In this document: positions 1-64,000 of the stretch, in pieces
Layout of the letters: each line of letters begins with the position of its first letter
Position numbering within the stretch: position 1 is the stretch's first letter
Assembly: GCF_001641085.1 (NCBI RefSeq)
Contig: NZ_LXIE01000012.1
Coordinates: forward strand, 124,001-188,000
Direction of reading: 5' to 3'
Source of the DNA: Aequorivita soesokkakensis
GTDB taxonomy: Bacteria > Bacteroidota > Bacteroidia > Flavobacteriales > Flavobacteriaceae
DNA length: 64,000 nt
The notes under the pieces: generated by a model
The model's input: the letters and a program-made list of their open reading frames with translations, nothing else
Told to the model about the DNA's origin: nothing
Databases searched by the model: none
Made by a program: the position numbers and the translations under genes

Positions 1-2
1 TG

Positions 3-773
3 CTAGGACGCGTAAGTTTTGCCGAATATGATTTTGAGAGCAGCATTTTTAGATTTATGTATGTAATAGACCTGAATTTCCTAATTTATTTTGCGATGGT
101 CTTTATTATTTACACCTATTACTATGTAAAAGAGGTGAAAAAGGCTGAAAAAAAACAAGGCAAATTGGAAGCGCAATTGGTAAGCACCCGTATGAAAATG
201 CTCTCTTCACAATTGCAGCCCCATTTTCTTTTTAACACCTTGAATTCAATTTCCGTACTAACCGATATTGATGCCAGTAAAGCTAAAGATACAATCGCAG
301 ACTTGAGTGATTTTTTAAGGGAGATATTGTATGACAATGACAGCAACCGCATTCCGCTGGAAAAAGAACTCCGCATTTTGGAATTCTATCTCAATATTAT
401 TAAAGTTCGGTTTTCCGATCATTTAAAAATAACAACGGAGATAGATGACTCATTGCTTCACAAAATGGTGCCGGCGCTACTGTTACAGCCCATTCTCGAG
501 AATTCCATAAAACACGGGTATGATTTTAACCATACCGATTTGGAGATTCTCGTAAAAATTTACGCAGAAGGAAAAACCTTGATAATAAAGGTTGAAAATA
601 ATGGCGCACCCGTTGAAGTGGGCCACACACTATTGCTAAAACGAGGTATGGGATTGGCTAATATTAATGATCGTTTAGAGAACCTTTACGGCAACAATTA
701 TTTTTTTGAAGTAAGAAATAAAATTGACGGTTCGGGTGTAGAAACTTTGATTGAAATCCCCATCGAGAATTGA
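3..773 (+). CDS. LytS/YehU-type sensor histidine kinase, C-terminal part (5' end outside window)
   Basis: Two-component sensor kinase of the His_kinase (PF06580) type. The frame is open to the left edge, so the ATG at 57 is internal and the usual N-terminal membrane segments lie outside the window. Visible: a last transmembrane helix (around NFLIYFAMVFIIYTYYYV), a short coiled linker, the phosphoacceptor block LQPHFLFNTLNSI, an N-box PILENSIKHG and a glycine box GMGLANINDRLENLYG. The family normally phosphorylates a LytTR response regulator; no such gene follows, so the partner is probably upstream of the window. Family assignment is firm; the stimulus is unknown. Confidence 0.9.
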   Translation, partial: LGRVSFAEYDFESSIFRFMYVIDLNFLIYFAMVFIIYTYYYVKEVKKAEKKQGKLEAQLVSTRMKMLSSQLQPHFLFNTLNSISVLTDIDASKAKDTIADLSDFLREILYDNDSNRIPLEKELRILEFYLNIIKVRFSDHLKITTEIDDSLLHKMVPALLLQPILENSIKHGYDFNHTDLEILVKIYAEGKTLIIKVENNGAPVEVGHTLLLKRGMGLANINDRLENLYGNNYFFEVRNKIDGSGVETLIEIPIEN

Positions 774-801
774 CCAAAGTGGTAAAATATTAAACCGCCG
801 G

Positions 802-828
802 AAATCATTCTCTTTAAGGATGATTTTT
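802..828 (+). terminator. Probable rho-independent terminator after the kinase gene
   Basis: A 9-bp stem, AAATCATTC (802-810) against GGATGATTT (818-826) with one G-T pair and a 7-nt loop, ends in a short T run. It lies 29 bases after the kinase stop codon. The stem is AT-rich, so strength is uncertain. Confidence 0.5.
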
Positions 829-897
829 CACAATTTTAACCTTTCATAAAATCCAAGCACTTTGTTTTTGCGTATTTTTAATGAAAAGAAAAATGCA

Positions 898-1425
898 ATG
901 AAGCTCCTCTCAATTTTAATACTCTCCATATTCCTTGTTTCCTGTGGCGCCACTGTGGCCGTAGATTATGATAAGCAAGTGGATTTTTCAAAATACAACA
1001 GCTACAATTATTTCCCAAATATAGATTCTGGACTTAATGAATTGGATGATAACCGTATTATACAAATTACAGATAGTCTGCTCCAACAACGTGGTTTTAT
1101 AAAAAGTGAAGCTCCCCAGATTTATGTCAATTTTTACGCACGCGAAAGTGTTTCCAGTTCCCGAAACACCATCGGCATTGGTATTGGCAGCGGGGGCGGG
1201 AATGTTGGCGTAGGCGTTAGCGGCGGAATTCCAATTGGCGGAAATGTAATTAACCAACAATTGACCATGGATTTTATAGACGTTGAAAAAGACGATTTGG
1301 TGTGGCAAGCCGTAGCCGATGGCGAAATGAAAGAGCGCTTCACGCCACAACAGAAAGAAGCATATTATATGACCGTTGTTCAGAAAATATTGGCGAAATA
1401 TCCACCGAAAAACAGTAGTCAGTAG
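898..1425 (+). CDS. DUF4136 family lipoprotein
   Basis: Predicted outer-envelope lipoprotein of the DUF4136 family, whose biochemical role is not known. I chose ATG 898 rather than the in-frame TTG at 862 because it gives a clean lipoprotein signal, MKLLSILILSIFLVSCG, with lipobox LVSC and Cys17 as the lipidated residue. The mature part has the family features: an early VDYDKQVDFSKYNSYNYF segment, a Gly-rich stretch (GIGIGSGGGNVGVGVSGG), and a C-terminal region with QAVADGEMKERFTPQQ. The last codons and the stop fall inside a tandem heptamer (1414-1434), so the C-terminal SSQ is repeat-encoded. Confidence 0.8.
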   Translation: MKLLSILILSIFLVSCGATVAVDYDKQVDFSKYNSYNYFPNIDSGLNELDDNRIIQITDSLLQQRGFIKSEAPQIYVNFYARESVSSSRNTIGIGIGSGGGNVGVGVSGGIPIGGNVINQQLTMDFIDVEKDDLVWQAVADGEMKERFTPQQKEAYYMTVVQKILAKYPPKNSSQ

Positions 1426-1434
1426 TCAGTAGTA
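1414..1434. repeat. Short tandem repeat, unit AGTAGTC, about 3 copies
   Basis: Two exact AGTAGTC units followed by AGTAGTA. The array spans the stop codon of the DUF4136 gene and lies about 30 bases before the TTG start of the TPR gene. It is one of several 7-bp arrays in this window. Confidence 0.75.
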
Positions 1435-1463
1435 CACAGTAATCAGTCTTTTAATTTCAAAAC

Positions 1464-2438
1464 TTGAACTATATCTATTTCTTTAAAAAAATATCGCTTC
1501 TTCTTTATCTGCTTCCTTTGTTCGCTATTGCCCAAAACAACTATCAAGAAGCGGAGGAATATTTCAAGCAGGAAAATTTCAGCAAGGCAAAACCTATTTT
1601 TGAGAACTATTTGAAACAAAATCCCGGTGATAAAAAAACCCGGGAATATTTGGGTGATATTGCCGCTTATGGCAAAAATTGGGACATGGCCATTTCCTAT
1701 TACGAAGCCTTGGTGCAGGATGAGCCGAGCAATGCCAACTATCATTTTAAATACGGTGGCGCAATGGGGCTGAAGGCGATGTCCATCAGTAAAATTCGCG
1801 CTGTTGCTTACATTGGCGACATAAAACACGAACTGGAACAGGCTGCAAAACTGGACTCTAAACATATAGAAGCGCGTTGGGCGCTGATAGAATTTTACAT
1901 TCAATTACCCGGTATTTTTGGCGGAAGCGAAAACAAAGCAATTGATTATGCAACTGAATTGGGCAAGATTTCTAAAGTTGATGGGTATCTCGCCAATGGA
2001 TATATTGCCGAATATACTGATAGACCAAAGGATGCGGAGCGTTATTACAAAAAAGCGATTGAAGTAGGCGGTTCGCCACATACTTATGAAAAACTTTCAA
2101 ATCTGTATGAAAAGAATAACCAACCTAAAGAGGCGATTGTCACAAATTCCGAAGCATTAAAAAAACACAAACGAAACCAGCTCAATTACCAAATCGGGAA
2201 AATTTCTGCGCAGTACAATTTGGAGCCCGAATACGGTATTGAATGCCTAAGCCAATATCTGGCCAACTATTCCATAAAAGATGGCGTGCCCAAAGATTGG
2301 GCATATTACCGTTTGGCTCAGATTTATAAAAATCTCGGAAAAAAGGAAATCGCCCTTACTTGGATAAATAAGGCATTAATTGACCGGACAGATTTTAAAG
2401 AAGCACAACAGGAAAAATCTCTCATTTTAGCACTTTAA
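1464..2438 (+). CDS. Exported tetratricopeptide-repeat protein
   Basis: TPR protein of 324 residues, probably periplasmic. The start is TTG: a stop lies just upstream in frame, there is no early ATG, and the TTG gives a good signal peptide, (M)NYIYFFKKISLLLYLLPLFAIAQ. Several helical TPR-like units are visible, for example NYQEAEEYFKQENFSKAKP near residue 25, a unit near DWDMAISYYEALVQDEPSN and one at KEIALTWINKALIDRTDF near the C-terminus. It is probably a scaffold for protein interactions; the partner is unknown. It stands between a lipoprotein and Mpl without obvious operon linkage. Confidence 0.75.
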   Translation: MNYIYFFKKISLLLYLLPLFAIAQNNYQEAEEYFKQENFSKAKPIFENYLKQNPGDKKTREYLGDIAAYGKNWDMAISYYEALVQDEPSNANYHFKYGGAMGLKAMSISKIRAVAYIGDIKHELEQAAKLDSKHIEARWALIEFYIQLPGIFGGSENKAIDYATELGKISKVDGYLANGYIAEYTDRPKDAERYYKKAIEVGGSPHTYEKLSNLYEKNNQPKEAIVTNSEALKKHKRNQLNYQIGKISAQYNLEPEYGIECLSQYLANYSIKDGVPKDWAYYRLAQIYKNLGKKEIALTWINKALIDRTDFKEAQQEKSLILAL

Positions 2439-2452
2439 TTTGAAAGAGAAAA

Positions 2453-2481
2453 TTCCCCCTTTGAAGGGGGCGGGAGGGATG
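2453..2481. repeat. GC-rich palindromic repeat element, intergenic copy
   Basis: Core CCCCCTTTGAAGGGGG (2455-2470) is almost a perfect palindrome and is followed by a G-rich tail ending GGGATGTTTT. The same layout occurs inside trpE (42572-42605, reverse strand) and in a related form inside trpF (38829-38861). In mRNA it would fold into a strong hairpin, but no T run follows directly, so I do not call it a terminator. Confidence 0.7.
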
Positions 2482-2531
2482 TTTTAACTTTGTATCTTTA
2501 CATCTAAACTCATAAACTCTTCAACTAAAAA

Positions 2532-3887
2532 ATGAGAATCCACTTTATAGCCATAGGCGGCAGCGCGATGCACAATCTTGCATTGGCATTACATCAAAAA
2601 GGAGATACGGTAACCGGAAGCGACGATGAGGTTTTTGAGCCTTCAAAAAGTAGGTTGAAAAGCAAAGGTTTGTTGCCCGAAAAAGAAGGATGGTTTCCCG
2701 AAAAATTGACTTTAGAAATTGATGCCGTTATTCTCGGAATGCACGCCAAAGCAGACAATCCCGAACTATTAAAAGCGAAGGAACTCGGTTTAAAAATCTA
2801 CAGTTACCCAGAATTTCTTTACGAACAATCCAAAAACAAAACCCGAGTGGTTATTGGTGGTTCCCACGGAAAAACGACTATTACTTCGATGATTCTGCAC
2901 GTGATGAACTATCACGGAAAAGATGTGGATTATATGGTGGGCGCCCAATTGGAAGGGTTTGACACGATGGTGAAAATTACCGATGACAATGATTTTATGG
3001 TAATTGAAGGCGATGAATACCTTTCCTCTCCCATAGACCGTCGCCCAAAATTCCATCTTTACAAGCCTAATATTGCTTTGTTGAGTGGCATTGCGTGGGA
3101 CCACATCAACGTTTTTCCAACCTATGAAAACTATGTGGAGCAGTTTGAAATTTTTCTAAAGGAAATAACCAATGGCGGTGCAATCATTTACAATGAAGAA
3201 GACGCTGAGGTTAAACGTGTGGTTGAAGCTGCAACAAATCCCATAAAAAAATATCCGTACCAAACTCCCGAATATTCCGTGGAAGACGGAACCACCCTTT
3301 TGGAAACTCCCGAAGGCCCGATGCCTGTTGAAATCTTTGGAAAGCACAATTTGAACAACTTGGAGGGCGCCCGCTGGATCTGCCAATTGATGGGCGTGGA
3401 TGCCGATGATTTTTACGAAGCCATTGCGACTTTTAAAGGCGCTAGCAAACGTTTGGAAAAAATTGCCGAAACCAAAACGGCAGTTGCTTATAAGGATTAC
3501 GCACATTCGCCAAGCAAAGTGAAAGCGACAACCGAAGCCGTAAAAAACCAATATCCCGACAGGAAACTCATCGCCTGTTTAGAGCTTCACACATACAGCA
3601 GCCTAAACCCAGAATTTTTAAAAGAATACAAAGGAACGCTGGATGCGGCGGATAGTGCGGTGGTCTTCTACTCTCCGCATGCCGTATTAATAAAACAGTT
3701 GGAAGAAATAAAAGGCGAACAAATTGACGAAGCTTTTGACCGACAGGATTTGGTGGTTTTTACAAATCCGGCCGATTTTAAAACCTATCTTTTTTCACAG
3801 GATTACGATAATACTTGCTTGCTTTTAATGAGTAGCGGCAATTATGGTGGGTTGGATTTTGAGGATGTAAAAAATTATTTGAAATAG
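2532..3887 (+). CDS. mpl: UDP-N-acetylmuramate:L-alanyl-gamma-D-glutamyl-meso-diaminopimelate ligase (Mpl)
   Basis: Mur-ligase family enzyme (451 residues) that reattaches the recycled L-Ala-D-Glu-mDAP tripeptide to UDP-MurNAc in peptidoglycan recycling. Visible: an N-terminal Rossmann-type UDP-binding motif (HFIAIGGSAMHNLA), the ATP loop GGSHGKTTITSM near residue 109, the central EGDEYLSSPIDRRPKF segment, the conserved KDYAHSPSKVKATTEA region and a C-terminal domain. Length and the GGSxMHNLA start fit Mpl better than MurC. It is a cytoplasmic enzyme. The next gene begins 4 bases after its stop, so the two are probably cotranscribed. Confidence 0.88.
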   Translation: MRIHFIAIGGSAMHNLALALHQKGDTVTGSDDEVFEPSKSRLKSKGLLPEKEGWFPEKLTLEIDAVILGMHAKADNPELLKAKELGLKIYSYPEFLYEQSKNKTRVVIGGSHGKTTITSMILHVMNYHGKDVDYMVGAQLEGFDTMVKITDDNDFMVIEGDEYLSSPIDRRPKFHLYKPNIALLSGIAWDHINVFPTYENYVEQFEIFLKEITNGGAIIYNEEDAEVKRVVEAATNPIKKYPYQTPEYSVEDGTTLLETPEGPMPVEIFGKHNLNNLEGARWICQLMGVDADDFYEAIATFKGASKRLEKIAETKTAVAYKDYAHSPSKVKATTEAVKNQYPDRKLIACLELHTYSSLNPEFLKEYKGTLDAADSAVVFYSPHAVLIKQLEEIKGEQIDEAFDRQDLVVFTNPADFKTYLFSQDYDNTCLLLMSSGNYGGLDFEDVKNYLK

Positions 3888-3891
3888 AAAA

Positions 3892-5256
3892 ATGCTCCAA
3901 AAGGGATTTTTACGAAATAGGGGAAAATTAAATATTTCAAAAAAACGTTTTTGGTTAAGTGTAGCTCTTGGTTTTTCAGCTTCATTTTCCTTTTATACAT
4001 TTCTCTGCTTTATCCGATTTCTGCCTAGATTGCTTGATTTCGGAAGAGCAAATTATGCTGTTATTACAGAACCTTCGGATCGATATTGGGAAAATTTTAA
4101 TTTTGCGATAATATCTTTGGTATTGGGAAATGCCTTATTTCTATTAAATCTTTTCCGTAAGCCAGATATTAATCCGGTACCAAGTAATGTGAGAATAGAA
4201 ATAATAAACGATCAGCGTTTTTTGCACTTTAACTTTTCCTATCTCTTGTTAAAACTAGGTTTTATGGTTTCATTCTTTTCTATCTCTATGGAAACAAAAA
4301 TTTCTGAAATGAAGTTTATACTAGTTTTGGTTGCAATTGTATTTTTTTTGGAAAGCTGGAAATCATTACTAAAATATTTCAAAATAAAAGTTTACAAGCC
4401 GTTATTTTTGAATCTTTCTGTAATATTTGCCATTGCTTTTTGCTTCGCTTTTACTTCGGTATTTCCTGAAAAAAAAATGGAAGCTATTCAGATAAGTTCA
4501 AACCCTTTTGTGGATTTACCTATTTCTGATTTTGCAGATGAAGATTATATGCCCTTTAGGTTGAATAATTTAAAGATATATAAAGAAAATAATCAATTGC
4601 TCTATAAATTGGAAGATGAAAAAATTGAAGATTTCGATTTGTTGGGCGATTATCTAAAAGAAGAAATATCTGAAGCATATAGAAATAAACTTAGTATTGT
4701 GCTTTTGATGCCCCAGGATATTTCTATGGATAAATTAGTCAAACTGGAGAATTTACTAAGCGGTCTGGGATATCGATTTATAAAATATATTACAAAATTT
4801 AGTGATAAAAATCTCATAAGCAGATTCGACAATCGTGGTTTGGTTAAGGAGTTGCATTATATAAATACGCCAAATTCAGTATCAAATATTCCACTTCCTC
4901 CGGTACCGAAGTATACTGATGTGACTAAAACAATACAAGTTCATTTAGGGGAAAAAGTATATTCTTTTGAAAATGAAAAAGTCAAAGAAGATGATTTAGT
5001 TGAATATTTTGTAAAACATATTGATAGTGCTACACAGTTTAATTATGTTTTTAATAATAACAGTACTTACCAATCATATATAACTTTATTTGCATCTCAA
5101 AAACAGGCAATTCAGGATTTGAGATATAATGATCAAAGTGTTGAATTGAAATTTGGGGAAAGTTTTAGCCCGCTAAATAGAAAGGAATATGAAAAGGATC
5201 AAGAAAGACTTTTTAATAAATTCCCTCTTCTTATTACTGAAACTTACACTGAATAG
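3892..5256 (+). CDS. Hypothetical multi-pass membrane protein with a large C-terminal soluble part
   Basis: I do not recognise a family. The 454 residues begin with a basic stretch, then about four or five hydrophobic segments: around 24-45 (FWLSVALGFSASFSFYTFL), 70-85, 122-135, 145-155 and 173-190. The remaining ~260 residues look soluble and extracytoplasmic, with a segment SKIVLLMPQD-like in style (SIVLLMPQDISMDKLVKL) that recalls ExbD/biopolymer-type periplasmic domains, repeated later around IQVHLGEKVYSFENEKVKED. That likeness is inference only. It starts 4 bases after mpl and ends 2 bases before the convergent PaiB-like gene. AT content is a little above that of mpl. Confidence 0.55.
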   Translation: MLQKGFLRNRGKLNISKKRFWLSVALGFSASFSFYTFLCFIRFLPRLLDFGRANYAVITEPSDRYWENFNFAIISLVLGNALFLLNLFRKPDINPVPSNVRIEIINDQRFLHFNFSYLLLKLGFMVSFFSISMETKISEMKFILVLVAIVFFLESWKSLLKYFKIKVYKPLFLNLSVIFAIAFCFAFTSVFPEKKMEAIQISSNPFVDLPISDFADEDYMPFRLNNLKIYKENNQLLYKLEDEKIEDFDLLGDYLKEEISEAYRNKLSIVLLMPQDISMDKLVKLENLLSGLGYRFIKYITKFSDKNLISRFDNRGLVKELHYINTPNSVSNIPLPPVPKYTDVTKTIQVHLGEKVYSFENEKVKEDDLVEYFVKHIDSATQFNYVFNNNSTYQSYITLFASQKQAIQDLRYNDQSVELKFGESFSPLNRKEYEKDQERLFNKFPLLITETYTE

Positions 5257-5257
5257 G

Positions 5258-5854
5258 TTATTCGTAAATACCATCAATAAAACCCGAAACATCCTTTCGG
5301 GATTTTCCTATTAATTCCTGTTTCGCATTCTCAAAATCCTGAGCATTTTTATCCTGCGAAAGCTTAAACTTTCCTTCCAAATTAATTATTTCAATTTCAA
5401 AAGCTTGGATATAATTTAACAAACGCTCCATTCTCGGATCGTCTTTTTTTAGAATGAATTTTTGTTCGCTGCCTTCCAAAAACTCAGTCATATCCAGCAT
5501 GGTTTGCTTTATTGCTTCTGGCTCATTTATAAGTTGAAGTTTTCCAGTAACGTGGACAATGATATAATTCCACGTTGGTAATTGTGCCGTTGTGTAAATA
5601 CTGGGTGAAATATAAGTATCGGGACCTTTAAAAACCACGGTAACTTCAGCCTCATCTTTTAAAGTTTCCAGTTGCTGATTGTTTCGGTCTAAATGAGCGA
5701 CTAATTTTCTTGAAGTTTCGTTATAAATAAAAGGAATGTGCGTAACAAACGGTTTTCCATCCTTCGCAGTAACCAATATTCCCAAAGGGAAATTTTTGAT
5801 TACGGAAATCATTTTTTCAATATCGTGGCTTTGGTGGTGCGGCGGTGGATACAT
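5258..5854 (-). CDS. PaiB-like FMN-binding protein (FMN-binding negative transcriptional regulator family)
   Basis: 198-residue member of the PaiB / flavin-reductase-like split-barrel family. Features: the MYPPPHHQSHD start, FPLGILVTAKDGKPFVTHIPF strand region, VVFKGPDTYISPSIYTTAQLPTWNY core and a C-terminal helical part. Bacillus PaiB is named as a regulator of sporulation and protease genes; in Bacteroidetes the true role is unproven and FMN or heme binding is equally likely. The gene is alone on its strand here. A tandem heptamer array begins only 7 bases upstream of its ATG. Confidence 0.8.
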   Translation of the reverse strand: MYPPPHHQSHDIEKMISVIKNFPLGILVTAKDGKPFVTHIPFIYNETSRKLVAHLDRNNQQLETLKDEAEVTVVFKGPDTYISPSIYTTAQLPTWNYIIVHVTGKLQLINEPEAIKQTMLDMTEFLEGSEQKFILKKDDPRMERLLNYIQAFEIEIINLEGKFKLSQDKNAQDFENAKQELIGKSRKDVSGFIDGIYE

Positions 5855-5860
5855 TTATTT

Positions 5861-5902
5861 AGGCATTAGGCATTAGGCATTAGGCATTAGGCATTAGGCA
5901 TT
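5861..5902. repeat. Tandem heptamer array, unit AGGCATT, 6 perfect copies
   Basis: Six exact copies of AGGCATT followed by one decayed unit (GGACATT). On the minus strand it reads AATGCCT repeated, so the 5' leader of the PaiB-like gene offers a row of ATG triplets in changing frames just before the true start. No spacers, so not a CRISPR array. Confidence 0.9.
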
Positions 5903-5979
5903 GGACATTTCTATGTGAAGCTCTGTCGTAAAACTATTTCACAAAGTTGCACAAAGAAACTCAAAGTTTCATAAAGTTT

Positions 5980-7470
5980 TTACGCTTTGGAAGTCAGCGA
6001 TTTAAAAAACACAAACCCAAACCCTACGCAAAGCATTAAGTGAAATGGAAACAATCCAAAATCACCGCCTTGGTCGCCAACTATGAAAGCGCTGTACATT
6101 CCAAACGCGAAATAAAGCATCAAGACTCCTTCAATAATCACGTTTGGCGAAATGTTTTTGGTAATGTATTTATTGCCTTTCCAGCTTTCCTTTAAAGAGC
6201 TAATGTTGAATTTCGGGGTACGGATAAATTCGCTTTTCTTCCCAAAATGCCCTTCCAAAACCGCAATGGAATTATGTAGCGAAAAGCCCATCGCCACAGA
6301 AAAAAACGTAAAAAACATTGCTGAATATTTCAGGAATCTTTTAAACCCGCCGCCATAAATGCTTTTGTAGGTAAACCAATAACAGATAAAAAAGATGATG
6401 GTGCTTATCACAAAAAAGCTCATCACATAAAAATACATTTTTAAGTGTTCGTATTCATTTTTTATATAAAGCATCGGAATACTCAAGATTGCAACAATCA
6501 AAATGTTCAAAAACATGGTGCTGTTCAGCAAATGTAGAAAACTGTGAATCTTAGTTTTGATTGAAATATCCTTGCTTTTAAAAACACGCCAAGCCATTTT
6601 TTGAAAATTTTCGGCGCCGCCTTTGTTCCATCTAAATTGTTGCGAACGCGCTGCACTAATAACTACGGGAAGTTCCGCAGGTGTTTCCACTGCTTCCAAA
6701 TATTTAAATTTCCACTTTTTAAGCTGTGCGCGGTAGCTGAGGTCTAAATCTTCGGTCAGCGTGTCGCCTTCCCAATTTCCTGCATCAAGTATGCATTCTT
6801 TACGCCAAACGCCCGCCGTTCCATTAAAATTTATAAAATGTCCTTTGCTGTTTCTGCCAACCTGCTCCAAAGTGAAATGTGCATCGAGCGCAAAAGCTTG
6901 TACTCGTGTGAGAATTGAGTAATCGCGATTTAAATGCCCCCAACGGGTTTGCACCACGCCAATTTCTTCATCCTTAAAATATGGAATGGTGTTTTTTAAC
7001 CAGTTTTTCTTCGGAAGAAAATCTGCATCAAATATTGCAACGTATTCACCTTTTGCAATCTTTAAACCTTCCTTTAGTGCCCCTGCTTTAAAGCCTTCAC
7101 GGTTTTTTCTGGTCACATGTTGAATATCCAATCCTGTTTTCCGAAGCGCTTCAATATGCTTTGCGGTTTCTTCAAAAGATTCATCGGTACTATCGTCCAA
7201 AACTTGTATTTCCAGCTTTTCCTTTGGGTAATCCATTTCTGCAATGTTGCTCAGCAAACGATCCATTACATATAATTCGTTATAAACTGGCAGTTGGATA
7301 GTTACATAGGGAATTTCCTCTTCTTTGGAAAAATCGAACGTTGGTGAGTTTTTATGATGTTTTCGGGCACTTAAATAATTAAAAAGCAAATTGAGCTGCG
7401 CCAAAGCATACATAAAGATAAGAAGCAGGGCAACGGAATAAACAACAATAATTAAGGATTCAAGAATCAT
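5980..7470 (-). CDS. Membrane-bound family 2 glycosyltransferase (cellulose-synthase-like)
   Basis: Processive-type GT2 enzyme of 496 residues. One N-terminal membrane helix is followed by the catalytic domain (about 45-300) with VTIQLPVYNE, the nucleotide-binding VLDDSTDES, the DxD-type AIFDADFLP, the acceptor TEDLDLSYR and the QxxRW motif QQFRWNKGGAE. Four or five membrane helices follow (about 310-490). This arrangement transfers sugars from UDP- or GDP-sugars to a lipid or growing glycan at the inner membrane; substrate unknown. Its start overlaps the end of the next glycosyltransferase gene by 4 bases, so the pair is translationally coupled. Confidence 0.85.
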   Translation of the reverse strand: MILESLIIVVYSVALLLIFMYALAQLNLLFNYLSARKHHKNSPTFDFSKEEEIPYVTIQLPVYNELYVMDRLLSNIAEMDYPKEKLEIQVLDDSTDESFEETAKHIEALRKTGLDIQHVTRKNREGFKAGALKEGLKIAKGEYVAIFDADFLPKKNWLKNTIPYFKDEEIGVVQTRWGHLNRDYSILTRVQAFALDAHFTLEQVGRNSKGHFINFNGTAGVWRKECILDAGNWEGDTLTEDLDLSYRAQLKKWKFKYLEAVETPAELPVVISAARSQQFRWNKGGAENFQKMAWRVFKSKDISIKTKIHSFLHLLNSTMFLNILIVAILSIPMLYIKNEYEHLKMYFYVMSFFVISTIIFFICYWFTYKSIYGGGFKRFLKYSAMFFTFFSVAMGFSLHNSIAVLEGHFGKKSEFIRTPKFNISSLKESWKGNKYITKNISPNVIIEGVLMLYFAFGMYSAFIVGDQGGDFGLFPFHLMLCVGFGFVFFKSLTSKA

Positions 7471-8162
7471 TTTTTGAAGCTGTATTTAAAGATCCAGGTC
7501 AGGATTTTTATACCCGCAAAGATAGTACCTTTTACCGTACCCGAAACTTTTGAAACTCCTATCCGGTTTCGGTATTTTACGGGAACTTCAACATAGGTGA
7601 ATTTTTTCTTCAATACTTTCAGTTGCATTTCTACGGTCCAGCCGTAGGTTTTGTCTTGCATATTAAGCTGAAGTAGCTTTTCATATTTTATAGCCCGAAA
7701 CGGTCCAAGATCAGTAAATGTTGAGTTGAAAAAAAGACGCATCAGTTTGGTGGCCAGTTTATTGCCGAAGCGCTGCGGAAAGGTCATAGAACCATTTTCA
7801 CGAAGACTCCTAACGCGGGCACCCACAACAAAATCGACGTTTTTTTCAATTATTGGTGCTATAATTTTCAACATTTCCGAAGGATAATCGCTGTAATCGC
7901 CATCGAGAAAAACCAAAATATCTGGTTTAATTTTTTCTTCTGAAATGTATTCCATTCCTTTTAAACAAGCGTTTCCATAACCGGCATTGGGTTGAAAAAG
8001 CACGGTTGCGCCTGCGTTTTTGGCAACTTTTGCCGTAGCGTCTGAAGAGTTATTGTCCACCACAATTATTTCTGAAACCATTTCCGGGATTTCGGCAATC
8101 ACCTTCCCGATGGAGCCTTCTTCGTTATAAGCGGGAATGATTACTTTAATAATTTTGGACAT
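7467..8162 (-). CDS. Family 2 glycosyltransferase, dolichyl-phosphate-mannose-synthase-like
   Basis: 231-residue GT2 protein of the DPM1/polyprenyl-phosphate glycosyltransferase kind. Visible motifs: VIIPAYNEEGSIGKVI at the N-terminus, IIVVDNNSSDAT, the DxD-like LVFLDGDYSDYPSEM and a C-terminal VPVKYRNRIGVSKVSGT segment typical of the subgroup. There are no clear membrane helices, so it is peripheral. It would make a polyprenyl-phosphate sugar used by a partner enzyme, possibly the multi-pass GT2 encoded immediately after it (4-base overlap). Confidence 0.85.
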   Translation of the reverse strand: MSKIIKVIIPAYNEEGSIGKVIAEIPEMVSEIIVVDNNSSDATAKVAKNAGATVLFQPNAGYGNACLKGMEYISEEKIKPDILVFLDGDYSDYPSEMLKIIAPIIEKNVDFVVGARVRSLRENGSMTFPQRFGNKLATKLMRLFFNSTFTDLGPFRAIKYEKLLQLNMQDKTYGWTVEMQLKVLKKKFTYVEVPVKYRNRIGVSKVSGTVKGTIFAGIKILTWIFKYSFKK

Positions 8163-8275
8163 TAAAACATGTGAATTTATGGACTGCGAATTTCAGAAAA
8201 ATATATGACATTCCGTTTGACGAAGTATCTTCTTAAACCTGACAGCTCTATACTGCGAACTGCAACTGAATACTG

Positions 8276-9862
8276 CTACTTATTTACATAGTTCATCAAA
8301 TCCACGTCATTCCCAAGTAGAATTTCGTTGGAATCAATCCGCTTTTCAAGTGGTCCATTTTCAAGTTTCAAAACGCCGCGCGGACAAACTGCTGAACAAA
8401 TGCCGCAGCCAACGCAGCTGGAACGAACAATGTTTTCACCTTTTTGGGCGTAGGCACGAACGTCAATGCCCATTTCGCAATAGGTGGAGCAATTGCCGCA
8501 GGAAATGCATTGTCCGCCGTTTGTGGTAATTCTGAAACGTGAAAACAAACGTTGCTGAAACCCAAGTATTGCAGCCATTGGGCAACCAAAACGACACCAA
8601 ACACGACTACCAAAAATGGGGTAGAAGCCAACGCCTATCACTCCGCTAAACACAGCTCCGATCAAAAAACCGTATGATTGGCGAAGCGTTTCTGCATTAA
8701 ACAAAAACAAAGTTTTTCCTGTAGCGAAATGAAGTCCAACCAAAGAAAGAATTATCACCAAATATGCGATGGAACCTATTCGTGCATCTTTTTGAAGTTC
8801 TTCTCTTTTGAAAATCCAAACCCCTGTAAAAACGAGCGTTAAAAGTGTTGCCACACATATGAGAAAAACATCTTTTGTCAACCAATATTTTGAACTGTCG
8901 TCACCCAAATAGGAATGCACGACCGCCGTGGTCATCAAAACCACAAAGACCAGCACACTGTGAATAACCCAGCGTTCCACTTTCCAGGCAACTTGTCTTT
9001 TATCGCTCAAATGCCGGAATGGATCTCCGGCAGTTTCAGCCAAACCGCCGCAACCACAAACCCACGAGCAGTACCAACGTTTGCCGTATTTATAGGTCAA
9101 AATTGGGGTAATTACAAAGATTGATACAACACCGAAAATTAAAAGCCCCAAACCAATATCGCCTGCGGAAATAAATTCATCCACACGGTATTGTTCAAAA
9201 TTGTAATAATTGAGGGGCCAAATATTTTTTAGGTCGTAATAGGGAAGTTTAAATGAATCGCTATTTAATCTTTGCATCAATTCAGGAATCAAAAACGCAA
9301 AGCCCAATTGAAAAAACATAACGGAAAACGTTCGAAGTTTTTCGTATTTGTTATGGCGGTATTTTAAAATGAATTTTATGCCAAAAGCCAAGATTGCCAA
9401 AGTATAAAGCGTTCCATAAACAAACCATTGACTGGCAGGACCGCCGTTCAGCAATTTGCTCAACGGATCAAAAAGAGCAACAATTGCTTTGTTATCTCCA
9501 TCTTTCACTAAACCCAAATATTGCGGAAACCAGTACAGCACAACGTAGAAAAGTGTAACGGTAATTCCCAAGACCCAAGCCCAAAATCCACGGCTGGAAA
9601 GCGATTTAAAATAGACACCATCATTTTTAATTCCTTCGTGTTTGTTTTGATAAGCAGCGATTGAAAACCAAATAATACCTACGGCAATCATTCCTAAAGA
9701 AGTGCTTAACCACAATGTTTTGTTGGGAAAATTTAGATTGAAAAGTGCCAAAAAGAGCAATGCCAACCCTATCAAGCCTATGGCCGAGGCAAGTTTTTGC
9801 TGGGTGTTTATTGTTTTTGGCGGTTCGCCAGTTAAGGACATATTTCGTTGAACAGTGCTCAT
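8276..9862 (-). CDS. Membrane polyferredoxin (NapH/4Fe-4S binding protein)
   Basis: 528-residue inner-membrane iron-sulfur protein. About eight or more hydrophobic helices run through residues 25-415. A cytoplasmic CSWVCGCGGL motif and a second WCRFGCPM motif match the paired CxxxC(G/P) elements of NapH/RdxA-like proteins. The C-terminus has two ferredoxin motifs, CISCGNCSTYCEMGID and CVGCGICSAVCP, enough for two [4Fe-4S] clusters. The gene lies 3 bases after an FAD-dependent reductase gene, so the pair likely moves electrons between NAD(P)H and the membrane pool. The terminal partner is not visible. A NosR/RdxA-type role is an alternative. Confidence 0.82.
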   Translation of the reverse strand: MSTVQRNMSLTGEPPKTINTQQKLASAIGLIGLALLFLALFNLNFPNKTLWLSTSLGMIAVGIIWFSIAAYQNKHEGIKNDGVYFKSLSSRGFWAWVLGITVTLFYVVLYWFPQYLGLVKDGDNKAIVALFDPLSKLLNGGPASQWFVYGTLYTLAILAFGIKFILKYRHNKYEKLRTFSVMFFQLGFAFLIPELMQRLNSDSFKLPYYDLKNIWPLNYYNFEQYRVDEFISAGDIGLGLLIFGVVSIFVITPILTYKYGKRWYCSWVCGCGGLAETAGDPFRHLSDKRQVAWKVERWVIHSVLVFVVLMTTAVVHSYLGDDSSKYWLTKDVFLICVATLLTLVFTGVWIFKREELQKDARIGSIAYLVIILSLVGLHFATGKTLFLFNAETLRQSYGFLIGAVFSGVIGVGFYPIFGSRVWCRFGCPMAAILGFQQRLFSRFRITTNGGQCISCGNCSTYCEMGIDVRAYAQKGENIVRSSCVGCGICSAVCPRGVLKLENGPLEKRIDSNEILLGNDVDLMNYVNK

Positions 9863-9865
9863 AAA

Positions 9866-11167
9866 TTATACACTTATAGTTTGATTGGCATATGCTGTTT
9901 GAATTTCTTTTTCATAATTTTTGAAGAATTCAGGATCAAAATTGGCCTGTTTCAGATTTTCAATTACATAATCCACACTTCGTTTTTCGTTCAGCCATTT
10001 ATCAAAAACTTCGTGTTTCATCCGTATTCCGAAAGTGTTTATCCCCAGAAATTCATTGGAGTTTTTATTACATGAAATCGTTACGCATCGAAGGTCGCTC
10101 GCACACTTCCAGTGGAATTGGGCTTCGTAATCCTTCAGTTTACTTTCAGAAAAAACCCAACCGTAGGTTTGGTATTCAATATCAAAAAACTTGGCGCTGT
10201 TAAACCAATTTCCAGGATTGTACTCAAATGGTTTTCCGCAAATGGTTTGGGCTAATGCTTCGCCCATCATTCGTCCGGTGTACCAAACTGCCTCAATGGG
10301 CGGGCGATTGCCGATAGGCTCGCGCTGTTGTGCACAATCGCCAATGGCATAAACATTTTCGATGTTTGTTTCCAGTTTTCTGTTCACTAAAATCCCTTTG
10401 TCAGTTTCAATTTTTGAATTTTTCAGAAAGGAAATCTGCGGTTTTACGCCCGTAGTAATCCCAACCACGCAGCAAGGTATTTCCTCGCCATCTTTGGTTA
10501 CAATGGCACGTACATTTCCTTTATCATCGCCTAAAATTTTATCAAGTTCAGCATTGTGACGAAGATCAACGCCATGGGAAATTACGTGACTCGAAATCAT
10601 TTCTGCCTCTGGTTTTGGAAGTGTGCCGGCCCAAAAGGCAGACTCACGGACGAGCATTGTTACTTCAATCTTTCGGGTGCGGAGCATTTCGGCCATTTCA
10701 ACGCCAATCAATCCGCCGCCAACAATTACTGCTCGTGGGCATTCTTTGTTGTTTGGAGCGTTTTTTTCAAGATTTTCCAAATCCTGTTTCGAAACCAAAC
10801 CTTGCACACCGTTCAGTTCCAAACCTTCCCACCCAAAAGTATTGGTGGTGGAACCTGTTGCAATTATAAGTTTGTCATAAGTGATTGATCCGCCCTCTTT
10901 AAAATGAAGTGTTTTGTTATTGGTATCAACTGTTTCAACGTATGCTTTTTTAAGTTCCAGTCTGTTTTTTTTCCAAAACCAAGATTCATAAGGTTCAATG
11001 TCGCGCCAGCGCATATGGCCCATATATACATACATCAATGCTGTGCGGGAAAAAAAATGATCTGTTTCTGCGGAAATTATGGTTACTTTTTTATCGGAAA
11101 GTTTTCGGATGTGCCTAGCGGCAGTAATCCCAGCAATCCCGTTGCCAATAATGACGATATGCTCCAT
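9866..11167 (-). CDS. NAD(P)/FAD-dependent oxidoreductase (pyridine nucleotide-disulfide family)
   Basis: 433-residue flavoprotein. The N-terminal FAD-binding fingerprint is HIVIIGNGIAGITAARHIR; the NAD(P) fingerprint is AVIVGGGLIGVEMAEML near residue 145; and VYAIGDCAQ near 290 is the second FAD motif. It resembles rubredoxin/ferredoxin reductases and NADH oxidases but lacks an obvious CxxxxC redox disulfide. A ~100-residue C-terminal domain follows. It is transcribed together with the downstream polyferredoxin (3-base gap), which is its probable electron partner. The divergent GH113 gene starts 141 bases away. Confidence 0.85.
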   Translation of the reverse strand: MEHIVIIGNGIAGITAARHIRKLSDKKVTIISAETDHFFSRTALMYVYMGHMRWRDIEPYESWFWKKNRLELKKAYVETVDTNNKTLHFKEGGSITYDKLIIATGSTTNTFGWEGLELNGVQGLVSKQDLENLEKNAPNNKECPRAVIVGGGLIGVEMAEMLRTRKIEVTMLVRESAFWAGTLPKPEAEMISSHVISHGVDLRHNAELDKILGDDKGNVRAIVTKDGEEIPCCVVGITTGVKPQISFLKNSKIETDKGILVNRKLETNIENVYAIGDCAQQREPIGNRPPIEAVWYTGRMMGEALAQTICGKPFEYNPGNWFNSAKFFDIEYQTYGWVFSESKLKDYEAQFHWKCASDLRCVTISCNKNSNEFLGINTFGIRMKHEVFDKWLNEKRSVDYVIENLKQANFDPEFFKNYEKEIQTAYANQTISV

Positions 11168-11308
11168 AATTTGGAAGTTATTTTGTTGAATTGTTTTTTC
11201 AGTCGTTTATAAATTTACGCAATTACATTCCGGTTAGATTTAAAAGGCTTATTAAAGTTTCTATAAATTCTAAAATAATGCTACATTCAGCACTAATTTA
11301 TTTTTAAA

Positions 11309-12376
11309 ATGAAGCTGTTGTTCCGTTTGTTAAGCTGTATTGTTTTTCTTCCTTTAATTTTGGGATGCCCACAAAAGCGTGATTCTTCAGAAGTAATTGT
11401 TGCTGAAGAACACCAAAAAATAATTGGGGATTCAACAATTTCGAAAATAAACGGGGTTAGTTTCGTGGCTTCGAAAGACGCTATTCTACAAGAAAATATT
11501 TCGCCTTTAAAGAATATTCACGCAGATTATGCCGCCATTATGCCTTTCGGTTTTATTAAAAGTTTGGACCATCCTAAAATTATTTACAATCAGGAACGGC
11601 AGTGGTTTGGTGAAACAGATGAAGGCGCGAAACAATATATAAAGATGCTTCATAAGAACGATATTCGTGTGATGATGAAGCCTCAAATATGGGTTTGGAA
11701 CGGCGAGTTTACGGGTTTGGTAAAAATGGCTTCGGAAGCAGATTGGTTGGAGCTTGAAAATTCCTATAGAAATTTTATAACCGATTTTGCGAAAGTTGCC
11801 GAAGAAGAAAAGGTTGAAATATTATGTATTGGCACTGAGCTTGAAAAATTTATTGAACATCGTCCCGAATATTGGCGAAGCCTAATTGAAGAAATAAGAA
11901 AGGTATACAAAGGAAAACTCACTTATGCGGCAAATTGGGATGAATACAAACGTGTCCCTTTTTGGGATGCTTTGGATTTTATTGGCGTTGACGCTTATTT
12001 CCCAGTTTCTGAAAGCAAAACCCCAACGGTTGCAGATGCGCGAAAAGGCTGGCAGCGCTGGAAAGAGGGGTTGAAAGGGTTTTCTGAAAAAGAAAATAAA
12101 AAAATCCTCTTTACGGAATACGGTTACCGAAGCGTGGATTTTGCAGGAAAGGAACCTTGGGAAAGTGACCATAGGTTAACTTCAATGAATTTTGAGGCAC
12201 AGTCCAATACTTTGCAGGCTTTGTATGAAGAAGTATGGAGTGAGCAGTGGTTTGCCGGCGGATTTCTGTGGAAATGGTTTATTGCGCACGAAAAGGTTGG
12301 AGGCAATACGGACAATCAATTTACGCCGCAAAATAAGCCTGCGGAGGCAATTGTGGGGAAATATTATAAAGAATAG
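11309..12376 (+). CDS. Glycoside hydrolase family 113-like lipoprotein
   Basis: 355-residue secreted TIM-barrel protein. The signal ends in a lipobox-like LILGC, so it is probably membrane-anchored. Motifs typical of the GH113 / GTA-TIM-barrel group are visible: CIGTELEKFIEHRPEYW with the probable acid/base glutamate, the FIGVDAYFPVSE strand, and LFTEYGYRS with a probable nucleophile. Characterised GH113 enzymes are beta-mannanases; substrate here is not provable from sequence. It stands alone on the plus strand between two minus-strand units and abuts the TIGR04283 gene tail to tail. Confidence 0.78.
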   Translation: MKLLFRLLSCIVFLPLILGCPQKRDSSEVIVAEEHQKIIGDSTISKINGVSFVASKDAILQENISPLKNIHADYAAIMPFGFIKSLDHPKIIYNQERQWFGETDEGAKQYIKMLHKNDIRVMMKPQIWVWNGEFTGLVKMASEADWLELENSYRNFITDFAKVAEEEKVEILCIGTELEKFIEHRPEYWRSLIEEIRKVYKGKLTYAANWDEYKRVPFWDALDFIGVDAYFPVSESKTPTVADARKGWQRWKEGLKGFSEKENKKILFTEYGYRSVDFAGKEPWESDHRLTSMNFEAQSNTLQALYEEVWSEQWFAGGFLWKWFIAHEKVGGNTDNQFTPQNKPAEAIVGKYYKE

Positions 12377-13144
12377 TTAGATCTCTTTTTCGGCTAATGC
12401 CTTAGGTGATTCTGCGGTTTGAGACAATTCCTTTTTTGAAAATTTTATATTTTTCAAATAGTAATTATACAATTCATCCGCATCAGCGCCAAGCCATTTT
12501 TTTATATAGATTGCCCAAAAATGGTATTGTAATTTCCAAATTCCCTTTTGCTCATAAAGCCTTGCTGAAGTTGTAATCCATTGTTGTATTACTACAAATT
12601 TCTTCCGCGCGTAAAGCTCGTTGATTAAAATATTGTCTTCGTAAATAATATAGGTTTCATCAAAACCACCAATTTCCTCAAATAGCTGTTTTGTAATAAA
12701 CTGGCTTTGATCCCCTCCACGGCAAGCACGCCAGTGAAATTTTGTTAACCATCCCGCAAGCCGCAGCCACCAGTGGTTATGGTCAAATTTCATTCGGAAG
12801 CAACCTGCTGGGTTTCCTTTTTTTACTTCGGAAATAATGTATCTGTCAAAATTTTTGGGAGGAAGGGAATCGGCGTGAAGAAAATACAGTATTTCACCTG
12901 ACGCCATTTGTGCCCCTTTGTTCATTTGCTTGGCGCGGCCTTTTTCAAATTGAATAAACCTAACAGGTTTAGAAAACCTAGTATATTCAAAAGCTGAAAT
13001 TATTTCTTGGGTGCCATCGGTACTGCCGCCATCCACCAAAATCAATTCCGTTTCATTTTCTCCCGAAAGGTTTTCCGAAAGATGGATCAATAATTCCGCA
13101 ATGGTTTCTGCCTCGTTTAAAACTGGGATGATGATGGAAAGCAT
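12377..13144 (-). CDS. TIGR04283 family arsenosugar-associated glycosyltransferase
   Basis: 255-residue family 2 glycosyltransferase of the rSAM/selenodomain-associated type 2, now linked to arsenosugar formation. Motifs: MLSIIIPVLNEAETIAELL, ELILVDGGSTDGT, YFLHADSLPP, and FHWRACRGGDQSQF near the acceptor site. It is the last gene of the arsenosugar run. Family members normally co-occur with ArsS and the TIGR04282 protein, as here. The donor and acceptor sugars are not established. An intergenic hairpin (13165-13197) separates it from the DUF547 gene, so its expression may be lower than that of the upstream genes. Confidence 0.85.
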   Translation of the reverse strand: MLSIIIPVLNEAETIAELLIHLSENLSGENETELILVDGGSTDGTQEIISAFEYTRFSKPVRFIQFEKGRAKQMNKGAQMASGEILYFLHADSLPPKNFDRYIISEVKKGNPAGCFRMKFDHNHWWLRLAGWLTKFHWRACRGGDQSQFITKQLFEEIGGFDETYIIYEDNILINELYARKKFVVIQQWITTSARLYEQKGIWKLQYHFWAIYIKKWLGADADELYNYYLKNIKFSKKELSQTAESPKALAEKEI

Positions 13145-13164
13145 ATGATAAAAGTACGAAAGTT

Positions 13165-13197
13165 AAACCTCACAGGTTTTAGAAACCTGTGAGGTTT
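13165..13197. repeat. Perfect 15-bp inverted repeat (hairpin), repeat-like
   Basis: AAACCTCACAGGTTT (13165-13179), 3-nt loop, AAACCTGTGAGGTTT (13183-13197). It begins 23 bases past the DUF547 stop on the minus strand and could act as a weak terminator or mRNA 3' end stabiliser; no long T run follows. A decayed copy of one arm (AAACCTGTGAGGTCC) lies near 21389-21403 in the same operon, which suggests a dispersed palindromic element. Confidence 0.75.
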
Positions 13198-13219
13198 GTT
13201 CAGATTGCTGTTTTGTAAT

Positions 13220-14023
13220 TTATTTTTGTTCGTTCAATTCCCAGTTATAATTCTTGTAGCTTAAAGTCGCACCTTGATTTATCTTCGTATTCGCGTATTT
13301 ATTGATAAACCCAATAACATCCTGTTTTCCGTTCACTTTAAAATCCTTGGCATACCAGTCGAAAATGGAGGAAACCTTTGGGTTGCTGGCTGAAATATCA
13401 TTTTTATCGCTATTGATGAATTCCTTGGTTGCGCGGTCCAATTGCTCGTTAATTTTTGAAGCGGTGTAAGCCTCGTCCAAAGGTTTTGGGCAGGAAATGG
13501 ATGCGCAATTTATGGCGAAGTGAATTCTGGGCTCGTTCATTTTTCGAAGAATCCCATTTTCAATTCCGCCAAGGGAAAGTTCTTTATTTCCAACCGTTAC
13601 GCGGCCTTTTGTCCAAGCACCGTCAATATCCTTAATGCTTTTTACGGGATAGTTTTCCACGATTAATTTTACGGTTGCCGCATTGTACAGGTTAATGTAA
13701 TAAGCCAATAATTCCTGCACGCTCCAATCATTTGAGGGTTCTTTTTCAGAAAGCATTTTTAGATAAGCATCCAGTTTGGCTTCATTGTTTTTAAATCCCT
13801 TATAATCAACCAAGCCTTGGCTATTCACATATTTTTTCAGCAATTTGTCCCATTCGGAATGATCTACGTTTACAGCGGAATTAGCGGTAGTTGAGGTAAG
13901 TTTAGATTCCACTTCTTTAGTGGGCTGCCCTTGACTGCTCACGCCTGCGGCGGAAAGAAGGTTGCAACTTTGCATGGTAAAAGCCACAAAAAGTATTGTA
14001 GCAATATTGAATAAGGTTTTCAT
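13220..14023 (-). CDS. DUF547 domain lipoprotein
   Basis: 267-residue envelope protein. Signal MKTLFNIATILFVAFTMQSCN has a lipobox MQSC. The DUF547 domain covers most of the mature part, with a LLAYYINLYNAATVKLI helix and the conserved HFAINCASISCPKPLDEAY block that carries two cysteines. DUF547 has no settled activity; the conserved Cys/His set resembles papain-like or transglutaminase-like folds. DUF547 genes recur beside arsenosugar genes, so a role in export or attachment of the product is a reasonable guess. It lies 44 bases downstream of the sterol-desaturase-family gene. Confidence 0.8.
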   Translation of the reverse strand: MKTLFNIATILFVAFTMQSCNLLSAAGVSSQGQPTKEVESKLTSTTANSAVNVDHSEWDKLLKKYVNSQGLVDYKGFKNNEAKLDAYLKMLSEKEPSNDWSVQELLAYYINLYNAATVKLIVENYPVKSIKDIDGAWTKGRVTVGNKELSLGGIENGILRKMNEPRIHFAINCASISCPKPLDEAYTASKINEQLDRATKEFINSDKNDISASNPKVSSIFDWYAKDFKVNGKQDVIGFINKYANTKINQGATLSYKNYNWELNEQK

Positions 14024-14067
14024 TTTTTTGTGTGGTTTAATGTTTCAAATACTTACGAAGCAATCCG

Positions 14068-14949
14068 CTATTTGGTTTTGATGGGATAAAGTTCCTGTTT
14101 CATAAAATTCTTTGGAAAATTTTCATCACCATCAAAGCCCAGCTCAATGTCTCTGCCGTCATGCGGAATATGATCTGTTTTAAAAAGGTAATCCCAAAGA
14201 CTTAAACTAATGCCGTAATTAACACCGTATTGTGCGTGTTTTGGCAAAACTTTAGCGTGGTGCCAAATGTGCATTTTTGGATTGTTGAACACATATTTGA
14301 ATATTCCGTAATCCCAACCAATATTGGCGTGGTTTAAATGCCCAATGGCGAGCGCAGTGAAATGAACTATCGCAACTGCTTCAACATCAAAACCTCCGAT
14401 TATAGCAAGCGGAATATAAAGCAAGGATTTGTAAACAACGGGTTCCATCCAATGGTAGCGAAGGTGTGCGGCAAAACCCATTTCCTTGACGGAATGGTGC
14501 AATTTATGGAAATTCCAAAGCCACGGAATTCTGTGGAGCAAGCGGTGCGTGTTCCATTGCACAAAATCTGTAACCAAAAAGAAAATCAAAAGACCCAGCC
14601 CAAAAGGTAGGACGTTTAAATCAAGCAATTGAAAATCTGAAACCTTCAAACCAATCAACCCAAGTACATCGTTGAACAACTCCGCTGTAGCGTTGGATAA
14701 GAAAATAAGTACAATTAAATTCAACAGGAAAAAATTGAAGAACATATAAAAAAAGTCCAACCAAAAATCCTTTCGGAAGACTTTTTGGTTTTTTCGCCAT
14801 GGAAAGACTAGCTCCAAACCCCAAACTATCAGTGAAACGAGGATTAATCCGTAAAAATAATTTTCCCAATGGAAATGGGTTATTTCATTCCACAAATAGT
14901 TGAAATAGCCTTGATAGGAATTTTTGAATATTTCGAAATACTTTTCCAT
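14068..14949 (-). CDS. Sterol desaturase / fatty acid hydroxylase family membrane protein
   Basis: 293-residue diiron membrane enzyme. Four or five hydrophobic helices surround the histidine clusters of the superfamily: HRLLH (near residue 143), HKLHHS (near 157) and HIWHHAK (near 236), plus HFTALAIGHLNH. Such enzymes hydroxylate or desaturate lipids with oxygen at the membrane. Its place between pstB and DUF547 in the arsenosugar run suggests a lipid step, for example in making or modifying an arsenolipid; this is inference from position only. Gaps of 43-44 bases on both sides fit an operon. Confidence 0.83.
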   Translation of the reverse strand: MEKYFEIFKNSYQGYFNYLWNEITHFHWENYFYGLILVSLIVWGLELVFPWRKNQKVFRKDFWLDFFYMFFNFFLLNLIVLIFLSNATAELFNDVLGLIGLKVSDFQLLDLNVLPFGLGLLIFFLVTDFVQWNTHRLLHRIPWLWNFHKLHHSVKEMGFAAHLRYHWMEPVVYKSLLYIPLAIIGGFDVEAVAIVHFTALAIGHLNHANIGWDYGIFKYVFNNPKMHIWHHAKVLPKHAQYGVNYGISLSLWDYLFKTDHIPHDGRDIELGFDGDENFPKNFMKQELYPIKTK

Positions 14950-14992
14950 GAATCTATAGAAACAGTCGTGATTTAAATTTTAAAATTACAAC

Positions 14993-15802
14993 TTAGCAAT
15001 TACAGGTTCCATTAAAAAGGTATGTTCTTGTTTGTTCTTTTTTGGGGTTTGAAAAAAGGACGTCTTTTGAGCCGCTTTCAATCAATTCTCCCTCACAAAT
15101 AAAGTATAGCTCGTCAGCTATACGTTTTGCTTGGGAAATATTATGGGTTACTAAAATTATGGTGTATTCTGCCTTTAAACGATTCATCAAAACTTCAATA
15201 GCCTCAGTAGAAATTGGGTCTAATGATGATGTTGGTTCATCCATTAATAGTATTTTCGGCTTGACGGCTAATGTTCGTGCAATGCACAACCTTTGCTGTT
15301 GGCCTATGGAAAGTGATTTTGCCGACTCATTGAGTCTTGTACTTACTTCGTCCCACAAAGAAGCGGCTTTTAAATTTTCTTCAACAATACTATCTTTTTC
15401 TGCTTGTGATAATTTTGAATGGTTTTCAATCCCGAATAGCACATTTTCTTTGATGGATTTTGGGAATACGCATGGGCTTTGAAAAACCATTCCTATTTCT
15501 TTTCTAAGTTTTGTGAGGTCTTTGTTCTTTATAAGAATTTCTTCATTATTAAATAAAATGGATCCGTTTATTATTAAATTATAATCATCATTATTAATTC
15601 TATTTATGCTTCGCAATAGCGTAGATTTTCCTCCGCCAGATGGGCCAACAATACAGTTCACTTTATTTTTTTGAAAGTTTAACGAAATGTTTTTCAATAT
15701 GTGCTGGCTGCCAAAAGAAACATTCAGATTAGAAATACTGATGTAGTGCTGATGTATTTTATTCTCAGATATATTTTCTATAATTTTTTGTGCTGTTTCC
15801 AT
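14993..15802 (-). CDS. pstB: Phosphate-type ABC transporter ATP-binding protein PstB
   Basis: 269-residue ATPase with Walker A GPSGGGKSTLLRSI, Q-loop MVFQSPCVFPKSI, signature LSIGQQQRLCIARTLA and Walker B KILLMDEPTSSLDP. ATG 15802 was chosen over the TTG at 15805; it overlaps the pstA stop (TGATG), giving tight coupling. The C-terminus ends TYLFNGTCNC, with two cysteines that are unusual for PstB. No phoU gene follows, unlike most housekeeping pst operons. Because it sits in the arsenosugar run it may serve arsenate/phosphate discrimination or uptake. Confidence 0.88.
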   Translation of the reverse strand: METAQKIIENISENKIHQHYISISNLNVSFGSQHILKNISLNFQKNKVNCIVGPSGGGKSTLLRSINRINNDDYNLIINGSILFNNEEILIKNKDLTKLRKEIGMVFQSPCVFPKSIKENVLFGIENHSKLSQAEKDSIVEENLKAASLWDEVSTRLNESAKSLSIGQQQRLCIARTLAVKPKILLMDEPTSSLDPISTEAIEVLMNRLKAEYTIILVTHNISQAKRIADELYFICEGELIESGSKDVLFSNPKKEQTRTYLFNGTCNC

Positions 15803-16647
15803 CAATATTTAAGTTTTGAGTATTGTAATCTTCTCACAAAGGCGCTTATGCTAAAACTGAAAACCAATAGTATTAAAACTAAACTTGATCCCCAAGCATT
15901 TTCAAGTGCATCTGGGTTTGTTGCCTGTTGGGCCAGCGAGAGTATATGGGTTGGGAGGCTGCTCACCGGTTCAAAAAGGCCATTCGGAAAAGTTACACCA
16001 GAAAATGCAGTAGCAATAAACATAATTGGTGCCGTTTCTCCAATGGCTCGCGCTAAGCCCAAAAGCAGCCCTGTAAATCCTCCGCTTATGGCTCTTGGAA
16101 AGATAACAGTTTTAATAACTTGCCATTTGGTTAAACCAAGGCTTAATGCATTTTCACGATATGAATTTGGAATACTATTTATTGATTGATAGGAAGAAAG
16201 TATAACGGTCGGTAAAATCATTATTGCAAGAATAATTCCGCCCACGAACCATGAAACACCAGTATTAAAAAAATTCACAAACAGAATAAGACCGAAAATT
16301 CCGAATATAATTGAAGGTATACCATTAAGACTGTAAATTATGGTGTCGGTAAAATTTTGCAAGTATTTATTTTTAACATACTCACTTTTATAAATTGCAA
16401 ACCCTAAGGATAGGGGGAAGCTAATAATGGCCGCACAAAGTGTAAGTAAAACACTTCCAATAATTTGATAAAAAACACCTCCTTCCGAACCGAAATTTTT
16501 AGATTCTGAAATTAAAAAATCAACTGAAATGGACTGAAATCCCTTATAAAAAAGTACTGTAATCAAGAATACTAAAATACCAATTGCAACGCATGCAGCT
16601 GCCCAAATTAGCATCTTAAAAATTGAATTTTTTAGTTTTCTATCCAT
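15802..16647 (-). CDS. pstA: Phosphate-type ABC transporter permease PstA
   Basis: 281-residue inner-membrane permease with six predicted helices and the permease EAA-like loop ENALSLGLTKWQVIKTVIFPRAISG near residue 180, followed by LLGLARAIGETAPIMF as usual in PstA. It pairs with PstC to form the channel. Its start overlaps the pstC stop by one base (TAATG). Length fits the family. Confidence 0.88.
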   Translation of the reverse strand: MDRKLKNSIFKMLIWAAACVAIGILVFLITVLFYKGFQSISVDFLISESKNFGSEGGVFYQIIGSVLLTLCAAIISFPLSLGFAIYKSEYVKNKYLQNFTDTIIYSLNGIPSIIFGIFGLILFVNFFNTGVSWFVGGIILAIMILPTVILSSYQSINSIPNSYRENALSLGLTKWQVIKTVIFPRAISGGFTGLLLGLARAIGETAPIMFIATAFSGVTFPNGLFEPVSSLPTHILSLAQQATNPDALENAWGSSLVLILLVFSFSISAFVRRLQYSKLKY

Positions 16648-17513
16648 TATAATCGGTCTTCTTTTTTGAAATAGAATTGTGTGATTATAGTGAGGGTTAT
16701 TACTATTAAAAGAAGTAAAAACCCAATAGCATTAAGCGCACTAAAATGAAGTGAACCAAAGGCGCTTTCACCAATTTCACGACCTAATTTTGAAGTTATG
16801 GTCTGTCCTGGAGCCAAAAAATTGTAAAATGGATCAGGGATTCTGTCAATACTGCCAATAAGTAACATTACCGCCATAGTTTCTCCCAATGCTCTTCCTA
16901 ACGCTAGAAGTATAGCGCCAATAATATCATTTTTTGCAATGGGTAAAAGTGTTTTTGTAATTGTTTCAAAAGGATACAACCCAAGCCCTTTTGAAACCTC
17001 GCGGTATTTTTTTGGTATGTTGTGCAACGCATCCTCGCTTAACGTAATAATGGTGGGCAAAACCATAATGGAAAGAAGGATTCCGGCAGTTAAAATTGTT
17101 CTTCCCGTGGCTAATTCAAATAATGAAGAAACCCAACCGCTAAAAAAAGCGATGCCAATAAGCCCATAAATTATTGAGGGAATTCCAGCCAAAAGCTCTA
17201 TTGCAGATTTAAAATACAATCTAAATTTTTCAGGAAGTATTTCTGAAATAAATATTGCGGTTAAAACTCCCAAAGGCATAGCAATCAATAAGGCTATAAA
17301 TGTAACCGAAAGAGTCCCGTAGATCATTGAAAGCACTCCAAATTTATCTTTGGACGGATTCCATTCCAACGTAAATATTTTCCAACCAACTGTGGAAAAA
17401 GCATCATAGCTGCTTATAAACAATACAATAAAAATAACGAGAACAATAGCAATACTTAAATAAGTGCTGCTAACAACATAACCTCTCCCTATGCTATTTT
17501 GAAATGCTGACAT
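16647..17513 (-). CDS. pstC: Phosphate-type ABC transporter permease PstC
   Basis: 288-residue permease. The ATG at 17513 (MSAFQNSIGRG) was preferred to the TTG at 17528; it still overlaps the pstS end by 20 bases. Six membrane helices are predicted; the EAA-like loop YREVSKGLGLYPFETITKTLLP and ALGRALGETMAVMLLIG are standard PstC signatures. It forms the translocation path with PstA, energised by PstB and fed by the PstS lipoprotein. Confidence 0.87.
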   Translation of the reverse strand: MSAFQNSIGRGYVVSSTYLSIAIVLVIFIVLFISSYDAFSTVGWKIFTLEWNPSKDKFGVLSMIYGTLSVTFIALLIAMPLGVLTAIFISEILPEKFRLYFKSAIELLAGIPSIIYGLIGIAFFSGWVSSLFELATGRTILTAGILLSIMVLPTIITLSEDALHNIPKKYREVSKGLGLYPFETITKTLLPIAKNDIIGAILLALGRALGETMAVMLLIGSIDRIPDPFYNFLAPGQTITSKLGREIGESAFGSLHFSALNAIGFLLLLIVITLTIITQFYFKKEDRL

Positions 17514-18330
17514 ACTCGTTTTCCTCAACGATTTTTTGTCCTTCGGCGCTTAATATATAATCAATAAATTCTTTTGTAATTCCGGTTGGCTCTCCATTTG
17601 TTATTAAATCTAAATCGCGAATTATTGGAAATTTACCATTAATAATATTTGCCAATGTAGGTTCAATAATTTCACCATTGGGCATAATGATAGCAATACC
17701 TTTCACGTCTTTATTCATCCAGGCGTTTGATAGAATTCCAAGTGCAGCATCGCTTTGTACAATGGCGGTCTGTTCTTCATTATTTGCGCCCAATACTAAA
17801 TCAGCACCGGCTGCTTCAGCTTCTTTGTCGCCAAGAACAATTTCCATAAAAACGTGGCGAGTGCCTCTAGCAGCTTCTTTATCTATTACTAAAATATCTT
17901 TATCGGGGCCATTTAATTCTTTCCAATTTGCAATTTCGCCTCGATAGATTTTTGCAAGCTGTTCAATTGATAGTGATTTAATGCCTGCATCGTAAATCTC
18001 TGACGACACTACAGGCACTACGGCATCTCTTCCTATCGGTATAACCACAAAGTTGGTATTTGGATATTGTGCAATTTCCTTTTCGGTAATATTTCTTGAA
18101 ATCATACCTATTTCTATTTGCTGCGCTCCCACTTGATTTATGCCAACTCCAGAACCTCCCGCATTTACAATAATTTTAACGTCGGGATGGGTTTTCATAA
18201 ATTGTTCGGCGGCAATTGATATTACGGGCAATACAGTTGTAGAACCTGAAGCATTAATTACCGTTTTGTTATTATTGGAACAAGCAATAAATAGGAATGG
18301 GATACAAAAAATCCAGAGGTTTTTTTTCAT
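17494..18330 (-). CDS. pstS: Phosphate-binding lipoprotein PstS
   Basis: 278-residue solute-binding protein. Signal MKKNLWIFCIPFLFIACS with lipobox FIAC predicts a lipoprotein. Binding-site motifs of the PstS family are visible: INASGSTTVLPV near residue 25, NAGGSGVGINQV near 60, and the GTRHVF-type loop ARGTRHVFMEIVLG near 150. Family members bind phosphate and largely reject arsenate. It is first of the pstSCAB block and 22 bases after arsM. Whether it favours phosphate or arsenate cannot be read from these motifs. Confidence 0.87.
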   Translation of the reverse strand: MKKNLWIFCIPFLFIACSNNNKTVINASGSTTVLPVISIAAEQFMKTHPDVKIIVNAGGSGVGINQVGAQQIEIGMISRNITEKEIAQYPNTNFVVIPIGRDAVVPVVSSEIYDAGIKSLSIEQLAKIYRGEIANWKELNGPDKDILVIDKEAARGTRHVFMEIVLGDKEAEAAGADLVLGANNEEQTAIVQSDAALGILSNAWMNKDVKGIAIIMPNGEIIEPTLANIINGKFPIIRDLDLITNGEPTGITKEFIDYILSAEGQKIVEENEYVSISK

Positions 18331-18352
18331 CTTTTTGTTTTAGGTTATTTAT

Positions 18353-19321
18353 TTAACAACACCCGCCACCATCATAGTGAAAAGTTGATTCGCTAATAAA
18401 AATATCATCACGCCCTAAACTTGCCAACGCGCCAGCAGTTTTATCGCATATCGCTATCGGTTGATTTTTAAGTAGAATATGTCCTTTTTTATCATCAAAA
18501 TGATTTTCTGAACCGAAATAGATTGCCGCTTTTCCTGTGAAAACACAAGGGCCGTCTTCTGGCATTGGGTCTTTTATTGCTGCAACCTCGATGGATTCAA
18601 TATAGATTAACTCTTCGGTTGGGTAGTTTTTTGGATCGAGGATTCGGTATGGTTTTCTAGCGCGAATTTCAATGGTGCCGAAACCTACATCGGTCAACGC
18701 TTTCACGTATTCAGCAATTGGAAGACTTCCGCTTAAACAAAGTGCACGAAGGCGTGAATCTTCGCGAAGGGTTTCATTCATTTGCTGCTCGCAAGTTGGG
18801 TCACTCATTACCAAACGTCCGTGCGGTTTTAAAACACGGTACATTTCTTCAATAGCTTTTTTAAGATCGTCAGCTTTAAAAATATTGAATAGACAGTTCT
18901 GCGCGGCAACATCTATTGAATTATCTTCAACTGGAAGATTTAGGGCATCGCCTTTTTTCAAATCAACAAACTCACTTTTGAACCAAGGATTCATTGCTTC
19001 GGCTTCCTTGAAATTTTTTCGGGAAGCTTCCAGCATTTCGGTTACGGTATCAACGCCAATTACACCCCCTTTTTGTCTATTGAAATATGAAAACTGCAAA
19101 AGTTCCATTCCACCGCCAACGCCAACATATAGCATTTTTGGGTTATTGGTAAGATCGCGAGCATTTACGGTACTTCCGCAGCCATAATTCATTTCCTGCA
19201 TTATTTTCGGAATTTTCAATCCAGGAAGCTCCCAAATTGGGTTTGTGGTGCAACAAAGACCTACATCTGGGGTTAAAGCTGCTTGTTTGTATACATCGTT
19301 TGTGGTTTCTAAATAGCTCAT
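18353..19321 (-). CDS. arsM: Arsenite S-adenosylmethionine methyltransferase, arsenosugar type (ArsM)
   Basis: 322-residue SAM-dependent methyltransferase that would make dimethylated arsenic for arsenosugar synthesis. The Rossmann motif is MLYVGVGGGMELLQFSYF (about 63-80), followed by GVIGVDTVTEMLEASRKN and AAQNCLFNIF. Cysteines that may bind As(III) are in place: the CC pair in GLCCTTNP, YGCGS, DPTCEQ and ALCLSG. The protein ends in GGGCC, an added thiol tail that resembles arsenic-binding tails. It sits 5 bases after the purine nucleoside phosphorylase gene and 22 before pstS. The subfamily call rests on the CCTTNPIW start and on the ArsS neighbour. Confidence 0.9.
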   Translation of the reverse strand: MSYLETTNDVYKQAALTPDVGLCCTTNPIWELPGLKIPKIMQEMNYGCGSTVNARDLTNNPKMLYVGVGGGMELLQFSYFNRQKGGVIGVDTVTEMLEASRKNFKEAEAMNPWFKSEFVDLKKGDALNLPVEDNSIDVAAQNCLFNIFKADDLKKAIEEMYRVLKPHGRLVMSDPTCEQQMNETLREDSRLRALCLSGSLPIAEYVKALTDVGFGTIEIRARKPYRILDPKNYPTEELIYIESIEVAAIKDPMPEDGPCVFTGKAAIYFGSENHFDDKKGHILLKNQPIAICDKTAGALASLGRDDIFISESTFHYDGGGCC

Positions 19322-19326
19322 ATTTT

Positions 19327-20145
19327 TTAAAGTTCTTTTATTAATTCCGTAAATAAAGTAATCATATCTGGCTCCGCTTGCTCAGCAGAAGCTATTATAT
19401 CTGCTATATCAACAGGTTTTAGGTTTTCTGGGTTACATTCATCCGTCAAAACTGAAACTGCTGAAACAGGAAGTTTTAAATGATTTGCAACAATTACTTC
19501 CGGCACGGTGCTCATCCCGACGGCATCTGCGCCTATAATTTTTAGATATCTATATTCTGCACGTGTTTCCAGTTGTGGGCCAACCACGCTGGCATAGACA
19601 CCTTTGTGCAATGTTATATTTTTTTCTGAAGCAATCAGCTCCAATTTCTTATTCATTTCTGTGTCATAAGGCGCACTCATATCCGCAAAGCGCTCGCCCA
19701 TTTTTTCAACACCACGAAAGGCGAGGGGAGAGCTGCCTTGTAAATTTATGTGATCGTCAATAAGCATAATTTCACCTTTTTTGAAGTTTAGATTGATGGC
19801 TCCAGAAGCGTTGCTCACCAACAAATGTTTAATCCCTAAAAGATGCATTACGCGCACTGGAAAGGTAACGTCGCGCAAAGTGTAGCCTTCATAAACATGG
19901 AAGCGACCTTGCATAACCACTACTTTTTTTCCTTCCAAAGTTCCATAAATCAATTTTCCTTTGTGAAATTCAACCGTTGCCGTTGGGAAATTTGGGATGT
20001 GGTTATAGCTAACTTCACTTTCAATCTCAATGTTTTCCACGATTTTGCCCAGACCGGTACCGAGAATGATTCCCACTTCAGGGTTTTTAAATCCGCGCTG
20101 CTTTAAATAGTCTGCGGCTTCTTCAATGTATTTTGTACTACTCAT
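19327..20145 (-). CDS. Purine-nucleoside phosphorylase (trimeric PNP family)
   Basis: 272-residue PNP of the mammalian-type trimeric family. Visible: VGIILGTGLGKIVENI phosphate loop, MQGRFHVYEGYT, VSNASGAINLNFKKGE, GVYASVVGPQLETRAEY and GADAVGMSTVPEV. It catalyses phosphorolysis of purine nucleosides. The pathway context matters: ArsS is believed to yield a 5'-deoxy-5'-dimethylarsinoyl-adenosine-like nucleoside, and removal of adenine by this enzyme would give an arsenical ribose 1-phosphate for the glycosyltransferases. Ordinary salvage is the alternative. It lies 3 bases after the TIGR04282 gene and 5 before arsM. Confidence 0.9.
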   Translation of the reverse strand: MSSTKYIEEAADYLKQRGFKNPEVGIILGTGLGKIVENIEIESEVSYNHIPNFPTATVEFHKGKLIYGTLEGKKVVVMQGRFHVYEGYTLRDVTFPVRVMHLLGIKHLLVSNASGAINLNFKKGEIMLIDDHINLQGSSPLAFRGVEKMGERFADMSAPYDTEMNKKLELIASEKNITLHKGVYASVVGPQLETRAEYRYLKIIGADAVGMSTVPEVIVANHLKLPVSAVSVLTDECNPENLKPVDIADIIASAEQAEPDMITLFTELIKEL

Positions 20146-20148
20146 AAT

Positions 20149-20841
20149 CTATAAAAAATTTTTGTCTAAATGCGGGGGTAAAAATTGCTGAAAAGCGTCC
20201 ACATTTTTAATGTCTTCGTAATAATCTACATCGTTCCGTTCTTCGAGAAGAACATATTTTCCGCTTTTTAAATCTTTCAGCGTAGCTTCCAAAACAGTAG
20301 TAGTCCCCCAATCTTTATTTTGAAAAATTTCAGATTTCAATTCTTTCATACCCAATAGATAATAGCCGCCATCGGTTGCTGGGCCGATTACAAAAGGAGT
20401 GGTTTCAAGCGCATTATAAGCATTTTCAATATCTTTTTGTTGCAGCTCATAAATATCGCTGCCTACTATCATCACTTTTTCATACCCCAATCCGAACATT
20501 TCTGAAAATGCATTCTGCATACGTTCGCCTAAATCATTTCCCGATTGCAATTTTTTTCTGAAAATATCCGGGTTCCAAATATCGTCGCGGTGAATGTTTT
20601 CAGAATAAAATACATATTTATCCACATTTAGCTTTTCAGTAATTTCCACGGTGTGCTTCAACAGAAATTTATAAATATTCAACGCGCTTTCATCGCCAAC
20701 TGATTTTGCCAATCGGGTTTTTACTTTGCCCAATTCGGGGTTTCTGGTGAAAATAATTAGCGCTTTTTTTGAAGTGGGAAAATGAAAATCGAAAGCCATT
20801 TCATTGTCGCCATCAGTTTGTTTTGAGGAGAGTAAGCCCAT
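20149..20841 (-). CDS. TIGR04282 family arsenosugar-associated glycosyltransferase
   Basis: 230-residue protein of the rSAM/selenodomain-associated transferase 1 family (DUF2064-like GT-A fold). Conserved features: LIIFTRNPELGKVKTRLAKSVG nucleotide-sugar segment near residue 28, GNDLGERMQNAF, KVMIVGSDIYELQ and IGPATDGGYYLLGMK. Such enzymes are nucleotidyl- or glycosyltransferase-like; their reaction in arsenosugar making is unproven. It lies between the rhodanese and PNP genes with gaps of 19 and 3 bases. The ATG gives an N-terminal ~25-residue extension with no clear function. Confidence 0.85.
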   Translation of the reverse strand: MGLLSSKQTDGDNEMAFDFHFPTSKKALIIFTRNPELGKVKTRLAKSVGDESALNIYKFLLKHTVEITEKLNVDKYVFYSENIHRDDIWNPDIFRKKLQSGNDLGERMQNAFSEMFGLGYEKVMIVGSDIYELQQKDIENAYNALETTPFVIGPATDGGYYLLGMKELKSEIFQNKDWGTTTVLEATLKDLKSGKYVLLEERNDVDYYEDIKNVDAFQQFLPPHLDKNFL

Positions 20842-20860
20842 TTTTCAGTGTTCAATAAAT

Positions 20861-21361
20861 TTAATAAATAGGATTTCCTTCCTTTAAATATTTACGCCAG
20901 ATTTTTGAAAAAGTATGCACGTTTTCCGTTTCTGTTCCGGTTGAATCAATCACGGGATAATCCTTGTTTTTCCATTCAAAGATACCGCCATAAAGATTTT
21001 TTACGTTGGTGAATCCCACTTTTTTTAATTTTTCACCAATTTTTTCGGAACGGATTCCCACGGAGCAATAAATAATTATCGGCGTATCTTTTTTTAATTT
21101 TTGAAGTTGTTTTTCTTCGGAAGAAAAATCATTAAAACCCACATTTTTAGCCGAAGCAATATGGCTCACGTTAAATTCTTCCGTTTCACGTGCATCAAGA
21201 ATTGCAACAGAATCGTTCATTTGAAGCATCCGCAATTCTTCAACAGAAATGTATGGAATACTTCGTGTATTGTACTGCTCCAAAAGTTTGTCAAGCGATT
21301 TTTGGGCAATCGCCGGACTAATGGAAAGAAAAATTATTAAAAATGATAGAATTATTTTCAT
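20861..21361 (-). CDS. Exported rhodanese-like sulfurtransferase
   Basis: 166 residues starting at ATG 21361, which gives a proper signal peptide (MKIILSFLIIFLSISPAIAQ); a longer reading would add a 35-residue tail out of the upstream spacer. One rhodanese domain with DARETEEF substrate segment, active-site loop YCSVGIRSE and a YGGIFEWKN end. The catalytic loop is CX4R, the sulfurtransferase length, not the CX5R loop of Cdc25/Acr2 arsenate reductases. The periplasmic location and operon place suggest a thiol or thioarsenical role, unproven. Confidence 0.83.
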   Translation of the reverse strand: MKIILSFLIIFLSISPAIAQKSLDKLLEQYNTRSIPYISVEELRMLQMNDSVAILDARETEEFNVSHIASAKNVGFNDFSSEEKQLQKLKKDTPIIIYCSVGIRSEKIGEKLKKVGFTNVKNLYGGIFEWKNKDYPVIDSTGTETENVHTFSKIWRKYLKEGNPIY

Positions 21362-21413
21362 TGGATGATTTAAAGACCACAGTTCTTTAAAACCTGTGAG
21401 GTCCTTTTTAAAA

Positions 21414-22490
21414 TTAATTTGCCACGGCACCCTGACAACTGCTTCCCGCGCCTGCGGTACAGCCATAGCAATGTTGGGAGATTATAATTTTTCTATTGTT
21501 TAAAATATCTTCGTTGTATTCTGAAATGTGCTGAATTTTGCTTGCAACCTTCAGTTCCAACATTTGGTTAAAATCACAATCATATAAATATCCATCCCAA
21601 CTTATGGAAATTGTATTTCGGCACATTACGTTTTTCACTGCTGCCGGATTGTAGGCTTCCACTAAAGAATACATATAATCCTCATAGTTTTCTGAAGCAA
21701 TTAAATAATCTAAAAACCTAGAAATTGGCAGATTTGTAATAGCGAAAAGATTGTGGAAATGTATTCCAAAATCTTCAAGCAATGCTTTTTTGAAATCCTT
21801 TTCCATACTTGCTTGGTCGCCTGGTAAAAATGCGCCACTTGGGTTATAGACCAAATCCAATCGCAAGTCACTTTCGGGCATTCCGTAACCAACGGCATTG
21901 AGCTCTTGTAAAGCTTTAATGGAAAGGTCAAAAACACCTTCGCCTCTTTGTTTGTCAGTTTTGCCGCGTGTCCAATGTGGCATGCTGCTCACAACATGTA
22001 CATTGTGGCTTTTAAAAAATTCCGGTAGATCGTAATATTTTTTGTTGGCGCGAATAATAGTAAGATTACTTCGAACGATAAAATCCTTGATTCCAGCTTT
22101 GCTGGCCTCATCAACAAACCAGCGGAAATCTGGGTTCATTTCGGGAGCGCCACCAGTAAGATCCAAAGTGTGGGCACCTGTGTTTCGGATAACTTCCAAA
22201 CACTGCTCCATCGTTTCGCGCGTCATTATTTCCTTTCGGTCGGGTCCTGCGTCTACGTGGCAGTGCTCACAAACTTGGTTGCACATATAACCAACGTTAA
22301 TTTGAAGGATTTCAAGTTTATTCGGGCGCAATGGAAATTGATCTGTTTCCTTTATTTTTTCTGAAAAAGTGGGAAGCTCGCCGCTTGCGAAAATACCGTT
22401 TGATAGTTTTTCGAGTTGTTTATTGGCCATAGCAAGATCGCTGTGACGTTTATGAAGAGATTCTTGTTTTTTCTTTTTTTCTTTTAGCAT
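21414..22490 (-). CDS. arsS: Radical SAM arsenosugar synthase (ArsS)
   Basis: Radical SAM enzyme of about 358 residues that joins dimethylarsenic to the 5'-deoxyadenosyl group, the key step of arsenosugar making. The cluster motif CNQVCEHC (CxxxCxxC) lies in GYMCNQVCEHCHVDAGP; LDLTGGAPEMNPDF is the GGE-like SAM motif. The C-terminal cysteine set is DCDFNQM and HCYGCTAGAGSSCQG, the DUF3641-type region. I chose ATG 22490 (MLKEKKKK) over GTG 22547, which would overlap the previous gene and run through a small hairpin (22524-22539). It is the second gene of the operon. Confidence 0.9.
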   Translation of the reverse strand: MLKEKKKKQESLHKRHSDLAMANKQLEKLSNGIFASGELPTFSEKIKETDQFPLRPNKLEILQINVGYMCNQVCEHCHVDAGPDRKEIMTRETMEQCLEVIRNTGAHTLDLTGGAPEMNPDFRWFVDEASKAGIKDFIVRSNLTIIRANKKYYDLPEFFKSHNVHVVSSMPHWTRGKTDKQRGEGVFDLSIKALQELNAVGYGMPESDLRLDLVYNPSGAFLPGDQASMEKDFKKALLEDFGIHFHNLFAITNLPISRFLDYLIASENYEDYMYSLVEAYNPAAVKNVMCRNTISISWDGYLYDCDFNQMLELKVASKIQHISEYNEDILNNRKIIISQHCYGCTAGAGSSCQGAVAN

Positions 22491-22543
22491 AAAATTTTTT
22501 CGAATTCGATTTTTAAAAATATTCCGATATAAAAATCGGGTGC

Positions 22544-22882
22544 TCACATTTCTAATTTGTTCACTTTGTTCATCATCATCACTCCGTGAACCAAGGTTGC
22601 GCCACTCTTTATGGCAGCGCCAACGTGTATTGCTTCCATCATTTCCTCTTTAGTTACTCCCCGTTGCAGCGTATCCTTTGTATATGCATCTATGCAATAA
22701 GGACATTGTTCTGTATGTGCAACTGCCAGAGCTATCAAAGCTTTTTCGCGAGCTGTGAGCGCGCCTTCTTCAAATACTTTTCCGTAGTAATCAAAAAATT
22801 TATCGCCTAGTTCTTTGCTCCATTCGGTTATGTTTCCAAATTTGCGAAGATCTGCGGGGTCATAATAATTATTAGAGGCCAT
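22544..22882 (-). CDS. Carboxymuconolactone decarboxylase-like protein, arsenosugar-associated peroxidase type
   Basis: 112-residue AhpD-fold protein. The redox motif is EQCPYCIDAYTKDTLQ, with the CxxC and downstream His replaced in part, next to ALIALAVAHT. A small family of this kind is regularly adjacent to arsS and is named for its peroxidase likeness, with no proven activity. It is the first gene of the 13-gene minus-strand run, and its 112-base upstream region should hold the operon promoter. It may reduce or protect arsenic or thiol intermediates. Confidence 0.85.
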   Translation of the reverse strand: MASNNYYDPADLRKFGNITEWSKELGDKFFDYYGKVFEEGALTAREKALIALAVAHTEQCPYCIDAYTKDTLQRGVTKEEMMEAIHVGAAIKSGATLVHGVMMMNKVNKLEM

Positions 22883-22937
22883 GATTGATTTTATTTAATA
22901 GTTACGAAATTGAAGCCATTGTGGTTTTCAATTATTG

Positions 22938-22962
22938 TAAATATAGACAAGTAGTCAGTCAA
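22938..22962 (-). promoter_or_regulatory. Candidate promoter -7 box and adjoining operator-like motif of the arsenosugar operon
   Basis: On the minus strand TATATTTA (22945-22938) is one base off the TAnnTTTG box and lies 55 bases before the first start codon. Directly upstream, TTGACTGACTACTTGTC (22962-22946) carries TGACTGACTA, which resembles half of a TetR-type palindromic operator. No regulator gene is adjacent. Weak evidence. Confidence 0.3.
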
Positions 22963-22994
22963 AAAAGAAATTGCTTACGAAAGTTTTTAAACTT

Positions 22995-23747
22995 TTAGTC
23001 AAAAGAATAAACAAAGCCACTTTCAAAATTATATTGGGAATTTGGAATACCAATGGCAGGAGTTTCATCGTAACTGAAAGTGTAAGTAGTGCTGAATGCT
23101 AAATTGTTAATGAGGTCTATAACCAAAGATGATTGACTTGAAAAACGATAATCCCCTAAATCGCTGAGTTTTGGCTGGAAATAGGTAGTGCTTACAAAAG
23201 TTATGGTTTTGGTGGGATAAAGGCTTAAAGATAAATAGGAGGAACTTCTAAAATCTCTTTGGATTGGGGTTACGCCATCACTTAACTCTTCGTGTTCATA
23301 CATTATATGGGTGCCAAAGTAAAATTTATATTTTTCGGAAGTAGTCAATTTAAATCTTGGCCCTGTTCCCAAAAGTCCTCTAAATTCTATCTTTGAAACT
23401 TTGTTGTATTGTGCCTGCGCAAAAATTTCCCAAGCAATTCTGGGGTGGAAACGATAATTATAACGAAGGTGGGTGATGCCGCTATTTTCAAATTTATTTC
23501 CTTCAATGTTTTGTAACTGAATGTCATTTTTTAACAACACCAAATGCTTGTTCATTTTATATTGAATATGAATGTTGCTGCTAAAGGAAAGATAATCGTT
23601 TATATCGCGTTTCAAGGAAAAAGCAAGACTTGTTGAACCGGAAAACCCTGAGGTGTCGGTCACTCTCCGAAGTGATTCAGCATTAAGTATTTGAGATTTT
23701 GCGGTAAATGAAAAGCCGATAATAAAAAACGCGACTATATATTTCAT
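22995..23747 (-). CDS. Outer-membrane beta-barrel protein, DUF481-like
   Basis: 250-residue exported protein. Signal MKYIVAFFIIGFSFTAKSQ is followed by alternating amphipathic strands typical of a small barrel (for example SLAFSLKRDINDYLSFSSNIH and FKLTTSEKYKFYFGTHIMYEHE) and ends in an aromatic-terminated strand, FESGFVYSFD. The pattern fits DUF481/YdiY-like proteins with no known substrate. It lies upstream of the arsenosugar operon on the same strand, separated by 112 bases, so it is probably a separate unit. Confidence 0.65.
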   Translation of the reverse strand: MKYIVAFFIIGFSFTAKSQILNAESLRRVTDTSGFSGSTSLAFSLKRDINDYLSFSSNIHIQYKMNKHLVLLKNDIQLQNIEGNKFENSGITHLRYNYRFHPRIAWEIFAQAQYNKVSKIEFRGLLGTGPRFKLTTSEKYKFYFGTHIMYEHEELSDGVTPIQRDFRSSSYLSLSLYPTKTITFVSTTYFQPKLSDLGDYRFSSQSSLVIDLINNLAFSTTYTFSYDETPAIGIPNSQYNFESGFVYSFD

Positions 23748-23805
23748 TATTTTTCAATGGTTGGTTAGCGCATTAAAAATAATCAAAAATTTAAATAAGA
23801 AGCGT

Positions 23806-24153
23806 TCATTTGTTTTCAATAAAACTTTTCAGCACTACAGCTTGGTTATGCGTTTCGTCCTTGGCGCTGTAAAGAAGAGTGAGGCGTTTCTCTTTGGCTT
23901 TTTTCAGAAGTTCTTCAATTAATTCTGGATGATTTTCCAGCTCTTTGTTGTATTTTTTTTCAAATTCTGCAAAGCGGTCTTCTTTATGGTCAAACCATTT
24001 CCGAAGGTCGGTTGAAGGTGCAATCTCTTTCATCCATTCGTCCAGTTTTGCGTCTTCTTTGGTTACGCCGCGTGGCCAAATTCTATCCACCAAAACCCTA
24101 AAACCATCATTTTTGGATGCATCTTCATAAATGCGTTTTGTTTTGATGTCCAT
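23806..24153 (-). CDS. DUF488 family protein
   Basis: 115-residue small cytoplasmic protein with the DUF488 signatures FRVLVDRIWPRGVTKEDA near the N-terminus and LRKWFDHKEDRFAEFEKKY in the middle, ending LTLLYSAKDETHNQAVVLK. Function of the family is unknown. Its ATG is 11 bases from a 7-copy heptamer array, which lies in its mRNA leader or promoter. Confidence 0.85.
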   Translation of the reverse strand: MDIKTKRIYEDASKNDGFRVLVDRIWPRGVTKEDAKLDEWMKEIAPSTDLRKWFDHKEDRFAEFEKKYNKELENHPELIEELLKKAKEKRLTLLYSAKDETHNQAVVLKSFIENK

Positions 24154-24163
24154 AAATTTTTAA

Positions 24164-24212
24164 AATCACAAATCACAAATCACAAATCACAAATCACAAA
24201 TCACAAATCACA
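24164..24212. repeat. Tandem heptamer array, unit AATCACA, 7 perfect copies
   Basis: Seven exact AATCACA units, 49 bases. Reading toward the DUF488 gene it is a row of TGTGATT, so TTTG boxes recur every 7 bases, which is the core of Bacteroidetes -33 and -7 promoter elements. No spacers or cas genes, so not CRISPR. Confidence 0.9.
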
Positions 24213-24223
24213 AATTCCAATTA

Positions 24224-24247
24224 TGTCACCCTGAGCGCAGTCGAAGG
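24224..24247. repeat. 24-bp dispersed repeat, copy 1
   Basis: The 24-base unit starting TGTCACCCTGAGCG and ending AGTCGAAGG is the exact reverse complement of 28800-28823. Related sequence with the GAGCGCAGTCGA core flanks trpC (39686-39701 and 39728-39743). It lies between the heptamer array and the tryptophan dioxygenase stop. Confidence 0.8.
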
Positions 24248-24265
24248 ACTTAATTCGCAAAAAAA

Positions 24266-25171
24266 TCATTCTCCCCAATTAGCAATTTCCTCCGCAGACC
24301 AAAGCTCCGGGAAAAACTTGCGTTGTTGGTATTTTGGGTGCAGATACTTTTGCCATTCGGAACCTCCAGTTGCAGTTTTTGTTTTACCCTTGCTGTTTAA
24401 GTAATGATTGGCGGTATCTAAATGAACCAACGGCCAAGCAACGTTGTAAAAATGGTCAAATTGCTTTAGTTTATCCTTTAATTCCTGTGAAGGATTTTTC
24501 ATTTGTTTTACGCGTTCTTCCAGGGTTTTGCCTTTTGTTTTTTCAGCTAATGTTTTAAAATCTGTTTCGTATTTTTCAATAAATTGGCCCAGGGTCAAAG
24601 TCATTTTTCCAGTTCTTCTATTGTATCCCGCATCCTTCCAATACATATTTTCAAAATAATCATTTGCGGACGGATTTATAGGTAGTCTTTCTTGACCTTG
24701 GCTGTTTACGAGGTTTTCAAGTTTGGTACAATATATTTCCAAAATACGGAACTGTGCACTCTGGAAACCGCTTGCGGGTGTAAGTGTGGAACGGAAAATA
24801 TTATAATCATCATAGCTCATTCCGTCTTTCATAATATCGAATGAGGTAATGAGCATTCTGGTGTATCTTTTTAGACGGTCCAGTTTAGTGATCCAAATTT
24901 CTTCTGAAAGATTTTCACCTTCAGAAAGCTGTTTTATTTCGTGGATCATCATTTTTAAAGTGAGTTCCGTAACTTGATGGTACATCACGAAGATTTCTTC
25001 ATCCTTAAAATCGGTTCGTGTTTTTTGAAGGGAAAGCAAAGTGTCCACTTGAATATAATCCCAATAATTAATTGGTTTTGCTTGAAGCAGCCCTTTTAAA
25101 TAGGTTTCCGGGTTTTCACCAAGGTTGCTGTATTTTTCTTCAAGGGCTTTTATGATTTCGTCGTTGATCAT
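24266..25171 (-). CDS. kynA: Tryptophan 2,3-dioxygenase
   Basis: 301-residue heme dioxygenase that opens the indole ring of L-Trp to N-formylkynurenine, first step of kynurenine catabolism. Recognised by NYWDYIQVDTLLSLQ near the N-terminus, the conserved MYHQVTELTLKMMIHE helix with the substrate-site His, SGFQSAQFR, and the C-terminal HLDTANHYL...TGGSEWQKYL (axial heme ligand and product loop). No kynurenine formamidase or other kyn gene is adjacent. It stands between ppiD and the DUF488 gene on the minus strand. Confidence 0.92.
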   Translation of the reverse strand: MINDEIIKALEEKYSNLGENPETYLKGLLQAKPINYWDYIQVDTLLSLQKTRTDFKDEEIFVMYHQVTELTLKMMIHEIKQLSEGENLSEEIWITKLDRLKRYTRMLITSFDIMKDGMSYDDYNIFRSTLTPASGFQSAQFRILEIYCTKLENLVNSQGQERLPINPSANDYFENMYWKDAGYNRRTGKMTLTLGQFIEKYETDFKTLAEKTKGKTLEERVKQMKNPSQELKDKLKQFDHFYNVAWPLVHLDTANHYLNSKGKTKTATGGSEWQKYLHPKYQQRKFFPELWSAEEIANWGE

Positions 25172-25246
25172 TTTTTTATTTAATAAAATATCTTTTAAAA
25201 ATAAGGGATATTTTCTGTTTTCTAAAGTATTCTGAAATGAGTTTCA

Positions 25247-25290
25247 AAGAAAAAAGCCTTGCTATAAAAATATAACAAGGCTTAAAAAAA
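25247..25290 (-). terminator. Rho-independent terminator after ppiD
   Basis: AAGCCTTG (25254-25261) pairs with CAAGGCTT (25276-25283), with an AU-rich inner TATA pair in the loop. On the minus strand it follows the ppiD stop by about 20 bases and is followed by TTTTTTC. The plus side also has an A/T-rich flank, but convergent use is not needed here. Confidence 0.75.
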
Positions 25291-25304
25291 TATTTTATAA
25301 ACTA

Positions 25305-27422
25305 TTAATAGAATGTAGCGCGGTTGTCTTCAATATCTGCTTTCTTTTTCAATGCATTGTAAACTGCGCTTTGAGAAGCTGGAATAGCTTTAGTGCTCAT
25401 TTGATTTGCATAATTTACATATGACTCAAGTTTTGGAGCAGGATTGAAAGCAGTTGTTTTTACTTTAAACACCCCGCTTTTTCCATCAATTAATTGAGTA
25501 GTTTCCCCTGGTTTCGTTCCAAAAGCAATTCCTACCACTTTAGGCTCATTGTTAGCGCCAGAAATAACCGGATTGGCCATGCTAATATCTGTAGCGGTCT
25601 GTACCGTTACATTTTGGTTTTTTGCAATTTCCTCAAGAGTAGTTCCCGAAATAGATTCGCGAATTTTCTTTGCTTTTTTCTCGTTGCGCAAAATTGGTGT
25701 TACCGTAGCGGAAGCATCTGCGACAGCCATTAACCCTTTAGGATTTTTGTTGGTAACCTGCGCAATAACATAACCATCAGGAACACTGAAACGTTTTGTG
25801 TCACCCACTTTGGTGTCTTCGTTAAATGCCCAATTAACAATAGTTCTGTTAGCGCCAAGACCAGGAATATTGGAATCCATTTGCCCTAACTTGTTTACAG
25901 GCTTTACTTCAAGATTTTGAGCTTTTGCCAATTCCGTAAAGTCACCGTCTTTTACTGCGACTTCAAATTTTGAAGCGTCTGCAAATATTTCGTTGATTGT
26001 TTTATCTGAAGGTTCAATTGTTTTTACAACTGTGGCAAGTTTAATTGCTTTTTTAGGCTCTGACTGTTTGCCAACTTCCACAACGTGAAACCCAAAGTCA
26101 GTTTCTACAACACCAATAGTTCCTTGTGGGTTGTTGAAGATGAATTTGTCAAATGGAGGTACCATTCTTCCCGGAGTTGAACTTCCGAGGTCACCACCAT
26201 TGTCTTTAGAGCTGTCATCAGAAAATTCTGTGGCAAGAGCAGCAAATTTAGACTTGTCTTTTTTAACAACGCCTAAAATACTATCAGCCAATTTTTGTGC
26301 TTCTTCCTTTGTTCTTGTAACAGTTTCAGGAGCGCGAAGGGTGCCAACATAGCGTATTAGAATATGTTTTGATTCAGCAGAATCTGGCATTTTTTTAGTG
26401 TCCAAAACCTTTGAAAGGTAAAATGAATTGTCAACTTTGAAAGGTCCGTAAATGTCCCCTTGATTAAGGTTGATAAGCGTATCTGCAACGGTTTCAGGAA
26501 GTTCTTTTTTAAACATCCAACGGTCATAATAGGGAACATCAGAATTGGCGTTTACGTATTCTTCGTAGTCTTTTGTATTTCTAAAACCTGCAATAGTATC
26601 GTTGGTTTTTGTGTCTTGATTGAATTCCAGTTTGTTATCAAGCAAAGCAGTTACTTCTGTTTTAGCTGCTGCCATATCTGCTTCAGATGGTTCTTCAGAG
26701 AAAAATACATATTGCAAGTCTGCCTGTGCTTCCACTTGAAAATCATTTGGGTGGGCGGCTACATATTTCTTGATTTCTTCGTCGGTAACCTTTACGTCTT
26801 CATCTGCAATTTTACCATAAGGCATTAAAACAAAGTTGAAGTTGATATTGTCATTCTGAAAATGATATTCTTGTTCGCCTTCTGCAATTGTAGTGCGCAA
26901 ACCTCCTTTTATCATATTGTAATAAGTGGTTTGAAGCACTGAGTTTGCGGTGTTTTCTTCAAAAGTTAACCATTGCTTGTACATTTCTGGAGAAGAAGCT
27001 TTGATGCTGGCAATGTATTCTTGGATCTTGCCATCATCAACTTGTCCGGCTTCGTTTAGGAAAGTTGGATTGTTGGCCAAAGAAGACCGAAGAGCGTTAT
27101 CAATTTGTGCCTTTTCAACAGTAAGTCCAGCTTTTTCAATCTGCTCATCCATAATTACACGGCGAAGTTCTCTATCCCAAACCATATTCATGGCTTGTGT
27201 GGTATTGGAATTTGGCCCCATATTACGCTGGGTAACTTCCACTTCTTCCATAAAACTTTGTCGGGAAATGTCCGTGCCATTAACTGTAGCGATAGTATCT
27301 TGCCCTTTTGAGCCGCTACTGCCTTTGGTTAAAACGTCACTTAATATAAAGGCGAAAAGCGCCAATGCAATAATGAGGATAAGAAATATCCCTCTTTTTC
27401 TAATACTGTTTAAAATTGCCAT
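25305..27422 (-). CDS. ppiD: Peptidyl-prolyl isomerase PpiD/SurA-like membrane-anchored chaperone
   Basis: 705-residue periplasmic folding helper. One N-terminal helix (GIFLILIIALALFAFILSDVL) anchors it in the inner membrane. A SurA_N-type domain follows (to about 250), then one clear parvulin domain (about 340-455, SKHILIRYVG...GGDLGSSTPGRMVPPFDKF), then a C-terminal chaperone region. Length and layout match Bacteroidetes PpiD. It is last in the coaX-to-ppiD minus-strand run, 89 bases after the HlyC/CorC gene. Confidence 0.88.
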   Translation of the reverse strand: MAILNSIRKRGIFLILIIALALFAFILSDVLTKGSSGSKGQDTIATVNGTDISRQSFMEEVEVTQRNMGPNSNTTQAMNMVWDRELRRVIMDEQIEKAGLTVEKAQIDNALRSSLANNPTFLNEAGQVDDGKIQEYIASIKASSPEMYKQWLTFEENTANSVLQTTYYNMIKGGLRTTIAEGEQEYHFQNDNINFNFVLMPYGKIADEDVKVTDEEIKKYVAAHPNDFQVEAQADLQYVFFSEEPSEADMAAAKTEVTALLDNKLEFNQDTKTNDTIAGFRNTKDYEEYVNANSDVPYYDRWMFKKELPETVADTLINLNQGDIYGPFKVDNSFYLSKVLDTKKMPDSAESKHILIRYVGTLRAPETVTRTKEEAQKLADSILGVVKKDKSKFAALATEFSDDSSKDNGGDLGSSTPGRMVPPFDKFIFNNPQGTIGVVETDFGFHVVEVGKQSEPKKAIKLATVVKTIEPSDKTINEIFADASKFEVAVKDGDFTELAKAQNLEVKPVNKLGQMDSNIPGLGANRTIVNWAFNEDTKVGDTKRFSVPDGYVIAQVTNKNPKGLMAVADASATVTPILRNEKKAKKIRESISGTTLEEIAKNQNVTVQTATDISMANPVISGANNEPKVVGIAFGTKPGETTQLIDGKSGVFKVKTTAFNPAPKLESYVNYANQMSTKAIPASQSAVYNALKKKADIEDNRATFY

Positions 27423-27511
27423 TTGATGTTCAAATTTATAGGTGGCGAAAATAGTATTTTCATCCCATTAATAAAAAGGTAAAGTGAAAAAAGTGAGGAA
27501 TAATTGAAAAT

Positions 27512-28765
27512 CTAATCTTCGGAGAGTATTTTTAACTCAACTAGTTCAATTTTTGTGTTGGAAACTTCAAGAATTGTAAATAGATAATCCTCAATTTCAA
27601 CGGTTTCGCCTTGATCTGGAATTTCCTCGGTATGATTTACAATTAGCCCTCCTAGGGTTTCGTAGTTTTCGTTTTCCTTCAGGTCGAGTTTGTAGGTTTC
27701 GTTAAGGTAATCTACTTCCAAACGCGCCGAAAATTTATAGTGGCCGTTTCCTAATTCTTCTTCAATAAGAGCGATGCTGTCATGCTCGTCCTCAATATCT
27801 CCAAAAAGTTCTTCTATAATGTCCTCAACGGTAATAATTCCACTGGTGCCGCCATATTCGTCAATCACTACGGCGATACTTTTTCTTTTTTTGCTGAGAA
27901 TGCCTAGCACATCTTTAACGAGCATTGTTTCAGGGACAAAAACCACCGGCATTAAAACCTTTTTAAGGTTAGCGGGTTTTTTGAAAAGCTCAAAGGAATG
28001 GACATAGCCAAGAATGTCATCTATATTTTCGTTATAGACCAATATTTTTGAAAGGCCGGTTTCGGTAAAAATCTTGGCCAGTTCTTTTGGCGTGGTATCA
28101 ATATCTACAGCTACAACTTCGGTACGCGGAATCATTGCCTCGCGCGATTTCACTTCGGAAAAATCGAGGGCGTTTTGGAAAATCTGTATTTCCGAATCCA
28201 TTTCTTCTTTGGTTTCGGCAATTTCCATTTGTTCCGAAATGTAATTTCCCAATTCCAATTTGCTGAAAGTCAATTGCACCGTATCGCCTTCCGATTTAAA
28301 AATAAGTTTTAAAACCAAGTCTGAAATCCAAATAATGAATTCTGAAATCAATGAAAAAAGGACGTAGAAAAAATAGGCAGGAACGGCGAATATTTTCACC
28401 AAACTGTTCGCGTAAATTTGAAAGAAAACCTTCGGAAGAAATTCCGCAGTCATTAATATTATAAGCGTGGAAATTATGGTTTGTACCAAAAGACCGCTAA
28501 AACCAGCAAGTGGAATATATTCCATTAAAAGATCGCCCATAAAAAACCCATAGATAACCAAGGCAATATTGTTTCCCACAAGCATAGTGGCAATAAATTT
28601 TGAAGGACGGTTAGTTATTTTTTTAAGAACGCCAGCCAAGAAATTGTTTTGCTTTTTTTCAATTTCAATGTGGATTTTATTGGAAGACACATACGCAATC
28701 TCCATGCCCGAGAAAAAGGCGGAGAGGATGAGCATTGATAGTATTATTATGATACTGTAATCCAT
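27512..28765 (-). CDS. Hemolysin-family CBS-domain membrane protein (DUF21, CorC/HlyC)
   Basis: 417-residue protein. An N-terminal DUF21 region has four hydrophobic helices (about 1-150), followed by a CBS pair (about 205-325; MIPRTEVVAVDIDTTPKELAKIF and VVIDEYGGTSGIITVEDIIEELFGDIEDEHD) and a C-terminal CorC_HlyC domain. Relatives take part in Mg/Co efflux or, in gliding bacteria, in GldE-like functions. It lies between lptC and ppiD, a standard Flavobacteriia arrangement. A 4-unit imperfect heptamer array begins 6 bases upstream of its ATG. Confidence 0.85.
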   Translation of the reverse strand: MDYSIIIILSMLILSAFFSGMEIAYVSSNKIHIEIEKKQNNFLAGVLKKITNRPSKFIATMLVGNNIALVIYGFFMGDLLMEYIPLAGFSGLLVQTIISTLIILMTAEFLPKVFFQIYANSLVKIFAVPAYFFYVLFSLISEFIIWISDLVLKLIFKSEGDTVQLTFSKLELGNYISEQMEIAETKEEMDSEIQIFQNALDFSEVKSREAMIPRTEVVAVDIDTTPKELAKIFTETGLSKILVYNENIDDILGYVHSFELFKKPANLKKVLMPVVFVPETMLVKDVLGILSKKRKSIAVVIDEYGGTSGIITVEDIIEELFGDIEDEHDSIALIEEELGNGHYKFSARLEVDYLNETYKLDLKENENYETLGGLIVNHTEEIPDQGETVEIEDYLFTILEVSNTKIELVELKILSED

Positions 28766-28770
28766 TTACA

Positions 28771-28798
28771 AGTTTAAAGTTCAAAGTTTAAAGATCAA
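28771..28798. repeat. Imperfect tandem heptamer array, unit about AGTTTAA, 4 copies
   Basis: AGTTTAA, AGTTCAA, AGTTTAA, AGATCAA in succession, directly upstream of the HlyC/CorC start and directly abutting the second 24-bp dispersed repeat. Decayed compared with the other arrays but in the same place relative to a start codon. Confidence 0.6.
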
Positions 28799-28799
28799 C

Positions 28800-28823
28800 C
28801 CTTCGACTGCGCTCAGGGTGACA
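28800..28823. repeat. 24-bp dispersed repeat, copy 2 (inverted relative to 24224-24247)
   Basis: Starts CCTTCGACTGCGCTC and ends AGGGTGACA; exact reverse complement of the copy at 24224-24247. Both copies lie next to a heptamer array. Confidence 0.8.
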
Positions 28824-28876
28824 GGTTCAAGTTTTGGATTTTCGCAAACCTTAAACTTGGAATCTGAAACGTTCAA

Positions 28877-29071
28877 CTATTTATTTCGTTCTTCCATTTT
28901 CTTTCTGAAATTCCTTTTAAAGAAAAACATAAAGATTGAAACCACCACGAAAAAAGCAAATAAGTAAGCACGGTTGCGTTCAGTGCTCCAATTATTTACG
29001 GCTTCATAGGCGAAAAATACTGCTATTACTAGATATGCATATTCAAAAAAACGGTACGCTTTACTTAACAT
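28877..29071 (-). CDS. Small membrane protein of unknown function
   Basis: 64 residues with two hydrophobic helices (AYLVIAVFFAYEAV and AYLFAFFVVVSIFMFFFK) and a basic C-terminus (KRNFRKKMEERNK). It overlaps the lptC 3' end by 11 bases and lies before the HlyC/CorC gene, so it belongs to the envelope run. No family is recognised; a small accessory to LPS transport is possible but unproven. Confidence 0.65.
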   Translation of the reverse strand: MLSKAYRFFEYAYLVIAVFFAYEAVNNWSTERNRAYLFAFFVVVSIFMFFFKRNFRKKMEERNK

Positions 29072-29639
29072 CGTCTATTTTATTTTTGTCTACTAATTGT
29101 ACTCCTTGGTTTTTTCTGGAAAGAAAGGTAGTAAAATCCTGACTACTGTCAAATCCCACTGCACCATCGTTATAAGATCCGTCTTTAAATTTAATTTGGT
29201 AAGGTTGGTCCGTAAAAACCCAATTGTTCTTTTGGTCCCAATAAAGTTGAGTGGCTTTTAAAACAACACTATCGGCGGTTATCAAAACCACATTTTCCCT
29301 CAAATCTACCAAGCCTGTATTGTCAAATTGAATGGCATAATCTGAATTAACGGTGCTTTTTTTTCCGTCTTTATCCCAAAAAAGAACCTCTATTCCTTTT
29401 GGAAATTCTTTGTAAGGAAACTCCAAATTTGAATAGTCGAGCAATTTGGCGGCCAAGAGATTGGTGACCAATTTTCCGGAATCTGTATATTTAAAGTTAA
29501 TGTCTTTTCCTTCAGCAATTGGCGCTCCGTCTGAAAGGCTCAATTTTTTTACGTTTTTGTAATTTCCTTCACATGCAAAAAGCGTGATGGCCAATACCAG
29601 GACCATCACGCTCTTAAACATATTTATAGAAGTGTACAT
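29061..29639 (-). CDS. lptC: LPS export ABC transporter periplasmic protein LptC
   Basis: 192-residue bitopic protein; an N-terminal hydrophobic signal/anchor (SVMVLVLAITLFAC) may be lipidated at the Cys. The mature part carries an LptC/OstA-like beta-jellyroll: DSGKLVTNLLAAKLLDYSN, EFPKGIEVLFWDKDGK, STVNSDYAIQF, LRENVVLITADSVVLKATQLYWDQKNNWVF. These are the repeating strand motifs of LptC that shuttle LPS from the inner membrane. ATG 29639 was kept because the upstream stop is 2 bases away; ATG 29621 is an alternative. Confidence 0.8.
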   Translation of the reverse strand: MYTSINMFKSVMVLVLAITLFACEGNYKNVKKLSLSDGAPIAEGKDINFKYTDSGKLVTNLLAAKLLDYSNLEFPYKEFPKGIEVLFWDKDGKKSTVNSDYAIQFDNTGLVDLRENVVLITADSVVLKATQLYWDQKNNWVFTDQPYQIKFKDGSYNDGAVGFDSSQDFTTFLSRKNQGVQLVDKNKIDDVK

Positions 29640-29641
29640 TC

Positions 29642-31006
29642 TTATAAGTTAGGAACTCTTACGCTTCCGCCAACCCAACAGTTAAAGGTAATGGTTTTAC
29701 CAGCCATTCCTTCAGAAAAAATATCACTTGCCTGAGGTGCGCGTTGTCTGTAAGCGCTAGCAGCTGCATTTGCGCTAGAGGCAATAGATGCGTCTACTCG
29801 GGCAGCTTTGGCAGCCATATCTGCAGCAAGCCAGTTTACAGCTCTTTTTTCGAATACAGTGTTTCCACAGCTATTTGAGCTATCGCCAATCATTTGTGCA
29901 ATTTTTAAGTAAGCAATACCTGCAGATGGTTTTACCTCTAGCATTTTGTTATAATAGGTTCTTGCAGTTCCAAAACTTCCTTTTTTGCGGTAGTTTTCAG
30001 CAATACTGTAATAGATTCTGTATTTTTTTGAACTGTCATTTTCCAATTCCGCAGCTTGGTTGAAGTATTCCAAAGCTTTTGAAGATTTACCTTCGGCTTC
30101 AGCTTGTTTTCCCAATAAATAAGCAGAAGTAGAACTTGGCTCCAACTCGTGAAGGCGAACCGCTAATTTGTTTGACAAAGGACTGTCGCAGTCTTTAGCG
30201 TCAAGTCTATAACTGGCTGATTTTATCCAATCAATATCGTTCTTTTTAGCTTCGTAATCTTTTTCATATAATGGGATAAGATTATCACAATCTGCCAATT
30301 GGCCCAATTTACCATTCACGCTTTCTTGAACAGTTCCATATACGCTAAGATTGTTGTCGTAAACATCTTTTGCACGTTTTTCTTTATCAGTTAGTGCAGT
30401 ACCAGCTTCTTCTTTATCCATCAAAGGTGTAAGTTTTGAAGCAAGGCTGTTTTTTTCTGTATCAATTTTTGAAATTACAACATCGTATAGGTCAAAAATA
30501 TCTTGAAGACTCTTTTCGCCACTATTATGTAAATCTACAGCCAATGAGAAATAGGTATATAAGCTTTTTCCACTAGTGAAATCTTCAGGGTGTTTTTTGA
30601 AAACTACATCAAAGGCATTAAATTGCTCTGCTTTTGAACCAATATTATTGTCAAATTTTATTTGAGCAATTGTTAAAAGAACATCCCCTTCCTTAGTTTG
30701 CTCTGGGAAGTTTTGCAATCTTAATTCCCAAGCTTGAATAAGGTCGTTTATTTTGCTTTTGTCACCTTTCTCCTCTATAAAATATTCAAACATTTTCACA
30801 CCATATTGGTAGATGGCAAGATTATAGTTTGGACATTCCTTAATCAGTTTTTCATAATATGGAAGCGCAGCCTCATAATTTTTTATTCTGGCCGGTTCTG
30901 TAAAATAGGATAATGAAATTTGGCAATCATCAGGAGCTTGGGCAAAAGATTTGCCTGAGAAAGAAAGTAGTAGAATTGTAAATAATAGAACAAATTTTGT
31001 TTTCAT
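29642..31006 (-). CDS. Exported tetratricopeptide-repeat protein, envelope cluster
   Basis: 454 residues with signal MKTKFVLLFTILLLSFSGKSFA and several TPR units, such as NYEAALPYYEKLIKECPNYNLAI and SKALEYFNQAAELENDSSKKY, with a later KGSFGTARTYYNKMLEVKPSAGIAYLK. It lies 2 bases before lptC and 19 bases after the outer-membrane protein gene. Probably a periplasmic scaffold for outer-membrane biogenesis; the partner is not identifiable from sequence. Confidence 0.78.
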   Translation of the reverse strand: MKTKFVLLFTILLLSFSGKSFAQAPDDCQISLSYFTEPARIKNYEAALPYYEKLIKECPNYNLAIYQYGVKMFEYFIEEKGDKSKINDLIQAWELRLQNFPEQTKEGDVLLTIAQIKFDNNIGSKAEQFNAFDVVFKKHPEDFTSGKSLYTYFSLAVDLHNSGEKSLQDIFDLYDVVISKIDTEKNSLASKLTPLMDKEEAGTALTDKEKRAKDVYDNNLSVYGTVQESVNGKLGQLADCDNLIPLYEKDYEAKKNDIDWIKSASYRLDAKDCDSPLSNKLAVRLHELEPSSTSAYLLGKQAEAEGKSSKALEYFNQAAELENDSSKKYRIYYSIAENYRKKGSFGTARTYYNKMLEVKPSAGIAYLKIAQMIGDSSNSCGNTVFEKRAVNWLAADMAAKAARVDASIASSANAAASAYRQRAPQASDIFSEGMAGKTITFNCWVGGSVRVPNL

Positions 31007-31025
31007 GGTATGTAAATTATTGGTA

Positions 31026-32264
31026 TTAATCGTATAATCTTTTTTCGAACCAACGGTCGTTTAATGAGAAACTTAAGAATGTATTGAAAAAGTTTTCTTT
31101 AATCAAACCGAAATCGGTCGTTCCGCGGCTTCCTATTTCAAATCCTAAATTCATATTTGAGAATAATCGGCCTACGGGTAACCCAACTCCAAAAGATATG
31201 CCAAACTCGTTTATGTCCTGCCCGTCCACATTTAAACCGGTTTGCTCATATCTAGCTCCGGCTCTGTAAACAACTCTTTTAAAGTAATTTCCGTATGAAT
31301 TATAATTTGGTATATAATACCCTCCAAGTTTAAATTTGGAAGCGTTTTTATAAACAATATTATCAATATTGAAAGATCGGTTTGTAAAGTTACTGGTTTT
31401 TTGGTTTGTATATTCAGCACCTAAGCCCCAAAATTTTGGTTTTCCAATGCCAGCGCCTATGCTAAATTGTGATGGGAAGGTAAAATCTGTATCTGCAACC
31501 GTAACGTCTCTTTCGTCAACACTATAAATTCCCGAGGGTAAAATAGATACCGTTCCTATTCTTCTGTAATTTTCTGAAGTGAAATTAGTGCCCGGAGTAT
31601 ATGTTACAGACCCAGAAAGTTCAAGATTTTCAGTAATCATTCGTTTATATAAAGCTCCAAAATTAAAGCTGAAGCCCAAAATATCAGAACGGTTGAAGGC
31701 TCTAGTTCCGTACTGAACATCAGATTGCTGGGTTACGGAGGTGTTTTCGATCTTCCCGAAATTATAATTTGCGTCAATCCCTAAGCTCAATTCTGGCGTA
31801 ACTTGATAGCCTGCGGAAAGGTAAACTTTGTTCAATCCTCCGTTACCACTGTATTCGGTAAGTCCATCAGACACTTCGGAATAAAAATCATATCCAACAG
31901 ATGTATATGGAATTACACCGAAACCCATTCCCAGTTTTCCCATGGGAATTCCCATAGCAATATAATCAAGTGAAGTGGCAGATGTATTTTGGCTTTCCGT
32001 ATCATTTTTTTGCGTAGAAGCCTTATGGCTCCCACCCACTGAAAAATTAACCAATCGCAATCCTGAATAAGATGCAGGGTTTTGAAGATTTAAGTGGATG
32101 CTGTCCGAGAAAACACTGAGACCGCCCATTGATCTGTTTTCCACGGTTCCACGGAATTTTAAAGTTCCAATTCCATAAAAAGAATAGGGAGATGTAGTTC
32201 CTTCCTGGGCTACTGCAACACCTGCAATAAGTATAAATAAAACGACTATTATTTGTCTAAACAT
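31026..32264 (-). CDS. Outer-membrane beta-barrel protein, FadL/OMPP1-like in style
   Basis: 412 residues from ATG 32264, which overlaps the coaX stop (ATGA). Signal FRQIIVVLFILIAGVAVAQ, then a YSFYGIGTLKFRGTVENRSMGGLSVF start typical of Bacteroidetes OMPP1/FadL-type barrels, then many amphipathic strands and a C-terminal region TFLSFSLNDRWFEKRLYD. Substrate unknown; a hydrophobic-compound or lipid channel is a guess from the fold. Part of the coaX-OMP-TPR-lptC run. Confidence 0.7.
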   Translation of the reverse strand: MFRQIIVVLFILIAGVAVAQEGTTSPYSFYGIGTLKFRGTVENRSMGGLSVFSDSIHLNLQNPASYSGLRLVNFSVGGSHKASTQKNDTESQNTSATSLDYIAMGIPMGKLGMGFGVIPYTSVGYDFYSEVSDGLTEYSGNGGLNKVYLSAGYQVTPELSLGIDANYNFGKIENTSVTQQSDVQYGTRAFNRSDILGFSFNFGALYKRMITENLELSGSVTYTPGTNFTSENYRRIGTVSILPSGIYSVDERDVTVADTDFTFPSQFSIGAGIGKPKFWGLGAEYTNQKTSNFTNRSFNIDNIVYKNASKFKLGGYYIPNYNSYGNYFKRVVYRAGARYEQTGLNVDGQDINEFGISFGVGLPVGRLFSNMNLGFEIGSRGTTDFGLIKENFFNTFLSFSLNDRWFEKRLYD

Positions 32265-32992
32265 CAATGTTTGTTATATTCTAAAATATGGTTCAATCCC
32301 TCCAATAAAAAATTTGAGTTGGCAAAGATGTCATTTTTTATGCTATCTCGCAAAAAATGTGCATCACCTCCTGTTAAAATAACTGTTAAATTGTTATATT
32401 TTTTTCTATACGCATCTATAAAGCCATCTATTTCGTACAAAACACCATTTACAACCCCAGAATGTATAGAGGTTGTAGTGCTATTTCCAATAAGTAGCTT
32501 TGGGTTGTTTACATCAAGTAACGGTAGTTTTTCGGTAAACGTATGCAACGATTTATACCGCAATGAAATACCAGGTGAAATGGCTCCGCCCAAATACTCA
32601 TTTTCCGAAGACAAAAAATCATAAGTTATGCAAGTGCCAGCATCAATAACCAAAACATTTTTTTCGGCATATTGCAGCGCGGCGGCGCTAATTAACGCAA
32701 TACGATCCACTCCCAATGTTTGCGGAGTTCCATATTTATTGTTGAAAGGAATTTTTGTTTGGTGGTCTAAAAATGAAATCTCATATTTTTGTTGCAATCG
32801 GGAAAGCTGGTGCTCTGTAAAATTCCCAACGGAAGAAACGAGTGTATATGCAATAGCTGGAAAAGCTTCAGAAATTTCAGCAAGGGTATGCAAAAAATCC
32901 TTTTTAATGCACGTTTTCTTTTGCTGAAGTTTTCCAGAATCGAACACGCCCAGCTTTACCAGTGTGTTTCCAACATCAATTACAAGATTCAT
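32264..32992 (-). CDS. coaX: Type III pantothenate kinase
   Basis: 242-residue cytoplasmic kinase of the ASKHA fold that phosphorylates pantothenate, first step of CoA synthesis. Motifs: NLVIDVGNTLVKLGVFD phosphate loop 1, GVDRIALISAAALQY, VIDAGTCITYDFL and GAISPGISLRYKSLHTFTEKLPL, all classic for CoaX. It opens the envelope run; its stop overlaps the outer-membrane protein start. Upstream (32993-33137) there is no gene, only the promoter region of tRNA-Phe on the other strand. Confidence 0.9.
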   Translation of the reverse strand: MNLVIDVGNTLVKLGVFDSGKLQQKKTCIKKDFLHTLAEISEAFPAIAYTLVSSVGNFTEHQLSRLQQKYEISFLDHQTKIPFNNKYGTPQTLGVDRIALISAAALQYAEKNVLVIDAGTCITYDFLSSENEYLGGAISPGISLRYKSLHTFTEKLPLLDVNNPKLLIGNSTTTSIHSGVVNGVLYEIDGFIDAYRKKYNNLTVILTGGDAHFLRDSIKNDIFANSNFLLEGLNHILEYNKH

Positions 32993-33094
32993 TTTTTTTG
33001 ATAAGGCGGTAAAAATACAACTCCAGTAATGAACTATTTGTTAAGGCTCTATTAAATTGAAAAAAGATTATCTTTTTATTTTTTTAATTTATGT

Positions 33095-33124
33095 TTTGAG
33101 AAAAAGAAAATAGCTTTATATTTG
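33095..33124 (+). promoter_or_regulatory. Promoter of tRNA-Phe
   Basis: TTTG at 33095-33098 and TATATTTG at 33117-33124 (18-base spacer) match the Bacteroidetes -33/-7 pair. The predicted start lies about 7 bases on, just before the tRNA 5' end. Confidence 0.7.
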
Positions 33125-33137
33125 CCGACTCAATAAT

Positions 33138-33210
<73 letters not shown>

Positions 33211-33214
33211 CAGT

Positions 33215-33245
33215 AAAACCCGAAACAATTGTTTCGGGTTTTTTG
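33215..33245 (+). terminator. Rho-independent terminator after tRNA-Phe
   Basis: AACCCGAAAC (33217-33226), 4-base loop AATT, GTTTCGGGTT (33231-33240), then a T run. Almost perfectly palindromic, so it could also serve the convergent GHMP kinase gene. Confidence 0.85.
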
Positions 33246-33270
33246 TTTTAAATTACTTACATTCTGGTCT

Positions 33271-34173
33271 TTATAGAATCATTTTCTCAAAAGGAATGAC
33301 CGTCTCAAATCCTTTTTTCTTAAAGTAATCCATATCAATTTCATTTCCCGTAGCCAAAACAAAATCTCCGCCCCAGGCGCCTAAACTCTTGATTGTGTTT
33401 GGGTAATCGTTAAAAAGCTGTTCTTTGATTGTTGGAAGTTTTATAATTTCTGAAATAACTTCCTCGTGGGCATTCATTAATGTTTCAAAGTCCGACAACG
33501 AATAACAGAGCAACAATTTATTGGTGATGTCTGAAATTCTTTGAAGTGATTTTTTATCTCCCGAAGCGTTTTTGTATCTCGCAATCCCATCTTTGCTGTC
33601 TTGCTTTTTATTTAAATGCACAAAAAACAATGAATCTGTAAAATCCCACGGAAGATTAACTTTTCTGAATTTAGAATTTCCGTTCTTCAATTCATATAAA
33701 ATAGGAGCATCGCTTTGCGCGGCAGCAATATCATATCCACTTCCACCAAAACTATTGGCGAGTAGCGCGAAGCCATCTACTTTTGCCCATTGCGCAATGT
33801 TGTTTATTAAAGTGGAAGAAGAGCCCAAACCCCAATTCCGCGGGAAATCCAGTGGTGTTTTAACTTGAATTCCTTCATATTTGGAAAGAAAATCCGGATT
33901 CAACTTTTGCGCTTCGCGAAGTATTTTTGATACCGTTTTTGAAATTTCACTTTCCTTATTTTGGCTTTCAAAATTCTTTAAATCGAAAAAATCCTCAAAC
34001 CAAAGTGATCCATTTTCATCATAACTTTGCCAATGAATTTCTTTTTTTTCTGAAATATCAATTTCCAAAGATTGACCATATTTCGTGGGAATTGCAAGCG
34101 CAGTTGCACCATCCAATACCACATATTCGCCAGTCAGCAATAGTTTTCCGTTACTGTGAAATATTTTCTTCAA
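33271..34173 (-). CDS. GYDIA-type GHMP family kinase (mevalonate kinase-like)
   Basis: 300-residue GHMP kinase. The family tag GYDIA is seen in SGYDIAAAQSDAPILYEL; the ATP loop is RNWGLGSSSTLINNIAQ (Gly-Leu-Gly-Ser-Ser-Ser); the N-terminus is SNGKLLLTGEYVVLDGATALA. Start is TTG: no ATG fits, and the family starts one or two residues before SNGKLLLTGEY. Its neighbour is HMG-CoA reductase, which supports a place in the mevalonate route to isopentenyl diphosphate. Exact substrate (mevalonate, phosphomevalonate) is not settled. Confidence 0.85.
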   Translation of the reverse strand: MKKIFHSNGKLLLTGEYVVLDGATALAIPTKYGQSLEIDISEKKEIHWQSYDENGSLWFEDFFDLKNFESQNKESEISKTVSKILREAQKLNPDFLSKYEGIQVKTPLDFPRNWGLGSSSTLINNIAQWAKVDGFALLANSFGGSGYDIAAAQSDAPILYELKNGNSKFRKVNLPWDFTDSLFFVHLNKKQDSKDGIARYKNASGDKKSLQRISDITNKLLLCYSLSDFETLMNAHEEVISEIIKLPTIKEQLFNDYPNTIKSLGAWGGDFVLATGNEIDMDYFKKKGFETVIPFEKMIL

Positions 34174-34196
34174 ATTCTTTTAAACTGCTTTGCTTA

Positions 34197-35510
34197 TCAA
34201 TTTCTCAACTTTTCCAAAAAAGAAACAACTGAACTATGCGAAACCGCATTTTCTTTAAAATATTCCACTGCATTTTCCTTTTCTTCTTTTGTAGCTTCCA
34301 ATTGATTCAAAATATTCATCAAGTGCATTTTCATATGGCCTTTCTGAATTCCGGTAGTAACTAATGATCGCACTGCCGCAAAATTTTGAGCCAATCCGGC
34401 AACCGCCAAAATTTTCATCAATTCTTTAGCGTCGGGTTTTTGAAGAATTTCAAAAGCAAGCTTTGTAAGTGGGTGAAGCGAGGTCAATCCGCCAACAGTG
34501 CCAACTGCCAAAGGCAATTCAATCCAAAAAGTGAAAATATCATTCTCGATTTTCGCGTGTGTCAAACTTCCGTAATAGCTGTTTCGTGCGGCGTAGGCGT
34601 GTACACCAGCTTCTACCGCACGGAAATCGTTTCCAGTTGCTAAAACAACTGCGTCAACTCCGTTCATAATTCCTTTATTGTGCGTTACGGCACGTCGCGT
34701 TTCGGTTTTAGCAATGTCAATTGCGCGAACAAATTTTTCCGCAAAATGTTTTCCTTTGTAATGTTTAGTACTAAGTTCTTCCACTTTACAGCTCACTTCA
34801 GCCCGCACCAAACATTCGGGTACGTAGTTGGAAAGAATGCTCATCACTACTTCCGGGAAGGTTTCTTTTTTCTGAAATGCTTCAAAATTACGAGCCTCTT
34901 CTTCAAAAGTGTGCGCCATTTGTTCCAAACAACTGTTTATGAAATTGGCGCCCATCGCATCCAAGGTTTCAAAAGTGGCGTAAACATAAAAATAACCGTC
35001 CAAAATATGAGATTTATCAACCAGCGAAAGTTCCAAAAGTCCACCGCCACGGGCTTTCATGTTTTTTTCAAGAGATTGGATGCTGTCGCGAAGCTTCGGT
35101 TTTACTGCTTCAAAAAATGCTTCAATGCTTTTTTCACTTCCGTAGAAATTGAAATGAATTTGCCCGTTCTTTTCCGTTGAAATCACTTCGGCCTTAAAAC
35201 CCCCGCGTTCCAGCCAAAATTTGGCGGCATTGCTCGCTGCGGCAACTACCGAACTTTCTTCGGTAACCATTGGCAAAGCATACAGTTTTTCGTTGATTAA
35301 AAAATTTGGCGCAATTCCAAAAGGCAAGTAATAATTGGAAAGTGTGTTTTCAATAAAATCATCGTGAAGTTGCTGTAACGAAGCGTCTTCATTCCAGTAA
35401 TTCCTTAAAATTTGAATGGAATTTGGACTATTTTGCAGGTAATTTTCTGCAAGCCATTCAATTTTTTCAGCTTTCGTTTTTTTTGAAAATCCAGAAACGG
35501 GTTGGTTCAT
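34197..35510 (-). CDS. Hydroxymethylglutaryl-CoA reductase, class II type
   Basis: 437-residue class II (degradative-type in name) HMG-CoA reductase. Visible: FGIAPNFLINEKLYALPMVTEESSVVAAASNAAKFW near the N-terminus with catalytic Glu, DAMGANFINSC, HNKGIMNGVDAVVLATGNDFRAVEAG with catalytic Lys/Asp region and the VGGLTSLHPLTK tail. In flavobacteria this enzyme makes mevalonate for isoprenoids (quinones, carotenoids). The GHMP kinase gene follows 23 bases downstream, likely the same transcript. Confidence 0.92.
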   Translation of the reverse strand: MNQPVSGFSKKTKAEKIEWLAENYLQNSPNSIQILRNYWNEDASLQQLHDDFIENTLSNYYLPFGIAPNFLINEKLYALPMVTEESSVVAAASNAAKFWLERGGFKAEVISTEKNGQIHFNFYGSEKSIEAFFEAVKPKLRDSIQSLEKNMKARGGGLLELSLVDKSHILDGYFYVYATFETLDAMGANFINSCLEQMAHTFEEEARNFEAFQKKETFPEVVMSILSNYVPECLVRAEVSCKVEELSTKHYKGKHFAEKFVRAIDIAKTETRRAVTHNKGIMNGVDAVVLATGNDFRAVEAGVHAYAARNSYYGSLTHAKIENDIFTFWIELPLAVGTVGGLTSLHPLTKLAFEILQKPDAKELMKILAVAGLAQNFAAVRSLVTTGIQKGHMKMHLMNILNQLEATKEEKENAVEYFKENAVSHSSVVSFLEKLRN

Positions 35511-35578
35511 CTAATTATGTAACATTGAATTGCAAAGATAGCGTTTCATAAAAATTTCTTCGGGAATCATTTGAAAAA

Positions 35579-35620
35579 GAAAGGTATTTAGAAACTGAAA
35601 TGTGTTCCTAAATACCTTTC
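35579..35620 (-). terminator. Terminator after the small basic-protein gene / trp operon end
   Basis: A 13-bp stem: GAAAGGTATTTAG (35579-35591) against CTAAATACCTTTC (35608-35620), 16-base loop. On the minus strand it is followed by CTTTTTC. A second small hairpin, CTTAAAAC (35629-35636) with GTTTTAAG (35645-35652), lies just before it. Confidence 0.75.
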
Positions 35621-35675
35621 GCAACTAACTTAAAACAAAAAAAGGTTTTAAGTCTCTTAATTTAAACTACAGATT

Positions 35676-35804
35676 TTACTTTTTGTTCTGCTGTTTTTTA
35701 ATGGTTTTTTTATCGATGTCAAAATCGTTTGTTTTTTGATTTGTGTTTCCCGTAGGGTTTGTAGGGTTTTTTTGCTCGGTTTTTCTTTCAAATTTCTTTT
35801 CCAT
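35676..35804 (-). CDS. Small charged hypothetical protein
   Basis: 42 residues from ATG 35804, which has an AAGGA box a few bases upstream, rare in this window; a longer reading to 35858 is less likely. The sequence is Lys/Asn/Gln/Thr-rich and low in complexity (starts MEKKFERKTEQKNPTN), with no membrane helix. It follows trpA on the same strand and is followed by a strong terminator. Reality as a gene is supported by the ribosome site and terminator only. Confidence 0.45.
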   Translation of the reverse strand: MEKKFERKTEQKNPTNPTGNTNQKTNDFDIDKKTIKKQQNKK

Positions 35805-35888
35805 GATTCCTTCTTTTTTGTTTATAATTGAATATCTAAAATAGAAAAATGAAATCACAAATTCCCTTAAACCCTTGCTAAAGAATGG

Positions 35889-36656
35889 TTAAACCTTCCG
35901 GATGGAGCCTACAAATGCTGAAATTCCTGCAATTCCTTTTTCTGAAAGCATTTTGATAAAAGCGCTGCCAATAATTGCGCCTTTTGCATATTTTGTGACC
36001 AGCTGAAATGTTTCCGAATTATTTATTCCGAAACCTACAATTTGAGGATTTGTGAGCGAAAGCGAAGCAATACGTTCAAAATAAGTTGTCTGTTCTGTGC
36101 CGAAACCTGAAGAACTTCCCGTAACGCTTGCGCTGCTAACCATATAAATAAACCCTTCGGAAGCAGCGTCAATTTGCCGAATTCGTTCTTCGGAAGTTTG
36201 AGGTGTTATCAAAAAGATATTGAGCAAACCGTATTTTTTGAAGATTTCAGCATAATGTTCCTGAAATTCTGCCAATGGCAAATCGGGAAGAATCAAACCA
36301 TCAATACCAACTTCTGCACACTTTTTACAGAAATTTTCAACTCCAAACTGAAGCACTGGATTAAAATAACCCATTAAAATCAAAGGAATAGAAACCGTTT
36401 TCCGAATATCTTTCAATTGCTCAAAAAGCAAATTTGTAGTCATTCCATTCTTCAAAGCCTCTTCGGAACTCTTTTGAATTGTAGGTCCATCTGCCAATGG
36501 ATCGCTAAAAGGCAATCCAATTTCAACCAGATCAATACCATTTTTCTCCAATTGTTGAAGAATTTCAACTGTGTCATCCAATTTCGGATAACCTGCGGTG
36601 AAGTAAATGGAAAGTAGCTTTTTGTTTGCTTTTAGTATTTGTTTAATTCGATTCAT
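35889..36656 (-). CDS. trpA: Tryptophan synthase alpha subunit
   Basis: 255-residue TIM barrel that cleaves indole-3-glycerol phosphate to indole, passed to TrpB. Signatures: FTAGYPKLDDT, VEIGLPFSDPLADGPTIQKSS (catalytic Glu), GIDGLILPDLPLAEF with catalytic Asp, and VGFGINNSETF phosphate loop. Last enzyme gene of the trp operon; separated from trpB by a small membrane-protein gene, an uncommon gap in an operon where trpB and trpA usually touch. Confidence 0.95.
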   Translation of the reverse strand: MNRIKQILKANKKLLSIYFTAGYPKLDDTVEILQQLEKNGIDLVEIGLPFSDPLADGPTIQKSSEEALKNGMTTNLLFEQLKDIRKTVSIPLILMGYFNPVLQFGVENFCKKCAEVGIDGLILPDLPLAEFQEHYAEIFKKYGLLNIFLITPQTSEERIRQIDAASEGFIYMVSSASVTGSSSGFGTEQTTYFERIASLSLTNPQIVGFGINNSETFQLVTKYAKGAIIGSAFIKMLSEKGIAGISAFVGSIRKV

Positions 36657-36707
36657 ATTAAAGTGAATAACTGTCAGATTTTAAAACCCGCAAGTTTGGT
36701 TTAAAAT

Positions 36708-37019
36708 TTATGAATAAATATATTTTGTAAAAATTAAGAAGTAGATATTATAAATGATAGCCAATAGAGTTAACAAAATACTTATTACTAAAAATTGATA
36801 AATAAACTTTTTTGAATACTTGTAATTTTTATAGGGAACTAAGCTGGTTAGAAGGGCAATTGCTCCTCCCCAAATTGAACATTGGATAAATCCAAGGAAA
36901 AATATTCCAAAAGAATTCAAAATAGTTCTTCCTTCATGCCACATAAAAACCAAAATAAAAGCATTAATAAAAGATAACATCATGAGCACTGCAACAATGA
37001 GTTTTAAATCTTTTTTCAT
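36708..37019 (-). CDS. Hypothetical small membrane protein inside the trp operon
   Basis: 103 residues, three predicted helices (LKLIVAVLMMLSFINAFILVFMW, ILNSFGIFFLGFIQCSIWGGAIALL, and FLVISILLTLLAIIYNIYFLIF). It starts 18 bases after trpB and ends 51 bases before trpA, same strand. No family recognised and no link to tryptophan is visible; it is AT-rich compared with its neighbours, which suggests a late insertion. Confidence 0.65.
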   Translation of the reverse strand: MKKDLKLIVAVLMMLSFINAFILVFMWHEGRTILNSFGIFFLGFIQCSIWGGAIALLTSLVPYKNYKYSKKFIYQFLVISILLTLLAIIYNIYFLIFTKYIYS

Positions 37020-37037
37020 AATTTCAAAAATAAGAAA

Positions 37038-38219
37038 TCAATAATTGAAATATTTAATATAAGTGTCTAAATCCTTGTCCCCACGCCCGCTTAAATTCAC
37101 AACAACAACATCATTTTGATTGAATTTTCGTGTTTCAAAAATGGCAAGCGCGTGGCTGCTTTCAATTGCGGGAATAATGCCTTCAAGTTTGCAAAGCTCT
37201 AGTCCTGCCTGCATCGCTTCATCATCGGTTATTGAAATAAATTCACCTCTTCCGCTCGCAAAAAGATTGGCATGCATCGGCCCAACTCCTGGATAATCCA
37301 AGCCTGCCGAAATAGAGTAGGGCTCCGTAATTTGTCCGTCCGCCGTCTGCATCAACAGCGTTTTACTGCCGTGAATAATCCCCACTTTTCCCAAAGCTGA
37401 AGTCGCTGCGCTTTCGCCACTGTCAATTCCTTTTCCGGCAGCTTCAACAGCAATAATTCCAACTTCAGGTTTATCCAAATAATGATAAAAAGCACCCGCG
37501 GCATTACTTCCGCCGCCCACGCAAGCAATCACAAAATCTGGGTTTTCGCGACTTTCTTTTTCTTTTAATTGTGTTTTTATTTCTTCAGAAATCACACTTT
37601 GAAACCTTGCAACCATATCTGGATACGGATGTGGCCCCACCACGCTACCTATTATATAATGTGTATCCACCGGATTATTGATCCAATCGCGAATGGCTTC
37701 GTTGGTGGCGTCTTTTAAGGTTTTGCTACCGCTTGTGGCGGGAACTACTTTGGCGCCCAACATTTTCATACGGGCTACATTTGGTGCTTGGCGTTTAATG
37801 TCGATTTCGCCCATAAAAACAATGCATTCCAAACCCATCAATGCGCAAACGGTTGCGGTAGCAACCCCGTGTTGGCCGGCTCCTGTTTCAGCAATTATTC
37901 GGGTTTTGCCCAAACGCTTTGCCATTAAAATTTGGCCGATTGTATTGTTTACTTTATGTGCGCCTGTGTGGCAAAGGTCTTCGCGCTTCAAATAGATTTT
38001 GGTATTGTATTTTTCCGAAAGTCGTTTTGCAAAATACAGAGGAGTAGGTCTTCCCACATAATCTTTCAACAATTGCCGAAACTCCATTTGAAAAGATTCT
38101 TCTGCCATTATTTTCAAATAATTCTGCCGAAGCTCTTCAACATTAGGATATAGCATTTCGGGAATATACGCTCCGCCAAACTCGCCGTAGTAACCCTTTT
38201 CGTTTACGTTATAATTCAT
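37038..38219 (-). CDS. trpB: Tryptophan synthase beta subunit
   Basis: 393-residue PLP enzyme making Trp from indole and serine. PLP lysine in [23 protein letters not shown] phosphate loop; [30 protein letters not shown]-terminus. It overlaps trpF by 11 bases, so the two are translationally coupled. Length fits the TrpB1 group. Confidence 0.96.
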
Positions 38220-38880
38220 TTTTGAATCTTTTTAAATCTTCAATATTTTTCAATCCCGGCTCAATTTCAAATTTGCTGTTTACATCAATCGCGTGAATTG
38301 GAAGGTCGGTTTTTAGTAATTCTTTTAATTCATCAACTTCTTCCAAACCAATGCCACCACTTAAAAGGAAAGGAGTTTCGTATTTGTAGTTTTTTAAAAC
38401 TTCCCAATTAAAGGTTTTTCCATTGCCACCGTGATTATCACCTTTGGTATCGAATAAAAAAGCATCTACTTTTTTTACAAAATCACGTGTTTTGGAAAAA
38501 TCGAAAGAATCGTCAACGGGAAAGACTTTCCAAACTTCATAACCATCCCAAAATTTTAACCGTAAATACATATTTAGTGTTAGCACAAATTCCTTAGTTT
38601 CATTGCCGTGAAGTTGAATAACATCCAAATTGTATTTTTCAAAAGTTTCGAGAATTTCCTCTATTGTGGCATTCACAAAAACGCCAACTTTCTTTATTCC
38701 GAGCGATAGCGAAGGAATCTCTTCCAAATCAAAAAACCTCGGACTTTTTTCATAAAAAATAAAACCCAAATAATCCGGCTGAAGCTTTGCAACTTCAGCG
38801 ATGTTGTGTTTCATTCCGCAGATTTTCAGCCCCACCCCAGCCCTCCCCGAGGGGAAGGGAGTTTGATTTTTTTCTATCAT
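38209..38880 (-). CDS. trpF: Phosphoribosylanthranilate isomerase, with repeat-encoded N-terminal extension
   Basis: 223-residue isomerase of the fourth Trp step. Core motifs: KICGMK (normally at the very N-terminus), [30 protein letters not shown] and [27 protein letters not shown]. The first 18 residues ([12 protein letters not shown] among them) are encoded by a GC-rich palindromic repeat (38829-38861), so the enzyme carries an extension. A later non-ATG start near KICGMK is possible but no good one is visible. It overlaps trpC by 4 bases and trpB by 11. Confidence 0.9.
38829..38861. repeat. GC-rich palindromic element inside the trpF 5' end
   Basis: On the minus strand it reads CTCCCTTCCCCTCGGGGAGG then a G-rich tail GCTGGGGTGGGGC. 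Arms CCCTTCCCC and GGGGAGGG pair as a hairpin. It is a variant of the elements at 2453-2481 and 42572-42605, and encodes in frame residues 7-18 of TrpF. Confidence 0.75.
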
Positions 38881-39659
38881 CTTAATTTATCTATAAAAGC
38901 TTTTGCAGTTTCGCCGGGATTTTCAGTTTTCATAAAATTTTCTCCAATCAGAAATCCTTCAAAACCGTAGGTTCTCAAATCTTTTATGGTTTCTGTGTCG
39001 CTGATTCCGCTTTCGGAAATTTTTACAAAATCGGCTGGAATTTCTTCTGAAAGCTTTTTACTGATTTCAATATTTACTTTGAAATTTTTCAGATTTCGGT
39101 TGTTTACGCCAATCATATCTACATTCGGCAAAAGTGATTTTTGAAGCTCTTCGAGATTGTGAACTTCCAATAAAACATCGAGCTTCAAGCTTTTCGCCAA
39201 AAACGAAAACTGCTTCAATTCTTCTGCTGAAAGACAAGCGGCGATTAATAAAATTGCGTCTGCTCCATAAGCTTTTGCTTCATAAATTTGATAAGGATCA
39301 ATGATGAATTCCTTCCGAAGAATTGGAATTGAAACTGTTTTTTCAGCCACTAATAAATCATCCAAGGAACCGCCAAAAAAGTTGGAATCCGTTAAAACGG
39401 AAATTCCCTTTGCACCTGCAAGTTCATATCCCGAAACAACTTCGGGTAACAGAACTTTGTCGTTTATAACCGATTTGCTGGGCGAGCGGCGTTTGTGTTC
39501 CGCGATAATTCCAGTTGTGGAAATTCGCAACGCTTCTGCCAACGATTTGGTTTCTTTTGCAAAAAGTGGAAATTTTTCCAGTAATCGCACGGGAATTGCT
39601 TCCTTTTTGGCGGATACTTCCTTGCGTTTATAAGTTGTTATGTTATCTAGAATTGTCAT
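38877..39659 (-). CDS. trpC: Indole-3-glycerol-phosphate synthase
   Basis: 260-residue TIM barrel closing the indole ring. ATG 39659 (MTILDNITTYKRKEV) is the family-like start; a longer reading adds 16 residues from the upstream inverted repeat and is not convincing. Motifs: EHKRRSPSKSVIN with catalytic residues, ILRKEFIIDPYQIYEAKAYGADAILLI, GVNNRNLKNFKVN, and SESGI. Overlaps trpF by 4 bases; 100 bases after trpD. Confidence 0.95.
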   Translation of the reverse strand: MTILDNITTYKRKEVSAKKEAIPVRLLEKFPLFAKETKSLAEALRISTTGIIAEHKRRSPSKSVINDKVLLPEVVSGYELAGAKGISVLTDSNFFGGSLDDLLVAEKTVSIPILRKEFIIDPYQIYEAKAYGADAILLIAACLSAEELKQFSFLAKSLKLDVLLEVHNLEELQKSLLPNVDMIGVNNRNLKNFKVNIEISKKLSEEIPADFVKISESGISDTETIKDLRTYGFEGFLIGENFMKTENPGETAKAFIDKLR

Positions 39660-39685
39660 TCGGTTTTTATTATTTTTTTGTCCGG

Positions 39686-39743
39686 TCGAGCGCAGTCGAG
39701 ACCTCATTTTTTTTAGTACTATTTAGTTCTCGACTGCGCTCGA
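39686..39743. repeat. 16-bp inverted repeat between trpD and trpC (24-bp repeat relatives)
   Basis: TCGAGCGCAGTCGAGA (39686-39701) is the exact inverse of TCTCGACTGCGCTCGA (39728-39743), 26-base spacer. Both arms share the GAGCGCAGTCGA core of the 24-bp repeat at 24224 and 28800; here two copies face each other and form a large hairpin in the trp mRNA between trpD and trpC. Confidence 0.8.
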
Positions 39744-39759
39744 ACTGACATTTCATTTT

Positions 39760-40752
39760 CTATTTCGATAAGTGTTTTAACTTTTTCAATGAATCCAATG
39801 CGTTTCGGGATTGTAAAGATTCCATCGCTTTTTCAAACCCTTCTTTTATGGTACAATTTTGAACTACTGAAATCGCCATTCCGGCATTTGCACAAACCAC
39901 ATTATTTTGGGCTTCGGTACCTTTTCCGTTTAAAATATTCAGAAAAATTTCGGCTGAATCTTTTACCGTTTCGCCACCAAAAATTTCTGATTCCTCAATT
40001 TGTTTCACACCGAAATTCTCAGCAGTCAAAATATTTTCCGAAGCTTTTGAAATCACTTTTACTGGTCCCGTTAACGAAATTTCATCATAACCATCCATCG
40101 CGTGAAGCACAGCGTAAATTTTCTCGCTTTTTTGATAGAGATAGCCGTACATCCGTGCCAGTTCCAAATCGAAAACGCCAACCAATTGATTCTTCGGAAA
40201 CGAAGGATTTACCATTGGTCCAAGCATATTAAAAAAGGTTTTTACACCCAATTCCTTGCGGATTGGCGCCACATTTTTCATAGCAGGATGGAAGAGTGGC
40301 GCGTGCAAAACACAAATTCCAGCTTCGTCCAAACTGCGTTTCAGAAAATCTTTTTCATTACTGAATTTTATGCCCAACGCTTCCATAACATTGCTGCTTC
40401 CGCTTACGGAAGAAACGCCATAATTGCCATGTTTGGTGACTTTTATTCCAGCGCCCGCAGTTACAAAAGATGCCAAAGTTGAAATGTTAAACGTGTTTTT
40501 TCCATCACCGCCAGTTCCGCATAAATCAATAGTGTTGTATTCGCTTAAATCAACCGATAGACAAAGGTCCAATAATGCATCGCGAAAACCTTCCAGCTCT
40601 TCCAAACTCACATTCCGCATCATATAAACAGTCAAAAAAGCGGCGATTTGACTTTGGTTGTATTTCCCTTCGGAAATGTTTACCAAAACGGTTCGAGCCT
40701 CGTCTTTGCTGAGTTGTTCGTGGTTTATTAATCTGTTTAAAATCTGTTTCAT
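39760..40752 (-). CDS. trpD: Anthranilate phosphoribosyltransferase
   Basis: 330-residue enzyme joining PRPP to anthranilate. ATG 40752 (MKQILNRLINHEQLSKDEA) is the family start; an upstream reading goes through a tandem octamer and is rejected. The phosphate motif is DLCGTGGDGKNTFNIST, with KHGNYGVSSVSGSSNVMEALG and GPMVNP... as usual. Lies 87 bases after trpG. Confidence 0.95.
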   Translation of the reverse strand: MKQILNRLINHEQLSKDEARTVLVNISEGKYNQSQIAAFLTVYMMRNVSLEELEGFRDALLDLCLSVDLSEYNTIDLCGTGGDGKNTFNISTLASFVTAGAGIKVTKHGNYGVSSVSGSSNVMEALGIKFSNEKDFLKRSLDEAGICVLHAPLFHPAMKNVAPIRKELGVKTFFNMLGPMVNPSFPKNQLVGVFDLELARMYGYLYQKSEKIYAVLHAMDGYDEISLTGPVKVISKASENILTAENFGVKQIEESEIFGGETVKDSAEIFLNILNGKGTEAQNNVVCANAGMAISVVQNCTIKEGFEKAMESLQSRNALDSLKKLKHLSK

Positions 40753-40758
40753 TGTTAA

Positions 40759-40782
40759 GTCGATGAGTCGATGAGTCGATGA
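40759..40782. repeat. Tandem octamer array, unit GTCGATGA, 3 copies
   Basis: Three exact units beginning 7 bases upstream of the trpD ATG. Same position logic as the heptamer arrays, but 8-bp unit. Confidence 0.8.
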
Positions 40783-40839
40783 GTTTATAAGTTTAGAAGC
40801 AAATACTGCCAACTGTTATTGAAAACTGAAAACTTTCTT

Positions 40840-41406
40840 TCAGCTTTCCACCCAGTTTTTAATAATCTGTTTTCCCATTGGTGTCAGTACACTTTCAGGA
40901 TGAAATTGTACTCCGCAAACATCATAAAACTTATGACGGATGGACATAATCTGTCCATTTTCATCTACAGAAGTAACTTCCAAAACCTCCGGAAAATTTT
41001 CTTTTGAAACTACCCAACTGTGGTAACGGCCTATTTCGAATTCTTTTTCAATTCCCTTAAAAAGTGGTTCGTTTTCCTTTAAAATTATCGCTTTCGTTGC
41101 AACGCCGTGAAAAACCTTACTCAGGTTTTCCAACTTTCCGCCAAAAACTTCACCGATGGCCTGTTGACCCAAACACACTCCAAAAATAGGTTTTGAAGTT
41201 GCGTATTTTTGGATTACTTCTTTCAATAATCCTGCTTCATCGGGAATTCCGGGACCGGGAGAAAGCAGGATTTTGTCGTAGTTTTCTACTTCTTCCAAAT
41301 AGAATTTATCGTTTCTTCTTACGGTTACTTCGCAATCCAATTCCTCTAAATAGTGAACCAGATTGTAAACAAAACTGTCGTAATTGTCAATTACTAATAT
41401 TTTCAT
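40840..41406 (-). CDS. trpG: Anthranilate synthase component II (glutamine amidotransferase)
   Basis: 188-residue class I amidotransferase that supplies ammonia to TrpE. DNYDSFVYNLVHYLEEL start, SPGPGIPDEAG, nucleophile FGVCLGQQAIGEVFGG, and catalytic HPESVLTPMG. Two bases separate it from trpE, so the two subunits are coupled. A PabA role in folate synthesis cannot be excluded but operon position argues for Trp. Confidence 0.94.
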   Translation of the reverse strand: MKILVIDNYDSFVYNLVHYLEELDCEVTVRRNDKFYLEEVENYDKILLSPGPGIPDEAGLLKEVIQKYATSKPIFGVCLGQQAIGEVFGGKLENLSKVFHGVATKAIILKENEPLFKGIEKEFEIGRYHSWVVSKENFPEVLEVTSVDENGQIMSIRHKFYDVCGVQFHPESVLTPMGKQIIKNWVES

Positions 41407-41408
41407 AT

Positions 41409-42848
41409 TTATATGTTTTCCGCTAATTCCAGCGCTTTTGTAAGTGCGCCGAGTTTGTTATAAACTTCCTGCAATTCGTTTTCTTCATTGCTTTCCGAAA
41501 CTACGCCAGCACCAGCTTGGTAATGCAATGTATGGTTTTTGCTCACAAAGGACCGAATGATAATTGCATGATTAAAATTACCGCTGAAATCCATAAAACC
41601 AATGGCACCGCCATAAAATTCACGACTTCGGTTTTCATATTTTTCCAGCAATTGCAGCGCTTTATGTTTTGGTGCGCCACTCAAAGTTCCCGCGGGAAAA
41701 GTGTCTGCAACAATCTGCATCGTTGATGTTTCGGGGTTTTTCGTTGCCGTAACTTTGCTCACTAAATGAATTACGTGTGAAAAAAACTGAACCTCGCGAT
41801 AGGTTTCCACTTTTACGTTCGTGCCGTGGCGGCTCAAATCGTTTCGTGCCAAATCAACTAGCATTACGTGTTCGCTGTTTTCCTTTTTGTCTTCGGAAAG
41901 TTTTTTGGCTAGCTCGGCATCCTGCTCGTCGTTTCCGGTACGTTTAAAAGTTCCGGCGATGGGGTGGATTTCTGCCGTGTTTCCTTTTACGACCAATTGC
42001 GCTTCGGGCGAACTTCCAAAAATTTTAAAATTTCCGTAGTCGAAATAGAAAAGATAAGGTGAAGGATTCACACTTCGCAAAGCTCTATAAACATTAAATT
42101 CATCACCCGTAAATTTCTGCGAAAACCGTTTGCTCGGCACAATTTGGAATACATCACCGCGCTGGCAATGCTCTTTGCATTTTCGCACCAACGCTTTAAA
42201 ATCTTCATCGTTAAGATTTGTGGTTCGTTCGCCGTTTCTTTCAAAAGGATATTCGGCAAAACTTTTCGCCTTTAAAATTTGCTCAATCTGCGGAATATTG
42301 TTTTCAGCTTTAAAAGTGTGGGCAAAAATATATGCTTCGTTATTGAAATGATTTATTGCAATTATGTTTTGGTAAACAGCATAGTATAAATCGGGCATTT
42401 CAAGATTTTCCTCTTTTTTTGAAAGTTCAATATCTTCAAAATAACGAACCGCATCAAAAGCCATAAAACCGAAAAGTCCGTTATTTATGAATTTATACTT
42501 TGAGGTTCCTTCGCTTTCGCTCGGAAGGAAAGAAGAAGCAAATTCATCTAAAATAGTTGGAACATTGTGTGAACATCCCCCTAAATCCCCCTTCGAAGGG
42601 GGACTTTTTAAATCGATAATCGAACTTTTCCCATCGGGAAATTGCTGAAAAATGATTTCGTTTTCAACTTTTATAGATGCAATTGGGTTAAAGCAGATAT
42701 AACTGAAACTGTTGTCGTTGGCGTGATAGTCGCTGCTTTCCAGCAAAAGGCTGTTCGGAAATTTATCGCGCAATCGCAAATACACCGAAACCGGCGTGAG
42801 CGTATCTGCCAGCAGTTTTTTTGAATATGTTTTTAAATTATATTTCAT
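41409..42848 (-). CDS. trpE: Anthranilate synthase component I, with repeat-encoded insert
   Basis: 479 residues from ATG 42848 (MKYNLKTYSKKLLADTLTPV). Converts chorismate to anthranilate; feedback site LLESSDY near residue 34-40, catalytic region GNTAEIHPIAGTFKRTG, DLARNDLSRHG and FPAGTLSGAPKHKA. A GC-rich palindromic repeat (42572-42605) is inserted in frame and encodes about residues 82-93 (SPPSKGDLGGCS), in a loop between the N-terminal strands. First structural gene of the operon, directly behind the attenuator. Confidence 0.95.
   Translation of the reverse strand: MKYNLKTYSKKLLADTLTPVSVYLRLRDKFPNSLLLESSDYHANDNSFSYICFNPIASIKVENEIIFQQFPDGKSSIIDLKSPPSKGDLGGCSHNVPTILDEFASSFLPSESEGTSKYKFINNGLFGFMAFDAVRYFEDIELSKKEENLEMPDLYYAVYQNIIAINHFNNEAYIFAHTFKAENNIPQIEQILKAKSFAEYPFERNGERTTNLNDEDFKALVRKCKEHCQRGDVFQIVPSKRFSQKFTGDEFNVYRALRSVNPSPYLFYFDYGNFKIFGSSPEAQLVVKGNTAEIHPIAGTFKRTGNDEQDAELAKKLSEDKKENSEHVMLVDLARNDLSRHGTNVKVETYREVQFFSHVIHLVSKVTATKNPETSTMQIVADTFPAGTLSGAPKHKALQLLEKYENRSREFYGGAIGFMDFSGNFNHAIIIRSFVSKNHTLHYQAGAGVVSESNEENELQEVYNKLGALTKALELAENI
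42572..42605. repeat. GC-rich palindromic element inside trpE
   Basis: On the minus strand CCCCCTTCGAAGGGGG (palindrome) then ATTTAGGGGGATGTTC, the same order as the intergenic copy at 2453-2481. Length keeps the reading frame open. Encodes PPSKGDLGG, a peptide also known in other flavobacterial proteins carrying such repeats. Confidence 0.85.
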
Positions 42849-42867
42849 TTCGTCAAAATATGTGAAT

Positions 42868-42900
42868 AAAAAAAGGCTTGTCGTGATTGACAAGCCTTTT
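42868..42900 (-). terminator. trp operon attenuator (terminator hairpin)
   Basis: AAAAGGCTTGTC (42900-42889 on the minus strand), 6-base loop AATCAC, GACAAGCCTTTT (42882-42871), then a T7 tract. It lies between the leader peptide stop (42929) and trpE ATG (42848), the position of a transcription attenuator. I could not trace a convincing competing antiterminator by eye. Confidence 0.88.
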
Positions 42901-42928
42901 CGTATATTTTATACTACAGGTGTTCTGC

Positions 42929-42985
42929 TCACGAGTTTTGCCGTAAGTTTTTCCACCACCAAGTATTTTGTGTAAATGTGTTCAT
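42929..42985 (-). CDS. trpL: trp leader peptide with three consecutive Trp codons
   Basis: An 18-codon reading frame, MNTFTQNTWWWKNLRQNS, ending TGA. Codons 9-11 are TGG TGG TGG (42961-42953). It lies just after a TATATTTG promoter box and before the attenuator hairpin. A short peptide rich in the operon's end-product amino acid is the mark of ribosome-mediated attenuation: Trp shortage would stall the ribosome on the triple Trp and prevent the terminator. Three Trp in 18 codons is very unlikely by chance in this AT-rich DNA. Confidence 0.9.
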   Translation of the reverse strand: MNTFTQNTWWWKNLRQNS

Positions 42986-42996
42986 TGTTTCGGGTT

Positions 42997-43004
42997 CAAA
43001 TATA
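42997..43004 (-). promoter_or_regulatory. Promoter -7 box of the trp operon
   Basis: TATATTTG on the minus strand, an exact TAnnTTTG match, 11 bases before the trpL ATG. No clear TTTG -33 box at the expected distance. Confidence 0.65.
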
Positions 43005-43145
43005 GAATTTTTTTTGAAGCCAGTTTTCTTTTATTGAAAAATTTAAGATTTCGATTCTGAAATGAAACTTTTTGTCAATAAATAAGTCTATTAATCTTAC
43101 GTTAATGATTTGTTTTAATCGTTTCACTTTCAATATTTTTAGCAA

Positions 43146-43706
43146 ATGAAATTACTGCCAGCTATTCTTTTTGTTTTGATGTTTCAAAGTTGTGCCGAAA
43201 AAAAAACGGATGCAAAAATGACCGAAGCAACTTCTGAAGTTGCGATGAAAGAAAATCTTCAAACCAATGAAGAAAATTTCAATCCAAAAAAAGTTGTTTC
43301 CCTCAATTTTGACGAGCTTCAAAAGAACTATTTTCAAAAGAAAAACGATTCCATTTATGTTATAAATTTTTGGGCCACCTGGTGCAAACCTTGCGTAAAA
43401 GAACTTCCCGCTTTTGAAAAATTAGCTGTGGATTATTCCGATAAAAAAGTAAAAATACTTTTGGTAAGCCTCGATTTTTCTGATATACTTGAAAGCCAAG
43501 TGATTCCGTTTATCAAAAAAAACAACATACAATCTGAAGTTGTTTTGCTGGATGATGCAGATGCAAATAGCTGGATACCGAAAGTTTCGCCGGAATGGAG
43601 CGGTGCCATTCCCGCAACCATCATTTATAACAAAGATAACCGTAAATTTTACGAACAATCCTTTACATTTGAAGAACTTGAAACAGAAATAAAATTATTC
43701 CTCTAA
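43146..43706 (+). CDS. TlpA-like thioredoxin-fold lipoprotein
   Basis: 186 residues; signal MKLLPAILFVLMFQSC with lipobox FQSC. Thioredoxin domain with INFWATWCKPCVKELPAF (CxxC) and cis-Pro-region GAIPATIIYN. Reduces or oxidises thiols in the periplasm, probably at the membrane face. Divergent from the trp operon, 161 bases from trpL. A second redoxin lipoprotein follows 11 bases later. Confidence 0.85.
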   Translation: MKLLPAILFVLMFQSCAEKKTDAKMTEATSEVAMKENLQTNEENFNPKKVVSLNFDELQKNYFQKKNDSIYVINFWATWCKPCVKELPAFEKLAVDYSDKKVKILLVSLDFSDILESQVIPFIKKNNIQSEVVLLDDADANSWIPKVSPEWSGAIPATIIYNKDNRKFYEQSFTFEELETEIKLFL

Positions 43707-43717
43707 ATCTATAAACT

Positions 43718-44413
43718 ATGAAATCAAAAAAAATACTTTACACTTTAGCCTTTGCTGTTATTGCGATAACGGCTTTCGGTAGTTGCAAAAATGAAAAGAA
43801 TCAGAATGCAGAAGATGTTGCAATAAATGAAAATATTGAAGCAAATAACACAAAAACTGTTTCAGAAAATGCAGCGGTTGGTTATAAAATTGGTGACGAA
43901 GCCACAGATTTCAAACTGAAAGACGTAACCGGAAAAATGGTTTCACTTTCAGATTATAAGGATGCCAAAGGTTTTATTGTAATTTTTACCTGCAATACCT
44001 GTCCATTTGCGGTTGCAAGTGAAGAAAGGATAGTTGCCTTGGATAATGAATTTAAACCAAAAGGATATCCAGTAATTGCCATAAACCCCAACAATCCAAT
44101 TGTTCAAGAGGATGATACTTATGAATTAATGCAGGCAAAGGCGAAAGAAGCTGGGTTTACATTTCCGTATTTGTTTGATGATAGCCAAACGGTTTATGCA
44201 AAATATGGGGCTACAAAAACGCCGCACGTTTACCTACTCCAGAAAGAAGATGGAAAAAACATTGTGAAATATATTGGCGCCATTGACGATAATGTGAAAA
44301 ATGCTGCTGCCGTGAAAGATCGGTTTTTAGCGAATGCCGTAAATGAGCTTTTGGAAGGAAAAGAGGTTTCCGTAAAGGAAACCAAAGCTATTGGCTGTTC
44401 CGTTAAGCAATAG
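43718..44413 (+). CDS. Redoxin (AhpC/TSA-type) domain lipoprotein
   Basis: 231 residues. A signal MKSKKILYTLAFAVIAITAFGSC with lipobox FGSC, a short linker and a peroxiredoxin-like domain (about 60-200). The redox motif is IVIFTCNTCPFAVASEER (CNTC), typical of the thioredoxin-family proteins linked with TlpA. A C-terminal Cys lies in TKAIGCSVKQ. Followed by a strong terminator. Confidence 0.82.
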   Translation: MKSKKILYTLAFAVIAITAFGSCKNEKNQNAEDVAINENIEANNTKTVSENAAVGYKIGDEATDFKLKDVTGKMVSLSDYKDAKGFIVIFTCNTCPFAVASEERIVALDNEFKPKGYPVIAINPNNPIVQEDDTYELMQAKAKEAGFTFPYLFDDSQTVYAKYGATKTPHVYLLQKEDGKNIVKYIGAIDDNVKNAAAVKDRFLANAVNELLEGKEVSVKETKAIGCSVKQ

Positions 44414-44436
44414 ATTTCTGAAAATAATTTTTTAAG

Positions 44437-44468
44437 AACCGAAAACGTTTTGTTTTCGGTTTTTTTAA
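44437..44468 (+). terminator. Rho-independent terminator after the redoxin gene
   Basis: AACCGAAAAC (44437-44446), loop GTTTT, GTTTTCGGTT (44452-44461), then T6. Confidence 0.88.
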
Positions 44469-44513
44469 TTTTAAACGTTTGGTATTTATTATTTTTACTG
44501 AAAATTTTTAAAA

Positions 44514-44825
44514 ATGGCAGATTTAACACAACAACAGTGGAGTGAGCAATTGGAAAAGGATGACAATTCGGTAATTCTCGATGTTCGCACCGATGCGGAA
44601 TTTGAGGAAGGCTATATTCCCGGAGCAATACAGATAGATATATACAACGGAGCCGAGTTTCTTCAACGCGCAAAACAATTAGATCCTCAGAAAAACTATT
44701 ATGTGTATTGCCGTTCCGGCGGAAGAAGCGGGCAGGCCTGCATGTTGCTAAATTCCGTAGGCATTAAAAATGCTTACAACCTTAAAGGAGGGATTATGGA
44801 ATGGAAAGGAGAAACAACAAATTAA
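44514..44825 (+). CDS. Cytoplasmic rhodanese-like protein
   Basis: 103 residues, single rhodanese domain without signal. VILDVRTDAEFEEGYIPGAI, active loop YCRSGGRSGQACMLL (CX4R) and LKGGIMEWKG end. Sulfurtransferase or sulfide-binding role. An exported paralog follows 4-10 bases on; both have the same length of domain. Confidence 0.88.
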   Translation: MADLTQQQWSEQLEKDDNSVILDVRTDAEFEEGYIPGAIQIDIYNGAEFLQRAKQLDPQKNYYVYCRSGGRSGQACMLLNSVGIKNAYNLKGGIMEWKGETTN

Positions 44826-44835
44826 AAAAATGATT

Positions 44836-45234
44836 ATGAAAAAAATAGCTATTCTTTTCGGACTTACTTTAACCCTGTTCTTTACGGCCTGTAAAGACAA
44901 AAGTTTCGCACAGGAAATAAAGGTTTTGACGCCAGTTGAATTTAACGATGCAATGACGCAGAATAAGGATGTTCAATTAGTTGATGCCCGAACGCCGGAA
45001 GAATATAAGGAAGGCCATCTTCAAAATGCATTAAATATTGATGTCTTGGAAGCGGATTTCAAAACTAAGGCTGAAAAATTGGATTTGGAAAAACCCGTTT
45101 ATGTTTACTGCCGAAGTGGAAAAAGAAGCGCCAAAGCAGCCTTGATTTTAAAAGACATTGGTTTTAAAGAGATTTATGATATGCAAGGCGGCTATCTTCT
45201 TTGGGAAAGTGAAGGGCTTCAAAATAAAAACTAA
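44836..45234 (+). CDS. Exported rhodanese-like lipoprotein
   Basis: 132 residues from ATG 44836 (MKKIAILFGL; ATG 44830 is an alternative). Lipobox-like FFTAC at the signal end, then a rhodanese domain: LVDARTPEEYKEGHL, active loop YCRSGKRSAKAALIL (CX4R), MQGGYLLW. Periplasmic counterpart of the preceding gene; together they may move sulfane sulfur on both sides of the membrane. Confidence 0.85.
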   Translation: MKKIAILFGLTLTLFFTACKDKSFAQEIKVLTPVEFNDAMTQNKDVQLVDARTPEEYKEGHLQNALNIDVLEADFKTKAEKLDLEKPVYVYCRSGKRSAKAALILKDIGFKEIYDMQGGYLLWESEGLQNKN

Positions 45235-45352
45235 ATTTTCTTCTTAATTTTTTAACGAATTGGAAGTGTTGTAGTTAAACTGACGCTAAAGTCTCTTTTT
45301 TAAAATCTCCATAAGCAAACGCTTCGTACCTTCAAGTAAGAAAACCTTTGTT

Positions 45353-45727
45353 ATGGAAAGTAGAGAAGAAATAGTACGTCAGGAAATGCGAAACCTTATT
45401 GCCGCAAGTTGCCTTTTTGAGAAACGTCCCTCTAAAGAATTCACAGCATTTCATAAAAATTTATTGAATTTTTTCTTCAATTCAATAGATGTAAACATTG
45501 ATTATGAAAACAATTTGATTTCTATTTGGAACTCAAAACCTTTGACGATGGATCCAATAAGGCTTTATGATTTAAACGAAGCAATTTCGGATAGGGTAGG
45601 TTATAACGATTTGGAAGAAACATTAATCGGGTGTCTTGAAGAAGGCCAACTTCAGTATAATTTTTATAAAAAATTGCTTTTTGAATATGGTGATTCCATT
45701 AAAGATGGGGACATGTTGAGTGCTTAA
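45353..45727 (+). CDS. Hypothetical 124-residue protein
   Basis: No family recognised. A soluble acidic-leaning protein with no signal or membrane helix; starts MESREEIVRQEMRNLIA. It ends one base before the convergent DUF3570 gene. Codon use looks like its neighbours and the frame is complete, so it is likely real. A TAnnTTTG box is not clear upstream. Confidence 0.6.
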   Translation: MESREEIVRQEMRNLIAASCLFEKRPSKEFTAFHKNLLNFFFNSIDVNIDYENNLISIWNSKPLTMDPIRLYDLNEAISDRVGYNDLEETLIGCLEEGQLQYNFYKKLLFEYGDSIKDGDMLSA

Positions 45728-45728
45728 A

Positions 45729-46964
45729 TCAATTTTCGATGAATTTGAATCCAGCCGAAATTAAACTGTAATGTAAGCCAGTGTCGCGTTTGTAATAATC
45801 GTATTTTAAATCTACACTTTTCAAACCGAAATCAGCAATATGGAATTTTGCAAAAATATCTGTATAGCTAATTCCAAAGCCGTATTGGTTTGCGGAAAAT
45901 TTAGAAAGGTCAAAGTCAGAAGTATAAAATTCTTCTGTAGAAAGCGCTACATTATAGGGGTAAAAATAATCTGCCGCAGTCTGGTTATAAAAACGATAGC
46001 TTGGATAAAGCGTAAATTTATCTGTAATTTTTATTGGAATTTCAATACTCGCTGTGTGCGAGCTTATTCCCCAATCATCAAAATAGTAACGATAATAGGT
46101 CCTTAAGACGAACATTTCATTTATAAAATAATTCAACCTCCCTCCAATTGCCGTTTTAAAACGTGTGTCGGGCAAGCGTTCAATATCATCAGCCAGTTGA
46201 AAGTTTTCTAGAAACCGATCTGGAAGATCATTAAAATAAACTCTTTGGAAGGGTGTAGAGAGTAAGCCTTGCTGTTGCACTAAATCTAAAGAAAGTGATC
46301 CCTGTAGATTTTTTGAAAGTATTTGCGAAAATCCGAAACCTAGTGAATACGAATTTCGGTTTTTTTTATCCAATCCATTAAAAGAAGAAGATTGGCGCAA
46401 TTCAATTGGGTACAATAATTTCCAAGTATCTAAGTAAACATTTGCGTGCACGCTTAATTCTGTATTTTTTTCATTAAAAAGTTTTGTGTAGTTTCCTCCA
46501 AAGCCAAAGGAGAAATAATCAAACTCTGAAGAAACGGAGACTTTAGCGCTTAAAATATCGTTTCTACTATCGCTACTGTGCGAATAATTAATATTTCCAC
46601 CAAACCACACATCGCTAGAAGATGCTCCCGATGATGCTACAAAAGGGTCGGCTTGGCCGCCGCCATCAAAAGGGTCAATATTACTGGAAGAAGCTGAGGT
46701 GTATGCTGAAACACCTGCGTCAATCGTTAAAACATCGTCGTCATTTAAAGGAATTGCAACTACTATTGTGGGAGTTAAATCAGTAAGTTTTTCTGTGCCA
46801 ATACCACCGCTAACGGCAGCATTTTCACCATCCTGGCTGTAATAACTTGCAAGAAAATCTACTTCGGGGGCTTCAAGCACACGTTTTTTATATGTTGAAA
46901 TTGAATCCTGCGCAAAGATTGTTGCTGAAAAAAATATGATAAATAAACCGAATAAATTCTTCAT
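45729..46964 (-). CDS. DUF3570 outer-membrane protein
   Basis: 411 residues from ATG 46964 (MKNLFGLFIIFFSATIFAQ signal); the reading 27 residues longer runs into the DUF4266 region and is not used. Many amphipathic strands and a final FKFIEN end; DUF3570 proteins are large beta-barrels of unknown substrate. Last of a four-gene set with thioredoxin, ApbE and DUF4266, 7 bases after the DUF4266 stop. Confidence 0.8.
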   Translation of the reverse strand: MKNLFGLFIIFFSATIFAQDSISTYKKRVLEAPEVDFLASYYSQDGENAAVSGGIGTEKLTDLTPTIVVAIPLNDDDVLTIDAGVSAYTSASSSNIDPFDGGGQADPFVASSGASSSDVWFGGNINYSHSSDSRNDILSAKVSVSSEFDYFSFGFGGNYTKLFNEKNTELSVHANVYLDTWKLLYPIELRQSSSFNGLDKKNRNSYSLGFGFSQILSKNLQGSLSLDLVQQQGLLSTPFQRVYFNDLPDRFLENFQLADDIERLPDTRFKTAIGGRLNYFINEMFVLRTYYRYYFDDWGISSHTASIEIPIKITDKFTLYPSYRFYNQTAADYFYPYNVALSTEEFYTSDFDLSKFSANQYGFGISYTDIFAKFHIADFGLKSVDLKYDYYKRDTGLHYSLISAGFKFIEN

Positions 46965-46971
46965 ATAAATA

Positions 46972-47187
46972 TTAATTACAGCCGCAACCACCGCCAGTTT
47001 TACCTCCGTTAGCTCCTGACGCAGCCTCACGATATGCCTGTGCATTTATCTCAAACCTATCAACGGCTTTGTCGCCTAAAACCATATCGGGATCATTGAT
47101 GTTTACTTTTTCATATTCCTTAACAACTGTACAGGAACTAAAAAATCCCAATAAAATTATACTCGAAAGAATTATTATCTTTTTCAT
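46972..47187 (-). CDS. DUF4266 lipoprotein
   Basis: 71 residues. Signal MKKIIILSSIILLGFFSSC with lipobox FSSC, then VKEYEKVNINDPDMVLGDKAVDRFE and the tail AASGANGGKTGGGCGCN with two cysteines near the end. DUF4266 is always found beside DUF3570; the glycine/cysteine tail looks like a site for a cofactor or crosslink. Start ATG overlaps the apbE stop (ATGA). Confidence 0.85.
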   Translation of the reverse strand: MKKIIILSSIILLGFFSSCTVVKEYEKVNINDPDMVLGDKAVDRFEINAQAYREAASGANGGKTGGGCGCN

Positions 47188-48170
47188 TTTTTATTCTGAA
47201 TTTCAATATTTTCGGAAGTGAAAATTTCTCCTTTTTCGTCAATAATAATGCACTCTATTTTTGGGAGTTGGTTTATAAAATCAATCCCGACATCCTTTCC
47301 CATCACAAAAATTGAAGTGGCGAGGGCATCGGCAATTTCAGCTTTTGGTGCAAACACCGTAGCACTTATAATTCCTGTTGCGGGATAGCCAGTTCGGGGG
47401 TCAATTATGTGTGTGTAGCGAATGTCATTAAAAGTAACATATTTTTCATAATTGCCGGAAGTTACTACTGCATTTTCATTTAGTGGGAGTAAAGCAAAAG
47501 CTTTGTTTTTATCCAAGGGGTTTGTGATAGCTACTTTCCAAAATTCTCCGTTGGGTTGTTTTCCCCAAGTATTCATATCGCCCGAAGCATTTATAATTCC
47601 TCCGCTGACACCTTTTTCCATTAAAAGTTTTTTAGCTTTATCTGCTGCATATCCTTTACCAATGCCGCCAAAACCTATTTTCATTCCCTCCAATTTTAGA
47701 AAAACCGTAAAATTTTCAGGATCGAGAACAATGTTTTGATACCCTATTTTTGAAACAGATTGCTTTATTGCTTCTTCAGAAGGCATCTCTGTCATACTGC
47801 CGTCGAACTTCCAGATTTTATCCATGGAGGCAAAACTGATGTCGAAAGCGCCGTCGGTCAATTTTGAAATTTCAATGGAGCGGCCAATTAAGTTGTAAAG
47901 TTCTTCATCAACCTTTACTGGTTTTATGCCGGCATTTCTATTTATTTCTGAAGTCTGCGAAGCAGGATCCCAAGAGGAAATTAGTTTTTCAATACGGGAT
48001 ATTTCACCAATGGCAAGATCAATATATTTGTTTGCTTCTGTGGAATCTTTGGCAACAACCGTAATTTCAAAACGGCTGCCCATCAATTTTAGGGTGCGCT
48101 TAAAAATTTCCTGTGAGAACGTGAAATTCACACAAAGTAGCGCAATTAATAATGAGATTATCTTTTTCAA
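47184..48170 (-). CDS. apbE: ApbE-type FAD:protein FMN transferase
   Basis: 328 residues, start TTG (LKKIISLLIALLCVNFTFSQ, good signal; no ATG nearby). Periplasmic enzyme that attaches FMN to Thr/Ser in target proteins. Motifs: LMGSRFEITVVAKD, ISSWDPASQTSEINRNAG, KIGFGGIGKGYAADKAKK, IINASGDMNTWG, VTSGNYEKY and IIDPRTGYPA. Target not visible: no D(S/T)GAT-type acceptor was noticed in the neighbours, so it may be elsewhere. Confidence 0.88.
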   Translation of the reverse strand: MKKIISLLIALLCVNFTFSQEIFKRTLKLMGSRFEITVVAKDSTEANKYIDLAIGEISRIEKLISSWDPASQTSEINRNAGIKPVKVDEELYNLIGRSIEISKLTDGAFDISFASMDKIWKFDGSMTEMPSEEAIKQSVSKIGYQNIVLDPENFTVFLKLEGMKIGFGGIGKGYAADKAKKLLMEKGVSGGIINASGDMNTWGKQPNGEFWKVAITNPLDKNKAFALLPLNENAVVTSGNYEKYVTFNDIRYTHIIDPRTGYPATGIISATVFAPKAEIADALATSIFVMGKDVGIDFINQLPKIECIIIDEKGEIFTSENIEIQNKK

Positions 48171-48172
48171 AA

Positions 48173-48610
48173 TTATTTTACAAAGGACTCCAGTTTTTCA
48201 ATATATGTAGCAGGGGTGGTCTTTTCATAACCCGCTTCGCCCAAAACCTTGCCGTCTTTATCTAAAACAACTACGAAGGGAAAGTACCCTTGCTTATTAT
48301 ATTTTTCGGCAAGTAGATTATTTTTTTCTTGTTGGTCATCGGTCAGGGTGTTTGCTTTTTTTCGCGGAAAATCTGCCTGAAGCATAACAAAATGTTCTTT
48401 GGCATAGGCTTTAAATTCTTTGGAACTCCATATTTCCCGATCCAGTTTTATGCAGGGCGCGCACCAATCACTTCCTTGGAAGACAAGGACGATAGGGCGG
48501 TTTTTTTCGGAAGAAATTTGTTTTGCGATTTCAAAATCGGTTTGCCATTCTTGGGCGGAAAGTGTGATTGAAAATACAATAGCAACAAATGCTATAATTA
48601 GGTTCTTCAT
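48173..48610 (-). CDS. Exported thioredoxin-family protein (DsbD-C/DUF255-like)
   Basis: 145 residues; signal MKNLIIAFVAIVFSITLSAQ. Thioredoxin fold with VFQGSDWCAPCIKLDREIW (CAPC) and GYFPFVVVLDKDGKVLGE. Opens the four-gene set with apbE 2 bases later. Likely keeps the DUF4266 or other Cys proteins reduced in the periplasm. Confidence 0.84.
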   Translation of the reverse strand: MKNLIIAFVAIVFSITLSAQEWQTDFEIAKQISSEKNRPIVLVFQGSDWCAPCIKLDREIWSSKEFKAYAKEHFVMLQADFPRKKANTLTDDQQEKNNLLAEKYNKQGYFPFVVVLDKDGKVLGEAGYEKTTPATYIEKLESFVK

Positions 48611-48712
48611 AATAATGAGTAAATAATTTTAATAACGTATTATATTCAAAATTAGTGCCGAGATCCCAATTAGCTTCGCAACTTTTTCAAAAATAAATTA
48701 GAGGGTTAAAAA

Positions 48713-49207
48713 TCATCCTTTTGGTTCATCCGCCGAAGGCCCATAGCTGCCCGGCACGGGAATATTTAGCAATCTATAATAAACGCCCAGTTGTGCACGG
48801 TGGTGGGTAACTTGGTTTAGCCCATGCCTAATGGCGCCGTACTTACTCCATTCCATAATTTTTTGGCCGTTCATCCGTATGCTCCAATTGAGTTTTAAGT
48901 CTGCTTCTTTCGCATTTTCCAAAGCTTTCATGCCAGCTTTATACTGTTTTTCCAACTGTTGCAACAAATCTTCTTTACTGCCCATTTTCTCGGGATTATA
49001 GCCATCGGCAAAATCCAAATATTCGGTATTCAATATAACCTGCGGCCAACCGAAAATATCCACAATATGCGTTGTTAAATCCATTAACTTCATACTTTTT
49101 GTATGTGGGGCATAATCGTTTTTGTTCTTTGGAAAGTTATTCAGAAATTTTTTGGTGGTATTGTATTCTTCGGAGAGCTCGTCCTTTAAATTTTTTAGCG
49201 TATCCAT
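48713..49207 (-). CDS. DinB family protein
   Basis: 164-residue four-helix bundle of the DinB/YfiT kind. Metal-ligand histidines are expected from family knowledge; here TTHIVDIFGWPQ, GAIRHGLNQVTHHRAQLGVYYRLL (the HxxxH pattern) support it. Function in Bacteroidetes is unknown, often thiol-dependent or damage-related. Stands alone, divergent to CtlX. Confidence 0.85.
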   Translation of the reverse strand: MDTLKNLKDELSEEYNTTKKFLNNFPKNKNDYAPHTKSMKLMDLTTHIVDIFGWPQVILNTEYLDFADGYNPEKMGSKEDLLQQLEKQYKAGMKALENAKEADLKLNWSIRMNGQKIMEWSKYGAIRHGLNQVTHHRAQLGVYYRLLNIPVPGSYGPSADEPKG

Positions 49208-49288
49208 AATTTTTATTTTAAAAATCCAATTATTCTTTGCACAACTAATTTACCCATTTAAAAGCATTTTTTCAATAGGAAATTCCTT

Positions 49289-49296
49289 TAAATTTG
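49289..49296 (+). promoter_or_regulatory. Promoter -7 box of ctlX
   Basis: TAAATTTG, exact TAnnTTTG, 20 bases before the TTG start. No clear -33 box. Confidence 0.55.
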
Positions 49297-49315
49297 CAGT
49301 CTAAAATCCTTTCAA

Positions 49316-50248
49316 TTGGCAAAACAGATAACAGATACCATCGTAATGATTCGCCCAGTTGCGTTCCGAATGAACGAACAAACGGCGGTCAATAATTTTT
49401 TTCAGGAAGACATAGCCCTTAAAAATGCTGAAATTAACACCAAAGCACAGGAGGAGTTTGATGCTTTTGTTCAGAAACTACGTGCGGTGGGTGTAAATGT
49501 AATTGTTGAAAACGATGATTTAAGAATGGACACGCCAGATTCCATTTTCCCGAATAATTGGATCAGTTTTCATGAAAATGGAGATATTGGTCTTTACCCA
49601 ATGTTTGCTGAAAACCGCCGTCGCGAAAGACGTGAGGAGGTTTTGATCCGTTTGGAAAACGAAGGTTTTATAATTAATAATGTTTATGATTATACTCCCG
49701 CTGAAGACGAGGGAATCTTTTTGGAAGGTACTGGCAGTCTTTTGCTGGACCGTGTAAACCATAAAGCCTATTGCGCGCTTTCTGCTCGCGCTGATGAAGA
49801 ATTGCTGATTGAATTCTGCGAGGATTTTGAATATCTGCCGGTTATTTTCACCGCAAACCAAACCGTGGACGGAAAACGATTGCCCATCTACCATACCAAC
49901 GTAATGATGTGTCTTGCTGAAAAATTCTGTGTAATTTGCTTAGACACAATTGACGATGCTGCGGAAAAGAAAAATGTGGTTCAACATCTTAAAAAAGACG
50001 GAAAGGAAATAATTAAAATATCCGAAGCCCAAATGCACCATTTTGCGGGCAATATGCTTCAGCTACAAGGAAAGGATAAAAAATATTTAGTGATGAGCGC
50101 CGCTGCGCACAAAAGCTTAAACAAAGAACAGATTTCGGCAATTGAAAAGCATTGCGAAATCTTGAGCAGTGACCTTACAACCATAGAAACCTGCGGTGGC
50201 GGAAGCGCTCGCTGCATGATGGCAGAGGTATTTCTTCCAAAGGGATAA
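49316..50248 (+). CDS. ctlX: Citrulline utilization hydrolase CtlX-type (arginine deiminase superfamily)
   Basis: 310 residues, TTG start: the family begins at AKQITDTIVMIRPVAFRMNEQTAVN as here, and no ATG fits. Guanidino-group hydrolase fold; conserved NWISFHENG, GTGSLLLDRVNHKAYCALSARA, YHTNVMMC and the final CGGGSARCM with the nucleophilic Cys. Named for citrulline use in Bacteroidetes; an arginine-type deiminase role is also possible. Confidence 0.85.
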   Translation: MAKQITDTIVMIRPVAFRMNEQTAVNNFFQEDIALKNAEINTKAQEEFDAFVQKLRAVGVNVIVENDDLRMDTPDSIFPNNWISFHENGDIGLYPMFAENRRRERREEVLIRLENEGFIINNVYDYTPAEDEGIFLEGTGSLLLDRVNHKAYCALSARADEELLIEFCEDFEYLPVIFTANQTVDGKRLPIYHTNVMMCLAEKFCVICLDTIDDAAEKKNVVQHLKKDGKEIIKISEAQMHHFAGNMLQLQGKDKKYLVMSAAAHKSLNKEQISAIEKHCEILSSDLTTIETCGGGSARCMMAEVFLPKG

Positions 50249-50250
50249 TT

Positions 50251-51684
50251 TTAAACCAAAACTTCTTTTTTCGTAATATTTTTGATCATTCCGCCAAAAA
50301 TGAAATAGTGGAAGGGTAGCATCAAATACCAATATAATCTTCCCCACAAACCTTTTGGACGGAATGTAGCAGTTTGTATCAATTCATTTTTATCGTTGAT
50401 GCAGAATTCCAGCCAAGCTTCACCCGGCAATTTCATTTCGGCAAAAAGAAGGAGACGTTTGCTTTCCCTATCGGCATAAAGTACGCGCCAAAAATCCAGT
50501 ACATCTCCCGTGTAAATTTGATTGGGGTGTGTTCTACCACGCCGCAGTCCAACCCCACCAACAATTTTGTCCATAAAACCGCGAATTTTCCATAACGAAT
50601 TTCCATAATACCAGCCACGCGTGCCGCCGATGGCCCAAATATTGTCCAACACTTTTTCGGGATTATCTATTTGTAAAACTTTTCTATCTTTTAAACAGCC
50701 GTATTTTGGAACTTGGATATATTCCTTTAAGTTCGAAATTCTACCTGCAACCAATGAATCTTTCCAACTTGAAATCACAAGGTTTTGCTCAATCTTCAAA
50801 AAGGCTTTTTTGATAGCTTCTTCGTAAGAAATGGGTTGAATATTTAAAATTTCCTGTAATTTATTATCCCTAGCAACAACTTCCATTTTCATACTATCCA
50901 CAAGATTTACAGCGAGTTTATAGGAAGTTGAGGTTACGAAATACAACCAATACGATGAAAGCCGTGGCGACATAACCGGAACGGAAATTATCCAAAGTTT
51001 CAAACCACGGATTTTGGAATATTTCAGCAGCATTTCTTTATAAGTCAGTACATCGGGTCCACCAATATCAAATGACTGATCAAAACATTTTTCATTATCC
51101 AAAACCCCATAAAGAAAGGCAATAACATCGCGAATGGCGATGGGCTGGATTTTTGTTTTTAGCCATTTTGGAGCGACCATTATGGGCAGTTTTTCACATA
51201 AATCCCTGATAATTTCAAAAGAAGAACTGCCGCTACCAACAACAATTCCAGCGCGAAGCACGGTTAAATGATAGTTGCCCTTATATAAAATATCTTCTAC
51301 TTTTTTTCGGGATGAAAGATGTTTTGAAAGTTCTTCCTCATTTACAATTCCACTTAAATAGATAACCTGCTTCACAGAAGTTACGGCCATATATTTATTA
51401 AAGTTTTCCGCAGCGCGGGCTTCTATTTTATCAAAATTATTGTCAGACCCGCTCATTGAATGAATTAAATAATAAGCAGCATCAATATCTTTCGGAAAAG
51501 ATTCTGTGTTCACTTCTTCCGCAAAATCAACCTCAAAAACGGTTACCTTTTTAATGGTTTCAGGATCCAGCGGGAGCCTTGTTTTATCACGAACCGCACA
51601 AATTATTTCGTGTCCGTTTTCGAGCAATTCTGGCAGCAATCGCATCCCTATATAACCATTGGCTCCTGTAAGTAGAATCTTCAA
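50251..51684 (-). CDS. NAD(P)-binding SDR-like protein with DUF2867 domain
   Basis: 477 residues from TTG 51684, where the family starts at KILLTGANGYIGMRLLPELL; the in-frame TTG at 51726 is an alternative. Rossmann fold (about 1-300, with GANGYIGMR and IYLSGIVNEEE), then DUF2867 (about 330-470; GRTHPNQIYTGDVLDFWRVLY and LPGEAWLEFCI). Substrate unknown. Convergent with ctlX, 2 bases apart. Confidence 0.75.
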   Translation of the reverse strand: MKILLTGANGYIGMRLLPELLENGHEIICAVRDKTRLPLDPETIKKVTVFEVDFAEEVNTESFPKDIDAAYYLIHSMSGSDNNFDKIEARAAENFNKYMAVTSVKQVIYLSGIVNEEELSKHLSSRKKVEDILYKGNYHLTVLRAGIVVGSGSSSFEIIRDLCEKLPIMVAPKWLKTKIQPIAIRDVIAFLYGVLDNEKCFDQSFDIGGPDVLTYKEMLLKYSKIRGLKLWIISVPVMSPRLSSYWLYFVTSTSYKLAVNLVDSMKMEVVARDNKLQEILNIQPISYEEAIKKAFLKIEQNLVISSWKDSLVAGRISNLKEYIQVPKYGCLKDRKVLQIDNPEKVLDNIWAIGGTRGWYYGNSLWKIRGFMDKIVGGVGLRRGRTHPNQIYTGDVLDFWRVLYADRESKRLLLFAEMKLPGEAWLEFCINDKNELIQTATFRPKGLWGRLYWYLMLPFHYFIFGGMIKNITKKEVLV

Positions 51685-51809
51685 TTGAAAAGTTTTGTTT
51701 AAAGATAATTTATAATTATTAAACAACAGTTAAAAACCCGTTAAGTTATAGCTGTCTTTATTTTTCAAAACGGTATCTTTAATACCTCAACCAATCAAAT
51801 CTAAGGGTC

Positions 51810-52016
51810 ATGAAAATTTTAAAAATTGTATTGTTAATTGTGGGTGTCGTTCTGATTATTTTCGGACTTTACAACGCTTTTGTTCCGCAACAAGTTTTAG
51901 ATATAGGTCCTTTGGAAGTCAATGCTAAAGAGGGTTTAAGCAATCAAACTTTGGGAATGATTGGTATTGGGGTTTTGGCACTTATTGCTGGTGCGTTGCT
52001 TAAAAATCGCAGCTAA
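51810..52016 (+). CDS. Small two-helix membrane protein
   Basis: 68 residues with two hydrophobic helices, ILKIVLLIVGVVLIIFGLYN and MIGIGVLALIAGALLK, joined by about 30 residues with DIGPLEVNAKEGLSNQTLG. Looks like a small inner-membrane protein of flavobacteria; no role known. Ends 3 bases before the convergent MarC gene. Confidence 0.6.
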   Translation: MKILKIVLLIVGVVLIIFGLYNAFVPQQVLDIGPLEVNAKEGLSNQTLGMIGIGVLALIAGALLKNRS

Positions 52017-52019
52017 TTT

Positions 52020-52652
52020 TTAAATATTTATTGTTTTAAGAATTGAAATTACAGCGGCGCTAATATATTCCACGCCTATTGAAATTACGATAAAACCAAC
52101 AATTCGTGAAATAGCGTTGATGCCGGAAGCGCCCAGAAACTTGCTGATGTAATGCGAACTTCTTAAAATAATAAACGTTGCCAAACCAACTGCCAAAACC
52201 GCTAAAATAACCCAAACTATTTCTGTGGTATTTTGATATTTCTGATTGAAAGTTATCAATAATGAAATGGATCCAGGTCCCGCGAGCATTGGAATTGCAA
52301 GGGGTGTAAGTGAAAATTTTTCACGCTTGTCCAAGTCTTTTTGAACGCGTTTGTTCTTCATTCCTTTGTGTTTCGAAAAAGTTCCCGTCAACAGCGCAAA
52401 ACCGGAAGTAACGATTATCATTCCGCCCGCGATTCGCAACGCATTCAAACTTATTCCGAAAAAAGCCAATAAATAGGTTCCTGCGAAAAAAGAAATAATC
52501 AAAATAACAATCACATTTATGGTGGTTAAAAGTGAAGTTTTGTTTCGTTCTTGAATGCTCTCGTCACTTGTCAATCCTACAAAAACGGGTACAGTTCCCA
52601 AAGGGTTTATTACCGAAAAAAGTGCTGCAAAAACATATAAAAAAATGTCCAT
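52020..52652 (-). CDS. MarC family membrane protein (NAAT type)
   Basis: 210 residues from ATG 52652; a longer frame to 52700 is not needed. Six helices; start MDIFLYVFAALFSVINPLGTVPVFVGL and a middle PLAIPMLAGPGSISLLITF, both diagnostic. MarC proteins are not multidrug pumps despite the name; substrate unknown. Confidence 0.88.
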   Translation of the reverse strand: MDIFLYVFAALFSVINPLGTVPVFVGLTSDESIQERNKTSLLTTINVIVILIISFFAGTYLLAFFGISLNALRIAGGMIIVTSGFALLTGTFSKHKGMKNKRVQKDLDKREKFSLTPLAIPMLAGPGSISLLITFNQKYQNTTEIVWVILAVLAVGLATFIILRSSHYISKFLGASGINAISRIVGFIVISIGVEYISAAVISILKTINI

Positions 52653-52736
52653 AGTTTTTTCGGCAAAGGACGTTCGGTTTTGGGTTTTGTAGTTTACCAA
52701 AACTTTAAATGAAGGTTATTAGAAGGCTTCGGGAAA

Positions 52737-52770
52737 ATTCTGAATTCTGAATTCAGAATTCTGAATTCAA
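52737..52770. repeat. Tandem heptamer array, unit ATTCTGA, about 4-5 copies, over the argS promoter region
   Basis: ATTCTGA, ATTCTGA, ATTCAGA, ATTCTGA, ATTCAAA. It ends 7 bases before the TATCTTTG box of argS and so fills the spacer and the expected -33 position. GAATTC palindromes arise from the unit. Confidence 0.8.
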
Positions 52771-52776
52771 AAAAAG

Positions 52777-52784
52777 TATCTTTG
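52777..52784 (+). promoter_or_regulatory. Promoter -7 box of argS
   Basis: TATCTTTG, exact TAnnTTTG, 18 bases before the ATG. The -33 region is taken by the heptamer array. Confidence 0.65.
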
Positions 52785-52801
52785 CACTTTAAAATGTTAC
52801 T

Positions 52802-54715
52802 ATGACGCTACAGCAAACATTGGAAACCCAAATTAAGACCGCAGTTGAAAAATTGTACGGTGCAAAACTTGAATCGGTAGAATTACAGCCCACTCGCAAG
52901 GATTTTGAGGGCGATATTACCGCAGTTGTTTTCCCAATGTTGCGCGTGGTTAAAGGAAATCCGGCACAGATTGGGGAGGCTATTGGCAATTATTTGGTTG
53001 AACATGTTTCTGAAATTGAAAAATTCAACGTTGTTCAAGGGTTTCTGAATATTGTTTTGAGCGATTCCTATTATTTGAACTTTTTCAATTCCGTGGGAGA
53101 TTTTTCTTCCTTCGGAAAAGTTCCGCAAGGAAATGAGGCGGTAATGGTTGAATATTCCTCGCCAAACACAAACAAACCTTTGCACTTGGGGCACGTTCGA
53201 AATGTTTTGCTCGGCTATTCCGTTGCCGAAATTGAAAAAGCTGCCGGAAAAAAAGTCTATAAAACCCAAATTATCAACGATCGCGGAATCCATATTTGTA
53301 AAAGTATGCTGGCCTGGGAAAGGTTTGGAAATGGTGAAACGCCCGATTCAGCAGGATTAAAAGGAGATCACTTGGTGGGGAAATATTACGTAAAATTTGA
53401 TAGTGAACTCAAAAAGCAAGTTGAACCAATTTACAAATCTTATTTAGCTGGAAATTATCCTGATAATTTTGTCAACAAAATAACATTTGAAGGTATGAGT
53501 CAATATATTGAATCTGCCAAAAATGATAAGTCTGAAGAAGCACAAAAAAATTTAAAAGTTTTTAAAGAGCAAATCTATGGATATGCATTGTATAGTACCG
53601 AAATAATGCAATCAGCCCAGGAAATGCTCCGAAAGTGGGAAGCGGGCGATGCAGAGACCGTAGCACTTTGGAACAAAATGAACGGCTGGGTCTATAAAGG
53701 TTTTGAGGAAACCTACAAGTCCATTGGCGTAGATTTCGATTTTTATTATTACGAAAGTGATACCTATTTGCTCGGAAAAGATATTATTGAGGAAGGCATA
53801 AAAAAAGATGTTTTCTTTATGAAAGACGACGGCTCCGTTTGGTGCGATTTAACCGAAGATGGGCTTGATGAAAAACTAGTTCTGCGAAGCGACGGCACAG
53901 CGGTTTATATGACGCAGGACATCGGTACTGCCGTGCAACGCGTTAAAGATCACCCAGACGTTGGCGGAATGATTTATACAGTGGGCAACGAACAGGATTA
54001 TCACTTTAAAGTTTTGTTTTTAATTCTTAAAAAACTGGGCTATAGTTGGGCTAAAAATCTTTTTCATTTAAGTTATGGAATGGTGGATCTTCCTTCGGGA
54101 AAAATGAAAAGCCGCGAAGGAACCGTGGTTGACGCCGATGATTTGATTGCTCAAATGACCGATACTGCCCGAATCATTTCAGAAGAACTTGGAAAGATCG
54201 ACGATTTTTCAAAAGAAGAAAAAGAAACACTTTATAGAATGATCGGTTTGGGGGCTTTAAAATATTATATATTGAAAGTTGACCCTAAAAAACGGATTCT
54301 TTTCAATCCCGAGGAAAGTGTGGATTTTCAAGGGAATACGGGCCCGTTTATACAATATACCTACGCACGGATTCAGTCTATTCTACGAAAAGCTGGAGAG
54401 GTATCTCCCGAAGCCTCGGGAGCACTCGACCTAACAGCTGTTGAAATGCATCCGAAGGAAAAAGAACTTATAAAAATTATCCAGCAATTTCCTGAAACCA
54501 TTCAATTGGCAGCTGAGAATTACAGCCCGGCTTTGATTGCTAACTATACTTATGATTTGGTAAAGGAATTCAACAGTTTTTATCAAAATGTGCCAATTCT
54601 GGCAACAGATAACGAAACTGAAAAAGCATTCCGTGTGAAAATTTCAAAAGCAGTGGGCGAAATTATAAAGAGTGCATTTGCTTTGTTGGGAATTGAAGTT
54701 CCGGAAAGGATGTAG
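52802..54715 (+). CDS. argS: Arginyl-tRNA synthetase
   Basis: 637-residue class I synthetase. HIGH motif HLGH in SSPNTNKPLHLGHVRNVLLG; KMSK-like motif GKMKSREGTVVDADDL; N-terminal Add-1 domain about 1-110 and C-terminal anticodon-binding DALR domain. Slightly longer than many ArgRS; the extra length lies between the Rossmann halves. Cytoplasmic, essential. Ends 3 bases from the convergent TonB-receptor gene. Confidence 0.96.
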   Translation: MTLQQTLETQIKTAVEKLYGAKLESVELQPTRKDFEGDITAVVFPMLRVVKGNPAQIGEAIGNYLVEHVSEIEKFNVVQGFLNIVLSDSYYLNFFNSVGDFSSFGKVPQGNEAVMVEYSSPNTNKPLHLGHVRNVLLGYSVAEIEKAAGKKVYKTQIINDRGIHICKSMLAWERFGNGETPDSAGLKGDHLVGKYYVKFDSELKKQVEPIYKSYLAGNYPDNFVNKITFEGMSQYIESAKNDKSEEAQKNLKVFKEQIYGYALYSTEIMQSAQEMLRKWEAGDAETVALWNKMNGWVYKGFEETYKSIGVDFDFYYYESDTYLLGKDIIEEGIKKDVFFMKDDGSVWCDLTEDGLDEKLVLRSDGTAVYMTQDIGTAVQRVKDHPDVGGMIYTVGNEQDYHFKVLFLILKKLGYSWAKNLFHLSYGMVDLPSGKMKSREGTVVDADDLIAQMTDTARIISEELGKIDDFSKEEKETLYRMIGLGALKYYILKVDPKKRILFNPEESVDFQGNTGPFIQYTYARIQSILRKAGEVSPEASGALDLTAVEMHPKEKELIKIIQQFPETIQLAAENYSPALIANYTYDLVKEFNSFYQNVPILATDNETEKAFRVKISKAVGEIIKSAFALLGIEVPERM

Positions 54716-54718
54716 CTT

Positions 54719-57280
54719 TTAAAACAAAACCTGAAACGAAAAGTTTGGCGTAATTCCCAAAGAAATTTCCTCAATTTGGTTTACGGTTATTTCATTGTTT
54801 TCATCCCGTGCCAAAGCATAGCGGATGTTAATAGTATTTTCCGTATTCAACAGGTTTAAAAGCGCAATATTTATTTTTGCATCAATGGAAGGGGAGAGCT
54901 TCCAAAGATATTCCGCAGAAAGATCTGCACGGAAATAATCCGGCAAACGCTCGTTGTTTGGAGCGTCAAATTGAATGGTCGTTATTCCGCCCTCAGTGGT
55001 TGTCTCAAAATTTTCCAAAGGAATTGTATAGGGTTTTCCGCTGTGCCAATTAAGTCCCAAAGCGATTTTCAAGGCATTTAAAGAATAGGTTCCTGCAAGC
55101 GTTGCGGAATGCTGAACATCCAAATTATTTGCAAACGTTGATGGTTCGAGATTTTCAAATTCATAATTATTTTTGCTGTACATATAGCTAAGCCACGTAC
55201 TGAACGATTTCGTTTTTTTGTTCACCACAAATTCGGCGCCTTTTACCGTATAATTTCCAATCGCTTTTGAAAACTGGAACTGGTTTTGAAGCCCTTGGTT
55301 TGCACTGTTTATATTTTCCACTATTTTGTAAAAACCTTCCAAATTCATAAAAAGCCCTTTTTTGCTATAGACCAAACCTGCGGAAGCCTGCTTGCTTTTT
55401 ATGATTGGCGTGTTTTCGCCATCTGCCAAAATCCATCTTCTTTTTTCGATGCCGAGAAAATCACTTTCAAAATCAATTCGTTGCGTAGTGCTTTGGCTTT
55501 TGAATTCCCCCAAAACCTCAACGGCAAAGCCATTTCCAAATTTTTGGTGCAAACTTAGACGTGGTTCAATTAAAATTTCCCCAAACTTTGAAAAATAATT
55601 TCCACGAACGCCTCCAAAAACAAAGGTATTTTGATTGTTTGAAACAAAATTCAATCCCGCAAAAAGCGCGTGTGTTCGCAAAACATTCTTTTCATAATCG
55701 CGGAATCGCGGCAGATTTACATCCTGTGTATTTGCTATTCCAATTTCTGAAAAATGATAGCCAGCTTGAAGCTTTAAAGTTTCCGAGAGCCCAATATTGG
55801 CGTCAAGTTTAGCACCCGTTTCCAAAACTTCGTTTTTTTGAATTTGCTCTTGGGTAGTGAAGATGTCTTTATTTATGGCATCCAGCAAGTAATAAGTGCC
55901 GTAAAACAAAGCAGTTGTCTCAATATTGTCGTTCCAAAAACGATTCCACGAAACGCCGCCCAATAAGCTGCGTTGGTCCAGCTCGCTGGTTTTTGATTGT
56001 GAATTGGTTTCCAAGGTTTCTGTGAAATCCAGCGAATTGTCAATCGTTAAAAAGTTGACGCGCACTTTATCTTTTTCCGAAATATCCCACAATAATTTGG
56101 TGCTGAAATCGTAAAAACTGAAATTTTCATCAGCAGTAATTGCGACATTATTTTCAGTGTTTTCAATGTTCGAAATTTCACTGTCCTGAAAAATACGTTT
56201 GGTGTAATTTTTATAAATAGGCGATTCCCAAAGATGGTTGATGGATTTTCTTGCGGCAACTTGAATGCCGAGTTTTTCTGAAACGGGAATGTCCAAAAAC
56301 CCGCTGCCATTCACCAAATTGAAACCAATTCCCGCTTCGGTTTCTGACGAAATCTTGTTTTTTGAACGCATATCGATAACCCCCGAAACGCCTTCGCCAT
56401 AACGAATGTTTGTCCCGTTTTTATAAATAATTACGTTTTTGGTAATGTCAGGGTTCACAGCCGAAATGAGACCGAAAAAATGCCCGCTTTGATACATTTT
56501 TATATCGTCCCAAAGCAGCAGGTTTTCATCGTGCGTTCCCCCGCGAATGTTGATGTTTGAAATGGTTTCGTCCACACTTTCCACTCCGGGCAACGCCTGA
56601 GTAATCTGCAAAACATCCCCTTCAACCTGTCCGGGCAACAGTCCGAAATTTTCAGTTGAAATAGTAATTGATCCATCCAGATTTTTATCAATTCCCTTTG
56701 TGAAAATATTTTGGACGATAACTGTTTCCAATTCAGAAACAGACGGTACTAAAAGCAAGGCAGAACAGTCATTTGAAAGGTTTGAAGTGTTTACTTTAAT
56801 TGATTTATAGCCCACAAACGAAACCGTAAAACTTACTTTTTTGTGATGGGCTGGGATATAAAAAAAGCCTTCCGCGTTTGAAATGGTGTTGAACGAATTG
56901 TTTTCAGATACAATCGTTGCGCCTTCCAACGGTAACTGGGTTTCAAAATCGATTATACGCCCGCAAAGGCTACCATCGTTTTCTTTGGAAGTAATGGTTA
57001 TGTAGCGTTCGTTGATGCGGTGGTAAAGTAAAGGTGTGTTTTCACGAAGATACGAAAGCACATTTTCTATTGAAGTGTTTTCATTTGAAAGTGGTTTCAG
57101 TTTAATTCCATCAACTTCCTCACGGACATAGGAAAACCTAACATTGAATTCCTTTTCCAAAAATTTCAAATAGGTCAAGAGTGTAGTATTATCAGTTTCC
57201 TGTGCAATGGATTTGGATCCAAAAGCACAGAAAACTAAAAGGAAAACCAAGATTTTGTAGCTACTCGCTATTTTTGGCAT
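54719..57280 (-). CDS. TonB-dependent receptor/transducer with STN domain
   Basis: 853 residues. Signal peptide to about residue 25, then an STN signalling domain (KFLEKEFNVRFSYV...YITITSKE, about 30-110), a CarboxypepD_reg-like domain (CGRIIDFETQLPLEGATIV), a plug (about 200-320, GTHDENLLLWDDIKMYQSG), and a beta-barrel ending FSFQVLF. The STN domain is the contact for FecR, so this is a transducer that signals ligand uptake to the sigma factor. Ligand unknown; no iron box or SusD partner is present. Start overlaps the fecR end by 20 bases. Confidence 0.88.
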   Translation of the reverse strand: MPKIASSYKILVFLLVFCAFGSKSIAQETDNTTLLTYLKFLEKEFNVRFSYVREEVDGIKLKPLSNENTSIENVLSYLRENTPLLYHRINERYITITSKENDGSLCGRIIDFETQLPLEGATIVSENNSFNTISNAEGFFYIPAHHKKVSFTVSFVGYKSIKVNTSNLSNDCSALLLVPSVSELETVIVQNIFTKGIDKNLDGSITISTENFGLLPGQVEGDVLQITQALPGVESVDETISNINIRGGTHDENLLLWDDIKMYQSGHFFGLISAVNPDITKNVIIYKNGTNIRYGEGVSGVIDMRSKNKISSETEAGIGFNLVNGSGFLDIPVSEKLGIQVAARKSINHLWESPIYKNYTKRIFQDSEISNIENTENNVAITADENFSFYDFSTKLLWDISEKDKVRVNFLTIDNSLDFTETLETNSQSKTSELDQRSLLGGVSWNRFWNDNIETTALFYGTYYLLDAINKDIFTTQEQIQKNEVLETGAKLDANIGLSETLKLQAGYHFSEIGIANTQDVNLPRFRDYEKNVLRTHALFAGLNFVSNNQNTFVFGGVRGNYFSKFGEILIEPRLSLHQKFGNGFAVEVLGEFKSQSTTQRIDFESDFLGIEKRRWILADGENTPIIKSKQASAGLVYSKKGLFMNLEGFYKIVENINSANQGLQNQFQFSKAIGNYTVKGAEFVVNKKTKSFSTWLSYMYSKNNYEFENLEPSTFANNLDVQHSATLAGTYSLNALKIALGLNWHSGKPYTIPLENFETTTEGGITTIQFDAPNNERLPDYFRADLSAEYLWKLSPSIDAKINIALLNLLNTENTINIRYALARDENNEITVNQIEEISLGITPNFSFQVLF

Positions 57281-58172
57281 TTATAATTACAGTTCCGTTT
57301 TCGTTTGTGATATAATTCAAATGTAAGGGTTCACAGATAGCTTTTAATGCCAGCTCCAGATTTTCATGGGTAAAAGTGCCCGAAAATCTATGTTCAGAAA
57401 CTACTTTTTCCGAAGTTATCTTAATTGGATATTGTCTTTCTAATTCTTTAAGTACTAAGGAAAGAGGCGCATTTTCAAAATTACTTTCGTGGGCAAGCCA
57501 TACTGGGGAAGGGGTATCGGCAGTTTCATTTATCACTAATTTCCCGTTTTCAATCTGAACTTTACTTCCCGCGGGTACTTTTAAAAGTGTATCATTGAAA
57601 GCAACACTTACCAAACCTTCGTAGCAAGCAACCGTAAAAAGCCCATCCCGCGCAAACACATTAAACTGCGTTCCCAAAACACTTACAGTACCTTCAACGG
57701 TTTTTACGCTGAATTTATTTCCTTTTGTTACTTTGAAATAAGCCTCGCCGTCCAAAGAAAGCTCACGGGAATTGGTCCAGTTCTTTTTGTTATAGGTAAT
57801 TTTTGAACCTGCGTTCAGCACAACTTCAGAATTATCGGGCAATGAAAAAGTTTCGGTCTGCGCAATTTCAGTTTTTACTGAAGTGTCCAAAGTGGTTGTG
57901 TAATAATAACCAACCAACAAAACCGCAAACACGGCGGCCACTTTCCAGACAATTGAAAAAATATTTGGTTTGTGCAATTGATGCACTGGTTTTATTTTAT
58001 TTGAAATGGCTTTAAAGTTTGATTCGCTGTCCATTTCTGGCATTTCAAAACCAGCACTTGCTGCGGCAATTTGGATATACGAAGCATATTCCGGATCAGT
58101 CTTTAACTGTTCCAGTTCTTCGGGAGTAGCTTCATTGTTGAGCCATTTGTGCAATAAGTAGTCTTTCTCCAT
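57261..58172 (-). CDS. FecR-type anti-sigma factor
   Basis: 303 residues from ATG 58172. I prefer this to ATG 58187 because the promoter -10 element (58197-58190) would put transcription start only a few bases before it. A cytoplasmic N-terminal part (about 1-80), one membrane helix (IVWKVAAVFAVLLVGYYYTT), FecR domain (FSLPDNSEVVLNAGSKITY...GEAYFKVTKGNKFSVKTVEG) and a C-terminal STN-like DUF4974 domain. It holds the ECF sigma until the transducer signals. Confidence 0.9.
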   Translation of the reverse strand: MEKDYLLHKWLNNEATPEELEQLKTDPEYASYIQIAAASAGFEMPEMDSESNFKAISNKIKPVHQLHKPNIFSIVWKVAAVFAVLLVGYYYTTTLDTSVKTEIAQTETFSLPDNSEVVLNAGSKITYNKKNWTNSRELSLDGEAYFKVTKGNKFSVKTVEGTVSVLGTQFNVFARDGLFTVACYEGLVSVAFNDTLLKVPAGSKVQIENGKLVINETADTPSPVWLAHESNFENAPLSLVLKELERQYPIKITSEKVVSEHRFSGTFTHENLELALKAICEPLHLNYITNENGTVIINAKNSE

Positions 58173-58189
58173 TTTCTTTGTATTCATAG

Positions 58190-58220
58190 GTTAAACAGCT
58201 AAGTTGCGTGTTACCCTACC
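58190..58220 (-). promoter_or_regulatory. ECF-sigma-type promoter before fecR-tonB operon
   Basis: GGTAGGGTAA (58220-58211), 13 bases, TGTTTAAC (58197-58190) on the minus strand. Same -35 element and same spacing as the sites at 58788 and 61218. It differs from the vegetative TTTG/TAnnTTTG pair. Confidence 0.7.
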
Positions 58221-58228
58221 TTAAAAAT

Positions 58229-58738
58229 TTAAATATTTCCAATTTCCTTCCGAAGTGTTGCCAGCGCTTGGCTCATTCGTTTTTCCACTGCTTTCACTGA
58301 AATGTTCAGCATTTCGGCAATTTCAGCATATTTTTTTCCTTCTATTCTGTTTAAAAGAAATGCGGTGCGTTGTGCTTCAGTAAGATTTTCAAGTGAGGAT
58401 TTAAGTTTTTCGTGAAATTCCGATTCCTCCATCAAAAACTCTGGGGAATGGAAATTTGTTTTTTCAGGTTGACTTTTCGCGTGCTTTAAAATTACTTTTT
58501 TGTGCGCTACTTCGTTTAAAAAAGCATTATTGCAAACAGTATATAAAAACGATTTTGCTTTTTCCTGCGTAACCTTTGCACAATTCTGCCATAATTTTAT
58601 AAAAGCTTCCTGCACCAAATCATCCGCTTGCGCCGTATCGCCACACTTAAAATAGATAAACCGCCAAACAGGTTTTCCGTGGGCTTCATACAAGCGATTA
58701 AATATATTTTCGTTACAAACGTTTTCGGGTTCTTTCAT
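58229..58738 (-). CDS. ECF-type RNA polymerase sigma factor (FecI-like)
   Basis: 169 residues from ATG 58738 (a TTG 21 bases upstream is less likely). Region 2 (FNRLYEAHGKPVWRFIYFKCGDTAQADDLVQEAFIKLWQN), region 4 (LTEAQRTAFLLNRIEGKKYAEIAEMLNISVKAVEKRMSQAL). First of the sigma-fecR-tonB set, with fecR start 56 bases past its stop; the fecR promoter lies in that gap. Divergent to lipoprotein 1. Confidence 0.92.
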   Translation of the reverse strand: MKEPENVCNENIFNRLYEAHGKPVWRFIYFKCGDTAQADDLVQEAFIKLWQNCAKVTQEKAKSFLYTVCNNAFLNEVAHKKVILKHAKSQPEKTNFHSPEFLMEESEFHEKLKSSLENLTEAQRTAFLLNRIEGKKYAEIAEMLNISVKAVEKRMSQALATLRKEIGNI

Positions 58739-58787
58739 AAACGGGTTGATGGATTTCAAATATATTTAAAAGTTTTTCAAGTTGGTG

Positions 58788-58818
58788 GGTAGGGTTTATT
58801 TTAATTTATTTGTTCTAA
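58788..58818 (+). promoter_or_regulatory. ECF-sigma-type promoter before lipoprotein 1
   Basis: GGTAGGGTTT (58788-58797), 13 bases, TGTTCTAA (58811-58818), 24 bases before the GTG start. Nearly identical in both elements and identical in spacing to the site at 61218. Confidence 0.75.
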
Positions 58819-58842
58819 CATAAACCAACAAATTTTTTTAGG

Positions 58843-60606
58843 GTGAAAAAAATACAACTCTTACTATATTTTGCATTACTTTCTTTATGTATTGCGCTTT
58901 TCTCTTGCCAAAAAGAGGAAAAAGAATTTATAGATGAAACTCCCGAGGATACCATAACGGCAAATTCGCCCTTAACGGGCTTGCTGTTGCGAACCTCCCA
59001 AAATCCTGGTACTTATGATGATTTAATTGATGGAAATGGATGCGCTTCCGTATTGCTTCCCGTAACCGTAATTGCCAACGGGCAGCAAGTAACGATAAAC
59101 ACTCCCGAAGATATTTTGTTAATCGAACAGATTTTCAATCAGTTTCCCAACGACACTGATACCTTGGAAATTAGTTTCCCCATCACGCTTGAATTGTTTG
59201 ATTTCACCCAAGTAACCGTAAACAACCAAGCCGAATTGGACGCTCTGGCGGCAACCTGCAACTCAAACAACACTGAAATTGGCTGTTTGGATTTTGTGTA
59301 TCCAATCACATTTTTCACTTATAATGCAGATCAGCAGCAAACGGGTTCTGTGATTGTGAATAGTGATTTGGAACTTTTCAGTTTTCTGCAAGGTTTGGGC
59401 CCGAATGATTTTATCAGTTTGGATTTTTCTATTTCTGTAATACTTGCTGACGGTTCAACTTCCGAAGTGAACAGTAACCAACAATTACAAGCCTTGATTT
59501 TGGACTGCGTGGCAAATACCAATACTGACCCGATAGACATTTCACAATTTGAGGAAGATTTGACAACTGGGGTTTGGTATGTTGAATACTTTTTTGATGA
59601 CTATGACGAGACTGATAATTATGCCGGTTATGAGTTTAGTTTCGCTTTGGATGGAACTGCACAAGCCGTAAAATCTGGAAATACCATAGCTGGAACTTGG
59701 GCGCTTGTTGACGATTTTAAATTCGATCTTTTCTTCGGAACCAATGCGCCTTTGGATGAATTGGACGAAGATTGGGAAATACTGGAAGCCACTTCTGAAA
59801 TTATTAAACTGAAACACATCAGCGGCAGCGATGGTAGTACAGATTATTTAACGTTCGGCCGTAATCCTAATACCGGCGGGAACAATACAGAATTAAATCT
59901 TTTCATAGAAAACCTGAGCACCGGAAGTTGGTTCGTAAACTTGCTGGAGGAAAATGGAAGTGATCACACTGCAAATTTTAATGAATATGAATTTACATTT
60001 TTAAGAAACGGGGATGCAATTGCCGTGAGCAGTGGCAATACAATTAATGGCTTTTGGACTGCTGAAATTGATAGCGGAAATTTGGATTTTATCTTAAATT
60101 TTGAAACTACAACAAATGGCGATTTCTCTGAATTGAACGATGATTGGGACGTTTTGGAAGCCACACAAACCATTATCCGTCTTTCTGATGTAAGTGGTGG
60201 CGGAGGCGGAACAGATCTTCTAACGTTTGGTCGCGAACCAAATGGAGGAGGCGGTGGTGGCCCAGATCCACAGGAGCTTCGTGATATTCTGCAATCGGGT
60301 ACTTGGTACATTGAAAAATATTTGGACGATGGAGGCGATGAAACATCTGATTATTCTGGATATGATTATACCTTCTTTGCCAATCAAGATGTTTTGGCTA
60401 CAAAAGGCTCTCAAAATGTTGATGGAATATGGATTATATCCGTGACCGGACAAGAATTAAACTTTGAATTTGATATGGACAGCCCCATAAATGGAACTGA
60501 CGATGATGAATACAAAGCGCTTCAATATTCGCCAACCTCAGTAACTTTTATTACCCGGAATAGTGATGGGGAAATTGAAGATACTTTGATCTTCAAAAAG
60601 AATTAG
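58843..60606 (+). CDS. Modular surface lipoprotein 1 (two A domains, three B domains)
   Basis: 587 residues, GTG start. Signal with lipobox LFSC (residue 22). An LLLRTSQN segment, then two ~75-residue cysteine-bounded domains (A1 about 67-139, A2 about 148-223: PITFFTYNADQQQTG, SISVILADGSTSEVNSNQQL), then three ~110-residue modules (B1 235-343, B2 352-465, B3 478-587) with the pattern W-F-DD-ET-GY-F-F-G-GTW and SGG-GGTD-LTF. B3 is diverged. Linkers are glycine-rich (NGGGGGGP). B-modules look like lipocalin-type small barrels; no function is known. Expressed likely from the ECF promoter. Confidence 0.78.
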   Translation: MKKIQLLLYFALLSLCIALFSCQKEEKEFIDETPEDTITANSPLTGLLLRTSQNPGTYDDLIDGNGCASVLLPVTVIANGQQVTINTPEDILLIEQIFNQFPNDTDTLEISFPITLELFDFTQVTVNNQAELDALAATCNSNNTEIGCLDFVYPITFFTYNADQQQTGSVIVNSDLELFSFLQGLGPNDFISLDFSISVILADGSTSEVNSNQQLQALILDCVANTNTDPIDISQFEEDLTTGVWYVEYFFDDYDETDNYAGYEFSFALDGTAQAVKSGNTIAGTWALVDDFKFDLFFGTNAPLDELDEDWEILEATSEIIKLKHISGSDGSTDYLTFGRNPNTGGNNTELNLFIENLSTGSWFVNLLEENGSDHTANFNEYEFTFLRNGDAIAVSSGNTINGFWTAEIDSGNLDFILNFETTTNGDFSELNDDWDVLEATQTIIRLSDVSGGGGGTDLLTFGREPNGGGGGGPDPQELRDILQSGTWYIEKYLDDGGDETSDYSGYDYTFFANQDVLATKGSQNVDGIWIISVTGQELNFEFDMDSPINGTDDDEYKALQYSPTSVTFITRNSDGEIEDTLIFKKN

Positions 60607-60613
60607 AAATTTC

Positions 60614-60641
60614 AATAAACAATAAACAATAAACAATAAAA
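60614..60641. repeat. Tandem heptamer array, unit AATAAAC, 3.5 copies
   Basis: Three exact AATAAAC units and AATAAAA. Lies 12 bases before the ATG of lipoprotein 2, between lipoproteins 1 and 2. Confidence 0.75.
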
Positions 60642-60652
60642 AAGTTTAAACT

Positions 60653-61120
60653 ATGAAAATCCTATTAAAAGCAACACTCGTTATTTTTATTTACACAGGT
60701 TTGGCAATGTCATGCGACAAAGATGATGATAACAGCCAACAGCAAAACACAACTATTCCACAAACTATAAATACTGCACAAAGTGGCAGTTGGAAAATCA
60801 CTTACTTTTTTGATTCAGATCATGAAGAAACGGGGCATTTTACAGGCTATGTGTTTACTTTCAATGAAAACGGTTCTTTGGTAGCTGTTAAGGGAAGCAC
60901 AACAGTAACCGGAACTTGGTCCGTAACAGATAGCAATTCAAGCGATGATGATGGAGGTTCAAATGATACGGATTTCAATATTTTCTTCGCTTCTCCCGCA
61001 GACTTTGAAGACCTTTCTGATGATTGGGATATTATTTCGGTGAGCAATTCAAAAATTGAACTGACCGATGTTAGTGGCGGAAATGGAGGTACAGACTTTT
61101 TAACATTTCAAAAAATTTAA
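60653..61120 (+). CDS. Modular surface lipoprotein 2 (single B domain)
   Basis: 155 residues: signal MKILLKATLVIFIYTGLAMSC with lipobox AMSC, a spacer, then one B module (about 41-155) with GSWKITYFFDSDHEETGHF, TGTWSVTDS, and DVSGGNGGTDFLTFQKI. The single-domain form is the minimal unit of the family. Probably co-transcribed with lipoprotein 1 (46-base gap) and followed by a terminator. Confidence 0.78.
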   Translation: MKILLKATLVIFIYTGLAMSCDKDDDNSQQQNTTIPQTINTAQSGSWKITYFFDSDHEETGHFTGYVFTFNENGSLVAVKGSTTVTGTWSVTDSNSSDDDGGSNDTDFNIFFASPADFEDLSDDWDIISVSNSKIELTDVSGGNGGTDFLTFQKI

Positions 61121-61147
61121 AAATTAATTTTTTCTTTCCCCAATTAG

Positions 61148-61172
61148 ACCATCCTTTTAGGATGGTTTTTTT
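61148..61172 (+). terminator. Rho-independent terminator after lipoprotein 2
   Basis: ACCATCC (61148-61154), loop TTTTA, GGATGGT (61160-61166), T7. Confidence 0.88.
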
Positions 61173-61217
61173 ATGCCTTTAATTATTAATTTTTTTCATT
61201 ATTAATTTAAGAAATAA

Positions 61218-61248
61218 GGTAGGGTTTTTTGAAGGTTATCTGTCCTAA
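61218..61248 (+). promoter_or_regulatory. ECF-sigma-type promoter before lipoprotein 3
   Basis: GGTAGGGTTT (61218-61227), 13 bases, TGTCCTAA (61241-61248), 25 bases before the ATG. Confidence 0.75.
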
Positions 61249-61273
61249 TCATATAACATAAAAATAATTAACC

Positions 61274-62776
61274 ATGAATAAATTAGCTAAACTTTCTTTC
61301 TTAACCTTCTTATTGATTTTTCTAGTAAGCTCCTGTACAACTGAAGATTCATTGCCTTTTGATGATTCTAATTCAGATATGGTAGCAGTAAATTCTGAAT
61401 TAGGAGACTTACTCCTTCGCACTTCAGATAATAACAATACTTCTTCCATAGATTGTATAGACCTTGTTTATCCGCTTACTTTCTTTATCTACAACTCAGA
61501 TCAGCAACAAACTGGAACGCAGACGGTAGGTAACGACGGTGAACTGCTTGCTTTATTGCTTTCCTTGGATCCTGGAACTTATATTGCCTTGCAGTTTCCC
61601 ATAAACGTTGTATTGCAGGATGGCACTGTTGTAGAAGTTAACAGCAATGCAGAATTGGTAACATTAATTTCTGATTGTTCATCTAACGGCGGTGGTTTTC
61701 CTTCAGATTTTGAAACTATATTGACCACGGGCTCTTGGTTTGTCACTTATTTTTTCGATGATCAAGATGAAACTGGTGATTTTGCTGGATATGAGTTTAC
61801 CTTTAATCCAGACAATACTGCTCAAGCCGTAAGTACTGCAAATAGTGTAGATGGAACTTGGAGCCTTACAAATAGCAACACCCCGGATCTAAACCTTTTC
61901 TTTGGAAATAATACTCCTTTTGATGAGCTGGACGAGGATTGGGATATTATAGAAGCAACTCAAGATATCATTAAACTGAAGCACATTAGCGGCGGAGACG
62001 GAAGTGTTGACTTTTTAACTTACGAACGCACACCCAATGGCGGCGGCGGGGGAAATACTTCTGAATTCACTGATAATTTGATAAATAGTGTATGGTATGT
62101 AAATTTATTGGAGGATGATGGAAATAATGAAACCTGCCATTATGTGGAGTATGAATTTAAATTCAATGCCAATGAAACTGTTACAGCTATAAGCACAAGC
62201 AACACAGTTAATGGTACTTGGGCAGTCACCAACAGTAGCAGCGGAATAGACCTTATTTTAAATTTTGAGATAACTGGCAGCGATGATCCTTTTGAAGATT
62301 TAAACGATGATTGGGACGTAACAAGCTTTGATGCACAAATCATAAAATTAATTGATATTAGTGGTGGTAATGGCGGAACAGATTACTTGAATTTTGGCAG
62401 AAACCCTTACGAAGATTGTAATGGAGGAGGTAATACCACAGAGCTTGCCAATATTTTAATGGATGGGCAATGGTATGTGCAAAGCTATATAGACGATGGC
62501 GATGACGAAACCAACGATTACAACGGTTATACCCTTACTTTTAATTCTGATGGAACTGTAGTTGCCGCAAATAATAGCAATACAATCAACGGGACTTGGA
62601 GTGTTGTTAACAGTAGTAATGGTCTTGATGTACTATTGGATTTTGGAACCGCGATGCCTTTTGATGAATTTAATGATGATTGGGATGTTGTTACCTACAA
62701 CAATACAAGAGTTGAGCTATTTGATGTTAGTGGAGGTAACGGTGGTACTGATTACTTGACATTTCAAAAACTTTAG
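61274..62776 (+). CDS. Modular surface lipoprotein 3 (one A domain, three B domains)
   Basis: 500 residues; signal with lipobox VSSC (residue 21), an LLLRTSDNN segment, one A domain bounded by Cys61 and Cys135 (PLTFFIYNSDQQQTG, INVVLQDGTVVEVNSNAEL), then three B modules (about 146-252, 262-375, 388-500). B1 of this protein is closest to B1 of lipoprotein 1 (TAQAV, KLKHISG), so whole-gene duplication is likely. Acidic, Asp/Asn-rich mature part, probably exposed on the cell surface and calcium-tolerant. Followed by a strong terminator. Confidence 0.8.
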   Translation: MNKLAKLSFLTFLLIFLVSSCTTEDSLPFDDSNSDMVAVNSELGDLLLRTSDNNNTSSIDCIDLVYPLTFFIYNSDQQQTGTQTVGNDGELLALLLSLDPGTYIALQFPINVVLQDGTVVEVNSNAELVTLISDCSSNGGGFPSDFETILTTGSWFVTYFFDDQDETGDFAGYEFTFNPDNTAQAVSTANSVDGTWSLTNSNTPDLNLFFGNNTPFDELDEDWDIIEATQDIIKLKHISGGDGSVDFLTYERTPNGGGGGNTSEFTDNLINSVWYVNLLEDDGNNETCHYVEYEFKFNANETVTAISTSNTVNGTWAVTNSSSGIDLILNFEITGSDDPFEDLNDDWDVTSFDAQIIKLIDISGGNGGTDYLNFGRNPYEDCNGGGNTTELANILMDGQWYVQSYIDDGDDETNDYNGYTLTFNSDGTVVAANNSNTINGTWSVVNSSNGLDVLLDFGTAMPFDEFNDDWDVVTYNNTRVELFDVSGGNGGTDYLTFQKL

Positions 62777-62799
62777 TTGCCTTTTTTATCCCCATGATT

Positions 62800-62825
62800 A
62801 AGCCACGGTTTCCCGTGGCTTTTTT
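62800..62825 (+). terminator. Rho-independent terminator after lipoprotein 3
   Basis: AAGCCACGG (62800-62808), loop TTTC, CCGTGGCTT (62813-62821), then T6. Confidence 0.9.
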
Positions 62826-62849
62826 GTTTTTATGAAATTTTAAAACTAA

Positions 62850-64000
62850 TTAATTTCCATATAATGCCTTTCCAGCAGCCTCATATTTATCATTTGTGGT
62901 CCAGGTTGGCGTTTTTGGATCATTGGCAATAAGTCTTCCGGCCAATACATAGCTCTGAAAAAATTTCAGCAGATAGTCATAATCCAACGTGTCAGCTTCA
63001 TCACCGGGTTGGTGGTAATATTTGGTGACATCACCATCAAAAGATTGAAAGCCTAAAGAGAAAGTAGGAGCGGGGATACCCTTTCTGGCGAAAACAATAT
63101 TATCACTTCTTTCAAAAAGATTTTGTTCTGGAGCGGCATCATCAATTGCTTTTAAGCCAAAAGTTGTGGCTGCATCTTTTATATTGGCGGAAGCAGTGGT
63201 TCTGGGCAATCCAATAATTGAAATTACCGAAGTGTCATTATAGCCCGCATTGTCACTATTAAAACAATAAACCATTTTGTTTAAAGGGAGCAAGGGGTTT
63301 TCAACATAATATTGACTTCCCAGTAACCCTTTTTCCTCTCCTGTGAAAAGAATAAATAAAGCCGAACGTTTGGTTGGGTATTTTGCAATATTTTCAGCCA
63401 TACTTAAAACCGTTGTTGTTCCCACGGCGTTATCTCTTGCTCCGTTGTATATTTCATCGCCGGTTTCATCGGGTTTGCCAATGCCCACATGGTCGTAATG
63501 TGCAGAATATATTATAAATTCATTTTTTAATTGAGAATCTGTTCCTTCAACCATTCCGATTACATTTTGGGAAATGATTGTTTGCTTGTCTTCACCTTCC
63601 ATCATCAGTTTTGCACTCATATAATTTTTAGACTCAAATGCTTTGGCTTGAACATTATTTTCGTCGTGGACCCATAGATAGGCAAGCCCTTTTTTTCCGT
63701 CTTGGTTTTCTTTATCCTTTGCAATTTCTATTCGGTCACTATTAAAATTATGGTCAATATAGCCCCACGTTGTTTCATTGGCGTCCAAAAGCTCAATCAC
63801 GGCAATCGCTCCATGGTCTTTTGCCAATTGCTCTTTCTGTTCAACCAAGCCAAAAGCAGCGCGGGTATCTGTAACTTTGGGTGCTCCGGATCTTACAATT
63901 ACAATTTTTTCCGAAACATTTTTTCCTTTATAATCGTTTTCAAGGCCGTAACCTAAATAAATGGCTTCACCCGTGAACTCCATTTTATTCGGTTTTAATA
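62850..64000 (-). CDS. M28 family metallopeptidase, C-terminal part (5' end outside window)
   Basis: The frame is open to the right edge (ATG 63983 is internal; codons LKPNK precede it). A PA-type insert domain is followed by the catalytic M28 domain: IIYSAHYDHVGIG (zinc His and Asp), YNGARDNAVGTTTVLSMA (Asp), LFTGEEKGLLGSQYYVENP (catalytic Glu pair) and FNSDNAGYND (zinc Asp), with a last zinc His in KYYHQPGDEADTLDY. An exported aminopeptidase by family; signal peptide not in the window. Confidence 0.9.
   Translation of the reverse strand, partial: LKPNKMEFTGEAIYLGYGLENDYKGKNVSEKIVIVRSGAPKVTDTRAAFGLVEQKEQLAKDHGAIAVIELLDANETTWGYIDHNFNSDRIEIAKDKENQDGKKGLAYLWVHDENNVQAKAFESKNYMSAKLMMEGEDKQTIISQNVIGMVEGTDSQLKNEFIIYSAHYDHVGIGKPDETGDEIYNGARDNAVGTTTVLSMAENIAKYPTKRSALFILFTGEEKGLLGSQYYVENPLLPLNKMVYCFNSDNAGYNDTSVISIIGLPRTTASANIKDAATTFGLKAIDDAAPEQNLFERSDNIVFARKGIPAPTFSLGFQSFDGDVTKYYHQPGDEADTLDYDYLLKFFQSYVLAGRLIANDPKTPTWTTNDKYEAAGKALYGN

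Follow-up and report, generated by a model that had tools for sequence, protein, structure and literature searches.

Which promoters does the ECF sigma factor encoded in this 64-kb stretch of Aequorivita soesokkakensis DNA (the window) read, and does its own gene belong among the targets? An initial annotation had described three 31-base sites, before fecR, lipoprotein 1, and lipoprotein 3, and their letters and coordinates read exactly as given there (Table 1). The exact pattern GGTAGGGT-N15-TGT matches the window at these three sites only, against an expectation of 0.01 matches (mean of 100 dinucleotide shuffles, none of which reached three). When up to two mismatches were allowed, the window contained eight matches versus 6.6 expected, which is no excess, and the exact sites alone therefore stand out. 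The −10 heptamers of the three sites are TGTTCTA, TGTCCTA, and TGTTTAA, and the full promoter form can be written (G/A)GTAGGGT-N15-TGTTnTA; that the sites lack a vegetative pattern was judged by eye only. The proposed promoter-like distance to a start codon was found for lipoprotein 1 (25 nt from the −10 to the GTG at 58843) and lipoprotein 3 (26 nt to the ATG at 61274), and for fecR only if its start is moved. Only 3 nt separate the −10 from the first fecR ATG (58187), which would put that codon upstream of the predicted start of the transcript or right on it, whereas the in-frame ATG at 58172 gives a spacing of 18 nt and agrees with the start in relatives; because of this distance and the starts in relatives, 58172 is probably the fecR start.

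The proteins encoded around the sites were compared with Pfam and NCBIfam. Sigma regions 2 and 4 are both present (Sigma70_r2, 1.5e-14; Sigma70_r4_2, 8.1e-17), and the best NCBIfam match is TIGR02985 Sig70_bacteroi1, at 126.2 bits with a cut-off of 126.4. The adjoining gene encodes a FecR-family anti-sigma protein (FecR, 4.3e-18; FecR_C, 3.6e-13), and a gene of ∼300 aa, judged by length only, follows the sigma gene in related loci. The 3′ end of fecR and the receptor gene overlap, which makes a single operon probable. The receptor has a Plug domain above the cut-off (27.2 bits) and an N-terminal domain that scores just below the cut-off against FecR_C (24.2 versus 24.4 bits), with no sequence relative among solved structures at E ≤ 0.01. 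Neither ferric citrate transport genes nor haem or haemophore uptake families were detected by Pfam among the seven window proteins scanned.

Table 1. Features of the sigma/fecR/lipoprotein region, in window coordinates
Feature	Position	Strand	Basis
TonB-dependent receptor, probable N-terminal signalling-type domain, 853 aa	54719..57280	minus	Pfam Plug, CarbopepD_reg_2 above cut-off
fecR, membrane anti-sigma/transducer, probable start moved from 58187	57261..58172	minus	Pfam FecR, FecR_C; −10 distance; relatives
Candidate ECF-type promoter in the sigma/fecR gap	58220-58190	minus	Motif match, 80/80 related loci
ECF sigma factor gene, 169 aa	58229..58738	minus	Pfam Sigma70_r2, Sigma70_r4_2; TIGR02985
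TATATTTG, fits vegetative −7 box TAnnTTTG, 18 nt 5′ of sigma start codon	58757..58764	minus	Sequence match
Candidate ECF-type promoter for the lipoprotein 1/2 pair, pointing away from sigma	58788-58818	plus	Motif match, 68/80 loci
Lipoprotein 1, 587 aa, GTG start, several lipocalin-like repeats	58843..60606	plus	Lipoprotein 2 matches; structure model
Lipoprotein 2, 155 aa, single lipocalin-like domain	60653..61120	plus	Model, Foldseek
Terminator-like hairpin 3′ of lipoprotein 2	61146..61168	plus	Consensus match
Candidate ECF-type promoter of lipoprotein 3	61218-61248	plus	Motif match; third site at similar distance in 13/80 loci (≤1 mismatch)
Lipoprotein 3, 500 aa, lipocalin-like repeats	61274..62776	plus	Pfam GH43_C, DUF4923 above cut-off
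Terminator-like hairpin 3′ of lipoprotein 3	62800..62821	plus	Consensus match

Eighty related loci, with sigmas 53 to 93% identical to the query, were examined for sites in the same places. Every one carries the motif between sigma and fecR, and 68 carry it on the divergent side, against a single site in 923 random stretches (mostly coding); the site score was tuned on the motif itself, and the random-stretch rate is thus the fair comparison. Of 121 GTAGGGT-to-TGTT pairings close to sigma, scanned with spacers of 8 to 24, 115 have a 15-base spacer, and the −10 usually lies 15 to 31 nt from the start codon. Orthologous loci share ancestry, and such conservation could be nothing but inherited flanking sequence devoid of function. 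We regard this as exceedingly improbable: most spacer positions are highly variable while the −35, the spacer length, and the −10 stay fixed among sigmas as divergent as these, and inheritance leaves unexplained why a site should also precede an unlinked lipoprotein gene whose product has the same domain.

That site emerged from the genome-wide scan suggested by the initial annotation. The 3.19 Mb genome contains four exact matches, making the motif nearly unique, and the fourth lies on a different contig, upstream of a lipoprotein gene whose product has the same lipocalin-like domain as the window lipoproteins (BLASTP E of 1e-22 to lipoprotein 2). Domain-bearing kin in two other genera are likewise downstream of such a site, and another domain-bearing lipoprotein of the Aequorivita soesokkakensis genome has no site upstream (best score 11.4, threshold 16.5). 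With at most one mismatch the genome yielded 20 matches, fewer than the 55 for the reversed pattern, and 15 of the 16 one-mismatch matches fall within open frames of 80 codons or more and were discounted, with one outside. The term local regulon is slightly too narrow, since the sole other exact site in the genome is unlinked and precedes a same-domain lipoprotein.

Co-occurrence of the motif and the sigma lineage was assessed in 199 Flavobacteriaceae genomes, with at most 18 sigma candidates scored per genome. Either motif class was present in 127 of 140 sigma-positive genomes (neither class in the remaining 13) versus 6 of 59 sigma-negative ones; the two groups also differ in ancestry and size, and the association is therefore not independent evidence for each genome. 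A spacer-shift control, which covered the GGTAGGA class only (correct register N16), gave 12 sites with the spacer one base shorter versus 185 at the correct spacing. Outside the family, in 116 genomes of the class, three sites were found versus eight for the reversed pattern. Among 40 distal sites from other genomes, a plausible gene start was missing within 300 nt for 13, and seven fell in open frames of 250 codons or more, indicating that part of the distal set is chance.

The sites fall into two −35 classes, GTAGGGT and GTAGGA, which track the recognition helix of the sigma. Across the 80 loci, nine sigmas have a T/R..Y helix and are flanked by 18 sites, of which 16 are GGA and two GGGA; the other 71 sigmas have 130 sites beside them, 129 of which are GGGT. 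Helix and −35 class were also compared in 40 sigma regions, picked from several hundred listed sites as having a site at a listed sigma or where a sigma was expected, and were concordant at 79 of 79 sites (T/R..Y with GGA at 41/41, other helices with GGGT at 38/38); the site class was known before the helix was read, and two regions (G115:C76 and G148:C33) had been read previously. Because a 109-row helix table contains duplicate genomes, the counts relied on are those of the 80 loci or the 40 regions. One exception is a T/R..Y sigma with a GGGT site (L131). The GGA sigmas form one clade (tree with row L104 omitted), so the helix may have changed only once. In four genomes with both systems, each paralogous sigma retains its own −35 class.

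This joint variation bears on two further explanations. A motif common to several operons could in principle be the operator of some other DNA-binding regulator, with the promoters themselves vegetative. Against an operator stand the two-part architecture with a fixed spacer, the usual distance of the −10 from start codons, a TGTT −10 that resembles the one noted at promoters of a single Bacteroides ECF sigma (PMC12596196, where the motif is described as non-significant), and the way in which the −35 class tracks residues of the sigma helix. We find the operator explanation very improbable. Alternatively, several ECF sigmas might serve the sites, the adjacent one being just one user. The genome does encode eight other ECF sigmas (E ≤ 1e-5), all on contigs lacking an exact site, and overlapping ECF regulons have been considered for Flavobacterium psychrophilum (PMC9723704), but the GGGT motif is almost absent from the 59 genomes without the sigma lineage (two sites), where other ECF sigmas are likely present, and each sigma of the four two-paralog genomes keeps to its own class. 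Sharing among sigmas is thus unlikely, though less so than an operator. Because the promoter letters vary together with the DNA-reading helix of the sigma, a regulatory link between this sigma and the motif is very likely, as judged from same-place conservation, co-occurrence across genomes, and the joint −35/helix change.

The initial annotation had the sigma likely driving its own anti-sigma/transducer operon and the lipoproteins, a claim to which these comparisons lend support. The sigma gene itself appears not to be a target, because an ECF-type site was found within 300 nt upstream of sigma in none of the 80 loci. TAnnTTTG, the vegetative −7 box that the window sequence fits, lies in the 120 nt preceding the sigma gene in 52 of 80 loci versus 119 of 1,600 random stretches from the loci (mostly coding).

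A cell-surface signaling system of the FecI/FecR/TonB-receptor type, with a sigma reading matched promoters, accounts for this arrangement, and we hold it with considerable confidence. A vegetative promoter would supply a basal amount of the ECF sigma, which the membrane protein FecR would hold until the TonB-dependent receptor, on meeting a ligand, relays a signal via FecR that frees the sigma. RNA polymerase with the freed sigma would then read (G/A)GTAGGGT-type promoters. The one upstream of fecR and the receptor gene would feed back onto inhibitor and sensor; the others would serve the lipoprotein 1/2 pair, lipoprotein 3, and, elsewhere in the genome, at least one further lipoprotein gene whose product shares the lipocalin-like domain. 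Comparison of related loci and genomes supplies the motif, its positions, its co-occurrence, and its joint change with the recognition helix; from these we infer the signal flow, the release of sigma, the transcription start sites, and a surface location for lipoproteins that would serve the ligand of the receptor. It is also somewhat more probable than the reverse that a duplication in Flavobacteriaceae gave two sigma–promoter pairs, which diverged until each was insulated from the other (GTAGGGT with V/I plus S/H and GTAGGA with T/R plus Y) and are kept within single genomes, in effect as a natural orthogonal code that depends on very few residues; the regulon would feed a surface lipocalin-receptor capture system.

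The system resembles FecI/FecR/FecA of Escherichia coli in combining a sigma with an anti-sigma of the FecR family and a TonB-dependent receptor, here with a probable N-terminal signaling-type domain. A further likeness is that the sigma operon of E. coli is not autoregulated (PMC9249621). In E. coli, fecI and fecR have one promoter, whereas fecR in the window has its own sigma-type site. In wiring only, the window system also appears to resemble HasI/HasS of Serratia (haem uptake signaling), in which the sigma gene is not autoregulated and the anti-sigma gene is sigma-responsive (PMC9249621), matching the 0 of 80 sites before sigma and 80 of 80 before fecR; here, by contrast, fecR and the receptor gene are probably one operon and the other targets encode lipocalin-like lipoproteins. 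SigW-1 of Bacteroides thetaiotaomicron likewise has TGTT at about −10, in a motif stated to be non-significant (PMC12596196), and −10 and −30 elements are described for promoters of the PM2 class (PMC7366714), but a GTAGGGT or GTAGGA −35 is not mentioned for either in the cited parts of these papers, and the ECF lineage and targets differ. F. psychrophilum, from the same bacterial family as the window, also has ECF-type promoters, termed SM6, but with CGT in the −10 region and type IX secretion genes as targets (PMC9723704); the word FecR is absent from the main text of that paper.

Bacteroidota ECF promoters are little known: according to a 2020 study, none of the alternative ECF sigmas of B. 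thetaiotaomicron had a known motif at that time (PMC7366714). Among the literature matches listed, we recognized no paper naming this motif for an ECF sigma, and an earlier printing is possible. Sequence comparison alone yields the probable promoter, the wiring, and a testable −35 code for a Flavobacteriaceae ECF sigma lineage, and the natural paralog pairs are material for testing sigma specificity.

The comparison also appears to tie a family of lipocalin-like lipoproteins to surface signaling. Lipoprotein 2, probably in the same operon as lipoprotein 1, has a predicted model with eight strands (pLDDT 79.4) and a weak fold match in Foldseek (best E of 1.3e-3). Lipoproteins 1 and 3 each match it at three places. 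TbpB-type surface lipoproteins, with repeated beta-barrels and genes encoded with a TonB-dependent receptor, offer an analogy only: the Foldseek matches of lipoprotein 1 to them are weak (TM-scores of ∼0.1, identity of ∼10%), and DUF4822-type lipocalin-like proteins match better. A search for the terminator consensus found 14 hairpins in the region versus 7.2 in shuffles. The lipobox cysteine is invariant in both alignments, in 26 of 26 and 21 of 21 rows.

The three sites that the initial annotation had described as a shared ECF-type promoter signature, before fecR, lipoprotein 1 and lipoprotein 3, were recovered and match that description letter for letter. The window contains three copies of the pattern GGTAGGGT-N15-TGT vs. 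0.01 expected, and none of 100 shuffles reached three; with up to two mismatches allowed, the window held no excess (8 observed vs. 6.6 expected). The genome scan that the annotation had suggested returned four exact matches in 3.19 Mb and, with up to one mismatch, 20 matches compared with 55 for the reversed pattern. FecI-type systems are a kind already known; the sequence comparisons strongly support a predicted conserved promoter code in such a system, here in a new form. In the accessible part of one source, a -10 TGTT is noted at the promoters of one Bacteroides ECF sigma and the motif is called non-significant by its authors (PMC12596196). The Flavobacterium psychrophilum map, as far as its available text goes, contains an ECF motif that differs from that of the window and adds that more ECF starts may await discovery (PMC9723704). 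Our literature search found no report assigning the motif to an ECF sigma; the published ECF classification may contain a predicted one.

Conservation was assessed at the best 80 of 559 confirmed sigma relatives, which share 53 to 93% identity with the window sigma, the nearest among these 80 being that of A. todarodis (93%), which places the window's genome near Aequorivita. All 80 loci have a site in the sigma-fecR gap, and 68 have one on the divergent side of sigma, a score equaled by 1 of 923 random stretches, and the spacer between GTAGGGT and TGTT is 15 in 115 of 121 pairings near sigma. The 12 loci lacking a divergent site belong to Tenacibaculum (n = 9) and Flavicella (n = 3), and at the nine Tenacibaculum loci the gene upstream of sigma is not divergent. 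A third site, 1982 to 2631 bases upstream as before lipoprotein 3, was found by position at 13 of 80 loci with at most one mismatch. The -10 end lies 10 to 29 nt, mostly 15 to 29, from the conserved fecR start at related loci, and these distances in the Aequorivita rows point to the later ATG, at 58172, as the probable fecR start in the window.

Sigma and motif were then compared across 199 evenly drawn Flavobacteriaceae genomes, 140 of them sigma-positive (a relative at E <= 1e-20, with up to 18 candidates per genome scored). GTAGGGTW-N14-TGTTnTA (the GGGT class) has 213 sites spread over 80 of the sigma-positive genomes, whereas the 59 other genomes have 2 sites, in 2 genomes; its reversal was detected at 19 and 5 sites, respectively. 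GGTAGGA-N16-TGTTnTA (the GGA class) gave 181 sites in 78 of the 140 vs. 4 sites in 4 of the 59, with 22 and 4 for its reversal; with a spacer one base shorter there were 12 sites in total, whereas reversing that pattern gave 26. Of the 140 sigma-positive genomes, 60 have no GGGT site, and 47 of these carry a GGA site. Either class marks 127 of 140 sigma-positive genomes vs. 6 of 59 others, counts that ignore relatedness and genome size. Among genomes sampled from the taxonomic class, the 116 that lie outside the Flavobacteriaceae contained 3 sites vs. 8 for the reversed pattern.

The -35 class follows two residues of the sigma recognition helix; in E. coli sigma E we take their counterparts to be V167 and F175, in its -35-reading helix. 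Nine of the 80 sigmas carry IS(T/R)KAVEKRIY, and their 18 sites comprise 16 GTAGGA and 2 GTAGGGA; in the other 71 these places hold V, I or E and S or H, and of the 130 sites beside them 129 are GGGT (two being TTAGGGT) and one is GGGA. The GGA sigmas form one clade (support 100/98, in a tree without locus L104), whose sister, L105, has one GGGT and one GGGA site. Among 29 further loci, some of them duplicates, L131 is an exception, a T/R..Y sigma with a GGGT site. In 40 further sigma regions, picked by their listed motif sites and including two sigma rows read earlier, all 41 sites of the 21 T/R..Y sigmas are GGA and all 38 sites of the 19 others, one of which has Q replacing V/I, are GGGT. 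Four genomes (G115, G155, G024 and G148) encode both sigma types, each beside its own -35 class. Two sigma-fecR-receptor systems (L047 and L087) lie ~8 kb apart on one contig, JABDNT010000034.1; their -35 classes differ, each matched by helix type.

Features of the window locus
Feature	Position	Strand	Remark
TonB-dependent receptor	54719-57280	minus	overlaps fecR end
fecR		minus	between sigma and receptor; 3' end overlapped by receptor
Motif site	58220-58190	minus	before fecR
Sigma	58229-58738	minus	
Vegetative -7 box TATATTTG	58757-58764		upstream of sigma
Motif site	58788-58818		before lipoprotein 1
Lipoproteins 1 and 2		plus	followed by hairpin
Terminator-like hairpin	61146-61168		after lipoprotein 2, before further motif site
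Motif site	61218-61248		before lipoprotein 3
Lipoprotein 3		plus	own site upstream, hairpin behind
Terminator-like hairpin	62800-62821		after lipoprotein 3

The hairpins and spacing would fit lipoprotein genes transcribed as two separate units, with a motif site of its own before each. Within 300 nt upstream of the sigma gene, a motif site was found at none of 80 loci. TAnnTTTG, described as the vegetative -7 box in the available part of its source (PMC7366714), lies within 120 nt upstream of sigma at 52 of 80 loci vs. 119 of 1600 randomly drawn stretches, most of them coding. The window has this box as well, placing a vegetative sigma promoter and the divergent ECF promoter closely spaced and back to back (58757-58788), where two polymerases might compete. 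The closest published wiring found is HasI/HasS, in which, according to the accessible text, hasI shows no autoregulation and hasS is HasI-responsive (PMC9249621).

Lipoprotein 2 was modeled as an eight-stranded barrel (pLDDT 79.4, pTM 0.70), and the model matched DUF4822, DUF4847 and lipocalins weakly (E 1.3e-3 at best). The lipoprotein 1 model suggests several lipocalin-like barrel domains (pTM 0.38), its best matches being DUF4822-type proteins and the next TbpB-type lipoproteins (TM about 0.1). By analogy, we would guess that the lipoproteins capture ligand for the receptor.

The 199 genomes gave 215 sites of every kind, from which 40 distal ones in other genomes were checked. A simple pattern placed a lipobox-like start downstream of seven of the 40; for 13 there is no plausible start within 300 nt, and 7 fall inside open frames 250 codons or longer. 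Four sites in four genomes (G086:C23:43575, G103:C18:17197, G106:C24:23207 and G126:C22:898706) are near-identical, spacer included; since the G086 site lies inside an open frame of 280 codons, the four may be conserved coding sequence rather than promoters, in which case the distal count falls. In two genera (L154 and L186) a site precedes the same membrane protein gene, behind which lies a gene judged ferredoxin-like by eye; these genes may form a redox branch of the regulon, though the L154 site falls inside an open frame of 299 codons.

The only unlinked exact site in the window's genome, C13:52822, lies ~70 nt upstream of a lipoprotein gene that shares its C-terminal domain with lipoproteins 1-3 (E 1e-22 against lipoprotein 2 by BLASTP). 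Two other genera have kin of this gene behind a site of this type. In L170 (E 1e-19) the kin gene comes directly after the site; in L169 (E 7e-21) it is the second reading frame, the first having 95 residues and no lipocalin-like domain. The C13:52822 lipoprotein (L004, 1501-2248) has a Tat-like signal, a long DDGYY repeat run and one lipocalin-like domain. A fifth, more distant lipoprotein gene with the domain in this genome (L211, G000:C36:9859-10278) lacks a motif site; the protein end of its neighbor resembles, by eye, a type IX secretion tail.
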